Origin: Bacteroidota bacterium
Lineage (GTDB): Bacteria; Bacteroidota; Ignavibacteria; Ignavibacteriales; Ignavibacteriaceae
Assembly: GCA_021813585.1 (NCBI GenBank)
Contig: JAKAJV010000067.1
Coordinates: forward strand, 1 to 55,455
Length of the DNA stretch: 55,455 bases
Direction: 5' to 3'
Part shown: piece after piece, positions 1-55,455 of the stretch
Layout: each line of letters opens with the position of its first letter
How positions within the stretch are numbered: position 1 is the stretch's first letter
Translations under genes and position numbers: made by a program
Notes under the pieces: generated by a model
What the model saw: only the letters and a program-made list of their open reading frames with translations
Told to the model about the DNA's origin: nothing
Database searches by the model: none

Positions 1-109
1 ATTGTCATTCCCACGAAAGTGGGAATCCATTTTTTATCATATTTTCGCATCTTGGATACCCGCTTTCGCGGGTATGACACTCAAGCTTTATAATTTTGCG
101 TAACATGAG
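1..109 (-). repeat. Truncated copy of the 143 bp hairpin repeat at the left contig edge
   Basis: This is the exact reverse complement of positions 18464-18572 of the complete copy and ends with the terminal repeat GCGTAACATGAG at 98-109. It contains the two internal hairpins, one with arms TTCCCAC/GTGGGAA and one with arms ACCCGC/GCGGGT. The outer part is missing because the contig stops here. No gene is seen from 110 to 257. Confidence 0.93.
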
Positions 110-257
110 ATAATAATTAAAACGGTTGATGCTTACTTACATGCCGATGCTGAGAAGGTTCGTTTTATAAAATATACAGAAGAATTCCGCATAAGAAGGT
201 GCTGAAAAATTTTTAGCGGGTTCCGGCCGACTTGTAGAGAGCAGCTTTCCCTCTCTT

Positions 258-1256
258 CTATTCTTGATTAAAAAAGTACTGAACCTGCACCACCGTTAAT
301 GAATTTGTTTTATCATTTATAAATTGAAGTTTATTGTCAATTGAAACTTTGATAAAATATCCTTTGATAAGATATGAATAGCCTAAAGTGTACCACGGCC
401 TGTCTATAGTGGAAGGGATATAATCATTCAACTGTTCCAAAGAAACGGTGATTAAATTTTTTCCGGCAATCAAATAATTGGCAAGAGCGTAGTAGCCTAG
501 TGCTCTCTTGCTTCCCAAATGAGCTTCAATATACTCGGACTGGAATTCAAATGCAGAGAGCTTTAATCTCGCATCAAATCCAAAACGGAAATCTTTTCCC
601 GAAAAGATAGAAGGGCTGCCGAGAATATTTGAAAACTTTAGTTCGTTATCTTTCCGGTAAGCGATTGAGTATCCGGCCTGCAAATTATTTAACGAATTAC
701 CGAAACTAACATATCCCCTATTTGAGTACAGAAAATTTTTTCTGCCGGAAACGGAATTAGCGCCGTTACCGTTAAAAAGGCCCAGGCTAAATCCTGCCGA
801 GTTGGATTTATAACCTAACTCTAATCCCACATCTCTGCCAATAGTTTCTGCCGAAGGCAGCAGACTGTTTATAACACTCGCTCTTTCAGTAAGGGGGATT
901 AAATAGTCCGACTGCCTCCTTTGCAGACCAAAATCCGGAACAAACTGGCCTGCCGTAATTTTACATTTATCTAATGCATAGCTTAAATAAACATCCTGCA
1001 GCAGGAATAAAAAGCTTTGCTTGTTATAAAAATTAGCCTGCACTTTATAACTCCAATCGCCTATCTTAGTAGGCAGATTGCCGTCCAGCCATAGCTTGGC
1101 TCTTCTTATCGAAAAATTTGTCTGGTCTAGATAATTATCTGTAAACCTGTATTGAAGGTATCCGTTCCAATTTACTTTTTGCTGTGCATTAACAGGCACG
1201 CCTTGGAACAATACAATTACGGCACCCAAAAGGAGAAGCATTCTAAAAGTATTCAT
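258..1256 (-). CDS. Outer-membrane porin, phosphate-selective porin O/P-like
   Basis: A 332-residue protein with a clear signal peptide (MNTFRMLLLLGAVIVLFQG, cleavage near NAQQ). The rest alternates polar and aromatic residues in the manner of a transmembrane beta-barrel. The segments SIRRAKLWLDG, AGQFVPDFG, ASVINSLLPSAETIGRDVG and GLFNGNG match the pattern of the Porin_O_P family, which forms anion or phosphate-type channels in the outer membrane. The C-terminal strand reads VVQVQYFFNQE. The length is slightly short for the family, where 350-400 is common, but the gene seems intact. It is monocistronic and divergent from the YciI-like gene. The substrate cannot be read from the sequence. Confidence 0.8.
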   Translation of the reverse strand: MNTFRMLLLLGAVIVLFQGVPVNAQQKVNWNGYLQYRFTDNYLDQTNFSIRRAKLWLDGNLPTKIGDWSYKVQANFYNKQSFLFLLQDVYLSYALDKCKITAGQFVPDFGLQRRQSDYLIPLTERASVINSLLPSAETIGRDVGLELGYKSNSAGFSLGLFNGNGANSVSGRKNFLYSNRGYVSFGNSLNNLQAGYSIAYRKDNELKFSNILGSPSIFSGKDFRFGFDARLKLSAFEFQSEYIEAHLGSKRALGYYALANYLIAGKNLITVSLEQLNDYIPSTIDRPWYTLGYSYLIKGYFIKVSIDNKLQFINDKTNSLTVVQVQYFFNQE

Positions 1257-1378
1257 GAGTTTTTATCTCATAAGATGTTTCGGGTAAAATATTTTTTTGC
1301 TATATTAAAAAATACTAAGGTAATTTATGTTTTCCCATTTTTAACAGTAATTTTTAATTCATTTTAGAGGCATACAAA

Positions 1379-1654
1379 ATGTATTATATCTTATTTTATA
1401 AAACAGTTGAAGATTATATAGAAAAGCGAGTGCCTTTCAGGAATGCTCATCTGGCATATGCAGAAGAAGCACAAAAGCGGGGTGAATTGATTTTAGCCGG
1501 AGCGCTGGATGAGCCGGTTGATACTGCAGTGCTGGTCTTTAAGTGCGACTCACCGAAACCGGCGGAGGATTTTGCGAAGAACGATCCATACTTGCTTAAC
1601 GGCTTAATAAAGGAATGGAGCGTTAGGCCTTGGACTGTAGTAATCGGTGGTTAG
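1379..1654 (+). CDS. YciI-like (YCII domain) protein
   Basis: A 91-residue cytosolic protein covering one YCII domain. The family's conserved His lies in RNAHLAYAEE (about residue 24) and the conserved Asp in the NDPYL segment (about residue 69). YCII proteins are small dimeric alpha-beta-barrel proteins; some have been linked to dehydrochlorinase-like chemistry or to sigma-factor regulation, but most are uncharacterised. The AGAGG ribosome-binding site 8 nt before ATG supports the start. It is divergent from the porin gene with about 120 bp between them. Confidence 0.85.
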   Translation: MYYILFYKTVEDYIEKRVPFRNAHLAYAEEAQKRGELILAGALDEPVDTAVLVFKCDSPKPAEDFAKNDPYLLNGLIKEWSVRPWTVVIGG

Positions 1655-1768
1655 CCGAAGTTGTGGTTGTTAAAATATTCCAGCATAAATTAATCTACCG
1701 CTAATTTAAATTCCTACACCAAATACCACGGGCATTCGTACCGGTGCAGAATTGATGAATTTGGCTTG

Positions 1769-1898
1769 CTAGTGTACTGCCACAGAAATAACTCTACATG
1801 GCAGTCACGGTCCAAACCGTGACTGAAGCTGTTTCTGGCACGAAATGGTTCGTGACAGCCAAGTCCGATGTAAAGAAGCGTTAGTGGCAGTACACTAG
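1769..1898. repeat. MITE-like element with CTAG direct repeats
   Basis: A 130 bp non-coding unit with perfect 15 bp ends, CTAGTGTACTGCCAC (1769-1783) and its complement (1884-1898). Read differently, TGTACTGCCAC/GTGGCAGTACA are the terminal inverted repeats and CTAG on each side is a 4 bp target duplication, a pattern known from IS5-type elements. Inside are two hairpins: CAGTCACGGT/ACCGTGACTG (1802-1825) and CACGAA/TTCGTG near 1839-1853. It has no coding capacity, so it would depend on a transposase elsewhere. It fills much of the gene-free stretch 1655-2027. Confidence 0.8.
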
Positions 1899-2027
1899 AC
1901 CTTTCTGTGTAATATCACAAGCTTAAAGCCTGCAAATAGTTTCTTCTTGCCTATGCTAATTATTTTTTGTAACTACCGGCTGCGGATTCTAAAAAATTTT
2001 TCTTCCCTATGCGTAAGGATTTCTATG

Positions 2028-2399
2028 ATGAGGAGAATATTTCTTCTGTTAAAAAGATCGGGATTCTCTAACGTAATTCATGTTTTTCTTCTGCTGCATT
2101 TCAGCTTCCTGGCCATCGTTTCTACTGCCGGATACAGCGGGTTAATTCAATTTAAAATTATCAATAGCAATTCTACACGCCGTTCGAACAATTCTGCGAT
2201 TTATTATTCGGCGCTTCATCTAAACCGACAGATAAGATTAAATAAGGTTAAAAAAAGCCCGAGGCTATCAGCCTCAACATACAACCATAGCTTCTCAAAT
2301 TTAAAGTTTGCTTATTATCCGCTTTTAAGAGTTCAAAAGCTTAAAGAATTTATTAACTCCTTTATCGAGTTCAGACCTCCGCCAACTTTCCTTTCTTAA
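2028..2399 (+). CDS. Hypothetical membrane-anchored small protein
   Basis: A 123-residue open frame starting at ATG 2028 or the adjacent ATG 2025, preceded by AAGGA (2015-2019). The frame is open from 1947, but that upstream part has no ribosome-binding site. The predicted protein has an N-terminal hydrophobic stretch (about residues 16-36), a basic Ser/Asn-rich middle and ends in RPPPTFLS. Small Bacteroidota proteins ending in a Pro-Pro motif are often found beside envelope transport genes, but I do not recognise a family here. It could be a chance ORF; the gene context gives no help. Confidence 0.35.
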   Translation: MRRIFLLLKRSGFSNVIHVFLLLHFSFLAIVSTAGYSGLIQFKIINSNSTRRSNNSAIYYSALHLNRQIRLNKVKKSPRLSASTYNHSFSNLKFAYYPLLRVQKLKEFINSFIEFRPPPTFLS

Positions 2400-2613
2400 T
2401 TCTTCAATTCAATTGAAACAGGTTAATACCATTTGGATTTGAGAGTATACATGTATTTCAAGTTCTAAAATTACAGTGCATAAAGCCTGGATGGTGCCGA
2501 CTAGATCAAACTTACGGCTGCGGTTTACCGGCAAAAAATACAGGTTGAAAGCAAAGGATATACTGTAAGAATACTGTCACTATAAACTATCAACTAGAAG
2601 AAAAGGAAAATCA

Positions 2614-4728
2614 ATGAGGACATTTAATTTTCTATTACTTTTTATTTTTTTCGGAATATTTATCAACAACACCAGCGCCCAATGGTTCTGGCAGTACCCA
2701 GCACCAACGGGAAACCACTTATTCGGAACTTCATTCACAGATTCGAACAACGGAACTATCGTGGGAACTAACGGAACAATTTTAAGAACTACCGACGGGG
2801 GAAAATCATGGATAAGCCAGAGGAGCGGAACAACTGAAGATCTTTCCGGAGTTTCATTCTCCGATGTGAACAACGGAACCGTAATAGGTAATCAAGGTTT
2901 AATACTTAGAACAACCGACGGCGGCAATACATGGATTAAACAAAACAGTAATCTGAACAATGTTCTTTTCGGCGTTTCTTTTACAGACCCGAATAACGGA
3001 ACCATTGTAGGCGATGCAGGAGTAGTCCTTAGAACTACCGACGGAGGAAATACCTGGGTAAGTCAGTCAAGCGGGCTTGACCGTTATTTAAAAAGCGTGT
3101 CTTTTTCCGATGCAAAAAACGGAACCGCAGTAGGCTACAGCGGGGCTATAATAAGAACTAACGACGGCGGAAGCACATGGAAAATTGAAAACAGCGGAAC
3201 AAATCTTTCACTCGCCGCTGTTTGCTTTTCAGATGCAAATAACGGCGCTGCTGTAGGTGACTCTGGAACAATTCTGATTACTACAAACGGCGGTGAAAGC
3301 TGGAACAACGAAAGGAGATATGAAATGACCGGCACTTTCTGGAGCGTTTCATTTTCCGACATGAATAACGGAATTGCTGCAGGTGACTCAGGTAAAGTAT
3401 ATAGAACTTCAGACGGAGGAAATAACTGGATACTTCAAAATTCTTTAATTACAGATCCTCTTTACACTACTTCATTACCCGATGCGAACAACGGTTTTGC
3501 CGCCGGAAGCTACGGCGATATCCTTAAAACTAATAACAGCGGAAACACCTGGAATAACTGCCGGATAGGGACAATAGATTTTTTATATGATGTATCATTC
3601 ACCGACGCCAGCAACGGAACAGCCGTTGGATACGATGTATTTAATCAACACCCCGTAATTCTAAGTACAGCTAACGGCGGTAGTACTTGGACTAGGCAGG
3701 CATTTATCAATTCTTATGAAGATTTGCGGGGAGTATCTTTTAAAGGTGCTGAAATAGGAGTAGTTGTTGGGTCTGGCGGATTAATAATGAAGACAACTGA
3801 TGGAGGCAATACCTGGTTTACCCAGAACAGCGGAAACTCTTTAAGACTAAATGCAGTATGTTTTACCGATGCAATGAACGGAGCTATTGCCGGAGAAGCA
3901 GGCACAATACTAATAACTTCGGACGGAGGTAATACATGGATAACTCAAAATACAGGAACGAACTTTGATTTTAGAGGAGTATCGTTTGCAGATGTTAACC
4001 ACGGCATTGCGGTCGGTGATTTTGGTACTATTTTCAACACTACCGACGGCGGAAAAACATGGAGAGATCATTCGGTGCAAATTACAGGTAATTATCTTTA
4101 TAGAGTTTCGTACCCGGATATAAATAATGCTTACATTGTAGGAGACAATGGATTAGTTCTTAAATCAACAGACGGTGGAAATAGTTGGACTAACTCTCAG
4201 GACTTTAACAACTTATTAAGACTTTTCGCGGTATCGTTTGCGGATTCGGTAAATGGTGTTGTTGCAGGCGAAGCAGGTACTGTTTTAAAAACAACCGATG
4301 GCGGAAAGTCCTGGAATGCTGAAATAACTGGAACAACGAACAATCTAAAGGGAGTTCTATTGATCGGATCCAAAATTGAAACCGCCGTCGGAGAATTTGG
4401 TACAATAATGAGGTCAAATAACGGAGGCATTACTGTTGCAGAAAAAAATAATAACGCCCCGGTGAAAGATTACCAATTATTTCAAAACTTTCCGAATCCC
4501 TTTAATCCGATTACTTCCATAAGTTATCAATTGCCAGAATCCGGCAATGTTACTCTTAAGATTTACGATGTACTTGGAAACGAGATTAAAGCTTTAATTG
4601 ATGAGTACAAGCCGGCAGGAAGGTACACAATTAATTTTAATGCATCGGCACTGGCAAGCGGAATATATTTCTACCGGCTGAAAGTAAACAATTATTCATT
4701 CACAAAGAAGCTGATATTAATAAAATAA
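2614..4728 (+). CDS. Secreted YCF48/BNR-like repeat protein with type IX sorting domain
   Basis: A 704-residue protein with a signal peptide (MRTFNFLLLFIFFGIFINN, cleavage near SAQ). About 13-14 tandem units of roughly 45 residues follow, each with the pattern SFTD-x-NNGT-x-VG-x-G-x-I-x-RTTDGGNTW. This is the Ycf48-like/BNR-type bladed beta-propeller repeat. The last ~75 residues are a type A T9SS C-terminal domain (FPNPFNPITSISYQLPESG, then IYDVLGNEIKALI and GIYFYRLKV). Such tails direct export by the type IX system and anchoring or release at the cell surface. AAGGA lies just before the ATG. The ligand or role is unknown; ~14 blades suggest two propellers. Confidence 0.88.
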   Translation: MRTFNFLLLFIFFGIFINNTSAQWFWQYPAPTGNHLFGTSFTDSNNGTIVGTNGTILRTTDGGKSWISQRSGTTEDLSGVSFSDVNNGTVIGNQGLILRTTDGGNTWIKQNSNLNNVLFGVSFTDPNNGTIVGDAGVVLRTTDGGNTWVSQSSGLDRYLKSVSFSDAKNGTAVGYSGAIIRTNDGGSTWKIENSGTNLSLAAVCFSDANNGAAVGDSGTILITTNGGESWNNERRYEMTGTFWSVSFSDMNNGIAAGDSGKVYRTSDGGNNWILQNSLITDPLYTTSLPDANNGFAAGSYGDILKTNNSGNTWNNCRIGTIDFLYDVSFTDASNGTAVGYDVFNQHPVILSTANGGSTWTRQAFINSYEDLRGVSFKGAEIGVVVGSGGLIMKTTDGGNTWFTQNSGNSLRLNAVCFTDAMNGAIAGEAGTILITSDGGNTWITQNTGTNFDFRGVSFADVNHGIAVGDFGTIFNTTDGGKTWRDHSVQITGNYLYRVSYPDINNAYIVGDNGLVLKSTDGGNSWTNSQDFNNLLRLFAVSFADSVNGVVAGEAGTVLKTTDGGKSWNAEITGTTNNLKGVLLIGSKIETAVGEFGTIMRSNNGGITVAEKNNNAPVKDYQLFQNFPNPFNPITSISYQLPESGNVTLKIYDVLGNEIKALIDEYKPAGRYTINFNASALASGIYFYRLKVNNYSFTKKLILIK

Positions 4729-4847
4729 AAGGTTCAAAATATGTAAGGAATGAGTGCTGCATTAAGTTGTAATGCCGGGTTATTATTGTATCTATATATC
4801 CGTTTTATTATTATAGCAAAAAATAAAATTATCATTCTTTATGTTGG

Positions 4848-5486
4848 ATGCAGCCGCTAGATAAAATAAAAGCATGTTATGATGTAACAGCGGAAAACTA
4901 CGCCGAAGAATTCATCGGCGAACTTTCTAAGAAACACTTCGACCGTTTTCTGCTGAGTGAGTTTGCCGCCGTAAATAAAGGCAAGGGAACATTTGCCGAC
5001 TTAGGATGCGGACCGGGGCAAACGACGAAATTTCTTTTTGATTGCGGCATAAAGGACATAATCGGAATCGACTTATCGGGTGAAATGATAAAGGCCGCAC
5101 AGAAATTTTTTCCGGATATAAAATTTGAAACAGGAAACTTTTGCAGTCTAGACTATCCTTCCGATTACTTTGGAGCCGCAATCGCTTTCTACGCAATTGT
5201 AAATCTTTCCTATGAGCAGGCGAAGATTGCCTTCGATGAAATTTATAGGGTATTGAAAAGACACGGCCACTTCCTACTTTCCTTTCATATAGGCGACGAA
5301 CTAATTCATGTTGAAAAGTTTCTTGAAAAAGACACGGACATCGATTTCTATTTTTTCCAGACTGAAAAGATTATTGACCTGCTGGATCATTCCGGGTTTG
5401 AAATAGTTAATGCTATAGAAAGATATCCTTATAAGAATGCGGAGTACCCGAGCAAACGGGCTTATATATGGGCAGGAAAGAAATAA
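4848..5486 (+). CDS. Class I SAM-dependent methyltransferase
   Basis: A 212-residue protein. The SAM-binding motif I is FADLGCGPGQTTKFL (near residue 50), followed by IIGIDLSGEMIKAA (motif II, acidic residue for the ribose) and the ALL-type motif around YRVLKRHGHFLLSF. This is the Methyltransf_11/25 fold acting on a small molecule. The substrate is not indicated. The frame starts at ATG 4848; an ATG at 4841 is out of frame. It is followed 38 bp later by the AlkZ-like gene on the same strand, so the two may be cotranscribed. Confidence 0.85.
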   Translation: MQPLDKIKACYDVTAENYAEEFIGELSKKHFDRFLLSEFAAVNKGKGTFADLGCGPGQTTKFLFDCGIKDIIGIDLSGEMIKAAQKFFPDIKFETGNFCSLDYPSDYFGAAIAFYAIVNLSYEQAKIAFDEIYRVLKRHGHFLLSFHIGDELIHVEKFLEKDTDIDFYFFQTEKIIDLLDHSGFEIVNAIERYPYKNAEYPSKRAYIWAGKK

Positions 5487-5524
5487 TACCTTACCAGGAG
5501 ACTTCTGAAAACAAATAAATTTCT

Positions 5525-6610
5525 ATGGACATTAAAGAGATTTCAACCGTAAGACTTTTCAGCCAGCAGATTGCATGCACTGAATTTAAAACAGCAAAAG
5601 AAATTGTCGGCTGGATGGGTGCGATGCAGGCGCAGGATTTTTATATGGCCGAATGGGCGCTTGGTGTGCGATTGCCTAATTCCACCGATAAGCTAATTGA
5701 GGAGGCAATAAGCGGCGGTGATATAATTAGAACTCATTTAATGAGACCTACCTGGCACTTTGTTTCCTCAAATGATATATACTGGATGCTTGAGCTGACT
5801 GCACCGCGGATTAAAGCTTCGATGAGATACCGCAGCAGGGTACTGGGGCTTGATGAAGCAGTATATAAGAAAAGTAATTCAATAATAAAAAAAGCTTTGA
5901 ACGGCGGCAAGCATTTATACCGTGAAGATTTGATAAAGCTGCTGGAGAAATCAAAAATTGCTACAGACAATAATAGAGCATCACACCTTTTTTTCCGCGC
6001 CGAGCTGGAAGGAATATTGTGCAGCGGAAAAATAATTAGGAAGAAACAAACCTATGCGCTTTTAAATGAAAGAGTTCCAAATGCTAAAAGGCTTAATAGA
6101 GAGAAAGCTTTGAAGCTGCTTGCACAAAAATATTTTACAAGTCATTGTCCGGCAACTTTACAGGATTTTGCATGGTGGTCCGGATTATCGATAAGCGATT
6201 CCAGACTTGCCTTGGAAATGATAAAGCCGAATTTCATTAATGAAAAAATCGGCGGGCAAACGTATTGGTTTCATAATTCTTTTACCCTTCCCCGCATTGA
6301 AAAACATTTTGCTTATGCACTGCCGGCATATGATGAGTTTGTTATAAGCTATAAAGACAGAAGCGCCTCTGTGCCGTTTGAAAGCAACGTGAAGACTATA
6401 TCAAACAACGGAGTTTTTAAGCCGCTTATAATTATTAATGGGCAAGTGGCGGGAATATGGAAACGAACAATAAATAAAGAGAAAATTTTTATACATGCAG
6501 AAACTGTTCGTACACTAAAGAAATCAGAAAAATTGTTGGCCGAAAAAGCGTTTAAAAGGTTCGTACAATTCCTGCAGAAAAAACTTGCAGTAATTCAATT
6601 CAGCCGTTAA
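5525..6610 (+). CDS. Winged-helix DNA-binding protein, AlkZ/YcaQ-like (HTH_42)
   Basis: A 361-residue protein of the HTH_42 (DUF1006) family, made of tandem winged helices. The family includes the DNA glycosylases AlkZ and AlkX/YcaQ, which unhook interstrand crosslinks and bulky adducts. The QxQ catalytic motif of AlkZ is visible as QAQ in GWMGAMQAQDF (near residue 36). The conserved segment THLMRPTWHFV (near 75) and an Asp-rich AYDEFVISY block near residue 275 are present. A role in base excision is inferred from family and motif; many genome annotations only say winged-helix domain protein. No mobile or biosynthetic neighbours suggest a self-resistance role. Confidence 0.82.
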   Translation: MDIKEISTVRLFSQQIACTEFKTAKEIVGWMGAMQAQDFYMAEWALGVRLPNSTDKLIEEAISGGDIIRTHLMRPTWHFVSSNDIYWMLELTAPRIKASMRYRSRVLGLDEAVYKKSNSIIKKALNGGKHLYREDLIKLLEKSKIATDNNRASHLFFRAELEGILCSGKIIRKKQTYALLNERVPNAKRLNREKALKLLAQKYFTSHCPATLQDFAWWSGLSISDSRLALEMIKPNFINEKIGGQTYWFHNSFTLPRIEKHFAYALPAYDEFVISYKDRSASVPFESNVKTISNNGVFKPLIIINGQVAGIWKRTINKEKIFIHAETVRTLKKSEKLLAEKAFKRFVQFLQKKLAVIQFSR

Positions 6611-6825
6611 ATAGAAGCCTAAAATTTATGGGATACAATTTTATTCTAAGGCAATCCGGGCCGCACTGCAACTATAATTAATTTAACCGCATTACTATTT
6701 GAGATTAAATTTTTTATTTTCTAACTTACATTCCGATTAAGGACTGGAGATTAAACAGATAATAGATTTTTAAATCTGTCGAAAGCCATTCCGTTAAATT
6801 TCTTTTAACTTAAGGAGATTGCGTC

Positions 6826-8478
6826 ATGCGTAACAAAAAGAAATCCTCATCAGGTGAAAGCCGCAGGAGATTTTTAAAAACCGGTATGCTGGGTGGAATG
6901 GCAGCCGCCATGCTTCCTTCGCTGTCCTTTGCAGAAAAATCGATTGCGCCGTATGCAGGCAAGGCCGTCATCAAGTCGTTCGATCTGGATGAAATCACGA
7001 TCGGGGAAATATCGGAAGGATTAAAGTCAGGCAAGTACACCGTACGGTCGATTACAGAGAAATATATCTCCCGCATAAAAGAAATCGACAAAGACGGCCC
7101 GGCAATCAACAGCGTTATTCAGCTTAATCCAGATGCATTAAAGATTGCGGATGAACTGGATATGGAGTTAAAAGAAAAAGGAGCGCGGGGCCCGATGCAC
7201 GGAATTCCCGTACTTATTAAAGACAACATAGACACCGCCGACGGCATGGAAACCACAGCCGGCTCGCTTGCGCTTCTCGGACAAAAACCGGAAAAGGATG
7301 CTAATCTTGTTAAGCTTTTACGCGATGCGGGCGCGCTTATTTTAGGCAAGACAAATTTAAGCGAGTGGGCAAACATGCGTTCGACTCACTCCACAAGCGG
7401 CTGGAGCGGACGCGGAGGATTGACTAAAAACCCTTACGCACTTAACAGAAATACATCCGGTTCCAGCTCGGGATCGGGTGCTGCCGCCGCAGCTAATTTA
7501 TGCGCCGCTGCAGTCGGCACCGAAACCGACGGCTCGGTAGTCAGCCCGTCTTCCATAAACGGTTTGGTTGGTATTAAACCTACAGTTGGTTTAGTAAGCC
7601 GCGCAGGAATCATTCCTATCTCTCATTCGCAGGATACCGCTGGACCGATGGCAAGAACCGTTAGAGACGCTGCCTTATTACTTGGCGCAATGCAGGGCAC
7701 CGATGCCGAAGATGAAGCTACAAAAGCAAAAGGAAGAAAAGCGTTTTCAGATTATACGAAATTCCTAGAGCCGAACGGGCTTAAAGGCGCAAGGATCGGT
7801 GTAGTGCGCAAGTACTTCGGTTTCCTTCCGCAGGTAGATGAGGTAATTGAAAAATCACTAGAAGCTTTGAAAAGCAATGGCGCGGTGCTTATCGATCCGG
7901 TTGAAATTCAGGCTATTGGAAAAGTTGATGACTCCGAGATGACTGTGCTGTTGTATGAATTGAAGGCAGATATGAAAAATTATTTATTGCACCGCGGGCC
8001 TAAAACAATTATGCATTCGCTTAAGGACCTTATTGAATTCAACAACAAGCACGCCAAGGAAGAGATGCCGTATTTCAAACAGGAGTTGTTTGAACAGGCT
8101 GAAAAGAAAGGACCTCTTACAGACAAAAAATATATTGATGCACTGGAAAAGAACCACCGCTTAACTCGTAAGGAAGGCATAGACGCTATAATGGACAAGC
8201 ATAATCTCGATGCGCTTGTTTCTCCCACCGATAGCCCTGCCTGGATGACCGACCTGGTAGACGGAGACCATTTTTTAGGAGGCAGCTCCCAGCTGGCTGC
8301 AGTTGCTGGCTATCCTCATATAACCGTGCCTGCGGGATTTGTTTTCGGCTTACCAATCGGTATTTCATTTTACGGCAGGGCATGGAGCGAACCGGTACTC
8401 TTAAAAATAGCATACGGTTTTGAACAAGCAACCAAGGTGCGCAAACAGCCGCAGCTTATGCCGGAAGCAAAACTGTAA
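6826..8478 (+). CDS. Tat-exported amidase (amidase signature family)
   Basis: A 550-residue amidase-signature enzyme. The N-terminus has a twin-arginine signal (SRRRFLK, residues 12-18) followed by a hydrophobic stretch ending in SFAEK, so export in folded form is predicted. The Ser-cisSer-Lys triad is visible: Lys132 in PVLIKDN, the Ser cluster GSSSGSGAA at 212-220, and the nucleophile Ser237 in GTETDGSVVSPSS. It is related to GatA but lacks gatB/gatC neighbours and carries an export signal, so it is probably a periplasmic amide hydrolase rather than a tRNA amidotransferase subunit. AAGGAG lies 8 nt before the ATG. Confidence 0.9.
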   Translation: MRNKKKSSSGESRRRFLKTGMLGGMAAAMLPSLSFAEKSIAPYAGKAVIKSFDLDEITIGEISEGLKSGKYTVRSITEKYISRIKEIDKDGPAINSVIQLNPDALKIADELDMELKEKGARGPMHGIPVLIKDNIDTADGMETTAGSLALLGQKPEKDANLVKLLRDAGALILGKTNLSEWANMRSTHSTSGWSGRGGLTKNPYALNRNTSGSSSGSGAAAAANLCAAAVGTETDGSVVSPSSINGLVGIKPTVGLVSRAGIIPISHSQDTAGPMARTVRDAALLLGAMQGTDAEDEATKAKGRKAFSDYTKFLEPNGLKGARIGVVRKYFGFLPQVDEVIEKSLEALKSNGAVLIDPVEIQAIGKVDDSEMTVLLYELKADMKNYLLHRGPKTIMHSLKDLIEFNNKHAKEEMPYFKQELFEQAEKKGPLTDKKYIDALEKNHRLTRKEGIDAIMDKHNLDALVSPTDSPAWMTDLVDGDHFLGGSSQLAAVAGYPHITVPAGFVFGLPIGISFYGRAWSEPVLLKIAYGFEQATKVRKQPQLMPEAKL

Positions 8479-8527
8479 ATAACTTCTTTCAAAATTCCGA
8501 TTGACGGCAATAAAGAGAAAATTGAAG

Positions 8528-10114
8528 ATGAGGCTTTTAAAATTTCTTACACTAATAATTTTTTCAACACAATTTATTATGAGTGCACAAGAAGTAGTTG
8601 CATACTGGGGTGCAAGCCCGTACGGCTATTATGTAAAAAATATCGAAGCTGCCGGGTCGGCAAAAAAGATTACGGTATTAAATTATGCTTTCGCTGTCCC
8701 TGGCCCGGATTCAGCAGGAAATATCGTTGCAACGTTCAGGAACCCGTATCCGGTTTATGTGCAGCCCTACACTGCCGACATGAGCATTGACGGAACTGCC
8801 GACGATTCCGCTCAACAGTTAAGAGGCCAGTTTAACCAGTTAAAAAAACTGAAAGCAATGAATCCGAATTTAAAAATACTTTTGTCTATCGGCGGCTGGG
8901 GAGGGTGCACATATTTTTCCGACGCGGCGCTTACAGAAAAGTCTAGGGAAACCTTTGTGGACGACTGCATAAATAAATTCATTCTCGGCAATCTGCCGGT
9001 TATAGATTCTGCAGGCGGCATGGGTGCCGCAGCCGGTATATTTGACGGCTTTGATATCGACTGGGAATTCCCCGTTAGCGGCGGGCCCGAAGGAATGCAT
9101 TATAATCCGGAAGACAAAGAAAACTATACTAAGCTAATTAAGCAGTTCAGAAAAAAATTGGATGCAATAAGACCGGGCCTACTGCTAACCGCAGCCGTAC
9201 CGGCAGATAAACCGAACATTAACAACTTCGATATTGCCGGCGTTCAAAATTATTTAAACTGGTTCAACCTTATGACGTACGACTTCCACGGAATTTGGGA
9301 CAGTGTAACAGGGCATCATACCAACTTGCTTTCATCGCCTAACGACACTGCAGAGAGCGGCGGCAAACTCTCGTTTGATAAATCCGTAAAATATTTTCTC
9401 GATACTTTAAGAGTTAAGAATTACAAGATAGTTCCGGGCACCGCTTTTTACGGCAAGGCTTGGGGCAACGTCAATTCAACCAACGAGGGCTTGTACCAGG
9501 TTGGAAAAGATTCAGGCAGAGTTCTGAAGCCGGGAATGGGAAATTATTCAAGTATTCCCAGGATGCTCTCGGATGGGTTTAACTATTACTGGGATACCCT
9601 GGCAATGGCTCCTTTTCTTTACAACAAAGGTGAAAAAATTTTCTTTACTTTCGATGACGCGAAATCAATCTCCCTTAAAAGGCACTACGTGGATGCTTAT
9701 AAGCTACGCGGTATAATGTGCTGGGAGATCAGCGGAGACGATTCATTAGGTACCTTAATAAATACAATGTACACAGGCAGAATGCCTGAGGCCGAAGCCG
9801 GAAAAATTCAGTTGGGCAAAAGCACCCCGATAATCAGCATTACATATCCCCGCAATAAAAAGAAAGTAGCCGCCGGCACTAATCTGATTATTAACACTTA
9901 CGGTGAAGATAAAAACAATCAGATTATTAAAGTTGAATTTTACGGCGACGGACTATCGTTGGGCTATTGTACTAAAGCTCCGTTTGATTGGGCCTGGTTC
10001 AATATGCCCGTAGGCGAGCATACATTAAAAGCTATTGCAACAGACAGCTACGGGAACAAAGGTGTCTCACAAACCGTCAAGTTTGTTGCCGTAAAATCAG
10101 ATATTGAAAACTGA
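8528..10114 (+). CDS. Secreted GH18 chitinase-family glycoside hydrolase
   Basis: A 528-residue protein starting at ATG 8528 with a signal peptide (MRLLKFLTLIIFSTQFIMSA). The frame extends upstream to a TTG at 8501, but that extension would place charged residues before the signal. The GH18 catalytic motif DGFDIDWE occupies residues 173-180, with Glu180 as the acid/base, and the SIGGWGG strand motif is at about 120-126. LMTYDFHG forms another active-site strand. After the barrel comes an Ig-like domain of ~90 residues (from about 440) typical of carbohydrate-active enzymes. It ends without a T9SS tail. Hydrolysis of chitin or a related GlcNAc polymer is inferred from the intact motif. Confidence 0.92.
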   Translation: MRLLKFLTLIIFSTQFIMSAQEVVAYWGASPYGYYVKNIEAAGSAKKITVLNYAFAVPGPDSAGNIVATFRNPYPVYVQPYTADMSIDGTADDSAQQLRGQFNQLKKLKAMNPNLKILLSIGGWGGCTYFSDAALTEKSRETFVDDCINKFILGNLPVIDSAGGMGAAAGIFDGFDIDWEFPVSGGPEGMHYNPEDKENYTKLIKQFRKKLDAIRPGLLLTAAVPADKPNINNFDIAGVQNYLNWFNLMTYDFHGIWDSVTGHHTNLLSSPNDTAESGGKLSFDKSVKYFLDTLRVKNYKIVPGTAFYGKAWGNVNSTNEGLYQVGKDSGRVLKPGMGNYSSIPRMLSDGFNYYWDTLAMAPFLYNKGEKIFFTFDDAKSISLKRHYVDAYKLRGIMCWEISGDDSLGTLINTMYTGRMPEAEAGKIQLGKSTPIISITYPRNKKKVAAGTNLIINTYGEDKNNQIIKVEFYGDGLSLGYCTKAPFDWAWFNMPVGEHTLKAIATDSYGNKGVSQTVKFVAVKSDIEN

Positions 10115-10196
10115 AAAGCCTACCTTTAATAATTATCAAAGATTCAGTATTTTAAAATATAGTTATAAAAACATTAATCTAATTTCTCATATATAA

Positions 10197-12437
<2,241 letters not shown>

Positions 12438-12487
12438 AATTAGTGCATAAGTTTCTGAATTAATATTTTTATAAAAGAAGATTCACG

Positions 12488-12515
12488 CCTGCCTCTGTTT
12501 TTTGGCAGAGGCAGG
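12488..12515. terminator. Hairpin between convergent icd and histidine kinase genes
   Basis: A perfect 10 bp stem CCTGCCTCTG/CAGAGGCAGG with an 8 nt loop (12498-12505) sits between two convergent genes. The position suits a bidirectional terminator, but neither side has a clear T-run, so it may be a repeat-type hairpin. A related CCTGCC/GGCAGG hairpin is found at 23276-23290. Confidence 0.55.
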
Positions 12516-12540
12516 ATTAAGATTGGTTGCTTGAGATATA

Positions 12541-14379
12541 CTACTGAATGCCGGGCACTGAAAAGATAAATTTACTTCCCTTACCAAGCTCGCTTTCCAC
12601 GCGCAGCTTGCCGTTTTGCGCCTGCATAAACTCTTTTGATATAGCCAGACCGAGCCCCCAGCCGTGTTTGGATTTGTTGCCGACCTGAGTAAACCTCTGG
12701 AATAATTTTTCGCAGTCTTCTTTTGATATTCCCTGCCCGTTATCCTTTATAGAAAACTCAACTTCACTACCGGCTTTTCTTACCTCTATTTTAATTTCGC
12801 CTCCGCTAGGCGAGTACCTGATCGCGTTGTTCAGGATATTAATAAACACAAAAACCAGCTTTTCAAGATCGACTCTTATCTCGGGCAGATCATCTTCAAT
12901 AAATGTTTGCAGATTTATATTCTTTTCGGATGTCTGCATCATCAATGCAGTCATACCTATATCCAGTACTTCATCCGGCTTAACGGAAGAGAATTTTAAT
13001 TTAATATTCCCGGTTTCTATCTGCGAATAGTCCAGTAACTCGTTTATAACACGCGATAACCTGTTGCTTTGCTGCTTTAACGAATTAACCACTTCTTTCT
13101 GATCGCTGTTAAGCTCGCCGAATCTTTTATCATCCAGAAGTTTAAGGCTAAGGTTAATCGAAGAAAGCGGCGTCTTCAGCTCGTGCGAAACAGTTGCAAG
13201 CAGGTTGGTCTTTGCTTTATCTCTCTCCTGGAACTTTGTAATATTCCTAAGCAGGATAAGATTGCCTATAAAAGTTTCTTTCTTTTCCAACTCCGAGTAT
13301 GTAACTATTTTTTCCGTCTCAATATTAAAGAATGATTCTTTCCCGTCGCGCGCAATTCTTATCGGCTTAATTTCCGCATCGGCTTCCGCCATCTTTAAGT
13401 TTACCGATTTATATATTTCTTTTATCAAATCGTTTCGCACGGCAACATCAGTTATAATGCGATGCAGAATTTCGTCCTCTTTCAATCCCGTAATTTGAAG
13501 CACGGTATCGTTTACAAGCACTACTTCCCTATTCTCATCAATAAATATTATGCCGTCTTCAAAGCTGTGCACAACGGATTCCAGCCTCTTCTGCTCAAAC
13601 AAAAGCCTGTCTATTTGTTTCGCTTCGTAAAGCTTCAGCTTTTCCGCCATTACATTAAACGCGCTGGAAAGCTCGCCCAGTTCGTCGTTCGAAGTAACTT
13701 CCAGCTTCTGGTCGTAGTTCTGTTCGCTAATTGATTTTATTTTCTGAGTCAGTTCCTTAAGCGGCTCAACTATCTTGGAAGGAAACGTGAAAATAAAAGT
13801 AAGCGTTATAAGAATGCTTATCGCAGCCACTATTAACATATATATTATTACGGCATCGGCAGTTGTTTGCAGCCTGCCCGATTTATAAATTATCGCAGCC
13901 ATATTAACATTATAAATTCCGAAGATATTGCTGCGTACAGCCAGGTAGCCTCTATTAAAAGCCGCAATATCTGCTGCAGAAGGTTTAGCACTGCTCGCTA
14001 AAATCGAATAGGCATTCATATAGGCAGTGTATGCATTAAAAAGATTTTGAACAAACTCACCTTCTCCTTTTTCCGTAATGTTCTTCGATTCCTGATAGAG
14101 ATTCCTCTCGAAAATATTTTTTGCCCGCCGGTAATTATTTATCCCGGTTGAGTCATTAGCGTTTTCCAGTAGAATACTCCTTAGCTGGAAGTCATGCATG
14201 TCACCCAGCGACTCTATCATTTTCATCGCATAGTCTACCGAAGAGTAATTCTCGCCTATAGTCCCCTTTGACTGCTGGGCGAGCCGGTTGATAAATATTG
14301 TTCCGAGCACACTTAGCAGCAGGACGAACGCAAATAGGAATATAACTCCTATGCTTATTTTACTTTTTAATGTTTTCAT
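12541..14379 (-). CDS. HAMP-PAS sensor histidine kinase, partner of split KdpD
   Basis: A 612-residue membrane kinase. TM1 is at about 10-30, followed by an extracytoplasmic helical domain, TM2 at about 176-200, HAMP (~200-255), PAS (~265-380) and HisKA with the phospho-acceptor His399 in ATVSHELKTP. The ATPase domain has N-box NNAIRYSPSGG, G1 DNGQGI and G2 GWGLGLAISKE. Its start overlaps the KdpD-fragment gene by 20 nt, implying translational coupling. It supplies the kinase half that classical KdpD carries on the same chain. The likely partner regulator is the NtrC-type protein at 21558-22895, since no kdpE is present. That pairing is inferred from gene context. Confidence 0.88.
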   Translation of the reverse strand: MKTLKSKISIGVIFLFAFVLLLSVLGTIFINRLAQQSKGTIGENYSSVDYAMKMIESLGDMHDFQLRSILLENANDSTGINNYRRAKNIFERNLYQESKNITEKGEGEFVQNLFNAYTAYMNAYSILASSAKPSAADIAAFNRGYLAVRSNIFGIYNVNMAAIIYKSGRLQTTADAVIIYMLIVAAISILITLTFIFTFPSKIVEPLKELTQKIKSISEQNYDQKLEVTSNDELGELSSAFNVMAEKLKLYEAKQIDRLLFEQKRLESVVHSFEDGIIFIDENREVVLVNDTVLQITGLKEDEILHRIITDVAVRNDLIKEIYKSVNLKMAEADAEIKPIRIARDGKESFFNIETEKIVTYSELEKKETFIGNLILLRNITKFQERDKAKTNLLATVSHELKTPLSSINLSLKLLDDKRFGELNSDQKEVVNSLKQQSNRLSRVINELLDYSQIETGNIKLKFSSVKPDEVLDIGMTALMMQTSEKNINLQTFIEDDLPEIRVDLEKLVFVFINILNNAIRYSPSGGEIKIEVRKAGSEVEFSIKDNGQGISKEDCEKLFQRFTQVGNKSKHGWGLGLAISKEFMQAQNGKLRVESELGKGSKFIFSVPGIQ

Positions 14380-15514
14380 TTGACGACACCAGTAAAATAT
14401 CTATGTTTTCTTTTGATGTTAATGATGAAAGCTCGCGGAAAAAATTTTTCGGCTTAAGTCTGTACAGTATTGTATATTGAGGCTTGCCAATTATAATTAA
14501 TGCCGCTTCTTTTTTCTTGGCATACTCTACAATCGATTTCGCAATTTCGTTGCTGTCTATTATTTCAACCTCGGCCCCAAGCTCGGTTGCCAGCTTAAAA
14601 TTGTTTAACAGATAACGCTGAACCTTAGGGTCGATATTCTCAATCTTCTCCTTGTCCGTTCGTACATAAACCACATACCACTTTGAATTGTAAAGAGACG
14701 CAAGCCGCGAAGACCGGCGGATGAGTCTTTTCCCCGAGTCATAATTTGTGCTTAACGAAGTTACGATCGCATTTATTTTATCCCGCGAAGACAGCGGTAT
14801 CTCGCTTATAATTTTCCTTTCCACCTGTTTTGATACTTCTTTAAGCGCTAGATCCCGCAGCTGCAGAAGCTTATCGTTTTGGAAAAAATTATTCAGCGCT
14901 ACAGTCACTTTATTCTTATCATAAATCTTACCCTCTTTAAGCCTGTCAATTAATTCTTCTATCGTTAGGTCTACGTTTACAACCTCGTCGGCTGAATGGA
15001 TGATGCTGTCCGGGACTCTTTCCGTTATTTTTATGCCGGTTATTTTTTCAACCTTTTCGTTGATGCCCTCGATGTGCTGAATATTAACGGTAGTAATTAC
15101 ATTGATATTGTTATCCAGTATTTCAAGAACATCCTGCCAGCGCTTTTCGTTTCGCGAGCCGGGAACATTTGTATGTGCTAATTCATCTACAAGAACAACC
15201 TGCGGCTTTTGAAGAAGTATCGCATCGATGTCCATCTCATCAAGCTCTTTGCCTTTATAAAAAATTTTCTTTCTTCGAATGGTTGGGAGACCCTCAAGCA
15301 GCTTTGTAGTTTCTTGCCGCCCGTGTGTTTCCACAAAGCCGATGAAAACATTAATATTATCCTTTACAAGCTCGTGACCTTCAAGCAGCATGCGGTAAGT
15401 CTTTCCCACACCGGCGGCAAGCCCTAAATAAATCTTAAGCTTCCCACGGTTGGAAGCTTTAATCATCTCCAGAAATCTTCCGGCAGACGACGATATGGAA
15501 ATTTCAGAATCCAT
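14360..15514 (-). CDS. kdpD: Sensor protein KdpD, N-terminal half only (KdpD plus USP domains)
   Basis: A 384-residue cytosolic protein corresponding to the N-terminal part of classical KdpD. It has the KdpD domain with Walker A GLAAGVGKT (31-39), Walker B-like VVLVDELAHTNVPG and NIQHIEGINEKV, followed by a universal-stress-protein domain (about 250-380). The four-TM, GAF and kinase parts of E. coli KdpD (~890 residues) are absent. The kinase is encoded by the overlapping next gene. This two-gene form is common in Bacteroidota. The domain is thought to sense K+ and/or c-di-AMP through USP and regulate the partner kinase. It lies 41 bp after kdpC in the same operon. Confidence 0.92.
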   Translation of the reverse strand: MDSEISISSSAGRFLEMIKASNRGKLKIYLGLAAGVGKTYRMLLEGHELVKDNINVFIGFVETHGRQETTKLLEGLPTIRRKKIFYKGKELDEMDIDAILLQKPQVVLVDELAHTNVPGSRNEKRWQDVLEILDNNINVITTVNIQHIEGINEKVEKITGIKITERVPDSIIHSADEVVNVDLTIEELIDRLKEGKIYDKNKVTVALNNFFQNDKLLQLRDLALKEVSKQVERKIISEIPLSSRDKINAIVTSLSTNYDSGKRLIRRSSRLASLYNSKWYVVYVRTDKEKIENIDPKVQRYLLNNFKLATELGAEVEIIDSNEIAKSIVEYAKKKEAALIIIGKPQYTILYRLKPKNFFRELSSLTSKENIDILLVSSNENIKK

Positions 15515-15555
15515 TTTTCAGCCGGTTAGTAATAAAAAGTTTTTGTGCTCAAATA

Positions 15556-16125
15556 TTAATCCTTTTTCGACAAATTATCCAAAGCCAAATTCAATTTTAA
15601 AACATTTACCCGCTCCGGTCCGAACATACCAAACAATGGTTTACCGATATGTTCTTCTACTAATTTTTTCAATTCGTCTTGACTTATCCCCCGTGCCTTT
15701 GCTACTCTTGGAATTTGAATTAGTGCACCCTGGACCGAAATATCCGGATCGATGCCGCTGCCGGATGCAGTAACTAAATCAGAAGGAATCTGACTTCTTT
15801 TAATGCCGGGATTCCGTTTCATAAAATCTTTTATCCTTTGTTCAACAGTGCTAAGATAAGCTGGATTTGTCGGTCCCATGTTCGACCCGCCGCTAGCTGC
15901 AGCATTATAATCAACTGCCGAAGGCCTACCCCAAAAATATTTATTCTCGGTAAACTTCTGCCCTATGTTGGCAAAGCCGATCAGCTTTCCATCTTTATAA
16001 ATAGGAAATCCGTTTGACTGCCTTGGAAACAGTTGTCCGATTCCCCAAATGATAAGCGGAAACAGCAAACCAAACATTATCAGCGTCGTAAAGTGGAGGC
16101 CTAAAACATTTCTAAGAGATTTCAT
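15556..16125 (-). CDS. kdpC: Potassium-transporting ATPase subunit C
   Basis: KdpC of 189 residues from ATG 16125, which is preceded by AGGAA. The open frame continues upstream to 16203, but that part falls in a repeat element and the family normally begins MKSLRNVLGLHF-like. One N-terminal membrane helix (about 10-30) is followed by the periplasmic domain with FWGRPSAVDYNAAASGGSNMGPTNP, the hallmark of KdpC, and a conserved C-terminal LNLALDNL. KdpC stabilises the KdpA/KdpB complex and raises K+ affinity. Confidence 0.97.
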   Translation of the reverse strand: MKSLRNVLGLHFTTLIMFGLLFPLIIWGIGQLFPRQSNGFPIYKDGKLIGFANIGQKFTENKYFWGRPSAVDYNAAASGGSNMGPTNPAYLSTVEQRIKDFMKRNPGIKRSQIPSDLVTASGSGIDPDISVQGALIQIPRVAKARGISQDELKKLVEEHIGKPLFGMFGPERVNVLKLNLALDNLSKKD

Positions 16126-16190
16126 AATTAAATTCCTAAAATTTTTCTTGCTCAAACTGTAATTAATGCATGATACTTCACTCTGTTTCC

Positions 16191-16337
16191 GAGACTGTCC
16201 CAAAAATCTTTAGTACCACTTTGTGTCTTGGAGACTTAGTGGCTATTTCTATTTTATAAAAATGAATAACTCATCTTTGCCACCAAGGCACAAAGACTCT
16301 AAGAATCACCAAGAAAATTTACTTTTTGGACAGCCTC
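16191..16337. repeat. MITE-like insertion between kdpB and kdpC
   Basis: A ~147 bp non-coding unit with imperfect inverted ends, GAGACTGTCCCAAAAA at 16191 and the complement of GAGGCTGTCCAAAAAG ending at 16337. GAG-CTGTCC-AAAAA ends are typical of several IS families. The interior carries inverted segments such as CCACTTTGTGTCTTGG facing CCACCAAGGCACAAAG. No target duplication is evident. It separates kdpC from kdpB on the operon transcript and includes the spurious upstream extension of the kdpC frame. Confidence 0.65.
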
Positions 16338-16355
16338 TGCCTAAGGGTGAGGTTG

Positions 16356-18398
16356 TTAATGAAAGAACAACGACACTGCCATATCAATTAATTTTATTCC
16401 GATGAACGGGACAATAACTCCGCCGAAGCCGTAAATTAAAATGTTGCGTCTAAGTAATGCGCTTGCACCGATCGGCTTATACTTAACGCCCCTTAATGCA
16501 AGCGGGATAAGGGCGAGAATGATAAACGCATTGAAAATTACCGCAGATAAAATTGCCGACTGCGGTGAACCAAGCTTCATTATGTTCAATGCATTCAATG
16601 CCGGAATCGAGATTGAGAATACCGCCGGTATAATTGCAAAATATTTTGCCACATCATTTGCAATTGAAAATGTTGTAACATTGCCGCGCGTTATCAGCAA
16701 TTGCTTTCCAATCTCAATTACTTCTAGAAGCTTTGTCGGGTCGCTGTCAAGATCAACCATGTTTGCGGCTTCCTTAGCTGCTTGAGTTCCGGAGTTCATC
16801 GCTACCGCAACATCAGCCTGTGCAAGAGCAGGCGCATCGTTCGTTCCGTCGCCCATCATTGCAATCAGCTTACCTTCTCTTTGTTCTTTTAAGATATAAT
16901 TCATTTTATCTTCAGGTTTTGCCTCAGCAATGAAATCATCGACACCTGCTTTCGCGGCAATATACTTGGCGGTTAACGGATTATCGCCTGTAACCATTAC
17001 TGTCTTTACGCCCATCTTGCGCAGTCTTTCAAATCTTTCCTGGATTCCCGGCTTAATAATATCCTCAAGCTGAACGACTCCGAATAATTTTTTATTTACT
17101 GTAACGGCAAGCGGTGTGCCTCCGTTTTCAGCTATTTCTTTGACAATTGTTTCTGCCTGATTTATTACACCGTTCGTATTTACCGCATAGTTTTTTATCG
17201 CATCCCATGCACCTTTGCGCACTTGAGTTCCATCCGGCAAGTCTACTCCGCTCATTCTGGTTTCTGCCGTAAACTTTATGAACTTTGCGTCGGAAGTTCC
17301 GCCGTCTTTTATTGCTGTATTATTATTCTCAACAAGTTCAATAATAGATTTACCTTCCGGAGTTGAATCCGCAATTGAGCTCAGATAGCAAAATTTCATC
17401 AGCTCGGTTTTATCAATACCGGTTAATGGGAAAATATTTGTTGCTTTTCTATTACCTATTGTTATCGTTCCGGTTTTATCGAGAAGAACCGTATCGATGT
17501 CTCCGGCATTCTCAACAGCTTTACCGGACTTTGCAATAACATCAGCTCCCAAAGCTCTATCCATTCCCGCTATTCCGATTGCAGAAAGAAGGCCGCCGAT
17601 GGTTGTCGGAATTAAGCAGACAAATAATGAAACTAATGCAGCCACAGTTATAATAGTATGCTCATAAAATGCAAAGGGAAAAATTGTAACCGTGACAAAA
17701 AGGAAAATTAAAGTGAAGCTTGCAAGCAGCACCGTCAATGCGATTTCATTCGGCGTCTTCTGTCTTTTCGCACCTTCAACTAGATCAATCATTTTATCAA
17801 GGAATGATTCTCCTGAATTTGTTGTTACCTGGACTTTTATTCTGTCCGAAAGAACTCTTGTCCCGCCGACAACTCCGGAATGATCTGTATCGGCTTCTCT
17901 AATTACCGGTGCAGATTCGCCTGTAATTGCAGACTCATCAATCGAAGCCAAGCCTTCAATTATTTCTCCGTCTGCCGGAAGCGTATCTCCGGTTTCAGCC
18001 AAATAAATATCGCCCTTTTTCAGTTCGGATGAACTGATAATTTTTATTGATCCGTCGCTTTCAACAAACTTAGCGGGCGTATCTTCTCTTGCTTTTCTTA
18101 ACGAAGCTGCTTGAGCTCTTCCTCTTTCTTCTGCAATTGCTTCGGCAAAGTTTGCGAATAATAACGTTAGGAATAAGAGAAAAGTTATTACAAAATTATA
18201 AATGAAATTGCCCTGTCCGGAGTTTGGATTTAAAGCGGTAATGGCCGTAACAACCAGCATAATTGCGGTTCCAACCTCAACGGTAAACATTACCGGATTC
18301 TTTAGTAAATACAAAGGATTCAGCTTTTCAAATGAAGACCATACCGCCTGCTTTACAATAGTAGGATCAAATAACTTTATTGATTTTTTGTGTTTCAT
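16356..18398 (-). CDS. kdpB: Potassium-transporting P-type ATPase subunit B
   Basis: A 680-residue P-type ATPase catalytic subunit, full length. The phosphorylated Asp307 is in DKTGTITIG; the actuator motif TGES is at 159-162, with Ser162 at the position whose phosphorylation inhibits E. coli KdpB. MVTGDNPLTA and MMGDGTNDAPALA complete the P-domain. It hydrolyses ATP to drive K+ import through KdpA. GAGAAAG precedes the ATG. The gene is separated from kdpA by 360 bp of repeat sequence, unusual for this normally tight operon. Confidence 0.98.
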   Translation of the reverse strand: MKHKKSIKLFDPTIVKQAVWSSFEKLNPLYLLKNPVMFTVEVGTAIMLVVTAITALNPNSGQGNFIYNFVITFLLFLTLLFANFAEAIAEERGRAQAASLRKAREDTPAKFVESDGSIKIISSSELKKGDIYLAETGDTLPADGEIIEGLASIDESAITGESAPVIREADTDHSGVVGGTRVLSDRIKVQVTTNSGESFLDKMIDLVEGAKRQKTPNEIALTVLLASFTLIFLFVTVTIFPFAFYEHTIITVAALVSLFVCLIPTTIGGLLSAIGIAGMDRALGADVIAKSGKAVENAGDIDTVLLDKTGTITIGNRKATNIFPLTGIDKTELMKFCYLSSIADSTPEGKSIIELVENNNTAIKDGGTSDAKFIKFTAETRMSGVDLPDGTQVRKGAWDAIKNYAVNTNGVINQAETIVKEIAENGGTPLAVTVNKKLFGVVQLEDIIKPGIQERFERLRKMGVKTVMVTGDNPLTAKYIAAKAGVDDFIAEAKPEDKMNYILKEQREGKLIAMMGDGTNDAPALAQADVAVAMNSGTQAAKEAANMVDLDSDPTKLLEVIEIGKQLLITRGNVTTFSIANDVAKYFAIIPAVFSISIPALNALNIMKLGSPQSAILSAVIFNAFIILALIPLALRGVKYKPIGASALLRRNILIYGFGGVIVPFIGIKLIDMAVSLFFH

Positions 18399-18463
18399 TT
18401 CTTTCTCGATATTTTATTATCACATTTTTTATTCCAATGCAGATTATTCAAGATTATTATTTA

Positions 18464-18606
18464 CTCATGTTACGCAAAATTATAAAGCTTGAGTGTCATA
18501 CCCGCGAAAGCGGGTATCCAAGATGCGAAAATATGATAAAAAATGGATTCCCACTTTCGTGGGAATGACAATGCGGACATCAAAATGTATTCCTGCGTAA
18601 CATGAG
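18464..18606 (+). repeat. Complete 143 bp hairpin repeat between kdpA and kdpB
   Basis: The only full copy in the window. Ends are perfect inverted repeats ACTCATGTTACGC/GCGTAACATGAGT (counting one outer base), flanked by a direct repeat TTATTTA at 18457-18463 and 18607-18613 that looks like a 7 bp target duplication. Inside are two hairpins in opposite sense, ACCCGC-GAAA-GCGGGT and TTCCCAC-TTTC-GTGGGAA, an arrangement like REP/BIME units. The two other copies are at the contig ends and match it exactly over their length. No coding capacity. Confidence 0.93.
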
Positions 18607-18631
18607 TTATTTAATAAATCTCTTTTGATTT

Positions 18632-18729
18632 CTCTGTGGTTCTCGGTGCCTGCTCGGTGGAACTCTGTGTAATTTTTTAAAATATATGTAACACTGAGAA
18701 CCACGGAGGAAACACAGAGTTCCACCGAG
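18632..18729. repeat. Interleaved inverted repeat upstream of kdpB
   Basis: Two arm pairs are interleaved rather than nested. CTCTGTGGTTCTCGGTG (18632) pairs with CACTGAGAACCACGGAG (18692) with two mismatches. CTCGGTGGAACTCTGTGT (18653-18670) pairs perfectly with 18712-18729. An RNA could form one or the other stem, or a pseudoknot. It sits directly beside the 143 bp repeat, in the 360 bp gap of the kdp operon. Similar CTCTGTGG-type sequences are widespread intergenic repeats in this group. Confidence 0.8.
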
Positions 18730-18758
18730 TTGTTTCAACTTCTTATGACATGTTGAAC

Positions 18759-20453
18759 TCAGAAAGTCAAATGCTCTGCAATCGGGCCTAACGCGAGCGC
18801 CGGGAAAAAATTCAATGCGGATACTATAATGATTATTCCAAGCACCATAAAAGCAAACGTATAGCTTTCGGCTTTTAATGTCCCTACAGACTCCGGTATA
18901 TATTTTTTCTCCGCCATCATTCCTGCAATTGCAACCGGTCCGATTATCGGGATGAACCTTCCTAAAAAGATGACTACACCGCCCAGTATATTCCAGAAAT
19001 AATTATTTATGCCTAAGCCTGCAAAGTTGGAGCCGTTGTTTGCATTACAGGATGCAAACTGGTAAAGCATTGCAGAGAACCCGTGGAATGATGGATTGTT
19101 TAGCCAGGGTAAGTTTGGATTCTTAGTAACTGCATAAGATGCAATGGCAGTAGGAACTAAAACCAGGAAGGGAGTTACCAGCAATACTAACGCGGCAATC
19201 TTAACTTCGCGCGCTTCAATTTTTTTGCCAAGGAACTCCGGCGTCCGTCCAACCATTAATCCCGAAATAAAGATTGCAATTATGATGTAGACGAAGAAAT
19301 TAATGAAGCCTACGCCAACGCCGCCGTAAAGAGCGTTGATCATCATATCGAGCAGGTAAACACCGCCGGAGAGCGGCATCTGGCTGTCATGCATCGAATC
19401 AACTGAGCCGTTCGATGTTGACGTTGTTGAAACGCCCCAGTAAGCTGAAGCTGCTGCGCCAAACCTTACTTCTTTGCCTTCCATATTTCCAAGGGATTGA
19501 TTTATTCCCATCTTAGAAATTAACGGATTTCCGGCAGTTTCATAATGTACATTTATTGCAACGAATGTTATAAATAGTACTGTCATTATTCCGAAGAAAA
19601 TCCATGCAAGCTTTTTTCTGTTTAGATAATATCCGAAGGTAAAGACTAAAGCAATAGGTATAAAAAGAATTGAAAAATTCTCAACCATGTTTGTCAGGTA
19701 ATTCGGATTCTCAAACGGATGCGCTGAGTTTGTACCGAAATATCCGCCGCCGTTTGTACCAAGCTGCTTTATTGAAATCATCGAAGCTACGGGGCCCGTT
19801 GCCACATTTACAGTATCACCCTGCAATGTAATTGTATGCTGAAGACCTTTAAATGTCTGCGGCATTCCATTCAATAAAAGAATTATCGAAACTACAAAAG
19901 CCAGCGGTAGTAATATTCTTGTGCAGCTTTTTAAAAACAAATTATAAAAATTTCCAAGGTTAGAAGCCTGACGCTGCGTTAATCCTTTAAAGATCAAGGC
20001 AAGCGCTGCGATACCTGTGCCTGCACTGACGAACTGAAGAAATGTAAATACAAGCATCTGGGAAAAATACGTTGCGCCTGTTTCACCGAAGTAAGCCTGC
20101 ATATTTGTATTCGTTACAAAGCTTACTGCAGAGTGAAATGCAAGTGAAGGCTCCATGCCTGCAATCTTTGCGGGATTTAATATCGGGATAACACCCTGCA
20201 ATAAAAGCACCGCAAACGACCAGATAAAGAATACCACATTCAATAAAAGCATTGCCTTCATGCTTTTCTTCCAGTCCATATCTTCATTCGGGTCTATGCC
20301 CGAAATTTTGAATATAAAATTTTCAAGCGGTGCAAAAAAGTCAGTCCAGACCTTCTCTCCCTTAAAAACCTTGCTTATATATTTTCCAAAGGGCACGGCA
20401 AGTACAACCGTTATTAAAAAGCCGAATATTATACCAAACAAATCAGTGTTCAT
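18759..20453 (-). CDS. kdpA: Potassium-transporting ATPase subunit A
   Basis: A 564-residue polytopic channel-like subunit. K+ selectivity-filter regions are recognisable: VSFVTNTNMQAYFGE, KQLGTNGGGYFGTNSAHPFENPN, and later the NGSNFAGLGINNYFWN segment. The C-terminal FFPALALGPIAEHL is typical. It binds and conducts K+ in the KdpFABC pump. It starts 9 bp after kdpF, so the two are cotranscribed. Confidence 0.98.
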   Translation of the reverse strand: MNTDLFGIIFGFLITVVLAVPFGKYISKVFKGEKVWTDFFAPLENFIFKISGIDPNEDMDWKKSMKAMLLLNVVFFIWSFAVLLLQGVIPILNPAKIAGMEPSLAFHSAVSFVTNTNMQAYFGETGATYFSQMLVFTFLQFVSAGTGIAALALIFKGLTQRQASNLGNFYNLFLKSCTRILLPLAFVVSIILLLNGMPQTFKGLQHTITLQGDTVNVATGPVASMISIKQLGTNGGGYFGTNSAHPFENPNYLTNMVENFSILFIPIALVFTFGYYLNRKKLAWIFFGIMTVLFITFVAINVHYETAGNPLISKMGINQSLGNMEGKEVRFGAAASAYWGVSTTSTSNGSVDSMHDSQMPLSGGVYLLDMMINALYGGVGVGFINFFVYIIIAIFISGLMVGRTPEFLGKKIEAREVKIAALVLLVTPFLVLVPTAIASYAVTKNPNLPWLNNPSFHGFSAMLYQFASCNANNGSNFAGLGINNYFWNILGGVVIFLGRFIPIIGPVAIAGMMAEKKYIPESVGTLKAESYTFAFMVLGIIIIVSALNFFPALALGPIAEHLTF

Positions 20454-20462
20454 AGCTTTGCC

Positions 20463-20540
20463 TTAAAATTTCTCAGGTTTAATTAATACATAAAGAAGGT
20501 ATAAACCGATAAGAATGCTGATGATCAACAAAACAACCAT
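20463..20540 (-). CDS. kdpF: Potassium-transporting ATPase subunit F
   Basis: A 25-residue single-helix peptide starting MVVLLIISILIGLYLL and ending KPEKF. It lies 9 bp upstream of kdpA with a strong AAGGAG site 6 nt before ATG. Size, hydrophobicity, the C-terminal Lys-Pro-Glu-Lys-Phe and position match KdpF, the small lipid-like stabiliser of the KdpABC complex. It is too short for ordinary gene calling. Confidence 0.93.
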   Translation of the reverse strand: MVVLLIISILIGLYLLYVLIKPEKF

Positions 20541-20551
20541 TTCTTTCTCCT

Positions 20552-20635
20552 TCAAAGACTATCAAAAAAATCAATTGACTTAAAAGTTATCCAGAACAGC
20601 AGCGCACTTAGCAGTATCATCAAGAAAGTTATCAT
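20552..20635 (-). CDS. Micro-protein upstream of kdpF, single transmembrane helix
   Basis: A 27-residue frame with a hydrophobic N-terminal helix (MITFLMILLSALLFW) and a polar tail FKSIDFFDSL. GAGGAA lies about 8 nt before its ATG, and its stop codon TGA merges into the AAGGAG site of kdpF, which suggests translational coupling. It resembles KdpF in size and topology but lacks the KPEKF tail. It could be a second KdpF-like subunit, a leader peptide or a distinct accessory peptide. I believe similar short peptides occur before kdpF in Bacteroidota, but that needs a search. Confidence 0.65.
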   Translation of the reverse strand: MITFLMILLSALLFWITFKSIDFFDSL

Positions 20636-20764
20636 CTATATTTTCCTCAAAATAAATTATTAGTGCACAAATGATTTCTTTTTTATCCATAACAATGCCA
20701 GAATTGGTGGATTATAAAATGAAAGAATTTCGGGTGGAAATGCTTTTAGAGTTGTTCTATAGCC

Positions 20765-20836
20765 TTTTCAAAATGGTATGATGATTTTCAAATCGGTAGG
20801 GTAGAAAAAAATATAATCAGCCTCACCATTTAAAAA
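20765..20836. promoter_or_regulatory. Repeated operator-like motifs in the kdp divergent region
   Basis: Two direct repeats TTTTCAAAATGGTA (20765-20778) and TTTTCAAATCGGTA (20785-20798) are spaced exactly 20 bp apart, about two helix turns. An inverted relative, the complement of TTTTTAAATGGT, lies at 20825-20836. They sit 130-200 bp upstream of the kdp micro-ORF and about 100-170 bp upstream of the divergent gene, a usual distance for activator sites of a sigma-54 enhancer-binding protein. Binding by the NtrC-type regulator at 21558-22895 is inference. Confidence 0.4.
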
Positions 20837-20881
20837 CTTACCAAACAATAAATTTTAGAATGACTTTACAAAGGCTATCGC

Positions 20882-20897
20882 TGGCACTTCGATTGTG
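20882..20897 (+). promoter_or_regulatory. Candidate sigma-54 promoter for the gene at 20933
   Basis: TGGCACTTCGATTGTG matches the -24 element TGGCAC perfectly and the -12 element except that GC is GT. The GG to -12 spacing is right. Transcription would start near 20909, leaving a ~25 nt leader before ATG 20933. The neighbouring NtrC-family activator and operator-like repeats make this plausible. Confidence 0.45.
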
Positions 20898-20932
20898 ATT
20901 GTTCATCTTGTAGTTAAAGCAGGTCCCATAAG

Positions 20933-21502
20933 ATGAGCTGGTACGATAAAATATTAAAAGGTAAGCCGGGTGATGAAGAACCTTCTTTCAGGATTGAAGA
21001 GAATGCAAATCTAAAGTGGATTGCCAATCAAACTGTAATCAACTGCTACCAATTGATTGAAGACCACCGGATAATAGGTTCATTAGTCTTTACTAAGAAT
21101 TCAAGACGGATTGCCGACGGCAAGGTCTACGGATTGGAATTCATAATTAAGAGCCATTGGTTTTTTAGAAATAAAATATTAATTCAACAGTCCGGCAGCT
21201 TAAAAAAGTGTACGATGATAATTACCGACTTACATAAAAGCGGCATGATCGAGTTCGGAAATAAAGAGTGCTTATTTTGGAACTGCCTTAACTGTCTGGA
21301 ACACGAATGGGCATTTTCAAATAAAAGGAATAGAAAATTGATTGTCTTTAAACCGGTTACTTCGTTTTATAAATCGGGTTACTTTGTTAAAATCAAAAGC
21401 AAAGAGTTTGACAAACTTTCTTTAGCAGTTCTGCTTCTGATTGGAATTTACAATCTCTTAAACTTAAAAGAAGATGTGGGAATAACCTCTGCATTTTTTT
21501 AG
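20933..21502 (+). CDS. Uncharacterised protein between kdp and its regulator
   Basis: A 189-residue protein not recognised as a named family. The first ~150 residues alternate hydrophobic and polar residues with conserved-looking Trp/Gly turns (IIGSLVF, GLEFIIKSHWFFR, SGMIEFGNKECLFW, EHEWAF). A hydrophobic helix LAVLLLIGIYNLLNL is near the C-terminus. This layout is reminiscent of tubby-like/LURP-one beta-barrels with a buried C-terminal helix, but that is only a shape argument. It is divergent from kdp, convergent with the NtrC-type regulator, and preceded by a candidate sigma-54 promoter, so a role in the same potassium or osmotic response is possible. Confidence 0.7.
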   Translation: MSWYDKILKGKPGDEEPSFRIEENANLKWIANQTVINCYQLIEDHRIIGSLVFTKNSRRIADGKVYGLEFIIKSHWFFRNKILIQQSGSLKKCTMIITDLHKSGMIEFGNKECLFWNCLNCLEHEWAFSNKRNRKLIVFKPVTSFYKSGYFVKIKSKEFDKLSLAVLLLIGIYNLLNLKEDVGITSAFF

Positions 21503-21557
21503 GAAGATTTTATCCGGCAGCTTTATCGCCGGTAGAAGAAAATTTTATAAATTAACT

Positions 21558-22895
21558 TCACTCAATTCCGTACGCCTGCAGTTTCCTGTAAAGGGTAGTT
21601 AATCCTATCCCCAGAATTTCAGCCGCTTTGGTTTTGTTGCCACCGGTATTGGCTAGGATTTTCAAGATATGATTTTTTTCAACTTCTTCGAGCTTTATAG
21701 AATCGTTTTGCGGATTTATGTCCCGGTAAAAAAATTCTTTCGGAAGATTATCCTCCGTTAGCACACCGCCTTCAGACAGGATTATAGCACGCTCAATTAC
21801 GTTGCGAAGCTCTCTTATGTTGCCGGGAAAGTTATAACGCTTTATGCACTCATAAAAGCCGGGAGTAATATTCCTTATATTTTTGCCCAGCTTATTGCCG
21901 AACCGGTGAACAAAAAACTCGACAAGCGATTCCAGGTCTTCTTTCCTTTCCCTTAACGACGGCAGCTCAATCTTCATTACGCCGATACGGTAATATAAAT
22001 CAGACCGGAAATTTCCTTTGCTTATTTCATCCTCAAGATTTTTATTTGTTGCCGCAATAATTCTAACATCCACCTTTGTCGATTTAGTATCGCCGGGCTT
22101 AATGAATTCATTCGACTCTACCACTCTTAAGAACTTGGCCTGCAGCTGCAGATCGAGCTCGCCGATTTCATCGAGGAACAGTGTGCCTGTGTTGGCTTCC
22201 TCAAAAAGTCCTTTCTTGTTTTTTACTGCGCCGGTAAAAGCCCCTGCCTTATAGCCGAACATCTCCGATTCGAGGATGTCTTTTGCTATTGCACTGCAAT
22301 TAACAGCCACAAACGGTTTGTTCTTCCGGCTGCCGGAATAATGAACGGCCTGTGCGAACAGCTCTTTTCCCGTTCCCGTTTCCCCTAAAAGCAAAACCGG
22401 CGTATCGGTAGCGGTAACTTTCACTGCAAGTTCCTTGGCCTTCTTAATAAGAACCGAATTGCCGGTAATCGCATCGAAGCTGAATTTTTCGCCAACGCTT
22501 TTCTCAAGGAGTTCGATTCTTTTTTTCAGATGATACTTCTCGGCTGCGCGCTGCACAAGCGGTATAATCTTGTTGTCCTCGTCTCCCTTGGTAATATAGT
22601 CGAACGCGCCTTCCTTTATTGCACGAACTCCGTCTTCAATTGTTCCATACGCCGTCAGCACTATAATCTCGCAGAACGGATTGATCTCCTTTAGCTTAGG
22701 TAGGAGGTCAATCCCGTTTATATCGGGCAGCTTCACGTCGGAAATGACGACCGAAATTTCTTCTTTCTGCAGAATGTTCAACGCAGCCTCACCTGTTTCT
22801 GCATCGAACGTGCTATAGTCTTCCAGCTTAAGAAGCTTAATAAGAAGATTCCTTAAATCGTTCTCGTCGTCAATAATTAAAACTGAATCTCTCAT
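21558..22895 (-). CDS. Sigma-54-dependent response regulator, NtrC family
   Basis: A 445-residue regulator with three domains. The receiver has phospho-acceptor Asp53 in VVISDVKLPD. The AAA+ domain has Walker A GETGTGKE, the sigma-54-contact loop GAFTGA in YKAGAFTGAVKN, and Walker B LFLDEIGEL. The C-terminal Fis-type helix-turn-helix is GGNKTKAAEILGIGLTTLYRKL. It should activate sigma-54 promoters when phosphorylated. Its position at the head of the kdp locus, with a KdpD fragment and kinase at the tail and no KdpE, suggests that it controls kdp. It is transcribed away from the B12 riboswitch. Confidence 0.9.
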   Translation of the reverse strand: MRDSVLIIDDENDLRNLLIKLLKLEDYSTFDAETGEAALNILQKEEISVVISDVKLPDINGIDLLPKLKEINPFCEIIVLTAYGTIEDGVRAIKEGAFDYITKGDEDNKIIPLVQRAAEKYHLKKRIELLEKSVGEKFSFDAITGNSVLIKKAKELAVKVTATDTPVLLLGETGTGKELFAQAVHYSGSRKNKPFVAVNCSAIAKDILESEMFGYKAGAFTGAVKNKKGLFEEANTGTLFLDEIGELDLQLQAKFLRVVESNEFIKPGDTKSTKVDVRIIAATNKNLEDEISKGNFRSDLYYRIGVMKIELPSLRERKEDLESLVEFFVHRFGNKLGKNIRNITPGFYECIKRYNFPGNIRELRNVIERAIILSEGGVLTEDNLPKEFFYRDINPQNDSIKLEEVEKNHILKILANTGGNKTKAAEILGIGLTTLYRKLQAYGIE

Positions 22896-23004
22896 TTTAT
22901 TCTGTTCTTTTTGGACAGATAAAAATAAACATAAACTTCCAATTATTCAGCTTGTTGCATTCTAAAAAAATTTTATTAACTTAGAATAGTTCTTAAAAAT
23001 ATTT

Positions 23005-23186
23005 TACGGTGTCCCGATTTGTTCCGGTTATAACCGGAATAAATTGGGAAGAATAGGGAAGCCGGTTAAATTCCGGCGCTGTCGCGCAACTGTATTTAGC
23101 GATAAGCTTAGGCAATAAGCCACTGTACCGATTAACTCGGAACGGGAAGGTGCCGAAAGCTGCTTTAAGCCAGGAGACCTGCCGCA
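23005..23186 (+). promoter_or_regulatory. Cobalamin (B12) riboswitch
   Basis: All core landmarks of the AdoCbl-type aptamer are present: GGGAAGCCGGTTAAATTCCGGC with CGCAACTGT near 23055-23092, the B12-box-like AAGCCACTGTA near 23117, GGGAAGGTGCCGAAAGC near 23143, and AAGCCAGGAGACCTGCC at 23167-23183. The closing helix P1 pairs TTTTACGGTGTC with GACCTGCCGCAAAA. It lies upstream of a BtuB-like receptor, so it should repress receptor synthesis when cobalamin is abundant. Confidence 0.95.
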
Positions 23187-23204
23187 AAATAATTAAATCG
23201 ACCT

Positions 23205-23290
23205 TCGCGGGAAGGGTTAGATTAACGAATTACTTTTCGTTTTACTTTCCTTTTAACCCACGAAGTTACAACCTACCTGCCGTAGGCAGG
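23205..23290 (+). promoter_or_regulatory. Probable expression platform of the B12 riboswitch
   Basis: Downstream of the aptamer, CTTCGCGGGAAGGGTTA (from about 23203) can pair with TAACCCACGAAG (about 23254-23265). A second compact hairpin CCTGCC-GTA-GGCAGG occupies 23276-23290. The aptamer's P1 3' strand contains the same ACCTGCC sequence, so GGCAGG at 23285-23290 could pair with either copy, a plausible switching mechanism. Neither hairpin carries a clear T-run. The AAAGGAG ribosome site lies ~25 nt further on. Confidence 0.5.
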
Positions 23291-23329
23291 CCTTAACCAT
23301 ATTTTTAACAATATAAAGGAGTAACTTCA

Positions 23330-25267
23330 ATGGATAAAAAAATCTTTTACGGTTTTCTTTTCCTAATTTTTTTCAGTTCGGTCTCGCTCGCACAGGCTCC
23401 CGATTCGACAAAGCTTTACAATATGTCGGAGGTAGTTGTTACGGCTACCAAAACAAAAACACCTGAGCCGGAAGTCGGCAGTTCTATTTCCGTAATCGAC
23501 TCAACCGATATTTCGCGCAGCGGAAACAGCTCGGTCTTCGGATTATTGAAAGACCAGTACGGCTTAAGCTACACACAGCAGGGTGCACCGGGCTCTCTTT
23601 CTTATATTTATTTAAGAGGTGCCGACCCCGGCCAGACTCTGGTGCTGATTGACGGCGTTGATATGAACATGCCGAATGATCCCAGCAACACTTACGACTT
23701 TGCGGATCTTCCCCTGGATAATATTAACAGGATAGAAATTTTACGCGGCCCGCAAAGCACTTTGTACGGGTCGAATGCTTTGGCGGGTGTAATAAATATT
23801 TTAACAAAGGAAGGCTACGGCAGACCCAAGCTCTTTATTTCGACGGAAGCAGGCTCTTATAATACTTACAAAGCGATGGGCGGTGTAAGCGGTGGCTCGG
23901 ATTTAATTAATTACTCGGTTACCCTCGGCAGGTTCAAGAGCGACGGATTTTCATCTGCTTCTTCCAAGTACGGCAACACGGAAAAAGACGGCACATCTAA
24001 TTTTAATGCTTCATCAAGATTCGGCTTTAATATCCTTAGTAACTTTAAGCTTAATCTTTTTGCCAGGTATACAAAAGCCAATACCGGCTTCGACCAGCAC
24101 GGCGGTGAATACGGCGACGACCCCACCTATGTTTACGGACTTGAAGAATTTGCCTACAATGCAGAAGGTGAGCTATCTTTGCTGGGCGGAATGTGGCATC
24201 AGACTTTTGGTGCATCTTACTTAAAAAATGTAAGGAAATACAGTTTCGATTCCACTCTTTATAACCCTGCCTCCTCTTCCAGCATTTATAACGGCAGCAG
24301 GCTTAACCTTTCCTGGCAAAATGATTTTAATATTTCAGACATCAATGTTGCCACTATAGGAATAGAATTGGAAAAAGAGCAGGCAATTTCCGATTACTAT
24401 TACAGCTCATCATCAACCGGTTTATTCGCCAGTGTCTTTCCAAACAACCAAACAACTACTGCAGGCTTATATCTTCAAGATCAAGTTAATATAGATGAGA
24501 GATTATTCGGCACATTTGGAATAAGGTACGATAACCACAGCAGGTTTGGTTCAGTAGTTACATTTAGAATTGCGCCCGCTTATTTGATAAGCAGAACAGG
24601 AACAAAAATAAAAGCCACTTACGGAACCGGTTTTAAGGCTCCTTCACTATTCTATCTTTTCGATCCGGCATACGGCAATGCTAACCTTAAGCCGGAACGA
24701 AGCGCCGGATGGGACGCAGGGATCGAACAGTATTTTTGGAACGAGAATACTACTGCCGGACTAAATTACTTCCAAAATCAATATACCGATTTATTCGGAT
24801 TTGATAACAACTTTAAAACCATAAACATCGACAAAGCATTTACCGGAGGTATTGAATTATACGTCAAGACAAATCCGGTTAAAAATCTAATTATAAATTT
24901 CAATTATACTCTTACAAAGACAAAGGATGAGAGTATAAACTCGGCAGACTACGGCATGGAACTGATACGCCGCCCGAAAAATAAAATTGATCTGGATGTG
25001 AACTATAATTTTAATAAAAAAGCTAACGCTTTAATTCAGGTTATATACGTGGGGCAAAGCTACGATACGGATTTTTCGGTTTACCCAGCAGCCCGCGTGG
25101 AATTAAAAAGCCACACTGTTGTAAACCTGGCTGCTTTATACAAGCTTAGCGGAATGATTGAGCTTACCGGCAGAATAAATAACCTGTTCAATACTTATTA
25201 TGAAGATATTTTGGGCTACGCTACACCGGGGCTTTCCGGTTATGCAGGAATAAAATTTAACTTTTAA
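23330..25267 (+). CDS. btuB: TonB-dependent cobalamin receptor, BtuB-like
   Basis: A 645-residue outer-membrane receptor with a signal peptide ending near SLAQAP. A TonB-box region is seen as MSEVVVTATKTKTPE, then a plug domain with YIYLRGADPGQTLVLIDGV and IEILRGPQSTLYGSNALAGVINI, then a 22-stranded barrel ending in the aromatic strand GYAGIKFNF. The family imports vitamin B12 or other corrinoids using energy from TonB/ExbB/ExbD. Ligand assignment rests on the riboswitch. AAAGGAG lies 8 nt before ATG. One of the two TonB systems in this window may energise it. Confidence 0.93.
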   Translation: MDKKIFYGFLFLIFFSSVSLAQAPDSTKLYNMSEVVVTATKTKTPEPEVGSSISVIDSTDISRSGNSSVFGLLKDQYGLSYTQQGAPGSLSYIYLRGADPGQTLVLIDGVDMNMPNDPSNTYDFADLPLDNINRIEILRGPQSTLYGSNALAGVINILTKEGYGRPKLFISTEAGSYNTYKAMGGVSGGSDLINYSVTLGRFKSDGFSSASSKYGNTEKDGTSNFNASSRFGFNILSNFKLNLFARYTKANTGFDQHGGEYGDDPTYVYGLEEFAYNAEGELSLLGGMWHQTFGASYLKNVRKYSFDSTLYNPASSSSIYNGSRLNLSWQNDFNISDINVATIGIELEKEQAISDYYYSSSSTGLFASVFPNNQTTTAGLYLQDQVNIDERLFGTFGIRYDNHSRFGSVVTFRIAPAYLISRTGTKIKATYGTGFKAPSLFYLFDPAYGNANLKPERSAGWDAGIEQYFWNENTTAGLNYFQNQYTDLFGFDNNFKTINIDKAFTGGIELYVKTNPVKNLIINFNYTLTKTKDESINSADYGMELIRRPKNKIDLDVNYNFNKKANALIQVIYVGQSYDTDFSVYPAARVELKSHTVVNLAALYKLSGMIELTGRINNLFNTYYEDILGYATPGLSGYAGIKFNF

Positions 25268-25335
25268 AAGTGATTGAAAACTTTGGATTAGTATTTAATT
25301 TATTTTAATTTTCAATAACATTATAGGAGGACCAA

Positions 25336-25866
25336 ATGAATAATAAAATGTATAACCCCCGGTTTTGGGCAGTTACCGGAATGATATTGCTCGCTGCTTT
25401 TTTACGCATAATGCCGCACCTGCCTAACTTTACTCCGGTTGCTGCAATGGCCTTATTCGGCGGTGCATATTTTTCAAATAAAAAAATTGCCTTTGCCGTT
25501 CCGATTGCCGCTATGGTTATTTCCGATGCGATCTTAGGATTTCACTCCACGATGTGGGCTGTTTATTTAAGCTTCGTGTTGATGGTGCTTATCGGATTCA
25601 GATTAAGAGAAAGCAGAAAAGTAAAGGACATATTCCTTGCGGCGCTCTCTTCGTCAATTATATTTTTTATTATAACAAACTTTGCGGTCTGGACTTCCGG
25701 TTTAATGTACCCGATGAACACCGCCGGGTTGGTTGAATGCTATACTGCTGCAATACCTTTCTTTAGATATTCCGTTCTAGGCGACCTTTTCTTCTCGGGA
25801 GTATTCTTCGGACTTTTCGAACTGGCACAATCGAAGTTACCGGCACTGGCGGAAGTTAAAGCATAA
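25336..25866 (+). CDS. DUF6580-type membrane protein, putative cobalamin-related transporter
   Basis: A 176-residue integral membrane protein with about five or six helices. Features such as LRIMPHLPNFTPVAAMALFGGAYF, AFAVPIAAMVISDAILGFH and NFAVWTSGLMYP are those of the DUF6580 family of putative transporters, which resemble ECF-type S components. TAGGAGG precedes ATG. It follows the receptor gene by 68 bp and shares the B12 riboswitch, so a role in moving cobalamin or a precursor across the inner membrane is inferred. A rho-independent terminator follows. Confidence 0.8.
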   Translation: MNNKMYNPRFWAVTGMILLAAFLRIMPHLPNFTPVAAMALFGGAYFSNKKIAFAVPIAAMVISDAILGFHSTMWAVYLSFVLMVLIGFRLRESRKVKDIFLAALSSSIIFFIITNFAVWTSGLMYPMNTAGLVECYTAAIPFFRYSVLGDLFFSGVFFGLFELAQSKLPALAEVKA

Positions 25867-25874
25867 GTTTTAAA

Positions 25875-25907
25875 GGCGGTTCTTTTAATGCAGAACCGCC
25901 TTCCTTT
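25875..25907 (+). terminator. Rho-independent terminator after the cobalamin operon
   Basis: A perfect 9 bp stem GGCGGTTCT/AGAACCGCC (25875-25883 and 25892-25900) is followed by TTCCTTTT. Confidence 0.85.
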
Positions 25908-25915
25908 TAAAATAA

Positions 25916-26719
25916 ATGAGTGAAATAAAAAAGCTGCCCGTATTAATCGACTTTGACGGTGTTATCCGCCTGGGCACAAAAATAGCTGCAGACGCCGGGG
26001 CATTCCTTGAATATTTGGTAAATGAAAATATACCTTCCATTATCTTAAGCAATTCCACTTTGTCCGATTCATCAGAAATTAAAAGCTTCCTTGCCCGGAA
26101 TGGAATAAAGCTAAACATAAATGCCCTAACCACTATTGATGCGGCAATCGATTATTTGAGGCAGGAAAACTTAAAGGCATCGGTATATTGCAGCAAAAAA
26201 ATAAAGGGACTATTTAAGGAATTTATTGTTGAGGATAATCCGGATGCGGTATTAATTGGCGATATGGGCAATGAATGGTCTTATGAAATATTAAATGAAA
26301 TTTTTAGGAAGGTACATAACGGCGCGAAAATTTTAGCAATGCAGAAGAATAAATTCTGGAAGCCGGACGGCAAGACTTTGGCTTTGGATGCCGGTGCTTT
26401 TGTTGCTGCTATCGAATATGCATCGACTAAAGAGGCAACGCTAATAGGCAAGCCTTCGCCGTTATATTTTCAATCTGCAATTAAAAAGATAGGATTTAAT
26501 AAGGATGATAAGTTTATTATGATTGGAGATGATTTGGAAACCGATATAAAAGGTGCACAGGAATTAGGCGGCAAAGGAATACTTGTGTTTACAGGTAAAA
26601 CAAAATTCCCCTCAAAAGATGATACTTCTATTAAGCCAGCTTATACTGCAAAAAACTTAGATGAAGTAATAAAACTTCTACGGAAGATACTCACTTTGGT
26701 TGAAGATACAACTAATTAA
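25916..26719 (+). CDS. HAD-superfamily IIA hydrolase, NagD/LHPP-like
   Basis: A 267-residue cytosolic phosphatase-type protein. HAD motif I is LIDFDGVIR with Asp12 and Asp14. Motif II is IILSNST. A C2-type cap spans about 80-190. The conserved Lys/Gly segment LIGKPSPLYF and motif IV MIGDDLETDIKGAQELG follow. This order is that of subfamily IIA (NagD, LHPP, HDHD2). The substrate is unknown, likely a small phosphorylated metabolite. It has its own terminator shared with the convergent pyrophosphatase gene. Confidence 0.88.
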   Translation: MSEIKKLPVLIDFDGVIRLGTKIAADAGAFLEYLVNENIPSIILSNSTLSDSSEIKSFLARNGIKLNINALTTIDAAIDYLRQENLKASVYCSKKIKGLFKEFIVEDNPDAVLIGDMGNEWSYEILNEIFRKVHNGAKILAMQKNKFWKPDGKTLALDAGAFVAAIEYASTKEATLIGKPSPLYFQSAIKKIGFNKDDKFIMIGDDLETDIKGAQELGGKGILVFTGKTKFPSKDDTSIKPAYTAKNLDEVIKLLRKILTLVEDTTN

Positions 26720-26735
26720 GTCAATCTGTATTAAA

Positions 26736-26766
26736 AAGCCGTTCCCTGTAAATAGGAGAGCGGCTT
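26736..26766. terminator. Bidirectional hairpin between HAD gene and hppA
   Basis: AAGCCG (26736-26741) pairs with CGGCTT (26761-26766), with further pairing of CCCT and AGG in the loop region. A-rich sequence lies on the left and TTAAAT on the right, so it could terminate both convergent genes. Confidence 0.6.
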
Positions 26767-26777
26767 AAATTATATAA

Positions 26778-29195
26778 TTATTTTCCGGTTGGAATCCTCA
26801 TGCCATAGAAGGAACGCCTTACAAAGAATAATGCGATCAGCAGAAATATTATTCCAACGAATGGGGCAGCATTCCTGAAAGACGGAGTAATAGCTATCTC
26901 CATCGCTAACAAACCGAACAGAGTTGTAAACTTTATGATCGGGTTCAGAGAAACCGAAGACGTATCCTTGTAAGGATCGCCGACAGTATCACCCACCACT
27001 GTAGCGTCATGCAGTTCAGTGCCTTTCTCCTTCAGATCAACCTCAACCAGCTTTTTGGCATTATCCCAACTGCCTCCAGCATTAGCCATAAAAACAGCCT
27101 GGAAAAGACCGAATGCAGCAATTGCAATAAGATAAGAAACGAACAGACTTACCGGCTCGTTGCTGCTTGCAGGTGCCGAAAGACAGGCAAATGCCAGGGC
27201 GAAAGAAAAGATTGCGAAAAAGATATTCCACATACCTTTCTGAGCATATTGGGTGCAGATCTTAACTACTTCTTTAGAACTTTCGGTGGCTGCCGTTTGA
27301 CTTGCATCTGCATCGAGATGAATATGCCGTTTAATATAATCCACCGCTTTGTATGCACCGGTCGATACGGCCTGGATAGAAGCTCCGGTAAACCAGTATA
27401 TCACCGCGCCGCCGGCAATAAAGCCGATTATGGTATACGGGTTAAGTAAATTGAGTATGTCCTCCGGTTTAACGTTCAGCGCTTTATTGATTAACAAGAT
27501 CAAGCTGAAGATCAAAGTAGTGGCTCCAACTACTGCCGTAGCAATCAGCACCGGTTTAGCCGTTGCTTTAAATGTGTTACCGGCTCCATCGTTAGATTCC
27601 AAATAGTGCTTAGCCTTTTCAAAGTCAGGTTTGAAACCGAAGTTGTCTTGAATTTCTTTTTTAATATTCGGGATAGTTTCAATCAATGATAGTTCATATA
27701 TTGACTGAGCATTATCGGTTACCGGACCGTAGCTGTCGACAGCGATAGTAACCGGACCCATGCTTAAGAATCCGAATGCAACAAGACCAAATGAGAAGAC
27801 CGCAGGATACAGCATTATATCGGCGGGGAAGAAAGTGCTTGCATAATAACCAATGAACATCAGCAGCATAATAACCATGCCGATCCAGAAGCCGCTGAAA
27901 TTACCCGCTACCAATCCGGATAGAATGTTAAGTGAAGCGCCGCCTTCGCGTGAAGCCTTAACAACTTCTTTTACATGAGCGGACTTTGTACTGGTAAATA
28001 TCTTTACGAATTCCGGGATAAGAGCAGCACCAAGAGTTCCGGAACTCATAATTATCGACATTACAAGCCAGAGGTTGGGTATTTGAGTTCCCAAATCGGA
28101 ACCCGGACCTATCTCGAAATAGCTGGCGATAAAAACTACTATGATCGATATAATGGAAGCAAACCATACAAGGCTTGTAAGCGGTTCTTCAAAATTAAAA
28201 TCCTCCTTGCCTGCAAACCTGGCTTTGCTGAAAAATTTATTTACGTAGAAGGCTGCTATGGAAGTAATAATTAACAGGATGCGAATCATAAAAATCCAAA
28301 CTAGAAGGTGGGTTTGAAGTTCTGGCTTAACTGCCAGAACGATAAATGTAATAAGCGCAACCTGTGTAACACCGAAAGTCTCAAATCCATCCGCCGTTGG
28401 TCCAACACTGTCTCCTGCGTTATCTCCAGTACAGTCTGCTATTACACCTGGGTTACGGGGATCGTCCTCCTTAATTTTAAAAACTATTTTCATCAGGTCA
28501 GAGCCAATATCAGCAATTTTGGTAAAGATGCCTCCGGCAATCCTAAGTGCACTTGCACCAAGCGACTCACCAATTGCAAAGCCGACAAAACTATTGCCTG
28601 CAAGATCGCGGGGGACGAAAAGCAGGATAATCAGCATCATTATAAGTTCTATACAAACCAGAAATACTCCAACGCTCATACCGGCATCGAGAGCCACATT
28701 TACTGTCTTTAAAGGCTTACCCTCCAGTCCGGCAAATGCTGTTCGTGCGTTTGCAAGGGTGTTCATCCTCATGCCATACATAGCTACGCTGGATGAACCG
28801 AGGATACCTAAAACAGTCCAGAGCAGAATCAGTACTACACCTCCTGCGGCGATATGAGACAGCACACCGAAGTAGAAAATGCTGACAACACCAATAATAA
28901 CAAACAGTGCAGACAAGAATTTAGCCTGCTGCCGGAGGTAAGTCTTACAAGTCTCATAAATGATGCCTGCTACATCCAGCATTGATTTATGGGCAGGCAT
29001 ATTTTTAACTTTTTTAAATTGGTAAAGACCGAACAAAATCCCCAAAATGCAGATAACCAATCCGTAGTACAACAAGTTGTTTTGTTCCTGGCTAAGGGAT
29101 GGAACCGCCAGATTAGACTCGCCTGCGAAGACCAGCAAAGGCGAAAGCAATACCATAAACAGACCGAGCAATCCGACAGATATTAACTTCTTCAT
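26778..29195 (-). CDS. hppA: Membrane-bound ion-translocating pyrophosphatase
   Basis: About 805 residues from ATG 29195, which has AAAGGTGG upstream; the frame extends to 29240 without such a site. It has ~16 membrane helices and the catalytic segments IADIGSDLMKIV, DDPRNPGVIADCTGDNAGDSVGPTADGFETFG and GDTVGDPYKDTSSVSLNP. It couples pyrophosphate hydrolysis to H+ or Na+ export. The canonical DVGADLVGKVE motif is altered (DIGSDLMKIVF). Lys in GNTFKA is the residue linked to K+ independence. These points suggest a divergent subgroup, so ion specificity should not be assumed. The gene is monocistronic. Confidence 0.93.
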   Translation of the reverse strand: MKKLISVGLLGLFMVLLSPLLVFAGESNLAVPSLSQEQNNLLYYGLVICILGILFGLYQFKKVKNMPAHKSMLDVAGIIYETCKTYLRQQAKFLSALFVIIGVVSIFYFGVLSHIAAGGVVLILLWTVLGILGSSSVAMYGMRMNTLANARTAFAGLEGKPLKTVNVALDAGMSVGVFLVCIELIMMLIILLFVPRDLAGNSFVGFAIGESLGASALRIAGGIFTKIADIGSDLMKIVFKIKEDDPRNPGVIADCTGDNAGDSVGPTADGFETFGVTQVALITFIVLAVKPELQTHLLVWIFMIRILLIITSIAAFYVNKFFSKARFAGKEDFNFEEPLTSLVWFASIISIIVVFIASYFEIGPGSDLGTQIPNLWLVMSIIMSSGTLGAALIPEFVKIFTSTKSAHVKEVVKASREGGASLNILSGLVAGNFSGFWIGMVIMLLMFIGYYASTFFPADIMLYPAVFSFGLVAFGFLSMGPVTIAVDSYGPVTDNAQSIYELSLIETIPNIKKEIQDNFGFKPDFEKAKHYLESNDGAGNTFKATAKPVLIATAVVGATTLIFSLILLINKALNVKPEDILNLLNPYTIIGFIAGGAVIYWFTGASIQAVSTGAYKAVDYIKRHIHLDADASQTAATESSKEVVKICTQYAQKGMWNIFFAIFSFALAFACLSAPASSNEPVSLFVSYLIAIAAFGLFQAVFMANAGGSWDNAKKLVEVDLKEKGTELHDATVVGDTVGDPYKDTSSVSLNPIIKFTTLFGLLAMEIAITPSFRNAAPFVGIIFLLIALFFVRRSFYGMRIPTGK

Positions 29196-30196
29196 AAAAA
29201 AACCACCTTTCCTTTTAAATTGATTAAATGATAAAGACAATCATCCCCCGCTTAATATATTTAGTAATGGATTAATTGAATTCTTATCTAAAGGCGAAAC
29301 TATATTCGGAAAGTTGTTCCCCAGCCAACTAAATAAAAACGGCTTGTTAGATTTTGGGAGTATTATTTTGTCGTCAAAGTGAAATCGGTAAAACTTCCCT
29401 TTAAAAGAGATTGGGTGGGAGACCAGAACGGTCTTACGGGCCTTATTCCTTAATTCTATAGCCAATCTTTGTTAAAATCTTTTATTATACCCTTATTAGT
29501 GGCGATTAGTCACTATGTGAAATTGTTTGCAGACACTTGTTCAATCCTTTTCCCTTAAGTGAACATCCGTCTATATAGAGGCTGGTTGCATTTAATATAT
29601 CGGGTGAGGGTGTTCAAATGTCTGGGGGCAAACATAATAATTTGTACTAGCAGTGTCAACTAATTTACTTGTTTTTGTATCCGGGAATTTGTTATGAAAC
29701 TTATTGACCCCAATGTTCCTGCCGGTAAAAAATCCGGGTTTAATAATACTTCTTTCGCTTGCGATACTGCAAGCGATTATTGCTGATCCTCCGCTGCAAG
29801 TTCGGTTAAAAATAAAACCGGAGTAGCCAGCTTTTATGTGAATTATATTTTTTGTTCTATTTATACTCTTGACAAAAGAAACTGAATTGAATAGTTTTAA
29901 TCACAAGGTATTGATTATTTTAGCAATCATAATAAGTAAAACTATTTGATGACCAATTTAATAGCGAGTTTAACTAACATTCGAAATAGAAAATTCTCTG
30001 CCAATAATTACGATAACCGGGAAACGGAAACACGACAAGTTAATACCGCTGCTTTTCACATCAATTTATATTCATGCCTTATATATTCATCTAAAAGAAA
30101 TTTTTATACAACACGGCAATGAATTATTAATAAAGAATCAGGGACAATTTTTTTTGAATAATCGTCTAAACAAAAAGTCATTTAAGGAACAGAACC
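29196..30196. other. 1 kb stretch without a confident gene
   Basis: This region lies between divergent hppA and the permease. It holds a 30-codon candidate ORF (29694-29786), a sigma-70-like TTGACA-N17-TAGTTT (29869-29897) and a nested hairpin (29890-29946: AATAGTTTTA pairing with TAAAACTATT, with TGATT/AATCA inside). A 74-codon frame at 29241-29465 on the minus strand has no ribosome site and unlikely composition. The permease would have a leader of about 290 nt if the TTGACA promoter is used. Confidence 0.5.
29694..29786 (+). CDS. Candidate small peptide of 30 residues with two C-terminal cysteines
   Basis: ATG at 29694 follows GGGAA by 6 nt. The frame begins MKLIDPNVPAGKK and ends FACDTASDYC. 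The segment over 29757-29774 also forms the hairpin CGCTTGC/GCAAGCG, so selection for an RNA stem could create the open frame by chance. The shape (charged leader, short Ser/Thr/Cys-rich tail) is like some peptide precursors, but no modification or export enzyme is adjacent. No family is recognised. Confidence 0.25.
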   Translation: MKLIDPNVPAGKKSGFNNTSFACDTASDYC

Positions 30197-31750
30197 ATGA
30201 AGCAAATATTTGCCAAAAAGCCTTTACAGGTACTACTAGATGAAGTCGTCAGCGAGAATCGTTTGCGCCGCATCCTGGGCCCTGTATCTCTTACCAGTTT
30301 GGGAGTGGGTGCAATTATAGGAACAGGAATTTTTGTATTAACTGGTATTGCTGCTCATAATACTACCGGTCCGGCGCTAATCCTATCATTTGTAGTTTCC
30401 GGAATTGCATGTATTTTTGCTGCTCTCAGTTATGCCGAATTTGCTTCGATGGTTCCTGTTGCAGGCTCTGCTTATACTTATGCTTATGCAACTCTGGGCG
30501 AATTGTTTGCTTGGATAATTGGGTGGGACTTAATTCTAGAATACGCAGTCGCTTCGGCTACTGTGGCTCACGGGTGGTCTCACTACTTTCAAGATTTCAT
30601 AAGTATATTCGGAATAAAATTTGACCATTTCATTTCTACTGCGCCGTTTGATATAAGCAGCCAAACCGGTCATATAATAGCAACCGGTTCGTTGTTAGAT
30701 TTACCTGCAATTTTAATTACCGTTATTATTACAACAGTTCTTGTTAAAGGAATTAGAGAAAGTGCAGGGCTTAATGCAGGAATAGTAATTACAAAATTAG
30801 CCATTGTATTTTTGGTTATAATTGTCGGTGCATTTTATATTAATCCCAACAACTGGCATCCGTTTGCACCATACGGTTATACTGGCATTAGTCTTTTTGG
30901 AAAAACAATATTCGGGCAAACCGGCCCTGGCGGCGCGCCAGTTGGTGTACTAGCCGGAGCGGCATTAATCTTTTTTGCTTACATCGGATTCGATTCGGTT
31001 TCAACGCATTCCGAAGAAGCAAAAAATCCCCAGAGAGATGTTCCTATCGGAATAATTACTTCATTAATTTTGTGCACTATTCTTTACATTGCCGTTTCCG
31101 GGGTTCTTACCGGTATGGTTCCTTATAATAAAATAAATATCGATGCACCTGTTTCAAATGCTTTTAAACAGGTAGGATTAATTTGGGCACAGTTTTTAAT
31201 TTCGCTCGGCGCTGTTGCCGGTATAACTTCTGTTTTACTTGTAATGATGCTGAGCCAGGCAAGAATTTTCTTAGCAATGGCAAGGGACGGATTGATTCCC
31301 GCTAAATTCTTCGGCGATGTTCATCATAAGTTTCGTACGCCATGGAAGTCTACTATACTTACCGGAATTTTTGTAACTATTTTGGCCGGTTTCCTGCCTC
31401 TAAAAGTCTTAGCCGATTTGGTAAACATAGGAACATTATTTGCTTTTGTTGTAGTTTGCGCTGCGGTTTTAATTATGAGAAAAACACATCCCGAAGCCAA
31501 ACGGCCATTCAGGGCGCCGTTCGTACCTCTCGTTCCAATTTTAGGAATAATCATTTGTTTGATCTTAATGTTTTCATTACCGGAAGAAAATTGGTTAAGG
31601 CTTTTCGGATGGTTACTTATTGGACTGAGCATTTATTATTTTTACGGAAGGAAACACAGCATAATGCATAAAATTATGCAGAACCAGGAAAACGGCCTGG
31701 TGGGTGATGAAGCCAACACGGTAATTGAAAGCGATGCGTCAAATTTATAA
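30197..31750 (+). CDS. APC-family amino-acid permease, cationic amino-acid transporter type
   Basis: A 517-residue inner-membrane transporter with 12 or more helices. The APC substrate motif GVGAIIGTGIFVLTG lies in TM1, LSYAEFASMVPVAGSAYTY in TM3, and FFAYIGFDSVSTHSEEAKNPQRDVPIG in TM6-7. MARDGLIPAKFF is typical of the YfnA/CAT group. It probably imports amino acids by proton symport. The precise substrate is not readable. It is preceded by a long non-coding leader and followed 58 bp later by an exbB-like gene. Confidence 0.9.
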   Translation: MKQIFAKKPLQVLLDEVVSENRLRRILGPVSLTSLGVGAIIGTGIFVLTGIAAHNTTGPALILSFVVSGIACIFAALSYAEFASMVPVAGSAYTYAYATLGELFAWIIGWDLILEYAVASATVAHGWSHYFQDFISIFGIKFDHFISTAPFDISSQTGHIIATGSLLDLPAILITVIITTVLVKGIRESAGLNAGIVITKLAIVFLVIIVGAFYINPNNWHPFAPYGYTGISLFGKTIFGQTGPGGAPVGVLAGAALIFFAYIGFDSVSTHSEEAKNPQRDVPIGIITSLILCTILYIAVSGVLTGMVPYNKINIDAPVSNAFKQVGLIWAQFLISLGAVAGITSVLLVMMLSQARIFLAMARDGLIPAKFFGDVHHKFRTPWKSTILTGIFVTILAGFLPLKVLADLVNIGTLFAFVVVCAAVLIMRKTHPEAKRPFRAPFVPLVPILGIIICLILMFSLPEENWLRLFGWLLIGLSIYYFYGRKHSIMHKIMQNQENGLVGDEANTVIESDASNL

Positions 31751-31808
31751 TGTAAAAATATTTTTTCTTTGCGTTAATTGAAATATATTATGTTGAAAGG
31801 ATAGCTAT

Positions 31809-32483
31809 ATGGTTGAACCTTCTTTGTTTGATTTGATAGTTAAAGGAGGACTTGTAATACTAATCCTGGCCATTTGCTCTTTATGGTCGGTTAAGGTAAT
31901 AATTGAAAAGCTGATGGTATTTAAGGGGATAACCGAAAAGGTTATCTCTGAATTTATGAATAACATTTATAACAGTCTAAGCTCCGATGACCTTAAAGAT
32001 GCACTGTTCATATGTAAAACAAGTTCGTGGACCTGGTTTATCGTTAAAATTAAATCTCCCATTATCAATGTAGTAAAATATTTAATAGAGCATTACAAGG
32101 AACCGAAATCCGAACTAGAGGCCGGTGCCTATACACAGCTTGATAAAGAAATAGCAAAGATGGAAAAAGGGCTGGGAGTATTAGCAACTCTCGGCAGTAT
32201 TTCTCCTTTTATTGGTCTATTCGGAACGGTAGTCGGCATTATCAAATCGTTCAATGCCTTATCCGTAAATAATTCATCTAACTACACTATGGTTATGAGC
32301 GGGATAGCCGACGCACTTATAGCAACTGCCGCAGGTCTTGTTGTTGCCGTTCCGGCTGTAATGTTCTATAACTACTTTATGAAGAGATTAAAGCTAAGTA
32401 TGCCGCTTTTTGATGAGGCTATTCAAAAAACAATAAGACACTTAAAGATTTTGGAAGTGAGAAAAAAGCATGAGACGGTATAA
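31809..32483 (+). CDS. exbB: ExbB/TolQ/MotA-family proton channel (system 1)
   Basis: A 224-residue protein with an N-terminal helix (about 10-28) and the paired C-terminal helices LATLGSISPFIGLFGTVVGII and VMSGIADALIATAAGLVVAVPAVMFYN. These are the signature of the MotA/TolQ/ExbB channel, which uses the proton gradient to drive TonB or Tol movements. The gene overlaps the next (exbD) by 14 nt. With exbD and the TonB-like gene it forms a three-gene energy-transduction operon. Confidence 0.9.
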   Translation: MVEPSLFDLIVKGGLVILILAICSLWSVKVIIEKLMVFKGITEKVISEFMNNIYNSLSSDDLKDALFICKTSSWTWFIVKIKSPIINVVKYLIEHYKEPKSELEAGAYTQLDKEIAKMEKGLGVLATLGSISPFIGLFGTVVGIIKSFNALSVNNSSNYTMVMSGIADALIATAAGLVVAVPAVMFYNYFMKRLKLSMPLFDEAIQKTIRHLKILEVRKKHETV

Positions 32484-32871
32484 GCTGGACGATAAAGAAT
32501 TTTCGGAAATAAATATTACTCCTTTTACAGATGTAATCCTGGTAGTGCTTATCATTTTTATGATTACGAGTCCTTTTTTAATTACCGGAGCTCTAAAGGT
32601 TAAACTGCCCCAGTCATCTGCAAGCGAAACCACTGTGGCTAACGATATTGAGGTTTATCTTAACAACAAAAATCAAATCTTTCTAGACGATAAAATAGTG
32701 GACATAACCGAACTGCCATCTGCTTTACAGGCAGAATTTATTCAGAAGAACAACAGAGACGTTATAGTAAAAGCCGACAAAGATGCCGTCTACGGCAGCG
32801 TTGTTCAGCTTCTGGATGCGCTGAAAAATGCAGGCGCTTCCAAGCTGCTTATGGCAACGATAAAAAAATAA
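32470..32871 (+). CDS. exbD: ExbD/TolR-family protein (system 1)
   Basis: A 133-residue protein with one N-terminal helix carrying the conserved Asp in INITPFTDVILVVLIIFMI (proton-relay residue near 18), followed by a periplasmic ExbD/TolR domain (DIEVYLNNKNQIFLDD, VIVKADKDAVYGSVVQLLDAL). It overlaps exbB by 14 nt, consistent with coupled translation and a fixed subunit ratio. Confidence 0.92.
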   Translation: MRRYKLDDKEFSEINITPFTDVILVVLIIFMITSPFLITGALKVKLPQSSASETTVANDIEVYLNNKNQIFLDDKIVDITELPSALQAEFIQKNNRDVIVKADKDAVYGSVVQLLDALKNAGASKLLMATIKK

Positions 32872-32945
32872 AGGGACGGTCGAATTAATATTTACCTGTG
32901 CTCTGTCTATTCTTATGTTAATAAATTACGTAATGCTGTTTAAGA

Positions 32946-33716
32946 ATGAAATTATTAAATGCAAAAAGTCTTTCCTCTGTACTTTCGGTGGTTTTTCATG
33001 CTGCACTATTAATCTTGATATTCTTTTTTGTTAACAAGAGTGTTAAAAATTCTAGTACGAAATTAATTGAAGTAGGATTTGCCGGGTATGTCGAATCCAA
33101 CTCGCCCGGCTCGCCCGGCAGCGGTGCAGATGAAGTTCAATCACCTCCTAAGCCGCCAGAGCAAATTAAAAATAAACCTGTAGAGAAAGCCAAACCGAAG
33201 TTAGAAAAAATTAATGATCTCTCCTTAAACAAAAAACCTTCTAAAAAAACAGAGCAGAAGAAAAGCAGCAGCGACTCCACCGGAACCGCAACTGCCGATG
33301 CAGGTACTTCTTCAACAGGTGCATCAGGAAGCGGGGCGCCCGGAAGCGGCGGTACGGGAAACGGGCAGAGCGGATCCGGCCTGCCTAAAAAAGGTACCCC
33401 CGTCGACCAGGGTATTTACTTTGTTGCAGTCGACCAGATGCCTGTACCATATGGCGGAATGGCCAGCATAAACGCAAAAGTTTTCCGGCCTCAGCTGGCA
33501 AAAGAAAATAATATCCGGGGTACGGTTTACGTTCAGGCATACATTGATGAGTTCGGTAAAGTAAGAAAAGTAATGTTGATAAAAGGCTTGGGCTTCGGCT
33601 GCGACCAGATTGCATTAAGAGCGGTTCAAGGGACTACATTCCAGCCGGGCTTGCTGCACGGCGTTCCGGTTAAAGTGCAGATGACTATTCCGGTAAGCTT
33701 CGGCAGCCGGCAATAA
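32946..33716 (+). CDS. tonB: TonB-family energy transducer (system 1)
   Basis: A 256-residue protein. An N-terminal membrane helix (SSVLSVVFHAALLILIFFFV) is followed by a Pro/Lys-rich spacer (PPKPPEQIKNKPVEKAKPK), then a Ser/Gly-rich low-complexity linker (about 105-150) and a TonB C-terminal domain with NNIRGTVYVQAYIDEFGKV and GVPVKVQMTIPVSFG. It transmits energy from ExbB/ExbD to outer-membrane receptors. The linker is unusually Gly/Ser-rich. Confidence 0.9.
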   Translation: MKLLNAKSLSSVLSVVFHAALLILIFFFVNKSVKNSSTKLIEVGFAGYVESNSPGSPGSGADEVQSPPKPPEQIKNKPVEKAKPKLEKINDLSLNKKPSKKTEQKKSSSDSTGTATADAGTSSTGASGSGAPGSGGTGNGQSGSGLPKKGTPVDQGIYFVAVDQMPVPYGGMASINAKVFRPQLAKENNIRGTVYVQAYIDEFGKVRKVMLIKGLGFGCDQIALRAVQGTTFQPGLLHGVPVKVQMTIPVSFGSRQ

Positions 33717-33733
33717 AAATAAAGCTGAAGTAA

Positions 33734-34390
33734 TTAATCAATTACGGCTTTGTTCCTCTTTTTCCTTTGCCTGTAGAATTCTACAAATCCTGGAATAAGC
33801 GAAATAAATATTATTGCCAGAATGACGACGGAAAAATTATGCTTAACAAAATCGATATTGCCGAAAAAATATCCGCCGTAAGTAAATAATGCAACCCAAG
33901 CTGCGCCGCCGGTAATATTATAAGTTATAAATTTTGTGTACGTCATACTGCCTACGCCGGCAACGAACGGGGCAAAGGTTCTAACAATAGGAACAAACCT
34001 AGCAATAATTATTGTCTTTCCTCCGTACTTCTCAAAAAATTTATGGGTCCTATCCAGGTATTCTTTTTTTAGGAAGCGAACATTTTCTTTTTCAAAAATT
34101 TTAGGACCTATAAAATGGCCGATCCAGTAATTAACGGTATCGCCTATTACCGCGGCCAGCATAAGAACAAAGAACAAGATATGGATATCGAATGAGCCTT
34201 TGGCGGCAAAAGTACCGGCGGCAAATAATAGGGAATCGCCGGGAAGAAACGGCGTAATAACAAGTCCGGTTTCTCCGAAAATAACCAGGAATAAAATTAT
34301 ATAAGTTAAAGTGCCGTACTGTATTATAATTTCATTTAAATGAACATCAAGATGCAAAAAAAGATCGATGAGATATTTTATTATTTCCAT
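33734..34390 (-). CDS. DedA-family (SNARE-associated) membrane protein
   Basis: A 218-residue integral membrane protein. The DedA/VTT domain shows FGETGLVITPFLPGDSLLFAAG (reentrant loop), GDTVNYWIGHFIGPKIF and ARFVPIVRTFAPFVAGVGSM, where the conserved Arg is essential in E. coli YqjA/YghB. Members act in phospholipid or undecaprenyl-phosphate flipping and membrane homeostasis. It is convergent with tonB, with only 17 bp between stop codons. It ends 10 bp from the end of the ATP-grasp gene on the same strand, which may be in one transcript. Confidence 0.92.
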   Translation of the reverse strand: MEIIKYLIDLFLHLDVHLNEIIIQYGTLTYIILFLVIFGETGLVITPFLPGDSLLFAAGTFAAKGSFDIHILFFVLMLAAVIGDTVNYWIGHFIGPKIFEKENVRFLKKEYLDRTHKFFEKYGGKTIIIARFVPIVRTFAPFVAGVGSMTYTKFITYNITGGAAWVALFTYGGYFFGNIDFVKHNFSVVILAIIFISLIPGFVEFYRQRKKRNKAVID

Positions 34391-34399
34391 ATAGGGTTA

Positions 34400-35452
34400 T
34401 TATCTCTTCCGTCTTGCCCAGGCAAGATTAATTAATTTTTTTAACGTTTGTTCATAGGAAAAACCTGCCGCTTCTGCGGAGCGCATAAATCCAGCGCTTT
34501 CGGTTAGATCCGGGTTCGGGTTTACTTCCAGCACATAAAACTCATTATTCTTATTCAACCGCATATCTATCCTTGCATAATCCCTGCACATCATTGTCTT
34601 GAAGGCCGAGACGGCAATGTCTTTAGCCTTCTTTTCAATAGAGGATGGAAGATCGGCAGGGCAGTAAGGAATTGTCTTGTGGTATGCCTCGTGGTTAGGG
34701 TCCCACTTAGCCTGGTAGCTTACTATGTTATGCAGGTAATCCGGCATCGAAGTAAAATCTATCTCGCTTATCGGCAAGGCAAAGGGATTTTTATCTCCTA
34801 ATATTGCTACGTTAAGCTCCCTGCCTTCAATAAATTCCTCCACCAAAGCCGGCTGCATAAAGTTATTTAAAACGTATTCCACTCTTTCATTCAGCTGCCT
34901 GCTGCTTTCAACTATCGAATCATTTTCTATACCTACGCTTGCGTCTTCAAATGCGGGCTTTACTATCATCGGATATTTTAATCCTTTGTTGTACCGCTTG
35001 GCGGGCTTTTTAACTACAATAAATTTAGGAGTATTTATGCCGGTAGCGTTCAGCATTCTTTTGGTCAACACTTTATTTTGGCAGTTAGCAAGTGCAATAG
35101 GAGTAGCGCCTGTATAAGGAATTCCCAACAGCTCTAGCAGGCCTACCACATTCATTTCCAGGCGGGGATTCTCCCTGTACAGCTCGATAAAATTAAATAT
35201 AACGTCCGGTTTGTTTTTCTTTATGTCATTTAAAAGAATCTCTATGTCGTCTTTAATATTTAAATGATAGGCGTTAAATCCCGTTCCGGATAATCGTTTT
35301 GCAAGTAATTCATACTCCTCAATCGGCGTTAGTTCTTCTACTTCGAAATAAGGAGTAAAATTTAGCTGCTTGGTTTCATCATCCGCCGATTTAACATAAA
35401 AATCGGGATTTGCCTCATTAAAGACGACTGCTACTTTTAAATTAACCTTCAT
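34400..35452 (-). CDS. ATP-grasp ligase, D-alanine-D-alanine ligase family
   Basis: About 350 residues from ATG 35452 (an in-frame TTG at 35464 is less likely). ATP-grasp features are PMIVKPAFEDASVGI (ATP-binding Lys), ALVEEFIEGRELNVAIL, and the metal-binding block ARIDMRLNKNNEFYVLEVNPNPDL. The N-terminal domain has DVIFNFIELYRENPRLEMNVVGLLELLGIPYTG, as in Ddl proteins. Such genes outside murein clusters often ligate other amino acids or peptides. It is divergent from a C39-like peptidase and an isochorismatase-like gene. True Ddl activity is not certain. Confidence 0.88.
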   Translation of the reverse strand: MKVNLKVAVVFNEANPDFYVKSADDETKQLNFTPYFEVEELTPIEEYELLAKRLSGTGFNAYHLNIKDDIEILLNDIKKNKPDVIFNFIELYRENPRLEMNVVGLLELLGIPYTGATPIALANCQNKVLTKRMLNATGINTPKFIVVKKPAKRYNKGLKYPMIVKPAFEDASVGIENDSIVESSRQLNERVEYVLNNFMQPALVEEFIEGRELNVAILGDKNPFALPISEIDFTSMPDYLHNIVSYQAKWDPNHEAYHKTIPYCPADLPSSIEKKAKDIAVSAFKTMMCRDYARIDMRLNKNNEFYVLEVNPNPDLTESAGFMRSAEAAGFSYEQTLKKLINLAWARRKR

Positions 35453-35553
35453 ATTTCGTGTCAAAGATAATTAAAAATCGTCATTAGACAAAATTTACCT
35501 GATGATTTAATCATCTACATTAATTAAATTGAAAAACAAAAACACAAAGAATT

Positions 35554-36390
35554 ATGAGTTTTTACCCGCAGCCATACAAATATCAATGCGGCCCGTTCGC
35601 GCTTAAATACGGATTAGTTATGCTAGGCAGATTTGAGAACGAAAGGGAAATCGGGAAAAAAGCCGGAAGCACCTGGTGGTACGGCACCGATGAAATCGGG
35701 TTGGCCAAAGCAGCAAAGAATTTCGATTGTAAAATGAAATACTTTAGGAGGGAAACTCCCGACGAGGCCGTTAAAGTACTTACCGAGCATCTTAAGCAGG
35801 GTTTACCGTGCATCCTAAGCGTTGATAACTGGGAACACTGGTTTACGGTAATTAACGAACAACAAAAAAAATTCATTGCGGTAGACAGCGGACTCGATAA
35901 GGTAATCGTGATTCTTTCTGAAAACCAATTGATCAAAAGATGGAAATACATAGACGATGAGACAGGCTATACAAGCTACGACGGCTATGCACTAACACCC
36001 AAGTTCAAGCCGCTTACCAAGGCGAAATTCTCTCTCGAAAAGGCTAGGTACGTAATGCGCGACAGGAATAAAGAACTTGCCGAAAAGTGGGATGCTTACT
36101 TTAACGATTTAATTAATATTTGCCGTCCCCGAACACCGGTATCTAAAAAGACTATTTCGTTTAACGAATTTTTAAGAAGGCATGAAAATCTGCTGGTTAA
36201 GCAGGTAGCTAACTGGCACGGCACCCCAACTTACAGAGAATTGAAAAAAATATTGAAGAACATGCAGTTTGTAGCGGAAGTTTACGATTTAGTTATCTAC
36301 ACCGAAGATCAGAAAAAAGCTCTTGTTGAATTAGCTTCTATTTTAATGATGTATGCCTGCGGTAAATACGGAATGGACCCTATTTATTAG
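35554..36390 (+). CDS. C39-like papain-fold peptidase
   Basis: A 278-residue protein with a C39-like N-terminal half: QCGPFALKYG with Gln11 and Cys12, His95 in DNWEHWFTVI, and Asp111 in AVDSGLDK, making a complete Cys-His-Asp set. Unlike bacteriocin transporters it has no ABC or membrane domain and no signal peptide. The C-terminal half (about 150-278) is helical and of unknown role. It lies 12 bp upstream of the isochorismatase-like gene and is divergent from the ATP-grasp ligase by ~100 bp. Confidence 0.82.
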   Translation: MSFYPQPYKYQCGPFALKYGLVMLGRFENEREIGKKAGSTWWYGTDEIGLAKAAKNFDCKMKYFRRETPDEAVKVLTEHLKQGLPCILSVDNWEHWFTVINEQQKKFIAVDSGLDKVIVILSENQLIKRWKYIDDETGYTSYDGYALTPKFKPLTKAKFSLEKARYVMRDRNKELAEKWDAYFNDLINICRPRTPVSKKTISFNEFLRRHENLLVKQVANWHGTPTYRELKKILKNMQFVAEVYDLVIYTEDQKKALVELASILMMYACGKYGMDPIY

Positions 36391-36402
36391 AAAGGAGTTA
36401 TT

Positions 36403-36972
36403 ATGGGAACACCTATGGAAAGAAATATAAAAATACTCAAAAGGGAAAGCACGGCTTTGCTTTTAATAGATATACAGGAAAAAATCCTGAAAGTAATGCA
36501 CAGCCAGGACCAGGTTGTAAACAATTCATTAAAGCTTATTAAAGGTTTTAAGGTTTTAAATCTGCCTATCTTTTACACCGAACAATACCCGAAGGGCCTC
36601 GGCACAACGGCAGAGCCTCTTTTAAAAGAATTGGAAGGATTAAGTCCCATTCAAAAGATGAGCTTCAGCTGTTTTGGCGCGGGAAATTTATTTACTAGGT
36701 TAAGAGACAACAATGTATCGCAGATTGTAATTGCAGGAATTGAGGCACATGTATGCGTGCAGCAAACAGTACTCGATTTGCTCGCAAACGAATTCCAAGT
36801 AAACGTTGCTGCGGATTCAATTTCATCGCGCAGCGAAATGGATTATAAAATTGCACTTGACAGGCTAAGAGACCATGGCGCTGAAATTACCACTGCAGAA
36901 TCGATATTGTTTGAATTACTTACCTACAGCGGTACCGATGAATTTAAGGAAATATCAAAGATAGTTAAATAG
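36403..36972 (+). CDS. Isochorismatase-family cysteine hydrolase
   Basis: A 189-residue hydrolase with the family triad Asp23 (LLLIDIQEK), Lys85 (PIQKMSFSCFG) and Cys118 (GIEAHVCVQQTVLDL), and the cis-peptide segment preceding the Cys. Members hydrolyse amides such as nicotinamide or are uncharacterised hydrolases. The ribosome site AAAGGAG is 6 nt before ATG. It is probably cotranscribed with the C39-like gene; no terminator separates them. The next 296 bp are AT-rich and without a visible gene. Confidence 0.9.
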   Translation: MGTPMERNIKILKRESTALLLIDIQEKILKVMHSQDQVVNNSLKLIKGFKVLNLPIFYTEQYPKGLGTTAEPLLKELEGLSPIQKMSFSCFGAGNLFTRLRDNNVSQIVIAGIEAHVCVQQTVLDLLANEFQVNVAADSISSRSEMDYKIALDRLRDHGAEITTAESILFELLTYSGTDEFKEISKIVK

Positions 36973-37268
36973 CTATCCGGCTTATTCATTCCACCGAATA
37001 GATTGGATAATATTATCCATTGGTTTTTCTTTGAGCAAATCTTTTTTAAGATATATTTTAAGAAAGATGTTACATTTTATTACACCTGCCGAATTAATAT
37101 CCGGGAAATTATTACTGATTTTAAAGGTAAAAATTACCTGGGGCATTCTACATATTTATAAAACAGTTTAAATAATTAAACTATTTTATCTGGCACAATC
37201 ATTGTTCTGTTAAGCAAAAGTTAATTAATTACTTTAATAAAATTAAAATTTATAAAAGGGATAAAATT

Positions 37269-37814
37269 ATGAAAAAAATATTTTTAACCTTTGCAGTAGC
37301 CGGTTTATTCTTATTCGGATGTTCCGATGTTGGAGTTAATCCGAATGTTCCCGCAAACTCAAGCTCCACCAACACCACACTAAGTAAAAAAGGCTCCTCT
37401 CACAGCAACTCCCCATTTTCTGTTACTGAAACAATTAATGGAGAAGTAGGTGGAACTATAACCTTAAACCAAATCAAAAAGTCAGAATTTGTATCTGCAA
37501 GCGTTTTCTTTCCTCCTCATTCCTTTAGTGGAACCCAGACCATAACAATGACGGTTGACCCTTCGTCTGCATCCGTAACTTTTTATCCTCATATCGTCTT
37601 TAATAACCGTGTAGATTTTAATCTTACATTCCTAGGGTTGGACTTAAAGAACTTAGGACTGACTTCTGGCAAAGTAGATTTTTATTTTGAAGCAGATGAC
37701 GGCTCACTTACTTTGGTTAAAAACAACGGAGTATCTGTTGATATTAAGTTAGGGCTTTTAGCTGTAAAGAACGCCGGTCTATATCATTTTTCCAGATATA
37801 TCTTTGCTAAATAA
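37269..37814 (+). CDS. Lipoprotein of unknown function
   Basis: A 181-residue protein with a lipoprotein signal, lipobox LFGC at residues 15-18, followed by a Ser/Asn/Thr-rich linker and a beta-rich domain (GGTITLNQIKKSEFVSASVFFPP, SSASVTFYPHIVFNNRVDF). It seems complete. I do not recognise the family. It stands alone, with a long AT-rich upstream region, and precedes a TPR gene by ~50 bp on the same strand. Confidence 0.75.
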   Translation: MKKIFLTFAVAGLFLFGCSDVGVNPNVPANSSSTNTTLSKKGSSHSNSPFSVTETINGEVGGTITLNQIKKSEFVSASVFFPPHSFSGTQTITMTVDPSSASVTFYPHIVFNNRVDFNLTFLGLDLKNLGLTSGKVDFYFEADDGSLTLVKNNGVSVDIKLGLLAVKNAGLYHFSRYIFAK

Positions 37815-37863
37815 GTAAAAGATAAAAAAATCTCTATCAATTTATAATTTCTTTTTAACATAT

Positions 37864-39120
37864 TTGAATGGTTGGACTGCTGTGGATTCATTAAATGAGA
37901 AAAGAAAAATACTTATTGAGGATATACTAAAGCGATTTTTTAGCAAGTACGAAGTAAAGCAGTTCTCGGAAAATTTCTTGGCACAAAAGTACAAGCTAAA
38001 ATTAAGCGGCATTAAATCCTTAGATAAAGAACAAATTGAATATGATATTAAGCAGAATTCAAAGATCAATGCGCAGATTGACCTGTTAATTACCTACGCC
38101 GAAACCAGGCTACCCAAGGAAAAATTCCTTGAGCTGCTTTTGCTTTTAGGGCAGTATTCAATTACCTACGGAGAATTCTTCACAGCAATCGATATCCATG
38201 AAAAAATAGTTAAGGAAACCAAAGGTCTTGAAGAGTTTACAAATTTTACCGCATCTGCTATTCTTGCATTAGGCGAAATTTACAGCCGCCAGGCGTTGTG
38301 GGATCTAAGCTTCAAATATATAAAGCAAGCTTACGATATGTATGAAAAAACGAATGACCCTAAAGGATGTGCAAGCTGTGAAAACCTGCTCGGAACTATC
38401 TACGGTGACTTTGGAGACTTAAAGAGCGCAAGGGACCATTTTGAAAAAAGTCTAGGCTGGCTGGAAAACGTTCCCGACACTTACCAGAAGGGAAAGCTCG
38501 AAATAAACCTTGGGATAATAAATAATATGCTTGGCGATTATGAGGCTGCACTATCCTACTACAGACGATCTCTTGTTAATTTCGAAAAGCTGCGCGATCT
38601 AAAAAGAATAGTGGAGATCAGGCATAATATCGGAATGCTCTACACAAAAAAGAGACAGCTTAGCCTAGCCATAAAGGAATTCGACAGGTGCATCTCAATT
38701 GCAATGCAAACCGGGTACCTTTCCTCGGTAGGACTAGCATATTTGAGCAAGGCATATATTTATACAGAGCAAAAAGATTTTTATGTAGCCGAAGCCTTTG
38801 CGGATAAGGCTCTCGATATCTGCAGGAAGATAAATGACAAGCTGTCCGTAGCCGATCTTTATAAAATAAAGGGGGTAATTTTCAAGCATCAAAAAAAATA
38901 CACTATGGCGGAAGACTATTTGCTTACTAGCCTGCGGCTAAACAAAGAATTAAAGAATCAGCTTAACGAGTCGGAAACAGCGGTGGAATTAGGCAAGCTG
39001 TACAAAGAGCTTAATAGAACCGAAGACAGCGCAAGATATTTCAAAATAGCACTAAAATACTATAAAAAAATAAATTCCTCGGTAGAAACGGAAAGGGTTA
39101 AGGAAATAATACAAGTATAA
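37864..39120 (+). CDS. Tetratricopeptide-repeat protein
   Basis: A 418-residue soluble protein of repeated helical hairpins. About six to eight TPR units run from about 90 to the C-terminus (for example ALGEIYSRQALWDLSFKYIKQAYDMYEK and YEAALSYYRRSLVNFEKL). No catalytic or DNA-binding domain is evident. The frame starts at TTG 37864; GTG at 37882 is an alternative. Neither has a clear ribosome site, so the start is uncertain. It is upstream of a histidine kinase/NtrC pair by 142 bp and could feed that system by protein contacts. Confidence 0.78.
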   Translation: MNGWTAVDSLNEKRKILIEDILKRFFSKYEVKQFSENFLAQKYKLKLSGIKSLDKEQIEYDIKQNSKINAQIDLLITYAETRLPKEKFLELLLLLGQYSITYGEFFTAIDIHEKIVKETKGLEEFTNFTASAILALGEIYSRQALWDLSFKYIKQAYDMYEKTNDPKGCASCENLLGTIYGDFGDLKSARDHFEKSLGWLENVPDTYQKGKLEINLGIINNMLGDYEAALSYYRRSLVNFEKLRDLKRIVEIRHNIGMLYTKKRQLSLAIKEFDRCISIAMQTGYLSSVGLAYLSKAYIYTEQKDFYVAEAFADKALDICRKINDKLSVADLYKIKGVIFKHQKKYTMAEDYLLTSLRLNKELKNQLNESETAVELGKLYKELNRTEDSARYFKIALKYYKKINSSVETERVKEIIQV

Positions 39121-39262
39121 AACATTTAGCTTCACTTCTTAAACTCCATTCATAAATAATTTTGGTCAAAGCGAAATAATTATCCCTCAATAATAAGCTT
39201 ATATTAGTTTTTGTTTTTTTTTCGAATTTTAATTATCTATCACATGGAAAATTCGAATAAAT

Positions 39263-41098
39263 ATGTTTAGAACGTTATTTACAACGCTGCGCGCAAAAAT
39301 TTTGGCAGGATACGTAGTAGTCATTATCATAATGATCTGCGTAATGATCTGGAGCTTATACAATTTTAACAGGTTAAACGAATCTTACCGGTCACTTATT
39401 TCCCAAAACTTTTCCAGTATAATTGCAGCCGATAACATGGTAAGGGCCCTAGACAACCAGGTAAATGCGCTGTTCCTAATATTCAGCAAAGAGAATCCCG
39501 TCTTGGGCAACAGCCAGTTTCAGGACGCTAAACAAGATTTTTTTTATTGGCTTGATTATGCCCGCTCCGCAGCAACTACATCCGATGAACTTGCTATACT
39601 GGACAGCTTGAACAGCCAGTACAGTATATTCCGAACCGAAGTAAACTTTTTAATAAATATTTCTCTTAACTATCCCGCTAATGTTAAGCACGAGGATGAA
39701 TATCAGAAATCGATAAACCTGATTTCCAAAATAAAAGCAAAGTGTTATCAGCTGTTCGCAACAAACCACGATTTTATTAAGAGAGCCGAGGTAAGCGTTC
39801 AGTCTATTACAAGGATTGCCGCATTTACCATGCTGTTCCTGGCCATACTGGGCATTGTGCTAAGCCTGGTCTTCAGCACAAAGTTCTCCAAGTTTATAGT
39901 TAAGCCAGTAAAAGACCTTACCAGGTCGGTAAAGCGAATTTCGGCAGGAAACTTCGATCAATTAATACAGTCGGAAGACTCGGACGAAATCGGAATACTT
40001 GCCGATGAATTCAACAGCATGATGGGAAGGCTGAAAAGGTATGAGAAGCTTAACATCAACAAAATTCTTTACGAAAAGAGGAAATCCGAAATTATAATCG
40101 AAAGCATAAACGACCCGGTGCTTATTGTAGATGCCGAGCTAAAAATACTTCTGGTTAATAATGCTTTCAATAACGAATTCGGCGAAGTAGCTCCCGAATA
40201 TACTCACCTTGATGAAGTAATTAAAGATGAATCGGTTTTTGAAAACATAAAGTCTTTCGTATCCGGAAAATCTACTGCAAGCCAGGAAAACCTTTACCAG
40301 CTTACCGATAACAACGGAAGCATAAGATATTTTAAATTAAGGTATTCAATAATAAATTTACCCGAAATAGATATTAACACCGCGCTTATAGTATTCAGCG
40401 ATATTACAAAATATAAAGAGCTTGAAATTTTAAAATCGGAATTCGTAGCCAAGGTTTCCCACGAACTAAAGACACCGTTAACATCTATGGGTATGGCTGT
40501 TGGAATAATGAATGACGGCGTAGCCGGTCATCTTACCGAAAAGCAAAAGGAACTTATCTCCTCAATGAGAGATGACTATGACAGGCTGAACCGTATGGTT
40601 AAAGATATTCTGGAATTGTCGAGGATCGAATCCGGCGGCATCAAGCTTCAGTTCGAAAAAATAGAAGTGAACGATCTTCTGCGGGAATGCGTTAAGACGT
40701 ATGCCCTTCAGTCCGAAGAGAAAGGAATAAACCTTGCATTCCTGCCTGCGGAAGAACGCATATATATAACAGCCGATCACCATTATCTCTTGAATGCAAT
40801 AGGCAACTTTGTAGGGAACTCCATTAAATTTACACCCAAGGGCGGAGAGATAACAATTTCTACAGAGAAAAAAGCGGCCGGTTTAACAATAACAATTTCC
40901 GATAACGGACCGGGTATAGATCCGGAATATCTTGATAAAATTTTCGATAAGTTTGTACAAGTAAGCGGTAGCCGTCCCGGCAGCGTTGGATTGGGTTTAA
41001 CAATCGCAAAAGAAATAATCGACCTTCACAACGGTTCCATAAATGTTTGGAGTAAGCCTGGCCAGGGCAGCAGATTTGAAATAACATTACCGGTATAA
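39263..41098 (+). CDS. HAMP-PAS sensor histidine kinase (pair with NtrC-type regulator)
   Basis: A 611-residue kinase. TM1 is at about 12-35, then a helical periplasmic domain and TM2 at about 184-206. HAMP spans 207-262, and PAS about 275-385. HisKA has His400 in VAKVSHELKTPLTSMG. The ATPase domain shows GNFVGNSIKFTPKGG, DNGPGIDPEYLDKIFDKF and GSVGLGLTIAKEI. Its architecture matches the kinase at 12541-14379, suggesting a shared ancestry. Only 3 bp separate it from the response regulator, so they form a two-component pair. The signal is unknown. Confidence 0.92.
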   Translation: MFRTLFTTLRAKILAGYVVVIIIMICVMIWSLYNFNRLNESYRSLISQNFSSIIAADNMVRALDNQVNALFLIFSKENPVLGNSQFQDAKQDFFYWLDYARSAATTSDELAILDSLNSQYSIFRTEVNFLINISLNYPANVKHEDEYQKSINLISKIKAKCYQLFATNHDFIKRAEVSVQSITRIAAFTMLFLAILGIVLSLVFSTKFSKFIVKPVKDLTRSVKRISAGNFDQLIQSEDSDEIGILADEFNSMMGRLKRYEKLNINKILYEKRKSEIIIESINDPVLIVDAELKILLVNNAFNNEFGEVAPEYTHLDEVIKDESVFENIKSFVSGKSTASQENLYQLTDNNGSIRYFKLRYSIINLPEIDINTALIVFSDITKYKELEILKSEFVAKVSHELKTPLTSMGMAVGIMNDGVAGHLTEKQKELISSMRDDYDRLNRMVKDILELSRIESGGIKLQFEKIEVNDLLRECVKTYALQSEEKGINLAFLPAEERIYITADHHYLLNAIGNFVGNSIKFTPKGGEITISTEKKAAGLTITISDNGPGIDPEYLDKIFDKFVQVSGSRPGSVGLGLTIAKEIIDLHNGSINVWSKPGQGSRFEITLPV

Positions 41099-41101
41099 AA
41101 A

Positions 41102-42430
41102 ATGAGCAAAGGCAAAGTTCTTGTAATTGACGACGAAATAAACATTCTAAAAGTAATTGAGCTTTCTTTAAGTTCCCAAAACTTCCTGCCGGAAATTTTC
41201 AGCAATCCTATTGATGCTTTGAAGCGTGCACAGGAAATTTATTTTGATCTGGCTTTCATTGATCTTAAGATGGAGCCGATAGACGGGCTGCAAACACTGG
41301 CCCGTCTAAAGACTATTTCTCCCGATACCACTTCCGTCTTGATGACTGCCCACGGCTCTATTGAAACTGCTGTTGAGGCAATTAAAGGCGGAGCTTACGA
41401 TTATATAACAAAGCCGTTCACACACAAGGAATTCATTCATCTAGCTGACAGAGTCTTTGAGCATCATATATTGTTAAAAGAGGTTAAGGGATTGCGAGAG
41501 CAGGTTGAAGAAGACTATGTGTACGGAGAAATAATCTCTCACAACTTCCAGATGCGCGAAATCTTAAAGCTGAGCAAGGATATTTCGGACAGCGACATAC
41601 CCGTATTAATCGAGGGTGAAAGCGGAACCGGCAAGGAAATGCTCGCACGGTATATTCACTCAAACAGTAAGAGAAGCGGGGGCCCGTTCGTCCCTGTAAA
41701 CTGCGCGGCTATACCGGAAAGCCTTTTTGAAAGCGAAGTGTTCGGGCACGTAAAAGGCTCGTTTACCGGCGCAACAAAAGATAGAATAGGCAGGTTTGAA
41801 ATGGCCGACCAGGGAACCGTCTTTCTGGACGAAGTAGGCGAAATTTCCAAGGCTATGCAGGTTAAGCTTTTAAGATTTCTTCAGAGCATGGAGTTTGAGC
41901 GCGTTGGTGAAAGCATTACACGCAAGATAAATGTAAGGATATTAAGCGCCACAAACAGAAACATAGATGAAGATATTAAGAACGGCGAACTAAGGGAAGA
42001 CTTTTACTACAGGCTAAGCGGTGTAAGGGTTAAGCTACCTCCCCTTCGGGAAAGAAAGGAGGATATCCCTTACCTGGCAGAATATTTTATAACGAAGCAC
42101 TCACCCGAATCAGCATTAAATATTCCCCCTGAGACGTTAAAGCAGTTAAATGAATATTCCTGGCCGGGAAATATCCGCGAGCTGGAGAACGTAATAAACA
42201 GAGCAATCGTTTTGGCGAAAGACCAGGTTATAAAGCCGGAATATTTACCAAGTGAACTTAACAGTGACGGCAATAAAAATTTTGCTTCTCTTATGCCGAC
42301 TCTTAGTGAAATTGAAAGGAATTATATTATCAGCGTTTTAAAATCCCACCCAAATCCCAGGGAAGCGGCGCAGATTCTAGGAATTTCTCTAACAACCCTC
42401 TGGCGTAAAAGAAAAGAATACAAGATTTAG
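41102..42430 (+). CDS. Sigma-54-dependent response regulator, NtrC family
   Basis: A 442-residue regulator with a receiver (Asp54 in LAFIDLKMEP), AAA+ domain and Fis-type HTH (NPREAAQILGISLTTLWRKR). Walker A is GESGTGKE and Walker B FLDEVGEI. The sigma-54 loop reads GSFTGA instead of the usual GAFTGA; some natural activators carry Ser here, so it is likely functional. It follows the kinase by 3 bp. The next operon (exbB onward) is preceded by three palindromic repeats and a sigma-54-like promoter, a plausible target. Confidence 0.92.
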   Translation: MSKGKVLVIDDEINILKVIELSLSSQNFLPEIFSNPIDALKRAQEIYFDLAFIDLKMEPIDGLQTLARLKTISPDTTSVLMTAHGSIETAVEAIKGGAYDYITKPFTHKEFIHLADRVFEHHILLKEVKGLREQVEEDYVYGEIISHNFQMREILKLSKDISDSDIPVLIEGESGTGKEMLARYIHSNSKRSGGPFVPVNCAAIPESLFESEVFGHVKGSFTGATKDRIGRFEMADQGTVFLDEVGEISKAMQVKLLRFLQSMEFERVGESITRKINVRILSATNRNIDEDIKNGELREDFYYRLSGVRVKLPPLRERKEDIPYLAEYFITKHSPESALNIPPETLKQLNEYSWPGNIRELENVINRAIVLAKDQVIKPEYLPSELNSDGNKNFASLMPTLSEIERNYIISVLKSHPNPREAAQILGISLTTLWRKRKEYKI

Positions 42431-42439
42431 CCCGAATTC

Positions 42440-42539
42440 TTTCAAAACGAAATTTCCCGGCATATATCAATTTCATTTTGAAATCACCTTAATCCATTAA
42501 ATTAAAACAAGTTGGTTTTCGGACATTTCATTTTGAAAT
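42440..42539. promoter_or_regulatory. Three ATTTC-N5-GAAAT inverted repeats
   Basis: Copies are TTTCAAAACGAAA (42440-42452) and two identical 15-mers ATTTCATTTTGAAAT at 42470-42484 and 42525-42539. They lie 105-220 bp upstream of a sigma-54-like promoter, the normal location of enhancer sites for an NtrC-type protein. The regulator gene ends just before them. They are the most likely binding sites for it, by inference. Confidence 0.55.
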
Positions 42540-42643
42540 TTAATTTTCAATTCCGGCTTACCCTGCTAAAATTCGGTTCTAATTATCTGCTTGTTTTATT
42601 GCAGAATGAGAGTTTTGAATTCAGTTAACGAAGAATGTATGCC

Positions 42644-42659
42644 CGGCATGACCTTTGTG
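42644..42659 (+). promoter_or_regulatory. Candidate sigma-54 promoter of the exbB2 operon
   Basis: CGGCATGACCTTTGTG keeps the GG of the -24 element and TTG of the -12 element at the right spacing, but has C for the first T and GT for GC. The candidate at 20882 carries the same GT variant. It lies 65 bp upstream of the first ATG. Confidence 0.4.
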
Positions 42660-42723
42660 TAAAATTCAACGTTTAACTAATTGAACAATAATTAATTTTA
42701 AACAAAATGGAGTTATATAACCA

Positions 42724-43503
42724 ATGAAACAATCTGTGTTTATCACAATCCTCATCGTAGTAGCTTTTGCTATAGCATTTGCAATTTATATGTACGTTTT
42801 CGGTAACCCTGCCAACTTTGCCGACGGCGTTGGACGCGAGCAGCCTCTTGCCGGAAATCTTTTAGGCACAATTTATACCGGCGGTCCCTTAGTAGTTCTC
42901 TTACTCATGCTTTCAATTATGGATGTTGCAATTATTTTTGAAAGAATGTTTTCCCTGAAAAAAGCAGGCGGAAAAAGATCCACTGCCTCTTTCTTCAAAG
43001 ATGTAATTTCCTACCTTGATAACAGCGATTATGATGCTGCTATTGAAGCTTGCGATAAACAAAGAGGATCGGTTGCCAACGTAATTAAAGCTTCCCTCTC
43101 CAGATACCAAGAATTGAATTCAAAAGACAGAAAAGTTGAAGCAGAGAAACAGCTACAGGAAGTACAAAGAGCCGTTGAAGAAGCTTCTATGCTCGAAACA
43201 CCTTTATTGGAAAAGAATTTAATTGCACTCTCAACTATAGCCTCTATCGCTACTATGGTCGGCCTTTTAGGAACAGTTATAGGAATGATTAGAGCATTTG
43301 CAGCAATGGCTAGAGCCGGCGCACCGGATGCTATTCAGCTTGCTATCGGCATCTCCGAAGCATTGGTAAATACCGCAGGCGGTCTTATCACTGCTATTAT
43401 GGGTATTGTTGCCTACAATTACTTTGTTAATAAAGTAGATAATTTCAACTATTCGGTAGACGAAGCCAGCTATAACGTAATTCAAATTCTAAAATCGAAA
43501 TAA
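42724..43503 (+). CDS. exbB: ExbB/TolQ/MotA-family proton channel (system 2)
   Basis: A 259-residue protein with an N-terminal helix (residues 5-25), a second helix around 55-72 (GPLVVLLLMLSIMDVAIIFE) and the conserved pair LIALSTIASIATMVGLLGTVIGMI and IGISEALVNTAGGLITAIMGIVAYN. Compared with system 1 it has one more N-terminal helix. It heads a run of six genes on one strand with 1-22 bp gaps. AATGGAG lies 10 nt before ATG. Confidence 0.92.
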   Translation: MKQSVFITILIVVAFAIAFAIYMYVFGNPANFADGVGREQPLAGNLLGTIYTGGPLVVLLLMLSIMDVAIIFERMFSLKKAGGKRSTASFFKDVISYLDNSDYDAAIEACDKQRGSVANVIKASLSRYQELNSKDRKVEAEKQLQEVQRAVEEASMLETPLLEKNLIALSTIASIATMVGLLGTVIGMIRAFAAMARAGAPDAIQLAIGISEALVNTAGGLITAIMGIVAYNYFVNKVDNFNYSVDEASYNVIQILKSK

Positions 43504-43515
43504 TGGTGCTAAACA

Positions 43516-43986
43516 ATGGCAACAATTAAAAAGAAAAGATTGAGTGTAAGAATAGACATGACTCCCCTTGTGGATGTCGCGTTCCTTCTGCTTACATTCT
43601 TTATGATGACAACACAATTTCAACCGCCTGAAAAAGTTAAGATTGAAGTCCCGGCTTCACACTCTGCTTTTAAACTCCCGGAATCGGATGTAATGACAAT
43701 TTACATCGATAAGGACGGACAAATATTTATGGGTGTAGACGGCCAGGCTTTAATGTCTCAATTATTCGGGCAGGGTGCAAAATTGCAGAAACAGGTTCAG
43801 GTTAAACTGGATAATCTTGCGGATCTTTTAATTCAAGCCCGTATAAGCAACCCCAAACTTAGAACCGTAGTTAAGGGCGATGTAAATGCCGATTACGGTG
43901 TGGTTGAAGATGTGATGAATATTTTGCAAAAAACACAAATTACAAGGTTTGCTATGATAACAAACCAAATAATTGATAAAAAATAA
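43516..43986 (+). CDS. exbD: ExbD/TolR-family protein, first of two (system 2)
   Basis: A 156-residue protein with a conserved N-terminal helix VRIDMTPLVDVAFLLLTFFMMTTQF including the proton-relay Asp, followed by a periplasmic ExbD domain (VMTIYIDKDGQIFMG, RTVVKGDVNADYGVVEDVMNILQ). A tandem ExbD arrangement with the next gene is a regular feature of Bacteroidota TonB loci and suggests a hetero-oligomeric stalk. Confidence 0.92.
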   Translation: MATIKKKRLSVRIDMTPLVDVAFLLLTFFMMTTQFQPPEKVKIEVPASHSAFKLPESDVMTIYIDKDGQIFMGVDGQALMSQLFGQGAKLQKQVQVKLDNLADLLIQARISNPKLRTVVKGDVNADYGVVEDVMNILQKTQITRFAMITNQIIDKK

Positions 43987-44004
43987 TTATAGAGGATTTT
44001 TAAT

Positions 44005-44508
44005 ATGGCTGGAGCTGATGTTGGCGGCGGTGATCATGGTGGAAAGAAAAAAGGTAAAAAGAAACACGCTAAGAAACGCCAGGGCGTTAGAGTAGACATG
44101 ACGCCCATGGTGGACGTTGCGTTTCTGTTACTTACTTTCTTCATGCTTACAACCGTTATGAGAAAGCAACAAACTCTGGAAATCAACTTGCCACCGAATA
44201 ACGAAACAAAAGTTGATATTGCAGAGTCTAATTTATTGACGATTCTTGTAAATCAAGATGACTCGGTTTTTTACAGTACTGGAACTGAAAAACCTCAACC
44301 GATAGTATTTAACAGCTTAGAGAATTATCTTCTGAAACAAGCTGCTCAAAATTCCAAGCTGGTTATACTTTTAAAATTCGACCGGAAAAGCAAGTACCAT
44401 ATGATGGTTGACGTTATAGATAAACTAAATCTTGCCAAGTTGCAGAGGTTTTCAATAGCTCCAATGACTGACGCAGATAAGAAACTATTGCCTCAGGCAT
44501 CATCTTAA
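44005..44508 (+). CDS. exbD: ExbD/TolR-family protein, second of two (system 2)
   Basis: A 167-residue paralogue of the preceding gene. It has a Gly/Lys-rich cytoplasmic N-terminus (residues 1-30, GGGDHGGKKKGKKKHAKK), then GVRVDMTPMVDVAFLLLTFFMLTT with the conserved Asp, and the ExbD fold. The poly-basic extension is absent from its partner. It is 18 bp after the first exbD and 17 bp before tonB. Confidence 0.92.
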   Translation: MAGADVGGGDHGGKKKGKKKHAKKRQGVRVDMTPMVDVAFLLLTFFMLTTVMRKQQTLEINLPPNNETKVDIAESNLLTILVNQDDSVFYSTGTEKPQPIVFNSLENYLLKQAAQNSKLVILLKFDRKSKYHMMVDVIDKLNLAKLQRFSIAPMTDADKKLLPQASS

Positions 44509-44525
44509 TAGAAGGAAAATTTAAA

Positions 44526-45275
44526 ATGAGTAACAATGCAATAGCAATTGAAAATACAGCGCCGCAGTACGGAGCCTTTGAGCTTAAGAAGCTTTATCCG
44601 AGGAACTTCGGGATGGGACTTACCATTGCTGTACTTATTCACCTCTTTCTTATTGGCTCATATATTTTTATCCAATCTATTACAAAAGAAGATGATAATA
44701 ATATTGCAACCGTAAGAATATTAAAGTACAGCGAAATAGGTCCGCCTCCTTCACTGGATAAAAACGTAGCCCAACAGCTTGCTGTTAGTGCGCCGGCAAT
44801 TAAGCCGAACATAGGCATTCCTAAACCTGTTCCCGATGCCGAAGCGCCTAAGGAACAAACAATAGCTACACAGGCCGAAATGAACCAGGTAGCTGCACCG
44901 ATAGGCGAAGGCACAGGCGGAGGCGTTAAGATAACACAGGATTTAAAGGTAGAAGCTCCTAAGGACAACAGCGACATGCCGGATATGAACGCATTTATAC
45001 CCGTGGAAAAAAGCCCGGAAGTTGTAAAGGGAGTTCAACCAGTCTATCCCGATCTTGCAAAAAGAGCAGGGATTGAAGGAACCGTATACGTTAAAATCCT
45101 TGTCAGCAAGGAAGGCAAGCCTTTAAAGGCGGTTGTTATAAAAAGCGATTCGGAAGTATTTAACAAACCGGCTGTAGACGCCGCAATGCAGTTTGTATTT
45201 ACACCTGCAATTCAGCATAAGGCGCCTGTTATGGTTTGGGTTGTGGTTCCGTTTAGGTTTAAATTAAACAACTAG
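44526..45275 (+). CDS. tonB: TonB-family energy transducer (system 2)
   Basis: A 249-residue protein with a cytoplasmic start, one membrane helix (MGLTIAVLIHLFLIGSYIF, about 30-50), a periplasmic linker and a C-terminal TonB domain (VVKGVQPVYPDLAKRAGIEGTVYVKILV...VVPFRFKLNN). The YP-x-x-A-x-x-x-G-IEGTV pattern is the family hallmark. It completes the exbB-exbD-exbD-tonB set. Confidence 0.93.
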   Translation: MSNNAIAIENTAPQYGAFELKKLYPRNFGMGLTIAVLIHLFLIGSYIFIQSITKEDDNNIATVRILKYSEIGPPPSLDKNVAQQLAVSAPAIKPNIGIPKPVPDAEAPKEQTIATQAEMNQVAAPIGEGTGGGVKITQDLKVEAPKDNSDMPDMNAFIPVEKSPEVVKGVQPVYPDLAKRAGIEGTVYVKILVSKEGKPLKAVVIKSDSEVFNKPAVDAAMQFVFTPAIQHKAPVMVWVVVPFRFKLNN

Positions 45276-45298
45276 TTAAAATCGGGAAAAGTTGACTG

Positions 45299-45493
45299 AT
45301 GAACATCATGAAATATATTGCATACGTGGTTGCTGCCCTGTTCATAATGCTGGGTATCGCAATACTTTCAGGTTTGTTTATTCAAAGCAGTTTTCCTTCG
45401 CAGTTCAGAATAACAGTAGGCATAGTATTAATATTATATGGTGTATTTAGAATAGTAGCCACTTATTACAAGAAGGCTGAAAAACCCGAATGA
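45299..45493 (+). CDS. Small two-helix membrane protein in the TonB operon
   Basis: A 64-residue protein with two hydrophobic helices (about 5-27 and 37-54) and a charged tail YKKAEKPE. ATG at 45299 or in-frame ATG 45308 could be used. It lies 23 bp after tonB and 1 bp before the PstS-like gene. Small proteins occur in this position in related operons, but I cannot name a family. Confidence 0.7.
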   Translation: MNIMKYIAYVVAALFIMLGIAILSGLFIQSSFPSQFRITVGIVLILYGVFRIVATYYKKAEKPE

Positions 45494-45494
45494 T

Positions 45495-46376
45495 ATGATA
45501 AAGTCAGCATTTATAATATTAGTGCTTACGGCAATTTTCATTACCGGATGCCAGAAGGAATCAAAAGTTTCCCCAACCAAAGGCCACCTTACAGTTGAGG
45601 TTGATCCGTCTGTTTATCCTGTAATTGTGAAGGAGAAAGCTGCATTCGACTCCTTATACAAGGAAGTTAAGGTTAACCTTAAAGAAGTCGACCCTATGCA
45701 GGGAATGGTAAATGTAATAAACGGCAATTCAAAGGTGTTCATCAGCCCCCGTTATTTTAACAAAAAGGAAATCGATTTTATAAATAAGGAAAAAATAAAT
45801 ATACAGACATTCAAATTCTGCTATTTGGCGTGTGCTGTTATTGCACCGCTTAACAGCCCTACCGACAAAATAAGGGTAGATGAAATTAAAGACGCACTCA
45901 TGGGGAATTTAAAAAATTATTCTTTTGTAATTCCTCAGAGCAATACTGCTACCTACCAGTATATTCAGGAAGAAATTCTTGACGGCAGCTCGCCAAAAGA
46001 TGCAGAGATTGTACCTACCGACAACGATGTATTGAAGAAGATATCAGAGGGAGGAAACAAGTTAGGCATTTTAAGCTTTAATACAGTTCAGGACTCATCC
46101 AAAATTAAGTTTTTGCAAGTGGGTCAAATTGAAAAGAAAATAACAAAGCCGGAAAAAAACGGATTGGATGTAAATTACTTTACTCCTCATCCGGGATTTT
46201 TAATAAAGAAGTATTACCCTTTAAGTCAGACGGTATATATTTACCTTCACGAATTACTGTTAACTCCGGCATCCGGGTTTACTACTTTTTTAACCAGTTA
46301 TGAAGGCCAGAAAATTGCACTGAGAGAAAATTTGGCGCCGGCAGCTGTCCCAGTTAGAATAAATGAACCTCAATAA
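45495..46376 (+). CDS. PstS-like substrate-binding lipoprotein
   Basis: A 293-residue lipoprotein with lipobox ITGC (residues 16-19). It has the periplasmic-binding (PBP-like, phosphate-type) fold: HLTVEVDPSVYPVIVKEKAAFDSLY, INIQTFKFCYLACAVIAPLNSP, VIPQSNTATYQYIQEE and the C-terminal LLTPASGFTTFLTSYEGQKI. It resembles PstS, but no ABC permease or ATPase is near. Its place between tonB and a TPR gene suggests an accessory role to the energy-transduction complex. Confidence 0.82.
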   Translation: MIKSAFIILVLTAIFITGCQKESKVSPTKGHLTVEVDPSVYPVIVKEKAAFDSLYKEVKVNLKEVDPMQGMVNVINGNSKVFISPRYFNKKEIDFINKEKINIQTFKFCYLACAVIAPLNSPTDKIRVDEIKDALMGNLKNYSFVIPQSNTATYQYIQEEILDGSSPKDAEIVPTDNDVLKKISEGGNKLGILSFNTVQDSSKIKFLQVGQIEKKITKPEKNGLDVNYFTPHPGFLIKKYYPLSQTVYIYLHELLLTPASGFTTFLTSYEGQKIALRENLAPAAVPVRINEPQ

Positions 46377-46390
46377 TATGGAAATTAAAA

Positions 46391-47779
46391 ATGAAAGCCA
46401 CTTTACTTTATATATCTATCATCTTAATTACAGGGATAACCCTAGCTCAAAGTAAATACGACCAGGCCGTAGATTATATACAAAACAAAAACTACGGTAA
46501 AGCCATAGAAATTGCAAAAGATTACCTAAGTAAAGATTCAACAAACCAAGCTATAAAAATATTTACAGAAATTACTACTCAGGATACAACAAACAAGGCC
46601 GCCTACGAGGGGCTTGGCGATGCGTACGCTAAAATGGGTGTACTCGTCCTTGCTCTTACAAATTACGATATTGCGGAAAAGCTTGATTCGCTGAACATTC
46701 CTTTAAAATTTAAAATTGCGGCAGCCCTGTACAAACAAAAGAGCTATACCGATGCTGCTAACAAATATCTCCAAATAATCTCGATCGATTCGACAAATAC
46801 TATCGCTTATTTGAAGGTTGGCGAGATACTTTACTATGCAAAGCAGTTTAACAATGCCGCATACTACCTGAACAAATTCATCGATCTGAATAAAAAAGAC
46901 AGCACGGCATTTCTTTATACAGCCAACTCGTATTATGTAATTCAGAACTTTAAGAAAGCCGCCGAAGTCTCCCAGGAAGGTCTAAAATATTTTCCCACCC
47001 TGGTTGAGTTGGAAAAAATAGCTGCCGTATCACTAGCAGCAGAAAACAAAATCGATGAAGCACTGAAGATTTTTAATTCCGTTCCCGACTCTGTTTTCAG
47101 CGGGAAGGAATTTGCAAGAGTAGGATTCGGGCTGGAAAGCCAGCACCAGGATTCTCTCGCTCTGGTCTTTTTAACCAAGGCATTAAAAAGGGATACTTCC
47201 CTTATAGCCAGTTTTGCCGAAACAGTGGCCACCATGTTTTATAAAGCCGGCAATTACGATTCGGCTATAGTTTATTACGATAAAAAAATAAGCAAAGACC
47301 CGACTTCCATAAGCGCATACATTAACAAAGCGCTGTGCATGATACAGCTGAAAAACTACGACGGTGCCCGGGCTTCCTTATTACAGGCCAACCAGCAGAA
47401 AAGCGATTACCTGCCCACACTCGAATGGCTCGGTAAGACCTACCAGTACATGGACTCTACAGATGCTGCGGTTAACACTTACAACAAAGTAATTCAACTG
47501 GCCCTTGCCGACCCTGAAAAGAATAAGACAACTTTAGGCGATGCATACGGCTCCATCGCTCTTGCACAATTGCTGAAGAAGAAATATGCACCAGCAATTG
47601 AGACTCTGGAGAACGCACTGAAGTACGATACGGATAATTCGCAGTATCACTTATGGCTGGCCCAGGCGCTAGCATTAACGGGTAAAAAAAGCAGGGCAAT
47701 AGAGGAATATAAAAAGACTTTAAAGCTCGATCCGAATAACGCCGACGCTAAGAAAGGTCTTAAAATTCTAGGTGAATAA
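46391..47779 (+). CDS. Exported TPR protein at the end of the TonB operon
   Basis: A 462-residue protein with a signal peptide (MKATLLYISIILITGITLAQ) and about ten TPR units (for example AAYEGLGDAYAKMGVLVLALTNYDIAEKLD and QYHLWLAQALALTGKKSRAIEEYKKTLKLDPNN). It is predicted to be periplasmic. Its co-occurrence with ExbB/ExbD/TonB/PstS-like genes is known in Bacteroidota, but the function is unclear. Confidence 0.85.
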   Translation: MKATLLYISIILITGITLAQSKYDQAVDYIQNKNYGKAIEIAKDYLSKDSTNQAIKIFTEITTQDTTNKAAYEGLGDAYAKMGVLVLALTNYDIAEKLDSLNIPLKFKIAAALYKQKSYTDAANKYLQIISIDSTNTIAYLKVGEILYYAKQFNNAAYYLNKFIDLNKKDSTAFLYTANSYYVIQNFKKAAEVSQEGLKYFPTLVELEKIAAVSLAAENKIDEALKIFNSVPDSVFSGKEFARVGFGLESQHQDSLALVFLTKALKRDTSLIASFAETVATMFYKAGNYDSAIVYYDKKISKDPTSISAYINKALCMIQLKNYDGARASLLQANQQKSDYLPTLEWLGKTYQYMDSTDAAVNTYNKVIQLALADPEKNKTTLGDAYGSIALAQLLKKKYAPAIETLENALKYDTDNSQYHLWLAQALALTGKKSRAIEEYKKTLKLDPNNADAKKGLKILGE

Positions 47780-47797
47780 TATGGGGGCAATTGCGTG

Positions 47798-47935
47798 ATG
47801 AAAAATTTAAATATTCGCGCATTTTATTCCATTCCATGGATTAAGTATTTGTTCTGGACAGTGGTGGCAGTCCTGGGAATAGTTCTGATTGCGCTTCTGG
47901 CAAATTATTTAACGATAGTAGTTTTTAACTTTTAA
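47798..47935 (+). CDS. Micro-protein with one transmembrane helix
   Basis: A 45-residue frame starting MKNLNIRAFYSIPWIKYLFW, with a hydrophobic helix over residues 18-43 and end VVFNF. It begins 18 bp after the TPR gene. An ATG at 47781 reads only five codons and stops. The ribosome site is weak. It is placed like the last gene of the operon, and single-helix proteins with a short basic N-terminus are often real, but I cannot name it. Confidence 0.5.
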   Translation: MKNLNIRAFYSIPWIKYLFWTVVAVLGIVLIALLANYLTIVVFNF

Positions 47936-47976
47936 ATAACCGAGAACGTTTTTACTAATAATTACAATTGGATTTT

Positions 47977-48516
47977 ATGCAAAATAACCCATGGCACTCT
48001 GTAAATATAGGAGAGAAAATTCCTGCAGTTGTTAATGCTATTATAGAAATACCAAAGGGCTCAAAAGCTAAGTACGAGCTGGATAAGCCCAGCGGGCTGC
48101 TTAAGCTGGACCGTGTATTGTTCTCTGCAGTGCATTACCCGGCTAATTACGGATTTATTCCGCAGACTTTTTGCGAGGACGGCGACCCTCTCGATATACT
48201 GGTTATCTGCTCAATAGACGTTGAGCCGATGTGCATTGTTGAGGCAAAAGTTATTGGCGTAATGCGGATGCTTGACGAGGAAGAATACGACGATAAGATT
48301 ATTGCAGTTGCCAAGAACGATATGTCGGTAAACTACATAAACAATATAGAAGAGCTTCCGCCTCATACGGTGGTTGAACTGAGAAGATTCTTCGAGGACT
48401 ACAAGAAGCTGGAAAACAAAAAAGTAATTGTAGACGGCTTTATGGGCAAAGAGCAGGCTTTCAAGATCATCGAAGACAGCATAGAGCTTTACGCAAAGAC
48501 GGAATTTACTTATTAA
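47977..48516 (+). CDS. ppa: Inorganic pyrophosphatase, family I
   Basis: A 179-residue soluble enzyme from ATG 47977 (an in-frame TTG at 47968 is possible). Family I motifs are visible: [14 protein letters not shown], the metal-binding [10 protein letters not shown], and the Lys/Tyr residues [16 protein letters not shown]. It hydrolyses PPi to phosphate in the cytosol. With hppA at 26778-29195 the window encodes both a soluble and a membrane pyrophosphatase. A terminator follows. Confidence 0.95.
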
Positions 48517-48525
48517 TTTTTTAAC

Positions 48526-48575
48526 TGCGCCGAAAAAAGATTTACCGTGCCCGGTTCTTTTTAGGCGCAATTTTA
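48526..48575 (+). terminator. Rho-independent terminator after ppa
   Basis: TGCGCC-GAAAAAAGA pairs with TCTTTTT-A-GGCGCA around a 15 nt loop, followed by ATTTTATTTT. Confidence 0.8.
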
Positions 48576-48650
48576 TTTTAAAGCGGTCCAATCCTAAAAA
48601 TACTTTCTTTAATTACCTGTCAAATTTGTATATTCATTATTGTAAAAAAG

Positions 48651-49355
48651 ATGAGCAATATGGATGGCGAGCAAATATTAAGGAAAGAAACGCTTAAAGA
48701 TATCCCCCTTTTCTCCGAGCTGGATATAGAACAGCTAAGACAGATAACGAGCATAAGCAGCCTGGAGAAGCGCAGGAAGAACGATATATTATTCCTGGAA
48801 CAGGACGAATACAGGGGATTCTACATTATGCTTAAAGGCAGCGTTAAAATTTATAAGTCCTCGCCGGAAGGCAAGGAAGTTATTCTGCACATAATAAAGC
48901 CTCCCTACCCTTTTGCAGATGTGCCTCTATTCGAGGGCGGCAAGTATCCGGCAAATGCGCAGGCGCTAGAAGACAGCGTAATTCTGTTCATCCCCAAAAA
49001 CGAATTTATGGAGCTGATATTAAAGAACCCGCTAATCTGCTTAAAGATAAGTGCCGGCTTTGCAAAAAGACTAAGACTGATGAGCAGACAGATGGAAGAC
49101 CTTACATTAAAGGAAGTATCAAACAGGCTGGCAAAATACATTATGGACGAGGTAAAGCGTACCGGGACCGAATACCTGCCCGAGCCTTTCGTAAAGCTGA
49201 CGATTACAAAATCCACCTTGGCATCTCTGCTTGGCACTATCACCGAAACATTATCAAGAACATTTAAGAAGATGCAGAACGAAAATATCATAAGAATGAA
49301 CGGCAAAAAAATTTTCGTATCGAACTTGAGCCGGTTAAAAGATCTAGCAAAGTAA
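48651..49355 (+). CDS. Crp/Fnr-family transcriptional regulator
   Basis: A 234-residue regulator with a cyclic-nucleotide-like effector domain (IPLFSELDIEQLRQI to about 130) and a C-terminal winged helix with recognition helix TKSTLASLLGTITETLSRTFKKM. The Cys cluster of oxygen-sensing FNR is missing, so it is of the Crp, DNR or HcpR-like type. It stands immediately upstream of the DUF2249/heme-protein/ferredoxin genes, with a palindrome in between. Members in such positions often respond to NO or redox state; that role is inferred. Confidence 0.9.
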   Translation: MSNMDGEQILRKETLKDIPLFSELDIEQLRQITSISSLEKRRKNDILFLEQDEYRGFYIMLKGSVKIYKSSPEGKEVILHIIKPPYPFADVPLFEGGKYPANAQALEDSVILFIPKNEFMELILKNPLICLKISAGFAKRLRLMSRQMEDLTLKEVSNRLAKYIMDEVKRTGTEYLPEPFVKLTITKSTLASLLGTITETLSRTFKKMQNENIIRMNGKKIFVSNLSRLKDLAK

Positions 49356-49426
49356 ACCGTACCCAGTTAAGCATTATTTCCCGCCGGCTTTGCTTATACC
49401 CCTCAAATTACAATTCAATAAAATCA

Positions 49427-49438
49427 TGACTTAAGTCA
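49427..49438. promoter_or_regulatory. Crp/Fnr-type palindrome TGACTTAAGTCA
   Basis: A perfect 12 bp palindrome (ATGAC-TTAA-GTCAA in context) between the regulator gene and the downstream gene cluster. TTGAC-N4-GTCAA-like sequences are classical Crp/Fnr family sites. It lies 66 bp before the DUF2249 start. Confidence 0.6.
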
Positions 49439-49503
49439 ATGCCGCGGTACGGTCAATTAAATAAGTTTGGATGAAGATAATTAAAAAAGAGAAAGGATTT
49501 GGA

Positions 49504-49739
49504 ATGGCACAGACAAATGTAAAGACGCTGGACGTAAGGCCGATTGAACCGAGAGAAAAGCACCCTGCAATTTTTACAAATTTCGATTCGCTCGCTCCCG
49601 GTGAAGTGCTTCAATTAATTAACGACACGACCCCAAACCGTTATATTACCAGATGCAGGCAGAAAGAAGCGGGCAGTTTAACTGGGAATATATTGAGGAA
49701 GGTCCTGTAGTCTGGAAAGTTAATATTTCCAAAGTGTGA
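49504..49739 (+). pseudogene. DUF2249-domain protein with a one-base frameshift
   Basis: The frame begins at ATG 49504 (MAQTNVKTLDVRPIEPREKHP, then FTNFDSLAPGEVLQLIND), the classic start of a DUF2249 domain. At 49621-49629 the reading is AACGACACGACC and the frame goes wrong. Adding one base here restores D-H-D-P-K-P-L-Y-Y-Q and continues through QFNWEYIEEGPVVWKVNISKV to TGA 49737-49739, the expected end. As written, the ORF stops at 49710 with an unrelated tail. It is either a recent loss or a sequencing error. DUF2249 proteins are small, often next to redox and nitrosative-stress genes. Confidence 0.88.
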
Positions 49740-49807
49740 GGAGCCGGTTTATTAACGGGATTAAGCCGCAATGATTACCAAGCTGTTAAAAAGAACGGAG
49801 GAATAAA

Positions 49808-50263
49808 TTGTTTACCAACGTAAGGTACTTTATAAAGACTAGCGTAATATTTCTGATCGCAGGTATAGCGGCGGGAATTTATATGTCATTTGCAAAAAAC
49901 ATATTCCATATTCCTTTTGGTGCAGAGCTTGTTTCTGCTCATACACATATCATACTGGTCGGCTCGGTAATGATGATGATAATGGGAGTTGCACTTTGGT
50001 TTTTCCCCAGAGCGGAGAAGGACGATAAAAAGTACAACCCCGACCTGATAAAAATTACTTACTGGATTATGACTGTATCTACTTCTGTCCGTTTCATCTT
50101 CCAGGTAATTTCTTCATTTGATTATGAAAACTGGCTTAACGCAGTTATCTCGGCCGCGTCTTTATTGCAGGCTGCGGCAATAATTTTATTCTTCTATTCG
50201 ATGTGGGGCAGGATAAGGCCAGTAGGCAGCCAGATAAGAGAAGCGAAAGGCGAAAAGTTTTGA
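49808..50263 (+). CDS. Heme-copper-oxidase-like (cbb3/NorB subunit I-like) small membrane protein
   Basis: A 151-residue membrane protein with about four helices. It contains SAHTHIILVGSVMMMIMGVALWFFPR, resembling the His-bearing segments of cytochrome c oxidase/NorB subunit I, but it is far shorter than the ~450-residue catalytic subunits, so it is not a complete oxidase. Such short proteins occur with DUF2249, ferredoxin and Crp-type genes. Its stop overlaps the ferredoxin start (ATGA), implying coupled translation. A heme- or NO-sensing role is possible; function unknown. Confidence 0.78.
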   Translation: MFTNVRYFIKTSVIFLIAGIAAGIYMSFAKNIFHIPFGAELVSAHTHIILVGSVMMMIMGVALWFFPRAEKDDKKYNPDLIKITYWIMTVSTSVRFIFQVISSFDYENWLNAVISAASLLQAAAIILFFYSMWGRIRPVGSQIREAKGEKF

Positions 50264-50511
50264 TGGTAAAAACTGCGGCATTATATATTACCGGCGATTG
50301 CATAAACTGCGATGCGTGCCGGGAAGAGTGCCCTGCCGGCGCGGTTTACCCTGCTGCAGGTACCGGAAAAACAATTAACTTAAAAGCCGGTACTCTACCT
50401 GCCGACCATTATTACATTGCGGCGGATAAATGCACCGGCTGCGAAGATGTTCAAGGCGGACCGCAATGCATAGGCATCTGTCCGATGGATTGCATAGAGT
50501 ATATCGATTAA
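50263..50511 (+). CDS. 4Fe-4S dicluster-type ferredoxin
   Basis: An 82-residue ferredoxin from ATG 50263, whose start overlaps the preceding stop. Motifs are CINCDACREECP and CTGCEDVQGGPQCIGICP; the second cluster has the extended spacing (C-x2-C-x8-C-x3-C) of the YfhL group. The frame also opens upstream at 50203, but the coupled start is more natural. It transfers electrons, probably for the neighbouring redox proteins. Confidence 0.9.
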   Translation: MVKTAALYITGDCINCDACREECPAGAVYPAAGTGKTINLKAGTLPADHYYIAADKCTGCEDVQGGPQCIGICPMDCIEYID

Positions 50512-50541
50512 GATTTCTAAAAAATAATGAGACGATAAGAA

Positions 50542-50997
50542 ATGAAGAGTGAATTTGTACAGGGACAAAATAATTGCGGTGATGACGAGCTGCCGCTGGT
50601 CTATTCATGTTCCGGGTGCAGCGACGTAGCGCAGTTGACGAACAATATAGCAGTTGAGTTCGACAAACGCGGTCTGGCGGAAATGTCGTGCATTGCAGGG
50701 GTGGGCGGAAATGTAAAACCGCTGGTAAGGAAAGCACAGTCAGGGAGAAAAATTATTGCGCTGGACGGCTGTCCGTTGCAGTGTGCTAAACACTGTTTAA
50801 ACAATGCCGGCGTTAAGCCCGACCTGCATTACGTACTAACTGAATTCGGACTTAAGAAGTCGTTCCATAGAGAGTTTTGCGCGGAGGATTCCGAGGAGGT
50901 TATGAATAAAATAATAGAAGATATGAGCGCTAAGGAAATGCTGACTAAGGATTGTACTAAAGATTATTACACGGCAGTATCTTTAAAGGTGGAATAA
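50542..50997 (+). CDS. DGC-domain putative zinc-binding protein
   Basis: A 151-residue protein with the DGC domain (PF08859). The first Cys pair is in YSCSGCSDVAQL, followed by EMSCIAGVGG, the signature IALDGCPLQCAKHCL and HREFC near the end. The conserved cysteines are taken to bind zinc or another metal. It is often found next to Crp-type and redox genes, as here. The start is 31 bp after the ferredoxin stop. Confidence 0.9.
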   Translation: MKSEFVQGQNNCGDDELPLVYSCSGCSDVAQLTNNIAVEFDKRGLAEMSCIAGVGGNVKPLVRKAQSGRKIIALDGCPLQCAKHCLNNAGVKPDLHYVLTEFGLKKSFHREFCAEDSEEVMNKIIEDMSAKEMLTKDCTKDYYTAVSLKVE

Positions 50998-51038
50998 GAT
51001 ATTATATAGATCCGCAGTTAAAGTAGCAGTGCAGATTG

Positions 51039-51389
51039 TTAGCCAAGCAGAGATTCTGCAGGTATGTTAAATTTTTTATGAAGCTCTCTCATCATTTTAA
51101 CAGTAAGTTCTCTCTTACCGTTAAGAATTTCGGAAGCTCTATTTTTTCCGCCTACAGTCCCAGCTATATCCGATTGTTTTAATCCAAGCTGTTCCATTCT
51201 GAATTTGATCGCTTCAATCGGATCCGGTGGAGGAATACTAAAATGTTTCTGTTCATATACTTCAACTAATGTAACCAAAACTTCCAATTCGTCTCCAGCG
51301 GATGTATTGGATTTTGAATTAAAGAGCTCTTCTATTCTTTTCAAAGCTCCCTCATAATCTCTTTTTGTTTTTATTGGCTTAATGTTCAT
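51039..51389 (-). CDS. higA: HigA-type antitoxin, XRE-family
   Basis: A 116-residue protein starting at ATG 51389, with GAGGAA upstream. Residues ~1-55 are helical; the helix-turn-helix LGLKQSDIAGTVGGKNRASEILNGKRELTVKMMRELHKKF is C-terminal, as in HigA. It follows the toxin with a single base between stop and start, giving the toxin-first order of HigBA. It neutralises the toxin and autoregulates the operon, probably through the palindrome at 51700-51716. Confidence 0.93.
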   Translation of the reverse strand: MNIKPIKTKRDYEGALKRIEELFNSKSNTSAGDELEVLVTLVEVYEQKHFSIPPPDPIEAIKFRMEQLGLKQSDIAGTVGGKNRASEILNGKRELTVKMMRELHKKFNIPAESLLG

Positions 51390-51390
51390 G

Positions 51391-51684
51391 TTATATTTCC
51401 TCGGCATTTATCTTATCATATTCTTGATGTGTCCCGATAAACCTAATATATACTATTCCAAAATTATAATTAACAGCAGTAATCAATCTATAACTGTTTC
51501 CTTTAATATTGAATACGATCCGGTTATTCTTTAAAACGCTTGCCGTTCCATAAACCATGGTAATATCTTCGGGTTTTTGCCAAGTTGCTTTTTTAGTTTC
51601 GTAATACCATGATTTAAGCTGCTGCTCTGAATCCGGATGTTTTTTCCAAAATTCTTTTAAAGCTTTAATTGCTATTACTCTCAT
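51391..51684 (-). CDS. higB: HigB-type toxin (RelE-superfamily mRNA interferase)
   Basis: A 97-residue toxin starting at ATG 51684 (MRVIAIKALKEFWKKHPDSEQ); the open frame continues to 51756, but that part has no homology or ribosome site. The segment KSWYYETKKATWQKPEDI and VYIRFIGTHQEYDKINAEEI at the end are typical of HigB (IRFIGTH-EYDKI). Such toxins cut mRNA on ribosomes. It is paired with higA. Confidence 0.93.
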   Translation of the reverse strand: MRVIAIKALKEFWKKHPDSEQQLKSWYYETKKATWQKPEDITMVYGTASVLKNNRIVFNIKGNSYRLITAVNYNFGIVYIRFIGTHQEYDKINAEEI

Positions 51685-51699
51685 AGGTAAATATAATAA

Positions 51700-51716
51700 G
51701 TTCCCATATCTGGAAC
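51700..51716 (-). promoter_or_regulatory. Candidate HigA operator upstream of higB
   Basis: A perfect inverted repeat GTTCC-N7-GGAAC lies 16 bp upstream of the higB ATG, next to the -10-like TATTAT read on the minus strand. This is the usual place for autoregulation by HigA. The rest of 51717-51976 holds no gene; a 12 bp palindrome ACTTGCGCAAGT is at 51781-51792. Confidence 0.6.
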
Positions 51717-51976
51717 AAGATAAATATAATTTAACCATTCTAAATTTTTTATGCACTGGGAATGGAGAGAAGCTTGCCGGACTTGCGCAAGTAGTATTTC
51801 GTGCAAAGTACCCTTACGTTTTTTGCTGCATGCCTACCGAAGTACAAATAAAAAAAGGATATTTCTTCTTTCTTAAACCGAAGGCGGGTTAGATTTGTAC
51901 TGCCTGGGGAAAAGGCAAATCAAATTCAAAGTGATAAATTAAAACTTTTCTTTTTTGCTATATTAGGTTATAAAGC

Positions 51977-52192
51977 TTAATCAAAATCATCTTGTTCTTT
52001 AATCTCCAATTTGTCTTTAATAGCTTCGTAAATAGCGTCATACCAGGGGATTCTATCTGCGATTGGATCTAATATTTTTTCTATTTCCGCATTTGTCAAT
52101 TCTCTGCCAAAGTTTTCTTCGGCAACATTTTGAATATCTTCAATAGTTAGCTGATAGATTATTTCATTATAATTCTTACTCTTCTTTTTCAT
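51977..52192 (-). CDS. Small conserved-looking hypothetical protein
   Basis: A 71-residue acidic protein starting MKKKSKNYNEIIYQL, followed by the segment FGRELTNAEIEKILDPIADRIPWYDAIYEAIKDKLE, predicted helical. It begins 7 bp after the stop of the restriction gene and is thus at the end of the same transcript. No family is recognised. It could be a control or accessory protein of the restriction system. Confidence 0.65.
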   Translation of the reverse strand: MKKKSKNYNEIIYQLTIEDIQNVAEENFGRELTNAEIEKILDPIADRIPWYDAIYEAIKDKLEIKEQDDFD

Positions 52193-52199
52193 TTTTTGC

Positions 52200-53036
52200 C
52201 TATAGTTTTATTTTTTCATCATCCATGGGTGGTTCTATTCCTAAAAATTCTCTGTATATTCTCGAACGATATTCTTTCCCTAAGCTGTTTACTACGTCAA
52301 TAAATTCCTGATATGTCCCCTTACCGCCAACAAAGTCCCAAAATTCATTTCCTATAAGAACAACTTTATCGTTTTTCATATCAAACCATCTCTTCGGAAA
52401 GCTCCAAGCATAATCTTCTCTTTTACCATATGGATTATATGGAAGGGCAAAAAATGCGGAATCTATTTTTCGCGGTTCCATACTATATAATTTTAAAATC
52501 TTTTCTTTACTTACTTTAGTTATGTCGCTATTAGGTAGCGGTGATTTTAATTCAAAAGAATATTTTTTAATTGACTTTTTATCTTCTGCTTAAACATCAC
52601 AAATTACTGTCGTGGGTATATTTTCTCCTTTCCCTTCCAAGATATAGTTTAATTCTTTTTCCCAATTCGGCTTTTCTCTTTTTTTACTTTTTGACGGATG
52701 TTCTAATGTATTTATTACTTCCGATATTCTGCGCAGCCGTTCGCTTTTTATATTTCCAGTTATAGCGAAATTCATTTTGGCATATCCCATACTTTTTTCT
52801 GCAGCAACTTTCGCAAGATTTTCCCATATTTTCCCAAAAGGAGTTACAAACCTTCTTTCGAAATGAGAGCCTTTAAAAATTTCGTCTGGTACTAACGCTG
52901 CATATAATGGTTTTTTTGCATGATGCTCTTCAACTAGGAATGGGTCTTCTTTTAAGACTTTATCCATTACTCGATCCATCATAGATATTATTAAGTCTTT
53001 TATTGCTTCCTTAACTACTTTTGGTTTGCTTTTCAT
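52200..53036 (-). pseudogene. TdeIII-family type II restriction endonuclease, interrupted by a stop codon
   Basis: The two open frames 53036-52590 and 52481-52200 are in the same phase, separated only by TAA at 52590-52592 (codon 149 of 279). Between them the readable sequence DKKSIKKYSFELKSPLPNSD gives the missing ExK motif (E162, K164) of a PD-(D/E)xK nuclease. The N-terminal half has KKPLYAALVPDEIFKGSHFERRF and the C-terminal half DSAFFALPYNPYG, as in TdeIII. The stop sits between catalytic Asp (D147) and ExK, so no active enzyme is made. It is 7 bp from the methyltransferase. TdeIII is reported to cut GGNCC; the specificity here is not proven. Confidence 0.87.
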
Positions 53037-53043
53037 TTATTCT

Positions 53044-54636
53044 CTATTTCAAATGAAAGATTATTTCCGAATAAGCTGTCTTATCTTTTTCAGTTCTATT
53101 TAAAACCGGACGCTTAAACTGCTGTGCTATCTTCATTCCGGCTTTCTCTGCAATACCAGGATATAAATTAAATTTATCGTTGGCAACCAACAGAACATTA
53201 TAATCGTCGGCAAAGTATTTTTTCATGTTCAACAAGACCTTAGCTATCCCATCGACATAAGAATCCTTTGCATCTTTTCCTCTGCCTTTATATAATGGTC
53301 CTATCTCTAACTCATCTCTTCTTTTAAATCCGAACAAGTCATATGCGTAAGCATGCTGTTCGTGGTAGTCAATTAATCCTACATACGGCGGACTTGAAAA
53401 TATCCCTTTTATCTTCTGTTTCTTTACCAGAGATGCATATTTCTTGTCAACTTTTTTTAATTCATTTATTAAATCCATTTCTCTGCTGTCGCCGGTTAAG
53501 CAAACTTGCTTTGTATCCGTTCGTAGTTGTCTAAATTCAGATATTCTCTCTATAGTATCTTTAGTATAAGTTTCCCACCATTTTAAAATAGAGAAAAGCG
53601 GCTTGCAAATTTTACCATGCTTATGACAATAGTAAGTTGCTGTAATTGGCTGTATAAGAGTAGCTAAATCGGAATGTGTTGTTGCTCTGCAAGAGCGAAT
53701 TGTACGGCTTAATATAAGTTCTAATATGTCTTTAGTATTTGATTGTTTTAGCCTTCTAATTCTAGAATAAACAAAATCGATTTCATCTCTTACATGTTTT
53801 AGATACCATTTTTCTAAAAAAGTCTTTGATTTATTTTGTCTTAATTCAATCTCATATTCATCTACAAGCTTATTAAATATCGGCAAAAATAATTTCTCTT
53901 TTTCTTTCCCGTATTTATCTTCATCTATTTCTTTTTTATTAACTTTTCTTTTGAATTCGGGGCTGGGAAAATATTTATTATTAAAAATATTCAGTTCTTT
54001 TAACAGCCTGTCTTCAAAATCAGGCGTACATTTATTCGAAAGGAATTTCTTTAATGAAAGGGTGATTAAGTTCGTTTCCTTTATAAGCTCTTCAATATTA
54101 TAATCATCAATCTTACAATTTGAAATAAAGGAATTGAAATACGATACGTCAATTCCTATTGCATTAATCCCGGATTCGCTTGCCTGTACCAGAGTTATTC
54201 CGCTGCCGCAAAACGGATCAACTATAATATCTCCTTCTTTAAAAAAAACTTCTTTTTTAAAATCATCGGTATGTACATCAATAAAATATTCAACTAATTG
54301 AGGAATAAACTTTCCTTTATACGGATGCAGTCTGTGAACATGCTTAGTCGTTTCGGCTTCGGTATAATTATCGAATGATAATATCCAATTTAAATCTTCA
54401 CCAAGTTTGTTTTTAAAATGAACTTCCCTTCTGCCGTTAAATGATTTGTAATATTGAATCAACTCATTTTTAGAAATGTAAGCTGAACCGTTCTCTCCAT
54501 ATTTATGAATTCTGCCGTAGTTTATAAGATAAGAGATATTTGATGTAGTAACGCTTTTGCCTATATATTCGGAAGCCCATTCGCTGGCTTCTTTCAAAGT
54601 TAAAAAATCTCCTGGCTCAAATAATTGTAACTGCAT
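53044..54636 (-). CDS. DNA methyltransferase of the TdeIII-type restriction system
   Basis: A 530-residue protein. It begins with a short winged-helix/excisionase-like domain (LTLKEASEWASEYIGKS, SNISYLINYGRIHKYGENG). Then comes LHPYKGKFIPQLVEYFI, SAM motif I DPFCGSGITLVQASESG (near residue 141), a long insert, and the catalytic motif IV SPPYVGLIDYHEQ (near 412). Motif I precedes IV, as in amino-methyltransferases of the N4-cytosine/N6-adenine type; SPPY favours N4-cytosine. It is intact, unlike the linked endonuclease, so it now acts as an orphan methyltransferase. Confidence 0.9.
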   Translation of the reverse strand: MQLQLFEPGDFLTLKEASEWASEYIGKSVTTSNISYLINYGRIHKYGENGSAYISKNELIQYYKSFNGRREVHFKNKLGEDLNWILSFDNYTEAETTKHVHRLHPYKGKFIPQLVEYFIDVHTDDFKKEVFFKEGDIIVDPFCGSGITLVQASESGINAIGIDVSYFNSFISNCKIDDYNIEELIKETNLITLSLKKFLSNKCTPDFEDRLLKELNIFNNKYFPSPEFKRKVNKKEIDEDKYGKEKEKLFLPIFNKLVDEYEIELRQNKSKTFLEKWYLKHVRDEIDFVYSRIRRLKQSNTKDILELILSRTIRSCRATTHSDLATLIQPITATYYCHKHGKICKPLFSILKWWETYTKDTIERISEFRQLRTDTKQVCLTGDSREMDLINELKKVDKKYASLVKKQKIKGIFSSPPYVGLIDYHEQHAYAYDLFGFKRRDELEIGPLYKGRGKDAKDSYVDGIAKVLLNMKKYFADDYNVLLVANDKFNLYPGIAEKAGMKIAQQFKRPVLNRTEKDKTAYSEIIFHLK

Positions 54637-54699
54637 CGTAATTTGGTTTTGATTTTATCCAATGCAATAATAATAAAAATTTAGAATATAATTTAGTAT

Positions 54700-54950
54700 T
54701 TACTTTCCCGCCTTGTTTCCTTTTTTAGCTCCTTCATTAAGTTCCTTTTCCATTTCAAAAACCCCAATATTCTCATTGATCTCCTCCGCCGTAACGGCGC
54801 GGATAATTTCAAAGCCGTCATTCTCTTCTTGCAGTATTACCCTAGTGCCGGTATTTAAGCAGTACTTTTTTCTTAGCACAGCGGGAAGGGTAATGCGCTA
54901 CCGGTTAGAATTTTTCTTATGTACATATAAATTAATTTGCTTTACTCAAT
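54700..54950 (-). pseudogene. AbrB/MazE-type antitoxin remnant with in-frame stop
   Basis: Reading the minus strand, RITLPAVLRKKYCLNTGTRV then LQEENDGFEIIRAV match the swapped-hairpin AbrB/MazE/SpoVT domain, ending with EMEKELNEGAKKGNKAGK and TAA at 54700-54702. In the same frame just before RITLP is TAG (54898-54900), preceded by NSNR. No start codon remains in frame upstream. It looks like a decayed antitoxin gene. Confidence 0.72.
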
Positions 54951-54960
54951 AACATTAAGC

Positions 54961-55237
54961 CTACTTTTCAGGCTTTTTAATAACATATCCGTTTAGTAAT
55001 TCGATTTCTTTAGGCAACAAAGAACTTCTAAACTTTAATTCATGATTTTGAAGAGATATAAAATTGTTGGCTTTTTGTTTAAGATCGAAGGAGTAACGAG
55101 CAGGCGGGAAATAAACAAAAACTTTATGTTGGGGTTTATATTCATGAATGAATTCAATTGGCGGAATTAGATCGCTGTCCGCTGAAATTAATATTGAAGC
55201 CTTCTATATAAAATATGAGTCTCTGCTTCTTATTCAT
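54961..55237 (-). pseudogene. NYN-domain (LabA/PIN-like) gene with internal deletion
   Basis: The N-terminus MNKKQRLIFYIEGFN (from ATG 55237) is the typical NYN opening. It is joined out of frame to KASILISADSDLIPPIEF, the typical C-terminal acidic motif, which runs to TAG 54961-54963 and ends in GYVIKKPEK. The middle, normally over 80 residues, is gone. The junction has short overlapping sequence AAGGCTTCAAT, compatible with deletion between micro-homologies. It is next to the AbrB remnant; the two may be a former toxin-antitoxin-like pair. Confidence 0.82.
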
Positions 55238-55243
55238 TATTGT

Positions 55244-55300
55244 TAAAATAAGAAACCCCTCTGTAATTGAGGGGTTAACACAAGACTTTCTCATCTTGTG
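55244..55300 (-). terminator. Hairpin pair read on the minus strand upstream of the NYN remnant
   Basis: ACCCCTC (55255-55261) pairs with GAGGGGT (55269-55275), followed on the minus strand by TTTCTTATTTT. A second stem, CACAAGA (55279-55285) with TCTTGTG (55294-55300), lies just before it. This would terminate a minus-strand transcript; no gene for it is left between here and the contig-end repeat, so it may be the 3' part of a lost gene or small RNA. Confidence 0.55.
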
Positions 55301-55332
55301 GGGGTAAACTTAATGTAAATATATATAACTAA

Positions 55333-55455
55333 CTCATGTTACGCAAAATTATAAAGCTTGAGTGTCATACCCGCGAAAGCGGGTATCCAAGATGCGAAAA
55401 TATGATAAAAAATGGATTCCCACTTTCGTGGGAATGACAATGCGGACATCAAAAT
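55333..55455 (+). repeat. Truncated copy of the 143 bp hairpin repeat at the right contig edge
   Basis: Identical to 18464-18586 over 123 bp, beginning CTCATGTTACGC and including both internal hairpins. It is cut by the end of the contig, in opposite orientation to the copy at position 1. Confidence 0.93.

Follow-up and report, generated by a model that had tools for sequence, protein, structure and literature searches.

The window analysed here, a stretch of 55,455 nt that makes up one entire contig of a 4.54-Mb assembly, carries on its minus strand the genes for Kdp, a high-affinity K+ pump and an odd P-type ATPase (Table 1). Immediately ahead of kdpF, and in addition to it, lies a 27-codon frame encoding a hydrophobic product, which we call X. 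The earlier note described this frame as having its own ribosome site and a TGA that merges into the AAGGAG of kdpF, and the coordinates confirm both points, as the final A of the stop codon (20552) is also the first A of the kdpF ribosome site. The NtrC-type response regulator encoded upstream is the probable activator of kdp. No micro-ORF of the X kind was found in the kdpB-kdpC gap of the window. The kdpA-kdpB gap (18399-18758), with its 360 nt and palindromic repeats (GTCATTCCCACG... and ...CGCGGGTATGACA), is odd for the interior of an operon.

Table 1. Features of the kdp region in the window.
Feature	Coordinates	Strand	Details
NtrC-type sigma54-dependent response regulator	22895-21558	minus, upstream of kdp	PF00158, PF00072, PF02954
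ORF between X and the NtrC-type regulator	20933-21502	plus	no family assigned
Sigma70-like site, alternative promoter	20740-20711	minus	such sites no commoner than in shuffles
Sigma54-like element, TGGCAT-N4-ATGGA	20700-20686	minus, upstream of X	one base off the strict motif
Shine-Dalgarno of X, GAGGA	20648-20644	minus	8 nt before the X ATG
Gene X	20635-20552	minus	ATG 20635, TGA 20554-20552; 27 residues, MITFLMILLSALLFWITFKSIDFFDSL
kdpF ribosome site, AAGGAG	20552-20547	minus	6 nt before the kdpF ATG at 20540
kdpF	20540-20463, including stop	minus	25 residues, MVVLLIISILIGLYLLYVLIKPEKF; Potass_KdpF, E=7.2e-8 (Pfam PF09604) and 1.2e-6 (NCBIfam TIGR02115)
kdpA	20453-18759	minus	TIGR00680, 619.9 bits
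kdpB	18398-16356	minus	TIGR01497, 1021.9 bits
kdpC	16203-15556	minus	TIGR00681, PF02669
KdpD-like Usp protein without kinase domain	15514-14360	minus	best NF038185 (338 bits, below the model cut-off of 550), PF02702
Separate HAMP-PAS histidine kinase	14379-12541	minus	PF00512, PF02518

X is a genuine protein-coding gene, and purifying selection acts on it. We ran the codon-substitution test suggested in the earlier note, in which the observed substitutions are reshuffled within the peptide gene and the amino-acid changes compared with expectation, and coding bias was found, the X frame being depleted of amino-acid changes in most pairs. For the five loci of the window's group, fewer changes than expected were seen in 10/10 pairs (p 0 to 0.046; for example, 1 vs 5.2 and 6 vs 10.3), none of the shifted frames was significantly depleted (lowest p 0.28), and the variable columns were distributed 8/4/18 over codon positions 1/2/3. 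Four more Bacteroidota groups gave the same direction, with some pairs not significant (L007-L008, p=0.24; L008-L009, 0.08; L073-L068, 0.13; L075-L074, 0.14), as did five Rhizobium loci and one Sinorhizobium fredii comparison, again with exceptions (L157-L210, p=0.66; L157-L213, 0.52; L210-L213, 0.25); one shifted frame was itself depleted in the rhizobial pairs L157-L213 (1 vs 4.6) and L210-L213 (2 vs 5.1). When one pair from each of six clades was combined, the pairs being chosen by us post hoc and zero of 2000 being entered as 1/2000, there were 30 amino-acid changes vs 58.4 expected (Fisher combined p ~3e-10). KdpF, the positive control of the test, is more strongly conserved than X.

The X gene is also tied to the transporter genes across genomes. 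A hydrophobic ATG-started ORF of 18-60 codons, ending -12 to +60 nt from the kdpF start, was present in 99/136 kdp loci, and the same scan found one in 126/2720 dinucleotide shuffles of those upstream stretches and, one ORF further upstream, in 16/98 cases, some of which are the third peptide described below. The 136 loci exclude ten without a detected kdpF, among which L161 has an annotated kdpF missed by the model and L129 a kdpF seen by eye; the 99 include L166, whose hydrophobic ATG ORF 46 nt before kdpF we judged to be chance. Set aside before any counting were 13 duplicate loci, L138, L153 and L154 (without KdpA), and L015, L026, L029 and L092 (too little upstream sequence).

Profile searches for FKSIDFFDSL-type peptides upstream of kdpF, another check put forward in the earlier note, found the frame conserved. 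Both the X sequence and an X profile (91 candidates, all scored) find only the window site in the host genome. All 16 non-redundant relatives with upstream sequence and a KdpA 55-93% identical to that of the window have a pre-kdpF peptide whose end resembles FKSIDFFDSL, least so in L010, L012 and L013; in eight relatives whose KdpA is 41-45% identical, kdpF is present without X, while L025 and L028 (37-39% identical) have a peptide ending ACEKI. The FKSIDFFDSL-type peptide recurs elsewhere in the phylum, conservation being greatest at the C-terminal end, most commonly in the form F-K-S-[IV]-x-[FWY]-F-[DE]-K-[IL]. An X profile built from 13 seeds scored at least 15 bits in 55/134 non-redundant loci, all 13 seeds being among the 55, and the best score on the antisense strand of those stretches was 7.9 bits. 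With a 14-row profile and every first-look candidate scored, 59 relatives gave 14 matches at E<=0.01; 13 lie just upstream of kdpA, each at E 2e-7 or better, and the 14th (E=0.0016) lies inside a long frame in a genome without a KdpA match.

Applied to 392 genomes of the phylum, the same 14-row profile gave 44 matches at E<=1e-5. All 44/44 are found ahead of kdpA and on its strand, with 43 at 114-271 nt from the KdpA match and one at 918 nt; seven of these 44 genomes had contributed rows to the alignment and 37 had not. Since at most 21 first-look candidates were scored per genome in this search, copies of X elsewhere could be missed. Of 14 weaker matches (E 1e-5 to 0.01), four precede kdpA (G230, G341, G357 and G248) and ten lie elsewhere, and the latter we take as noise. 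KdpA was detected in 113/392 genomes (112 above the cut-off); as both searches list the same handles, they seem to cover the same draw of 392. The X profile misses copies that are found by position in G020, G040 and G044.

Small hydrophobic ORFs do appear randomly, as the 126/2720 shuffles attest, and X might be such a chance frame without a product. Given the codon-position bias, the frame-specific depletion of amino-acid changes and the linkage to kdpA, we regard this as hardly credible, and the codon test together with the genome searches led us to rule it out. That X represents a genuine protein family, overlooked until now and tied to Kdp, is near certain. Neighbouring genes are easily inherited together, however, and so co-occurrence alone is no proof that X contacts the pump.

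The inheritance of X was followed on a KdpA tree (124 rows, FastTree, local supports), with type labels that we assigned by location and C-terminal end. Of the 59 rows in the KdpA clade of the window, 53 carry X (50 type I and 3 type IV); five of the remaining rows lack X by the scan and one lacks both X and a detected kdpF. One of those five, G377 (L215), has a displaced X, with 744 nt and a pair of ORFs (119 and 125 codons) between it and kdpF, and counting this copy brings the clade to 54/59. The type I label requires 7 changes on the tree vs 39.3 when labels are shuffled, and all type labels together require 23 vs 62.6, near-copies inflating both contrasts. No X was accepted in a 17-row KdpA clade that includes two members of the window's own genus; the TTG- or GTG-started hydrophobic ORFs at that position in L018, L019 and L049 were judged to be chance. 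In the X-less KdpA clade, KdpF has 31 residues and starts MES or MET in 8/14 rows with a detected kdpF (L016-L019, L022, L024, L051 and L052), compared with 25-26 residues where a type I X is present.

X matches no model in NCBIfam or Pfam up to E=1, the KdpF model included, and of nine further X-like peptides not one attained the cut-off of a family; below-cut-off matches of other X-like peptides, for instance to a PsbT model (E=0.0037; 17 bits, cut-off 55), were taken as chance. KdpF resembles X in being hydrophobic, in its length of about 25-30 residues, in its place immediately before kdpA and in its basic C-terminal end. X could accordingly be pictured as a diverged second copy of KdpF, at the same site or repeating it, a picture helped by equal size, the same probable topology, adjacency and a profile-profile probability of 47.8% between type I X and KdpF, although that last figure illustrates how hard short hydrophobic peptides are to separate by profiles. 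Against it, X has no KdpF-model match, on which ground it was rejected as a KdpF paralogue; X and kdpF are both kept, side by side; type II X reaches only 3.8% with KdpF; and the C-terminal ends differ ([FWY]F-[DE]-K-[IL] vs PEKF). The X of the window ends FFDSL, not in the KdpF-type PE[KR]F, and type I peptides end mostly in [FWY]F-[DEN]-x-[ILM]. We therefore consider a copy of KdpF highly improbable.

The earlier note had left a choice between a new Kdp subunit and a leader peptide that couples translation. X and kdpF overlap by 4 nt in 14/99 loci and are 0-5 nt apart in 38 more, and the 4-nt overlaps make translational coupling of the two likely. X could then be a leader cistron, whose translation rather than product opens the kdpF ribosome site and couples kdp expression to translation, as both this spacing and the TGA/AAGGAG overlap in the window would suit. 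However, the amino-acid sequence of X is selected and conserved across the phylum rather than free to drift, and the gap to kdpF is variable, being 43 nt for the type I X of L090 and as much as 744 nt, with two ORFs, in G377. The mRNA region also folds less well than its shuffled versions (z +1.74; 95/100 shuffles fold at least as well), and no terminator-like site, Rfam match or attenuator was found. An RNA attenuator was rejected, there being no downstream terminator or other RNA structure. Given that X clusters on the KdpA tree, that it persists apart from kdpF and that RNA structure is absent, we hold a mere leader peptide to be a slim prospect. Of the two alternatives in the earlier note, selection, the linkage to kdpA and G377 favour the subunit, and coupling is unlikely to be the whole function of X.

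The sigma54-like element upstream of X may be the promoter of the operon. A strict sigma54 motif, in a pattern that was fixed after the upstream sequences had been inspected, precedes X in 13/62 related loci vs 0.13 expected from shuffles, with 0 on the other strand. The window and L216 have a gene for an NtrC-type response regulator upstream of kdp, and L215 shows the C-terminal end of one. In this phylum kdp may thus be under sigma54 control; the text of a published sigma54-regulon study contains neither 'kdp' nor 'potassium'. On the basis of the element before it, X is probably the first gene of the transcript. X could also be a regulatory peptide on the sensor side that signals the state of the pump or membrane to the KdpD-like protein or the histidine kinase: it heads the operon, in some loci after a sigma54-like element, and its synthesis would begin once the operon is on. 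Control of a sensor kinase by a small membrane protein has precedents, such as MgrB, which acts on PhoQ. The clustering of X with KdpA clades speaks weakly against a sensor-side role, and we give such a role a minor but real chance.

In our view X is a membrane micro-protein that is translated, has a single helix and most likely serves as an accessory subunit of Kdp, the first in the order X-F-A-B-C and co-translated with KdpF, and we put the probability of this reading at about 0.68. The selection on its residues, its linkage and its survival at a distance from kdpF all point towards a product that acts together with the pump. The coding status and the linkage are established computationally; insertion into the membrane, binding and function are predictions from sequence, and the hydropathy of X (>1.6 in a 15-residue window) is the value by which the scan itself selected. 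In our model, the hydrophobic stretch of X would cross the membrane, leaving the N-terminus on the outside and the basic C-terminal end on the inside, like KdpF; we propose this N-out/C-in topology from the basic residue on the C-terminal side and the uncharged N-terminus, following the positive-inside rule. The helix would pack beside KdpA or KdpB on the lipid-facing side of the complex, with the FF-[DE]-K-[IL] end at the cytoplasmic membrane surface, and X may stabilise the complex or tune its conformational cycle, as has been said of KdpF in E. coli; work by Gassel in 1999 reportedly identified KdpF as a subunit with a stabilising effect on the E. coli complex in vitro. The close spacing between the X stop and the kdpF start could keep both peptides at matched amounts.

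Two tiny single-helix accessory subunits on one membrane enzyme have a precedent in CydX and CydH of cytochrome bd, which were discovered late; theirs is a different enzyme, and we claim no sequence relation to X. Phospholamban and sarcolipin, single-helix peptides on P-type (P2A) ATPases according to a review (PMC10654040), differ from X in being animal proteins that are not operon-encoded, and again we claim no homology.

We also looked for X-like peptides in a cross-phylum sample of 28 named records, comprising 21 chosen by hand for breadth (out of 60 listed from 465 plasmid records), E. coli, and six further rhizobial records added for the codon test. A similarly sized hydrophobic peptide lies beside kdpF in 20/28, one of type I (Phocaeicola) and 19 of type II, the latter from Deinococcus, Allomeiothermus, Acidithiobacillus, Burkholderia, Azospirillum, three Sinorhizobium, five Rhizobium, Shinella, Acetobacter, Thalassospira, Paracoccus, Mycetohabitans and a comamonad. 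Many type II peptides end C-[DE]-[RK]-[LI], with deviants such as ALSRL, LIDRS and GCARI, and in Burkholderia and Allomeiothermus the peptide follows kdpF instead of preceding it; for some type II and III peptides the start or the order was set by hand (including L129, L130, L134, L140, L148 and L150). No peptide was accepted among these records in E. coli, Klebsiella, Ideonella, Synechocystis, Trichormus, Halobacterium, Lactiplantibacillus and Tsukamurella. In Bacillota a peptide was present in 5/13 loci and not found in 8/13. The chemistry of the pump does not require X, given that none was found in E. coli, in Klebsiella, in those eight Bacillota loci and in some operons of Bacteroidota.

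Types I and II share position, size and probable topology, and their profiles align with an hhalign probability of 67.7%, the KdpF control reaching 47.8% with type I; homology between the type II peptides and the X of the window is thus at most suggestive. A tblastn search with one type II peptide against the plasmids gave a single irrelevant match (E=6). An annotated gene covers the peptide in two records, that of Sinorhizobium alkalisoli (an 81-residue hypothetical protein) and that of Mycetohabitans, several others carrying few or no annotations. The Mycetohabitans endofungorum product, WP_212667346.1 (L162, 669-773), is a 34-residue hydrophobic peptide with GCDKL, encoded just upstream of kdpF; its name, 'potassium ABC transporter ATPase', looks automatic and wrong, no function is attached to it, and its homology to the X of the window is only suggestive. 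Type III (f27, often ending FHIGG) gives 4.0% against type I and 12.6% against type II in profile-profile comparison, and we therefore treat it as a positional counterpart only. In 12 f27 loci (L104, L107-L109, L111-L113, L115-L117, L119 and L122) the position of X is occupied by another peptide, for example MNVYHHLYFGILIFLILAGAAGLIGFIFHIGG, which in 9/12 lies one base before kdpF, and the f27 loci L118 and L121 have what look like shortened versions of it.

X may be ancient across phyla. It would then be shared by Bacteroidota, rhizobia, Burkholderiales, Deinococcota and part of the Bacillota, and Kdp in the bacterial ancestor would have had five subunits, X-F-A-B-C, with X later lost by E. 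coli and its kin, an idea that we put forward tentatively and at somewhat under even odds. E. coli and Klebsiella adjoin three Burkholderiales rows on the KdpA tree, two of which have a type II peptide, and this position fits a loss of X if type II is homologous.

The earlier note placed two mini-membrane peptides before kdpA outside the standard description of Kdp, and this agrees with the open literature searched: the pump has four subunits, KdpA, KdpB, KdpC and KdpF, in a review (PMC10654040), and a second Kdp-operon micro-protein goes unmentioned in the abstracts and passages of open papers that the search covered. In our copy of the PDB sequences, KdpA matches three sequences only (25 entries), each identical to the KdpA of E. 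coli K-12 or one residue off, and no X was found in E. coli K-12. X is often missed by gene finders. Should X prove to be a subunit in most Bacteroidota and in many bacteria besides, KdpFABC would be an incomplete picture of their pump, and expression constructs that start at kdpF would miss a part. If the ancestral pump did have five subunits, the E. coli structures and biochemistry would describe a reduced pump, with X the part missing from them, a stabiliser or brake acting on the KdpA-KdpB cycle.

Five f28 genomes (L054, L055, L061, L064 and L065) have, upstream of X and overlapping it by 4 nt, a third micro-ORF whose product combines a basic N-terminal end with a single hydrophobic stretch (for example, MTISRKTFKKREHSTFSLLIVSYVLFTLLTLIIKI); none was seen in the window. 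Similar-looking ORFs occur in L056, L077 and L085 and, between kdpF and kdpA, in L073 and L075. In the f28 genomes this third frame has fewer amino-acid changes than expected, with p<0.05 in 7/10 pairs.
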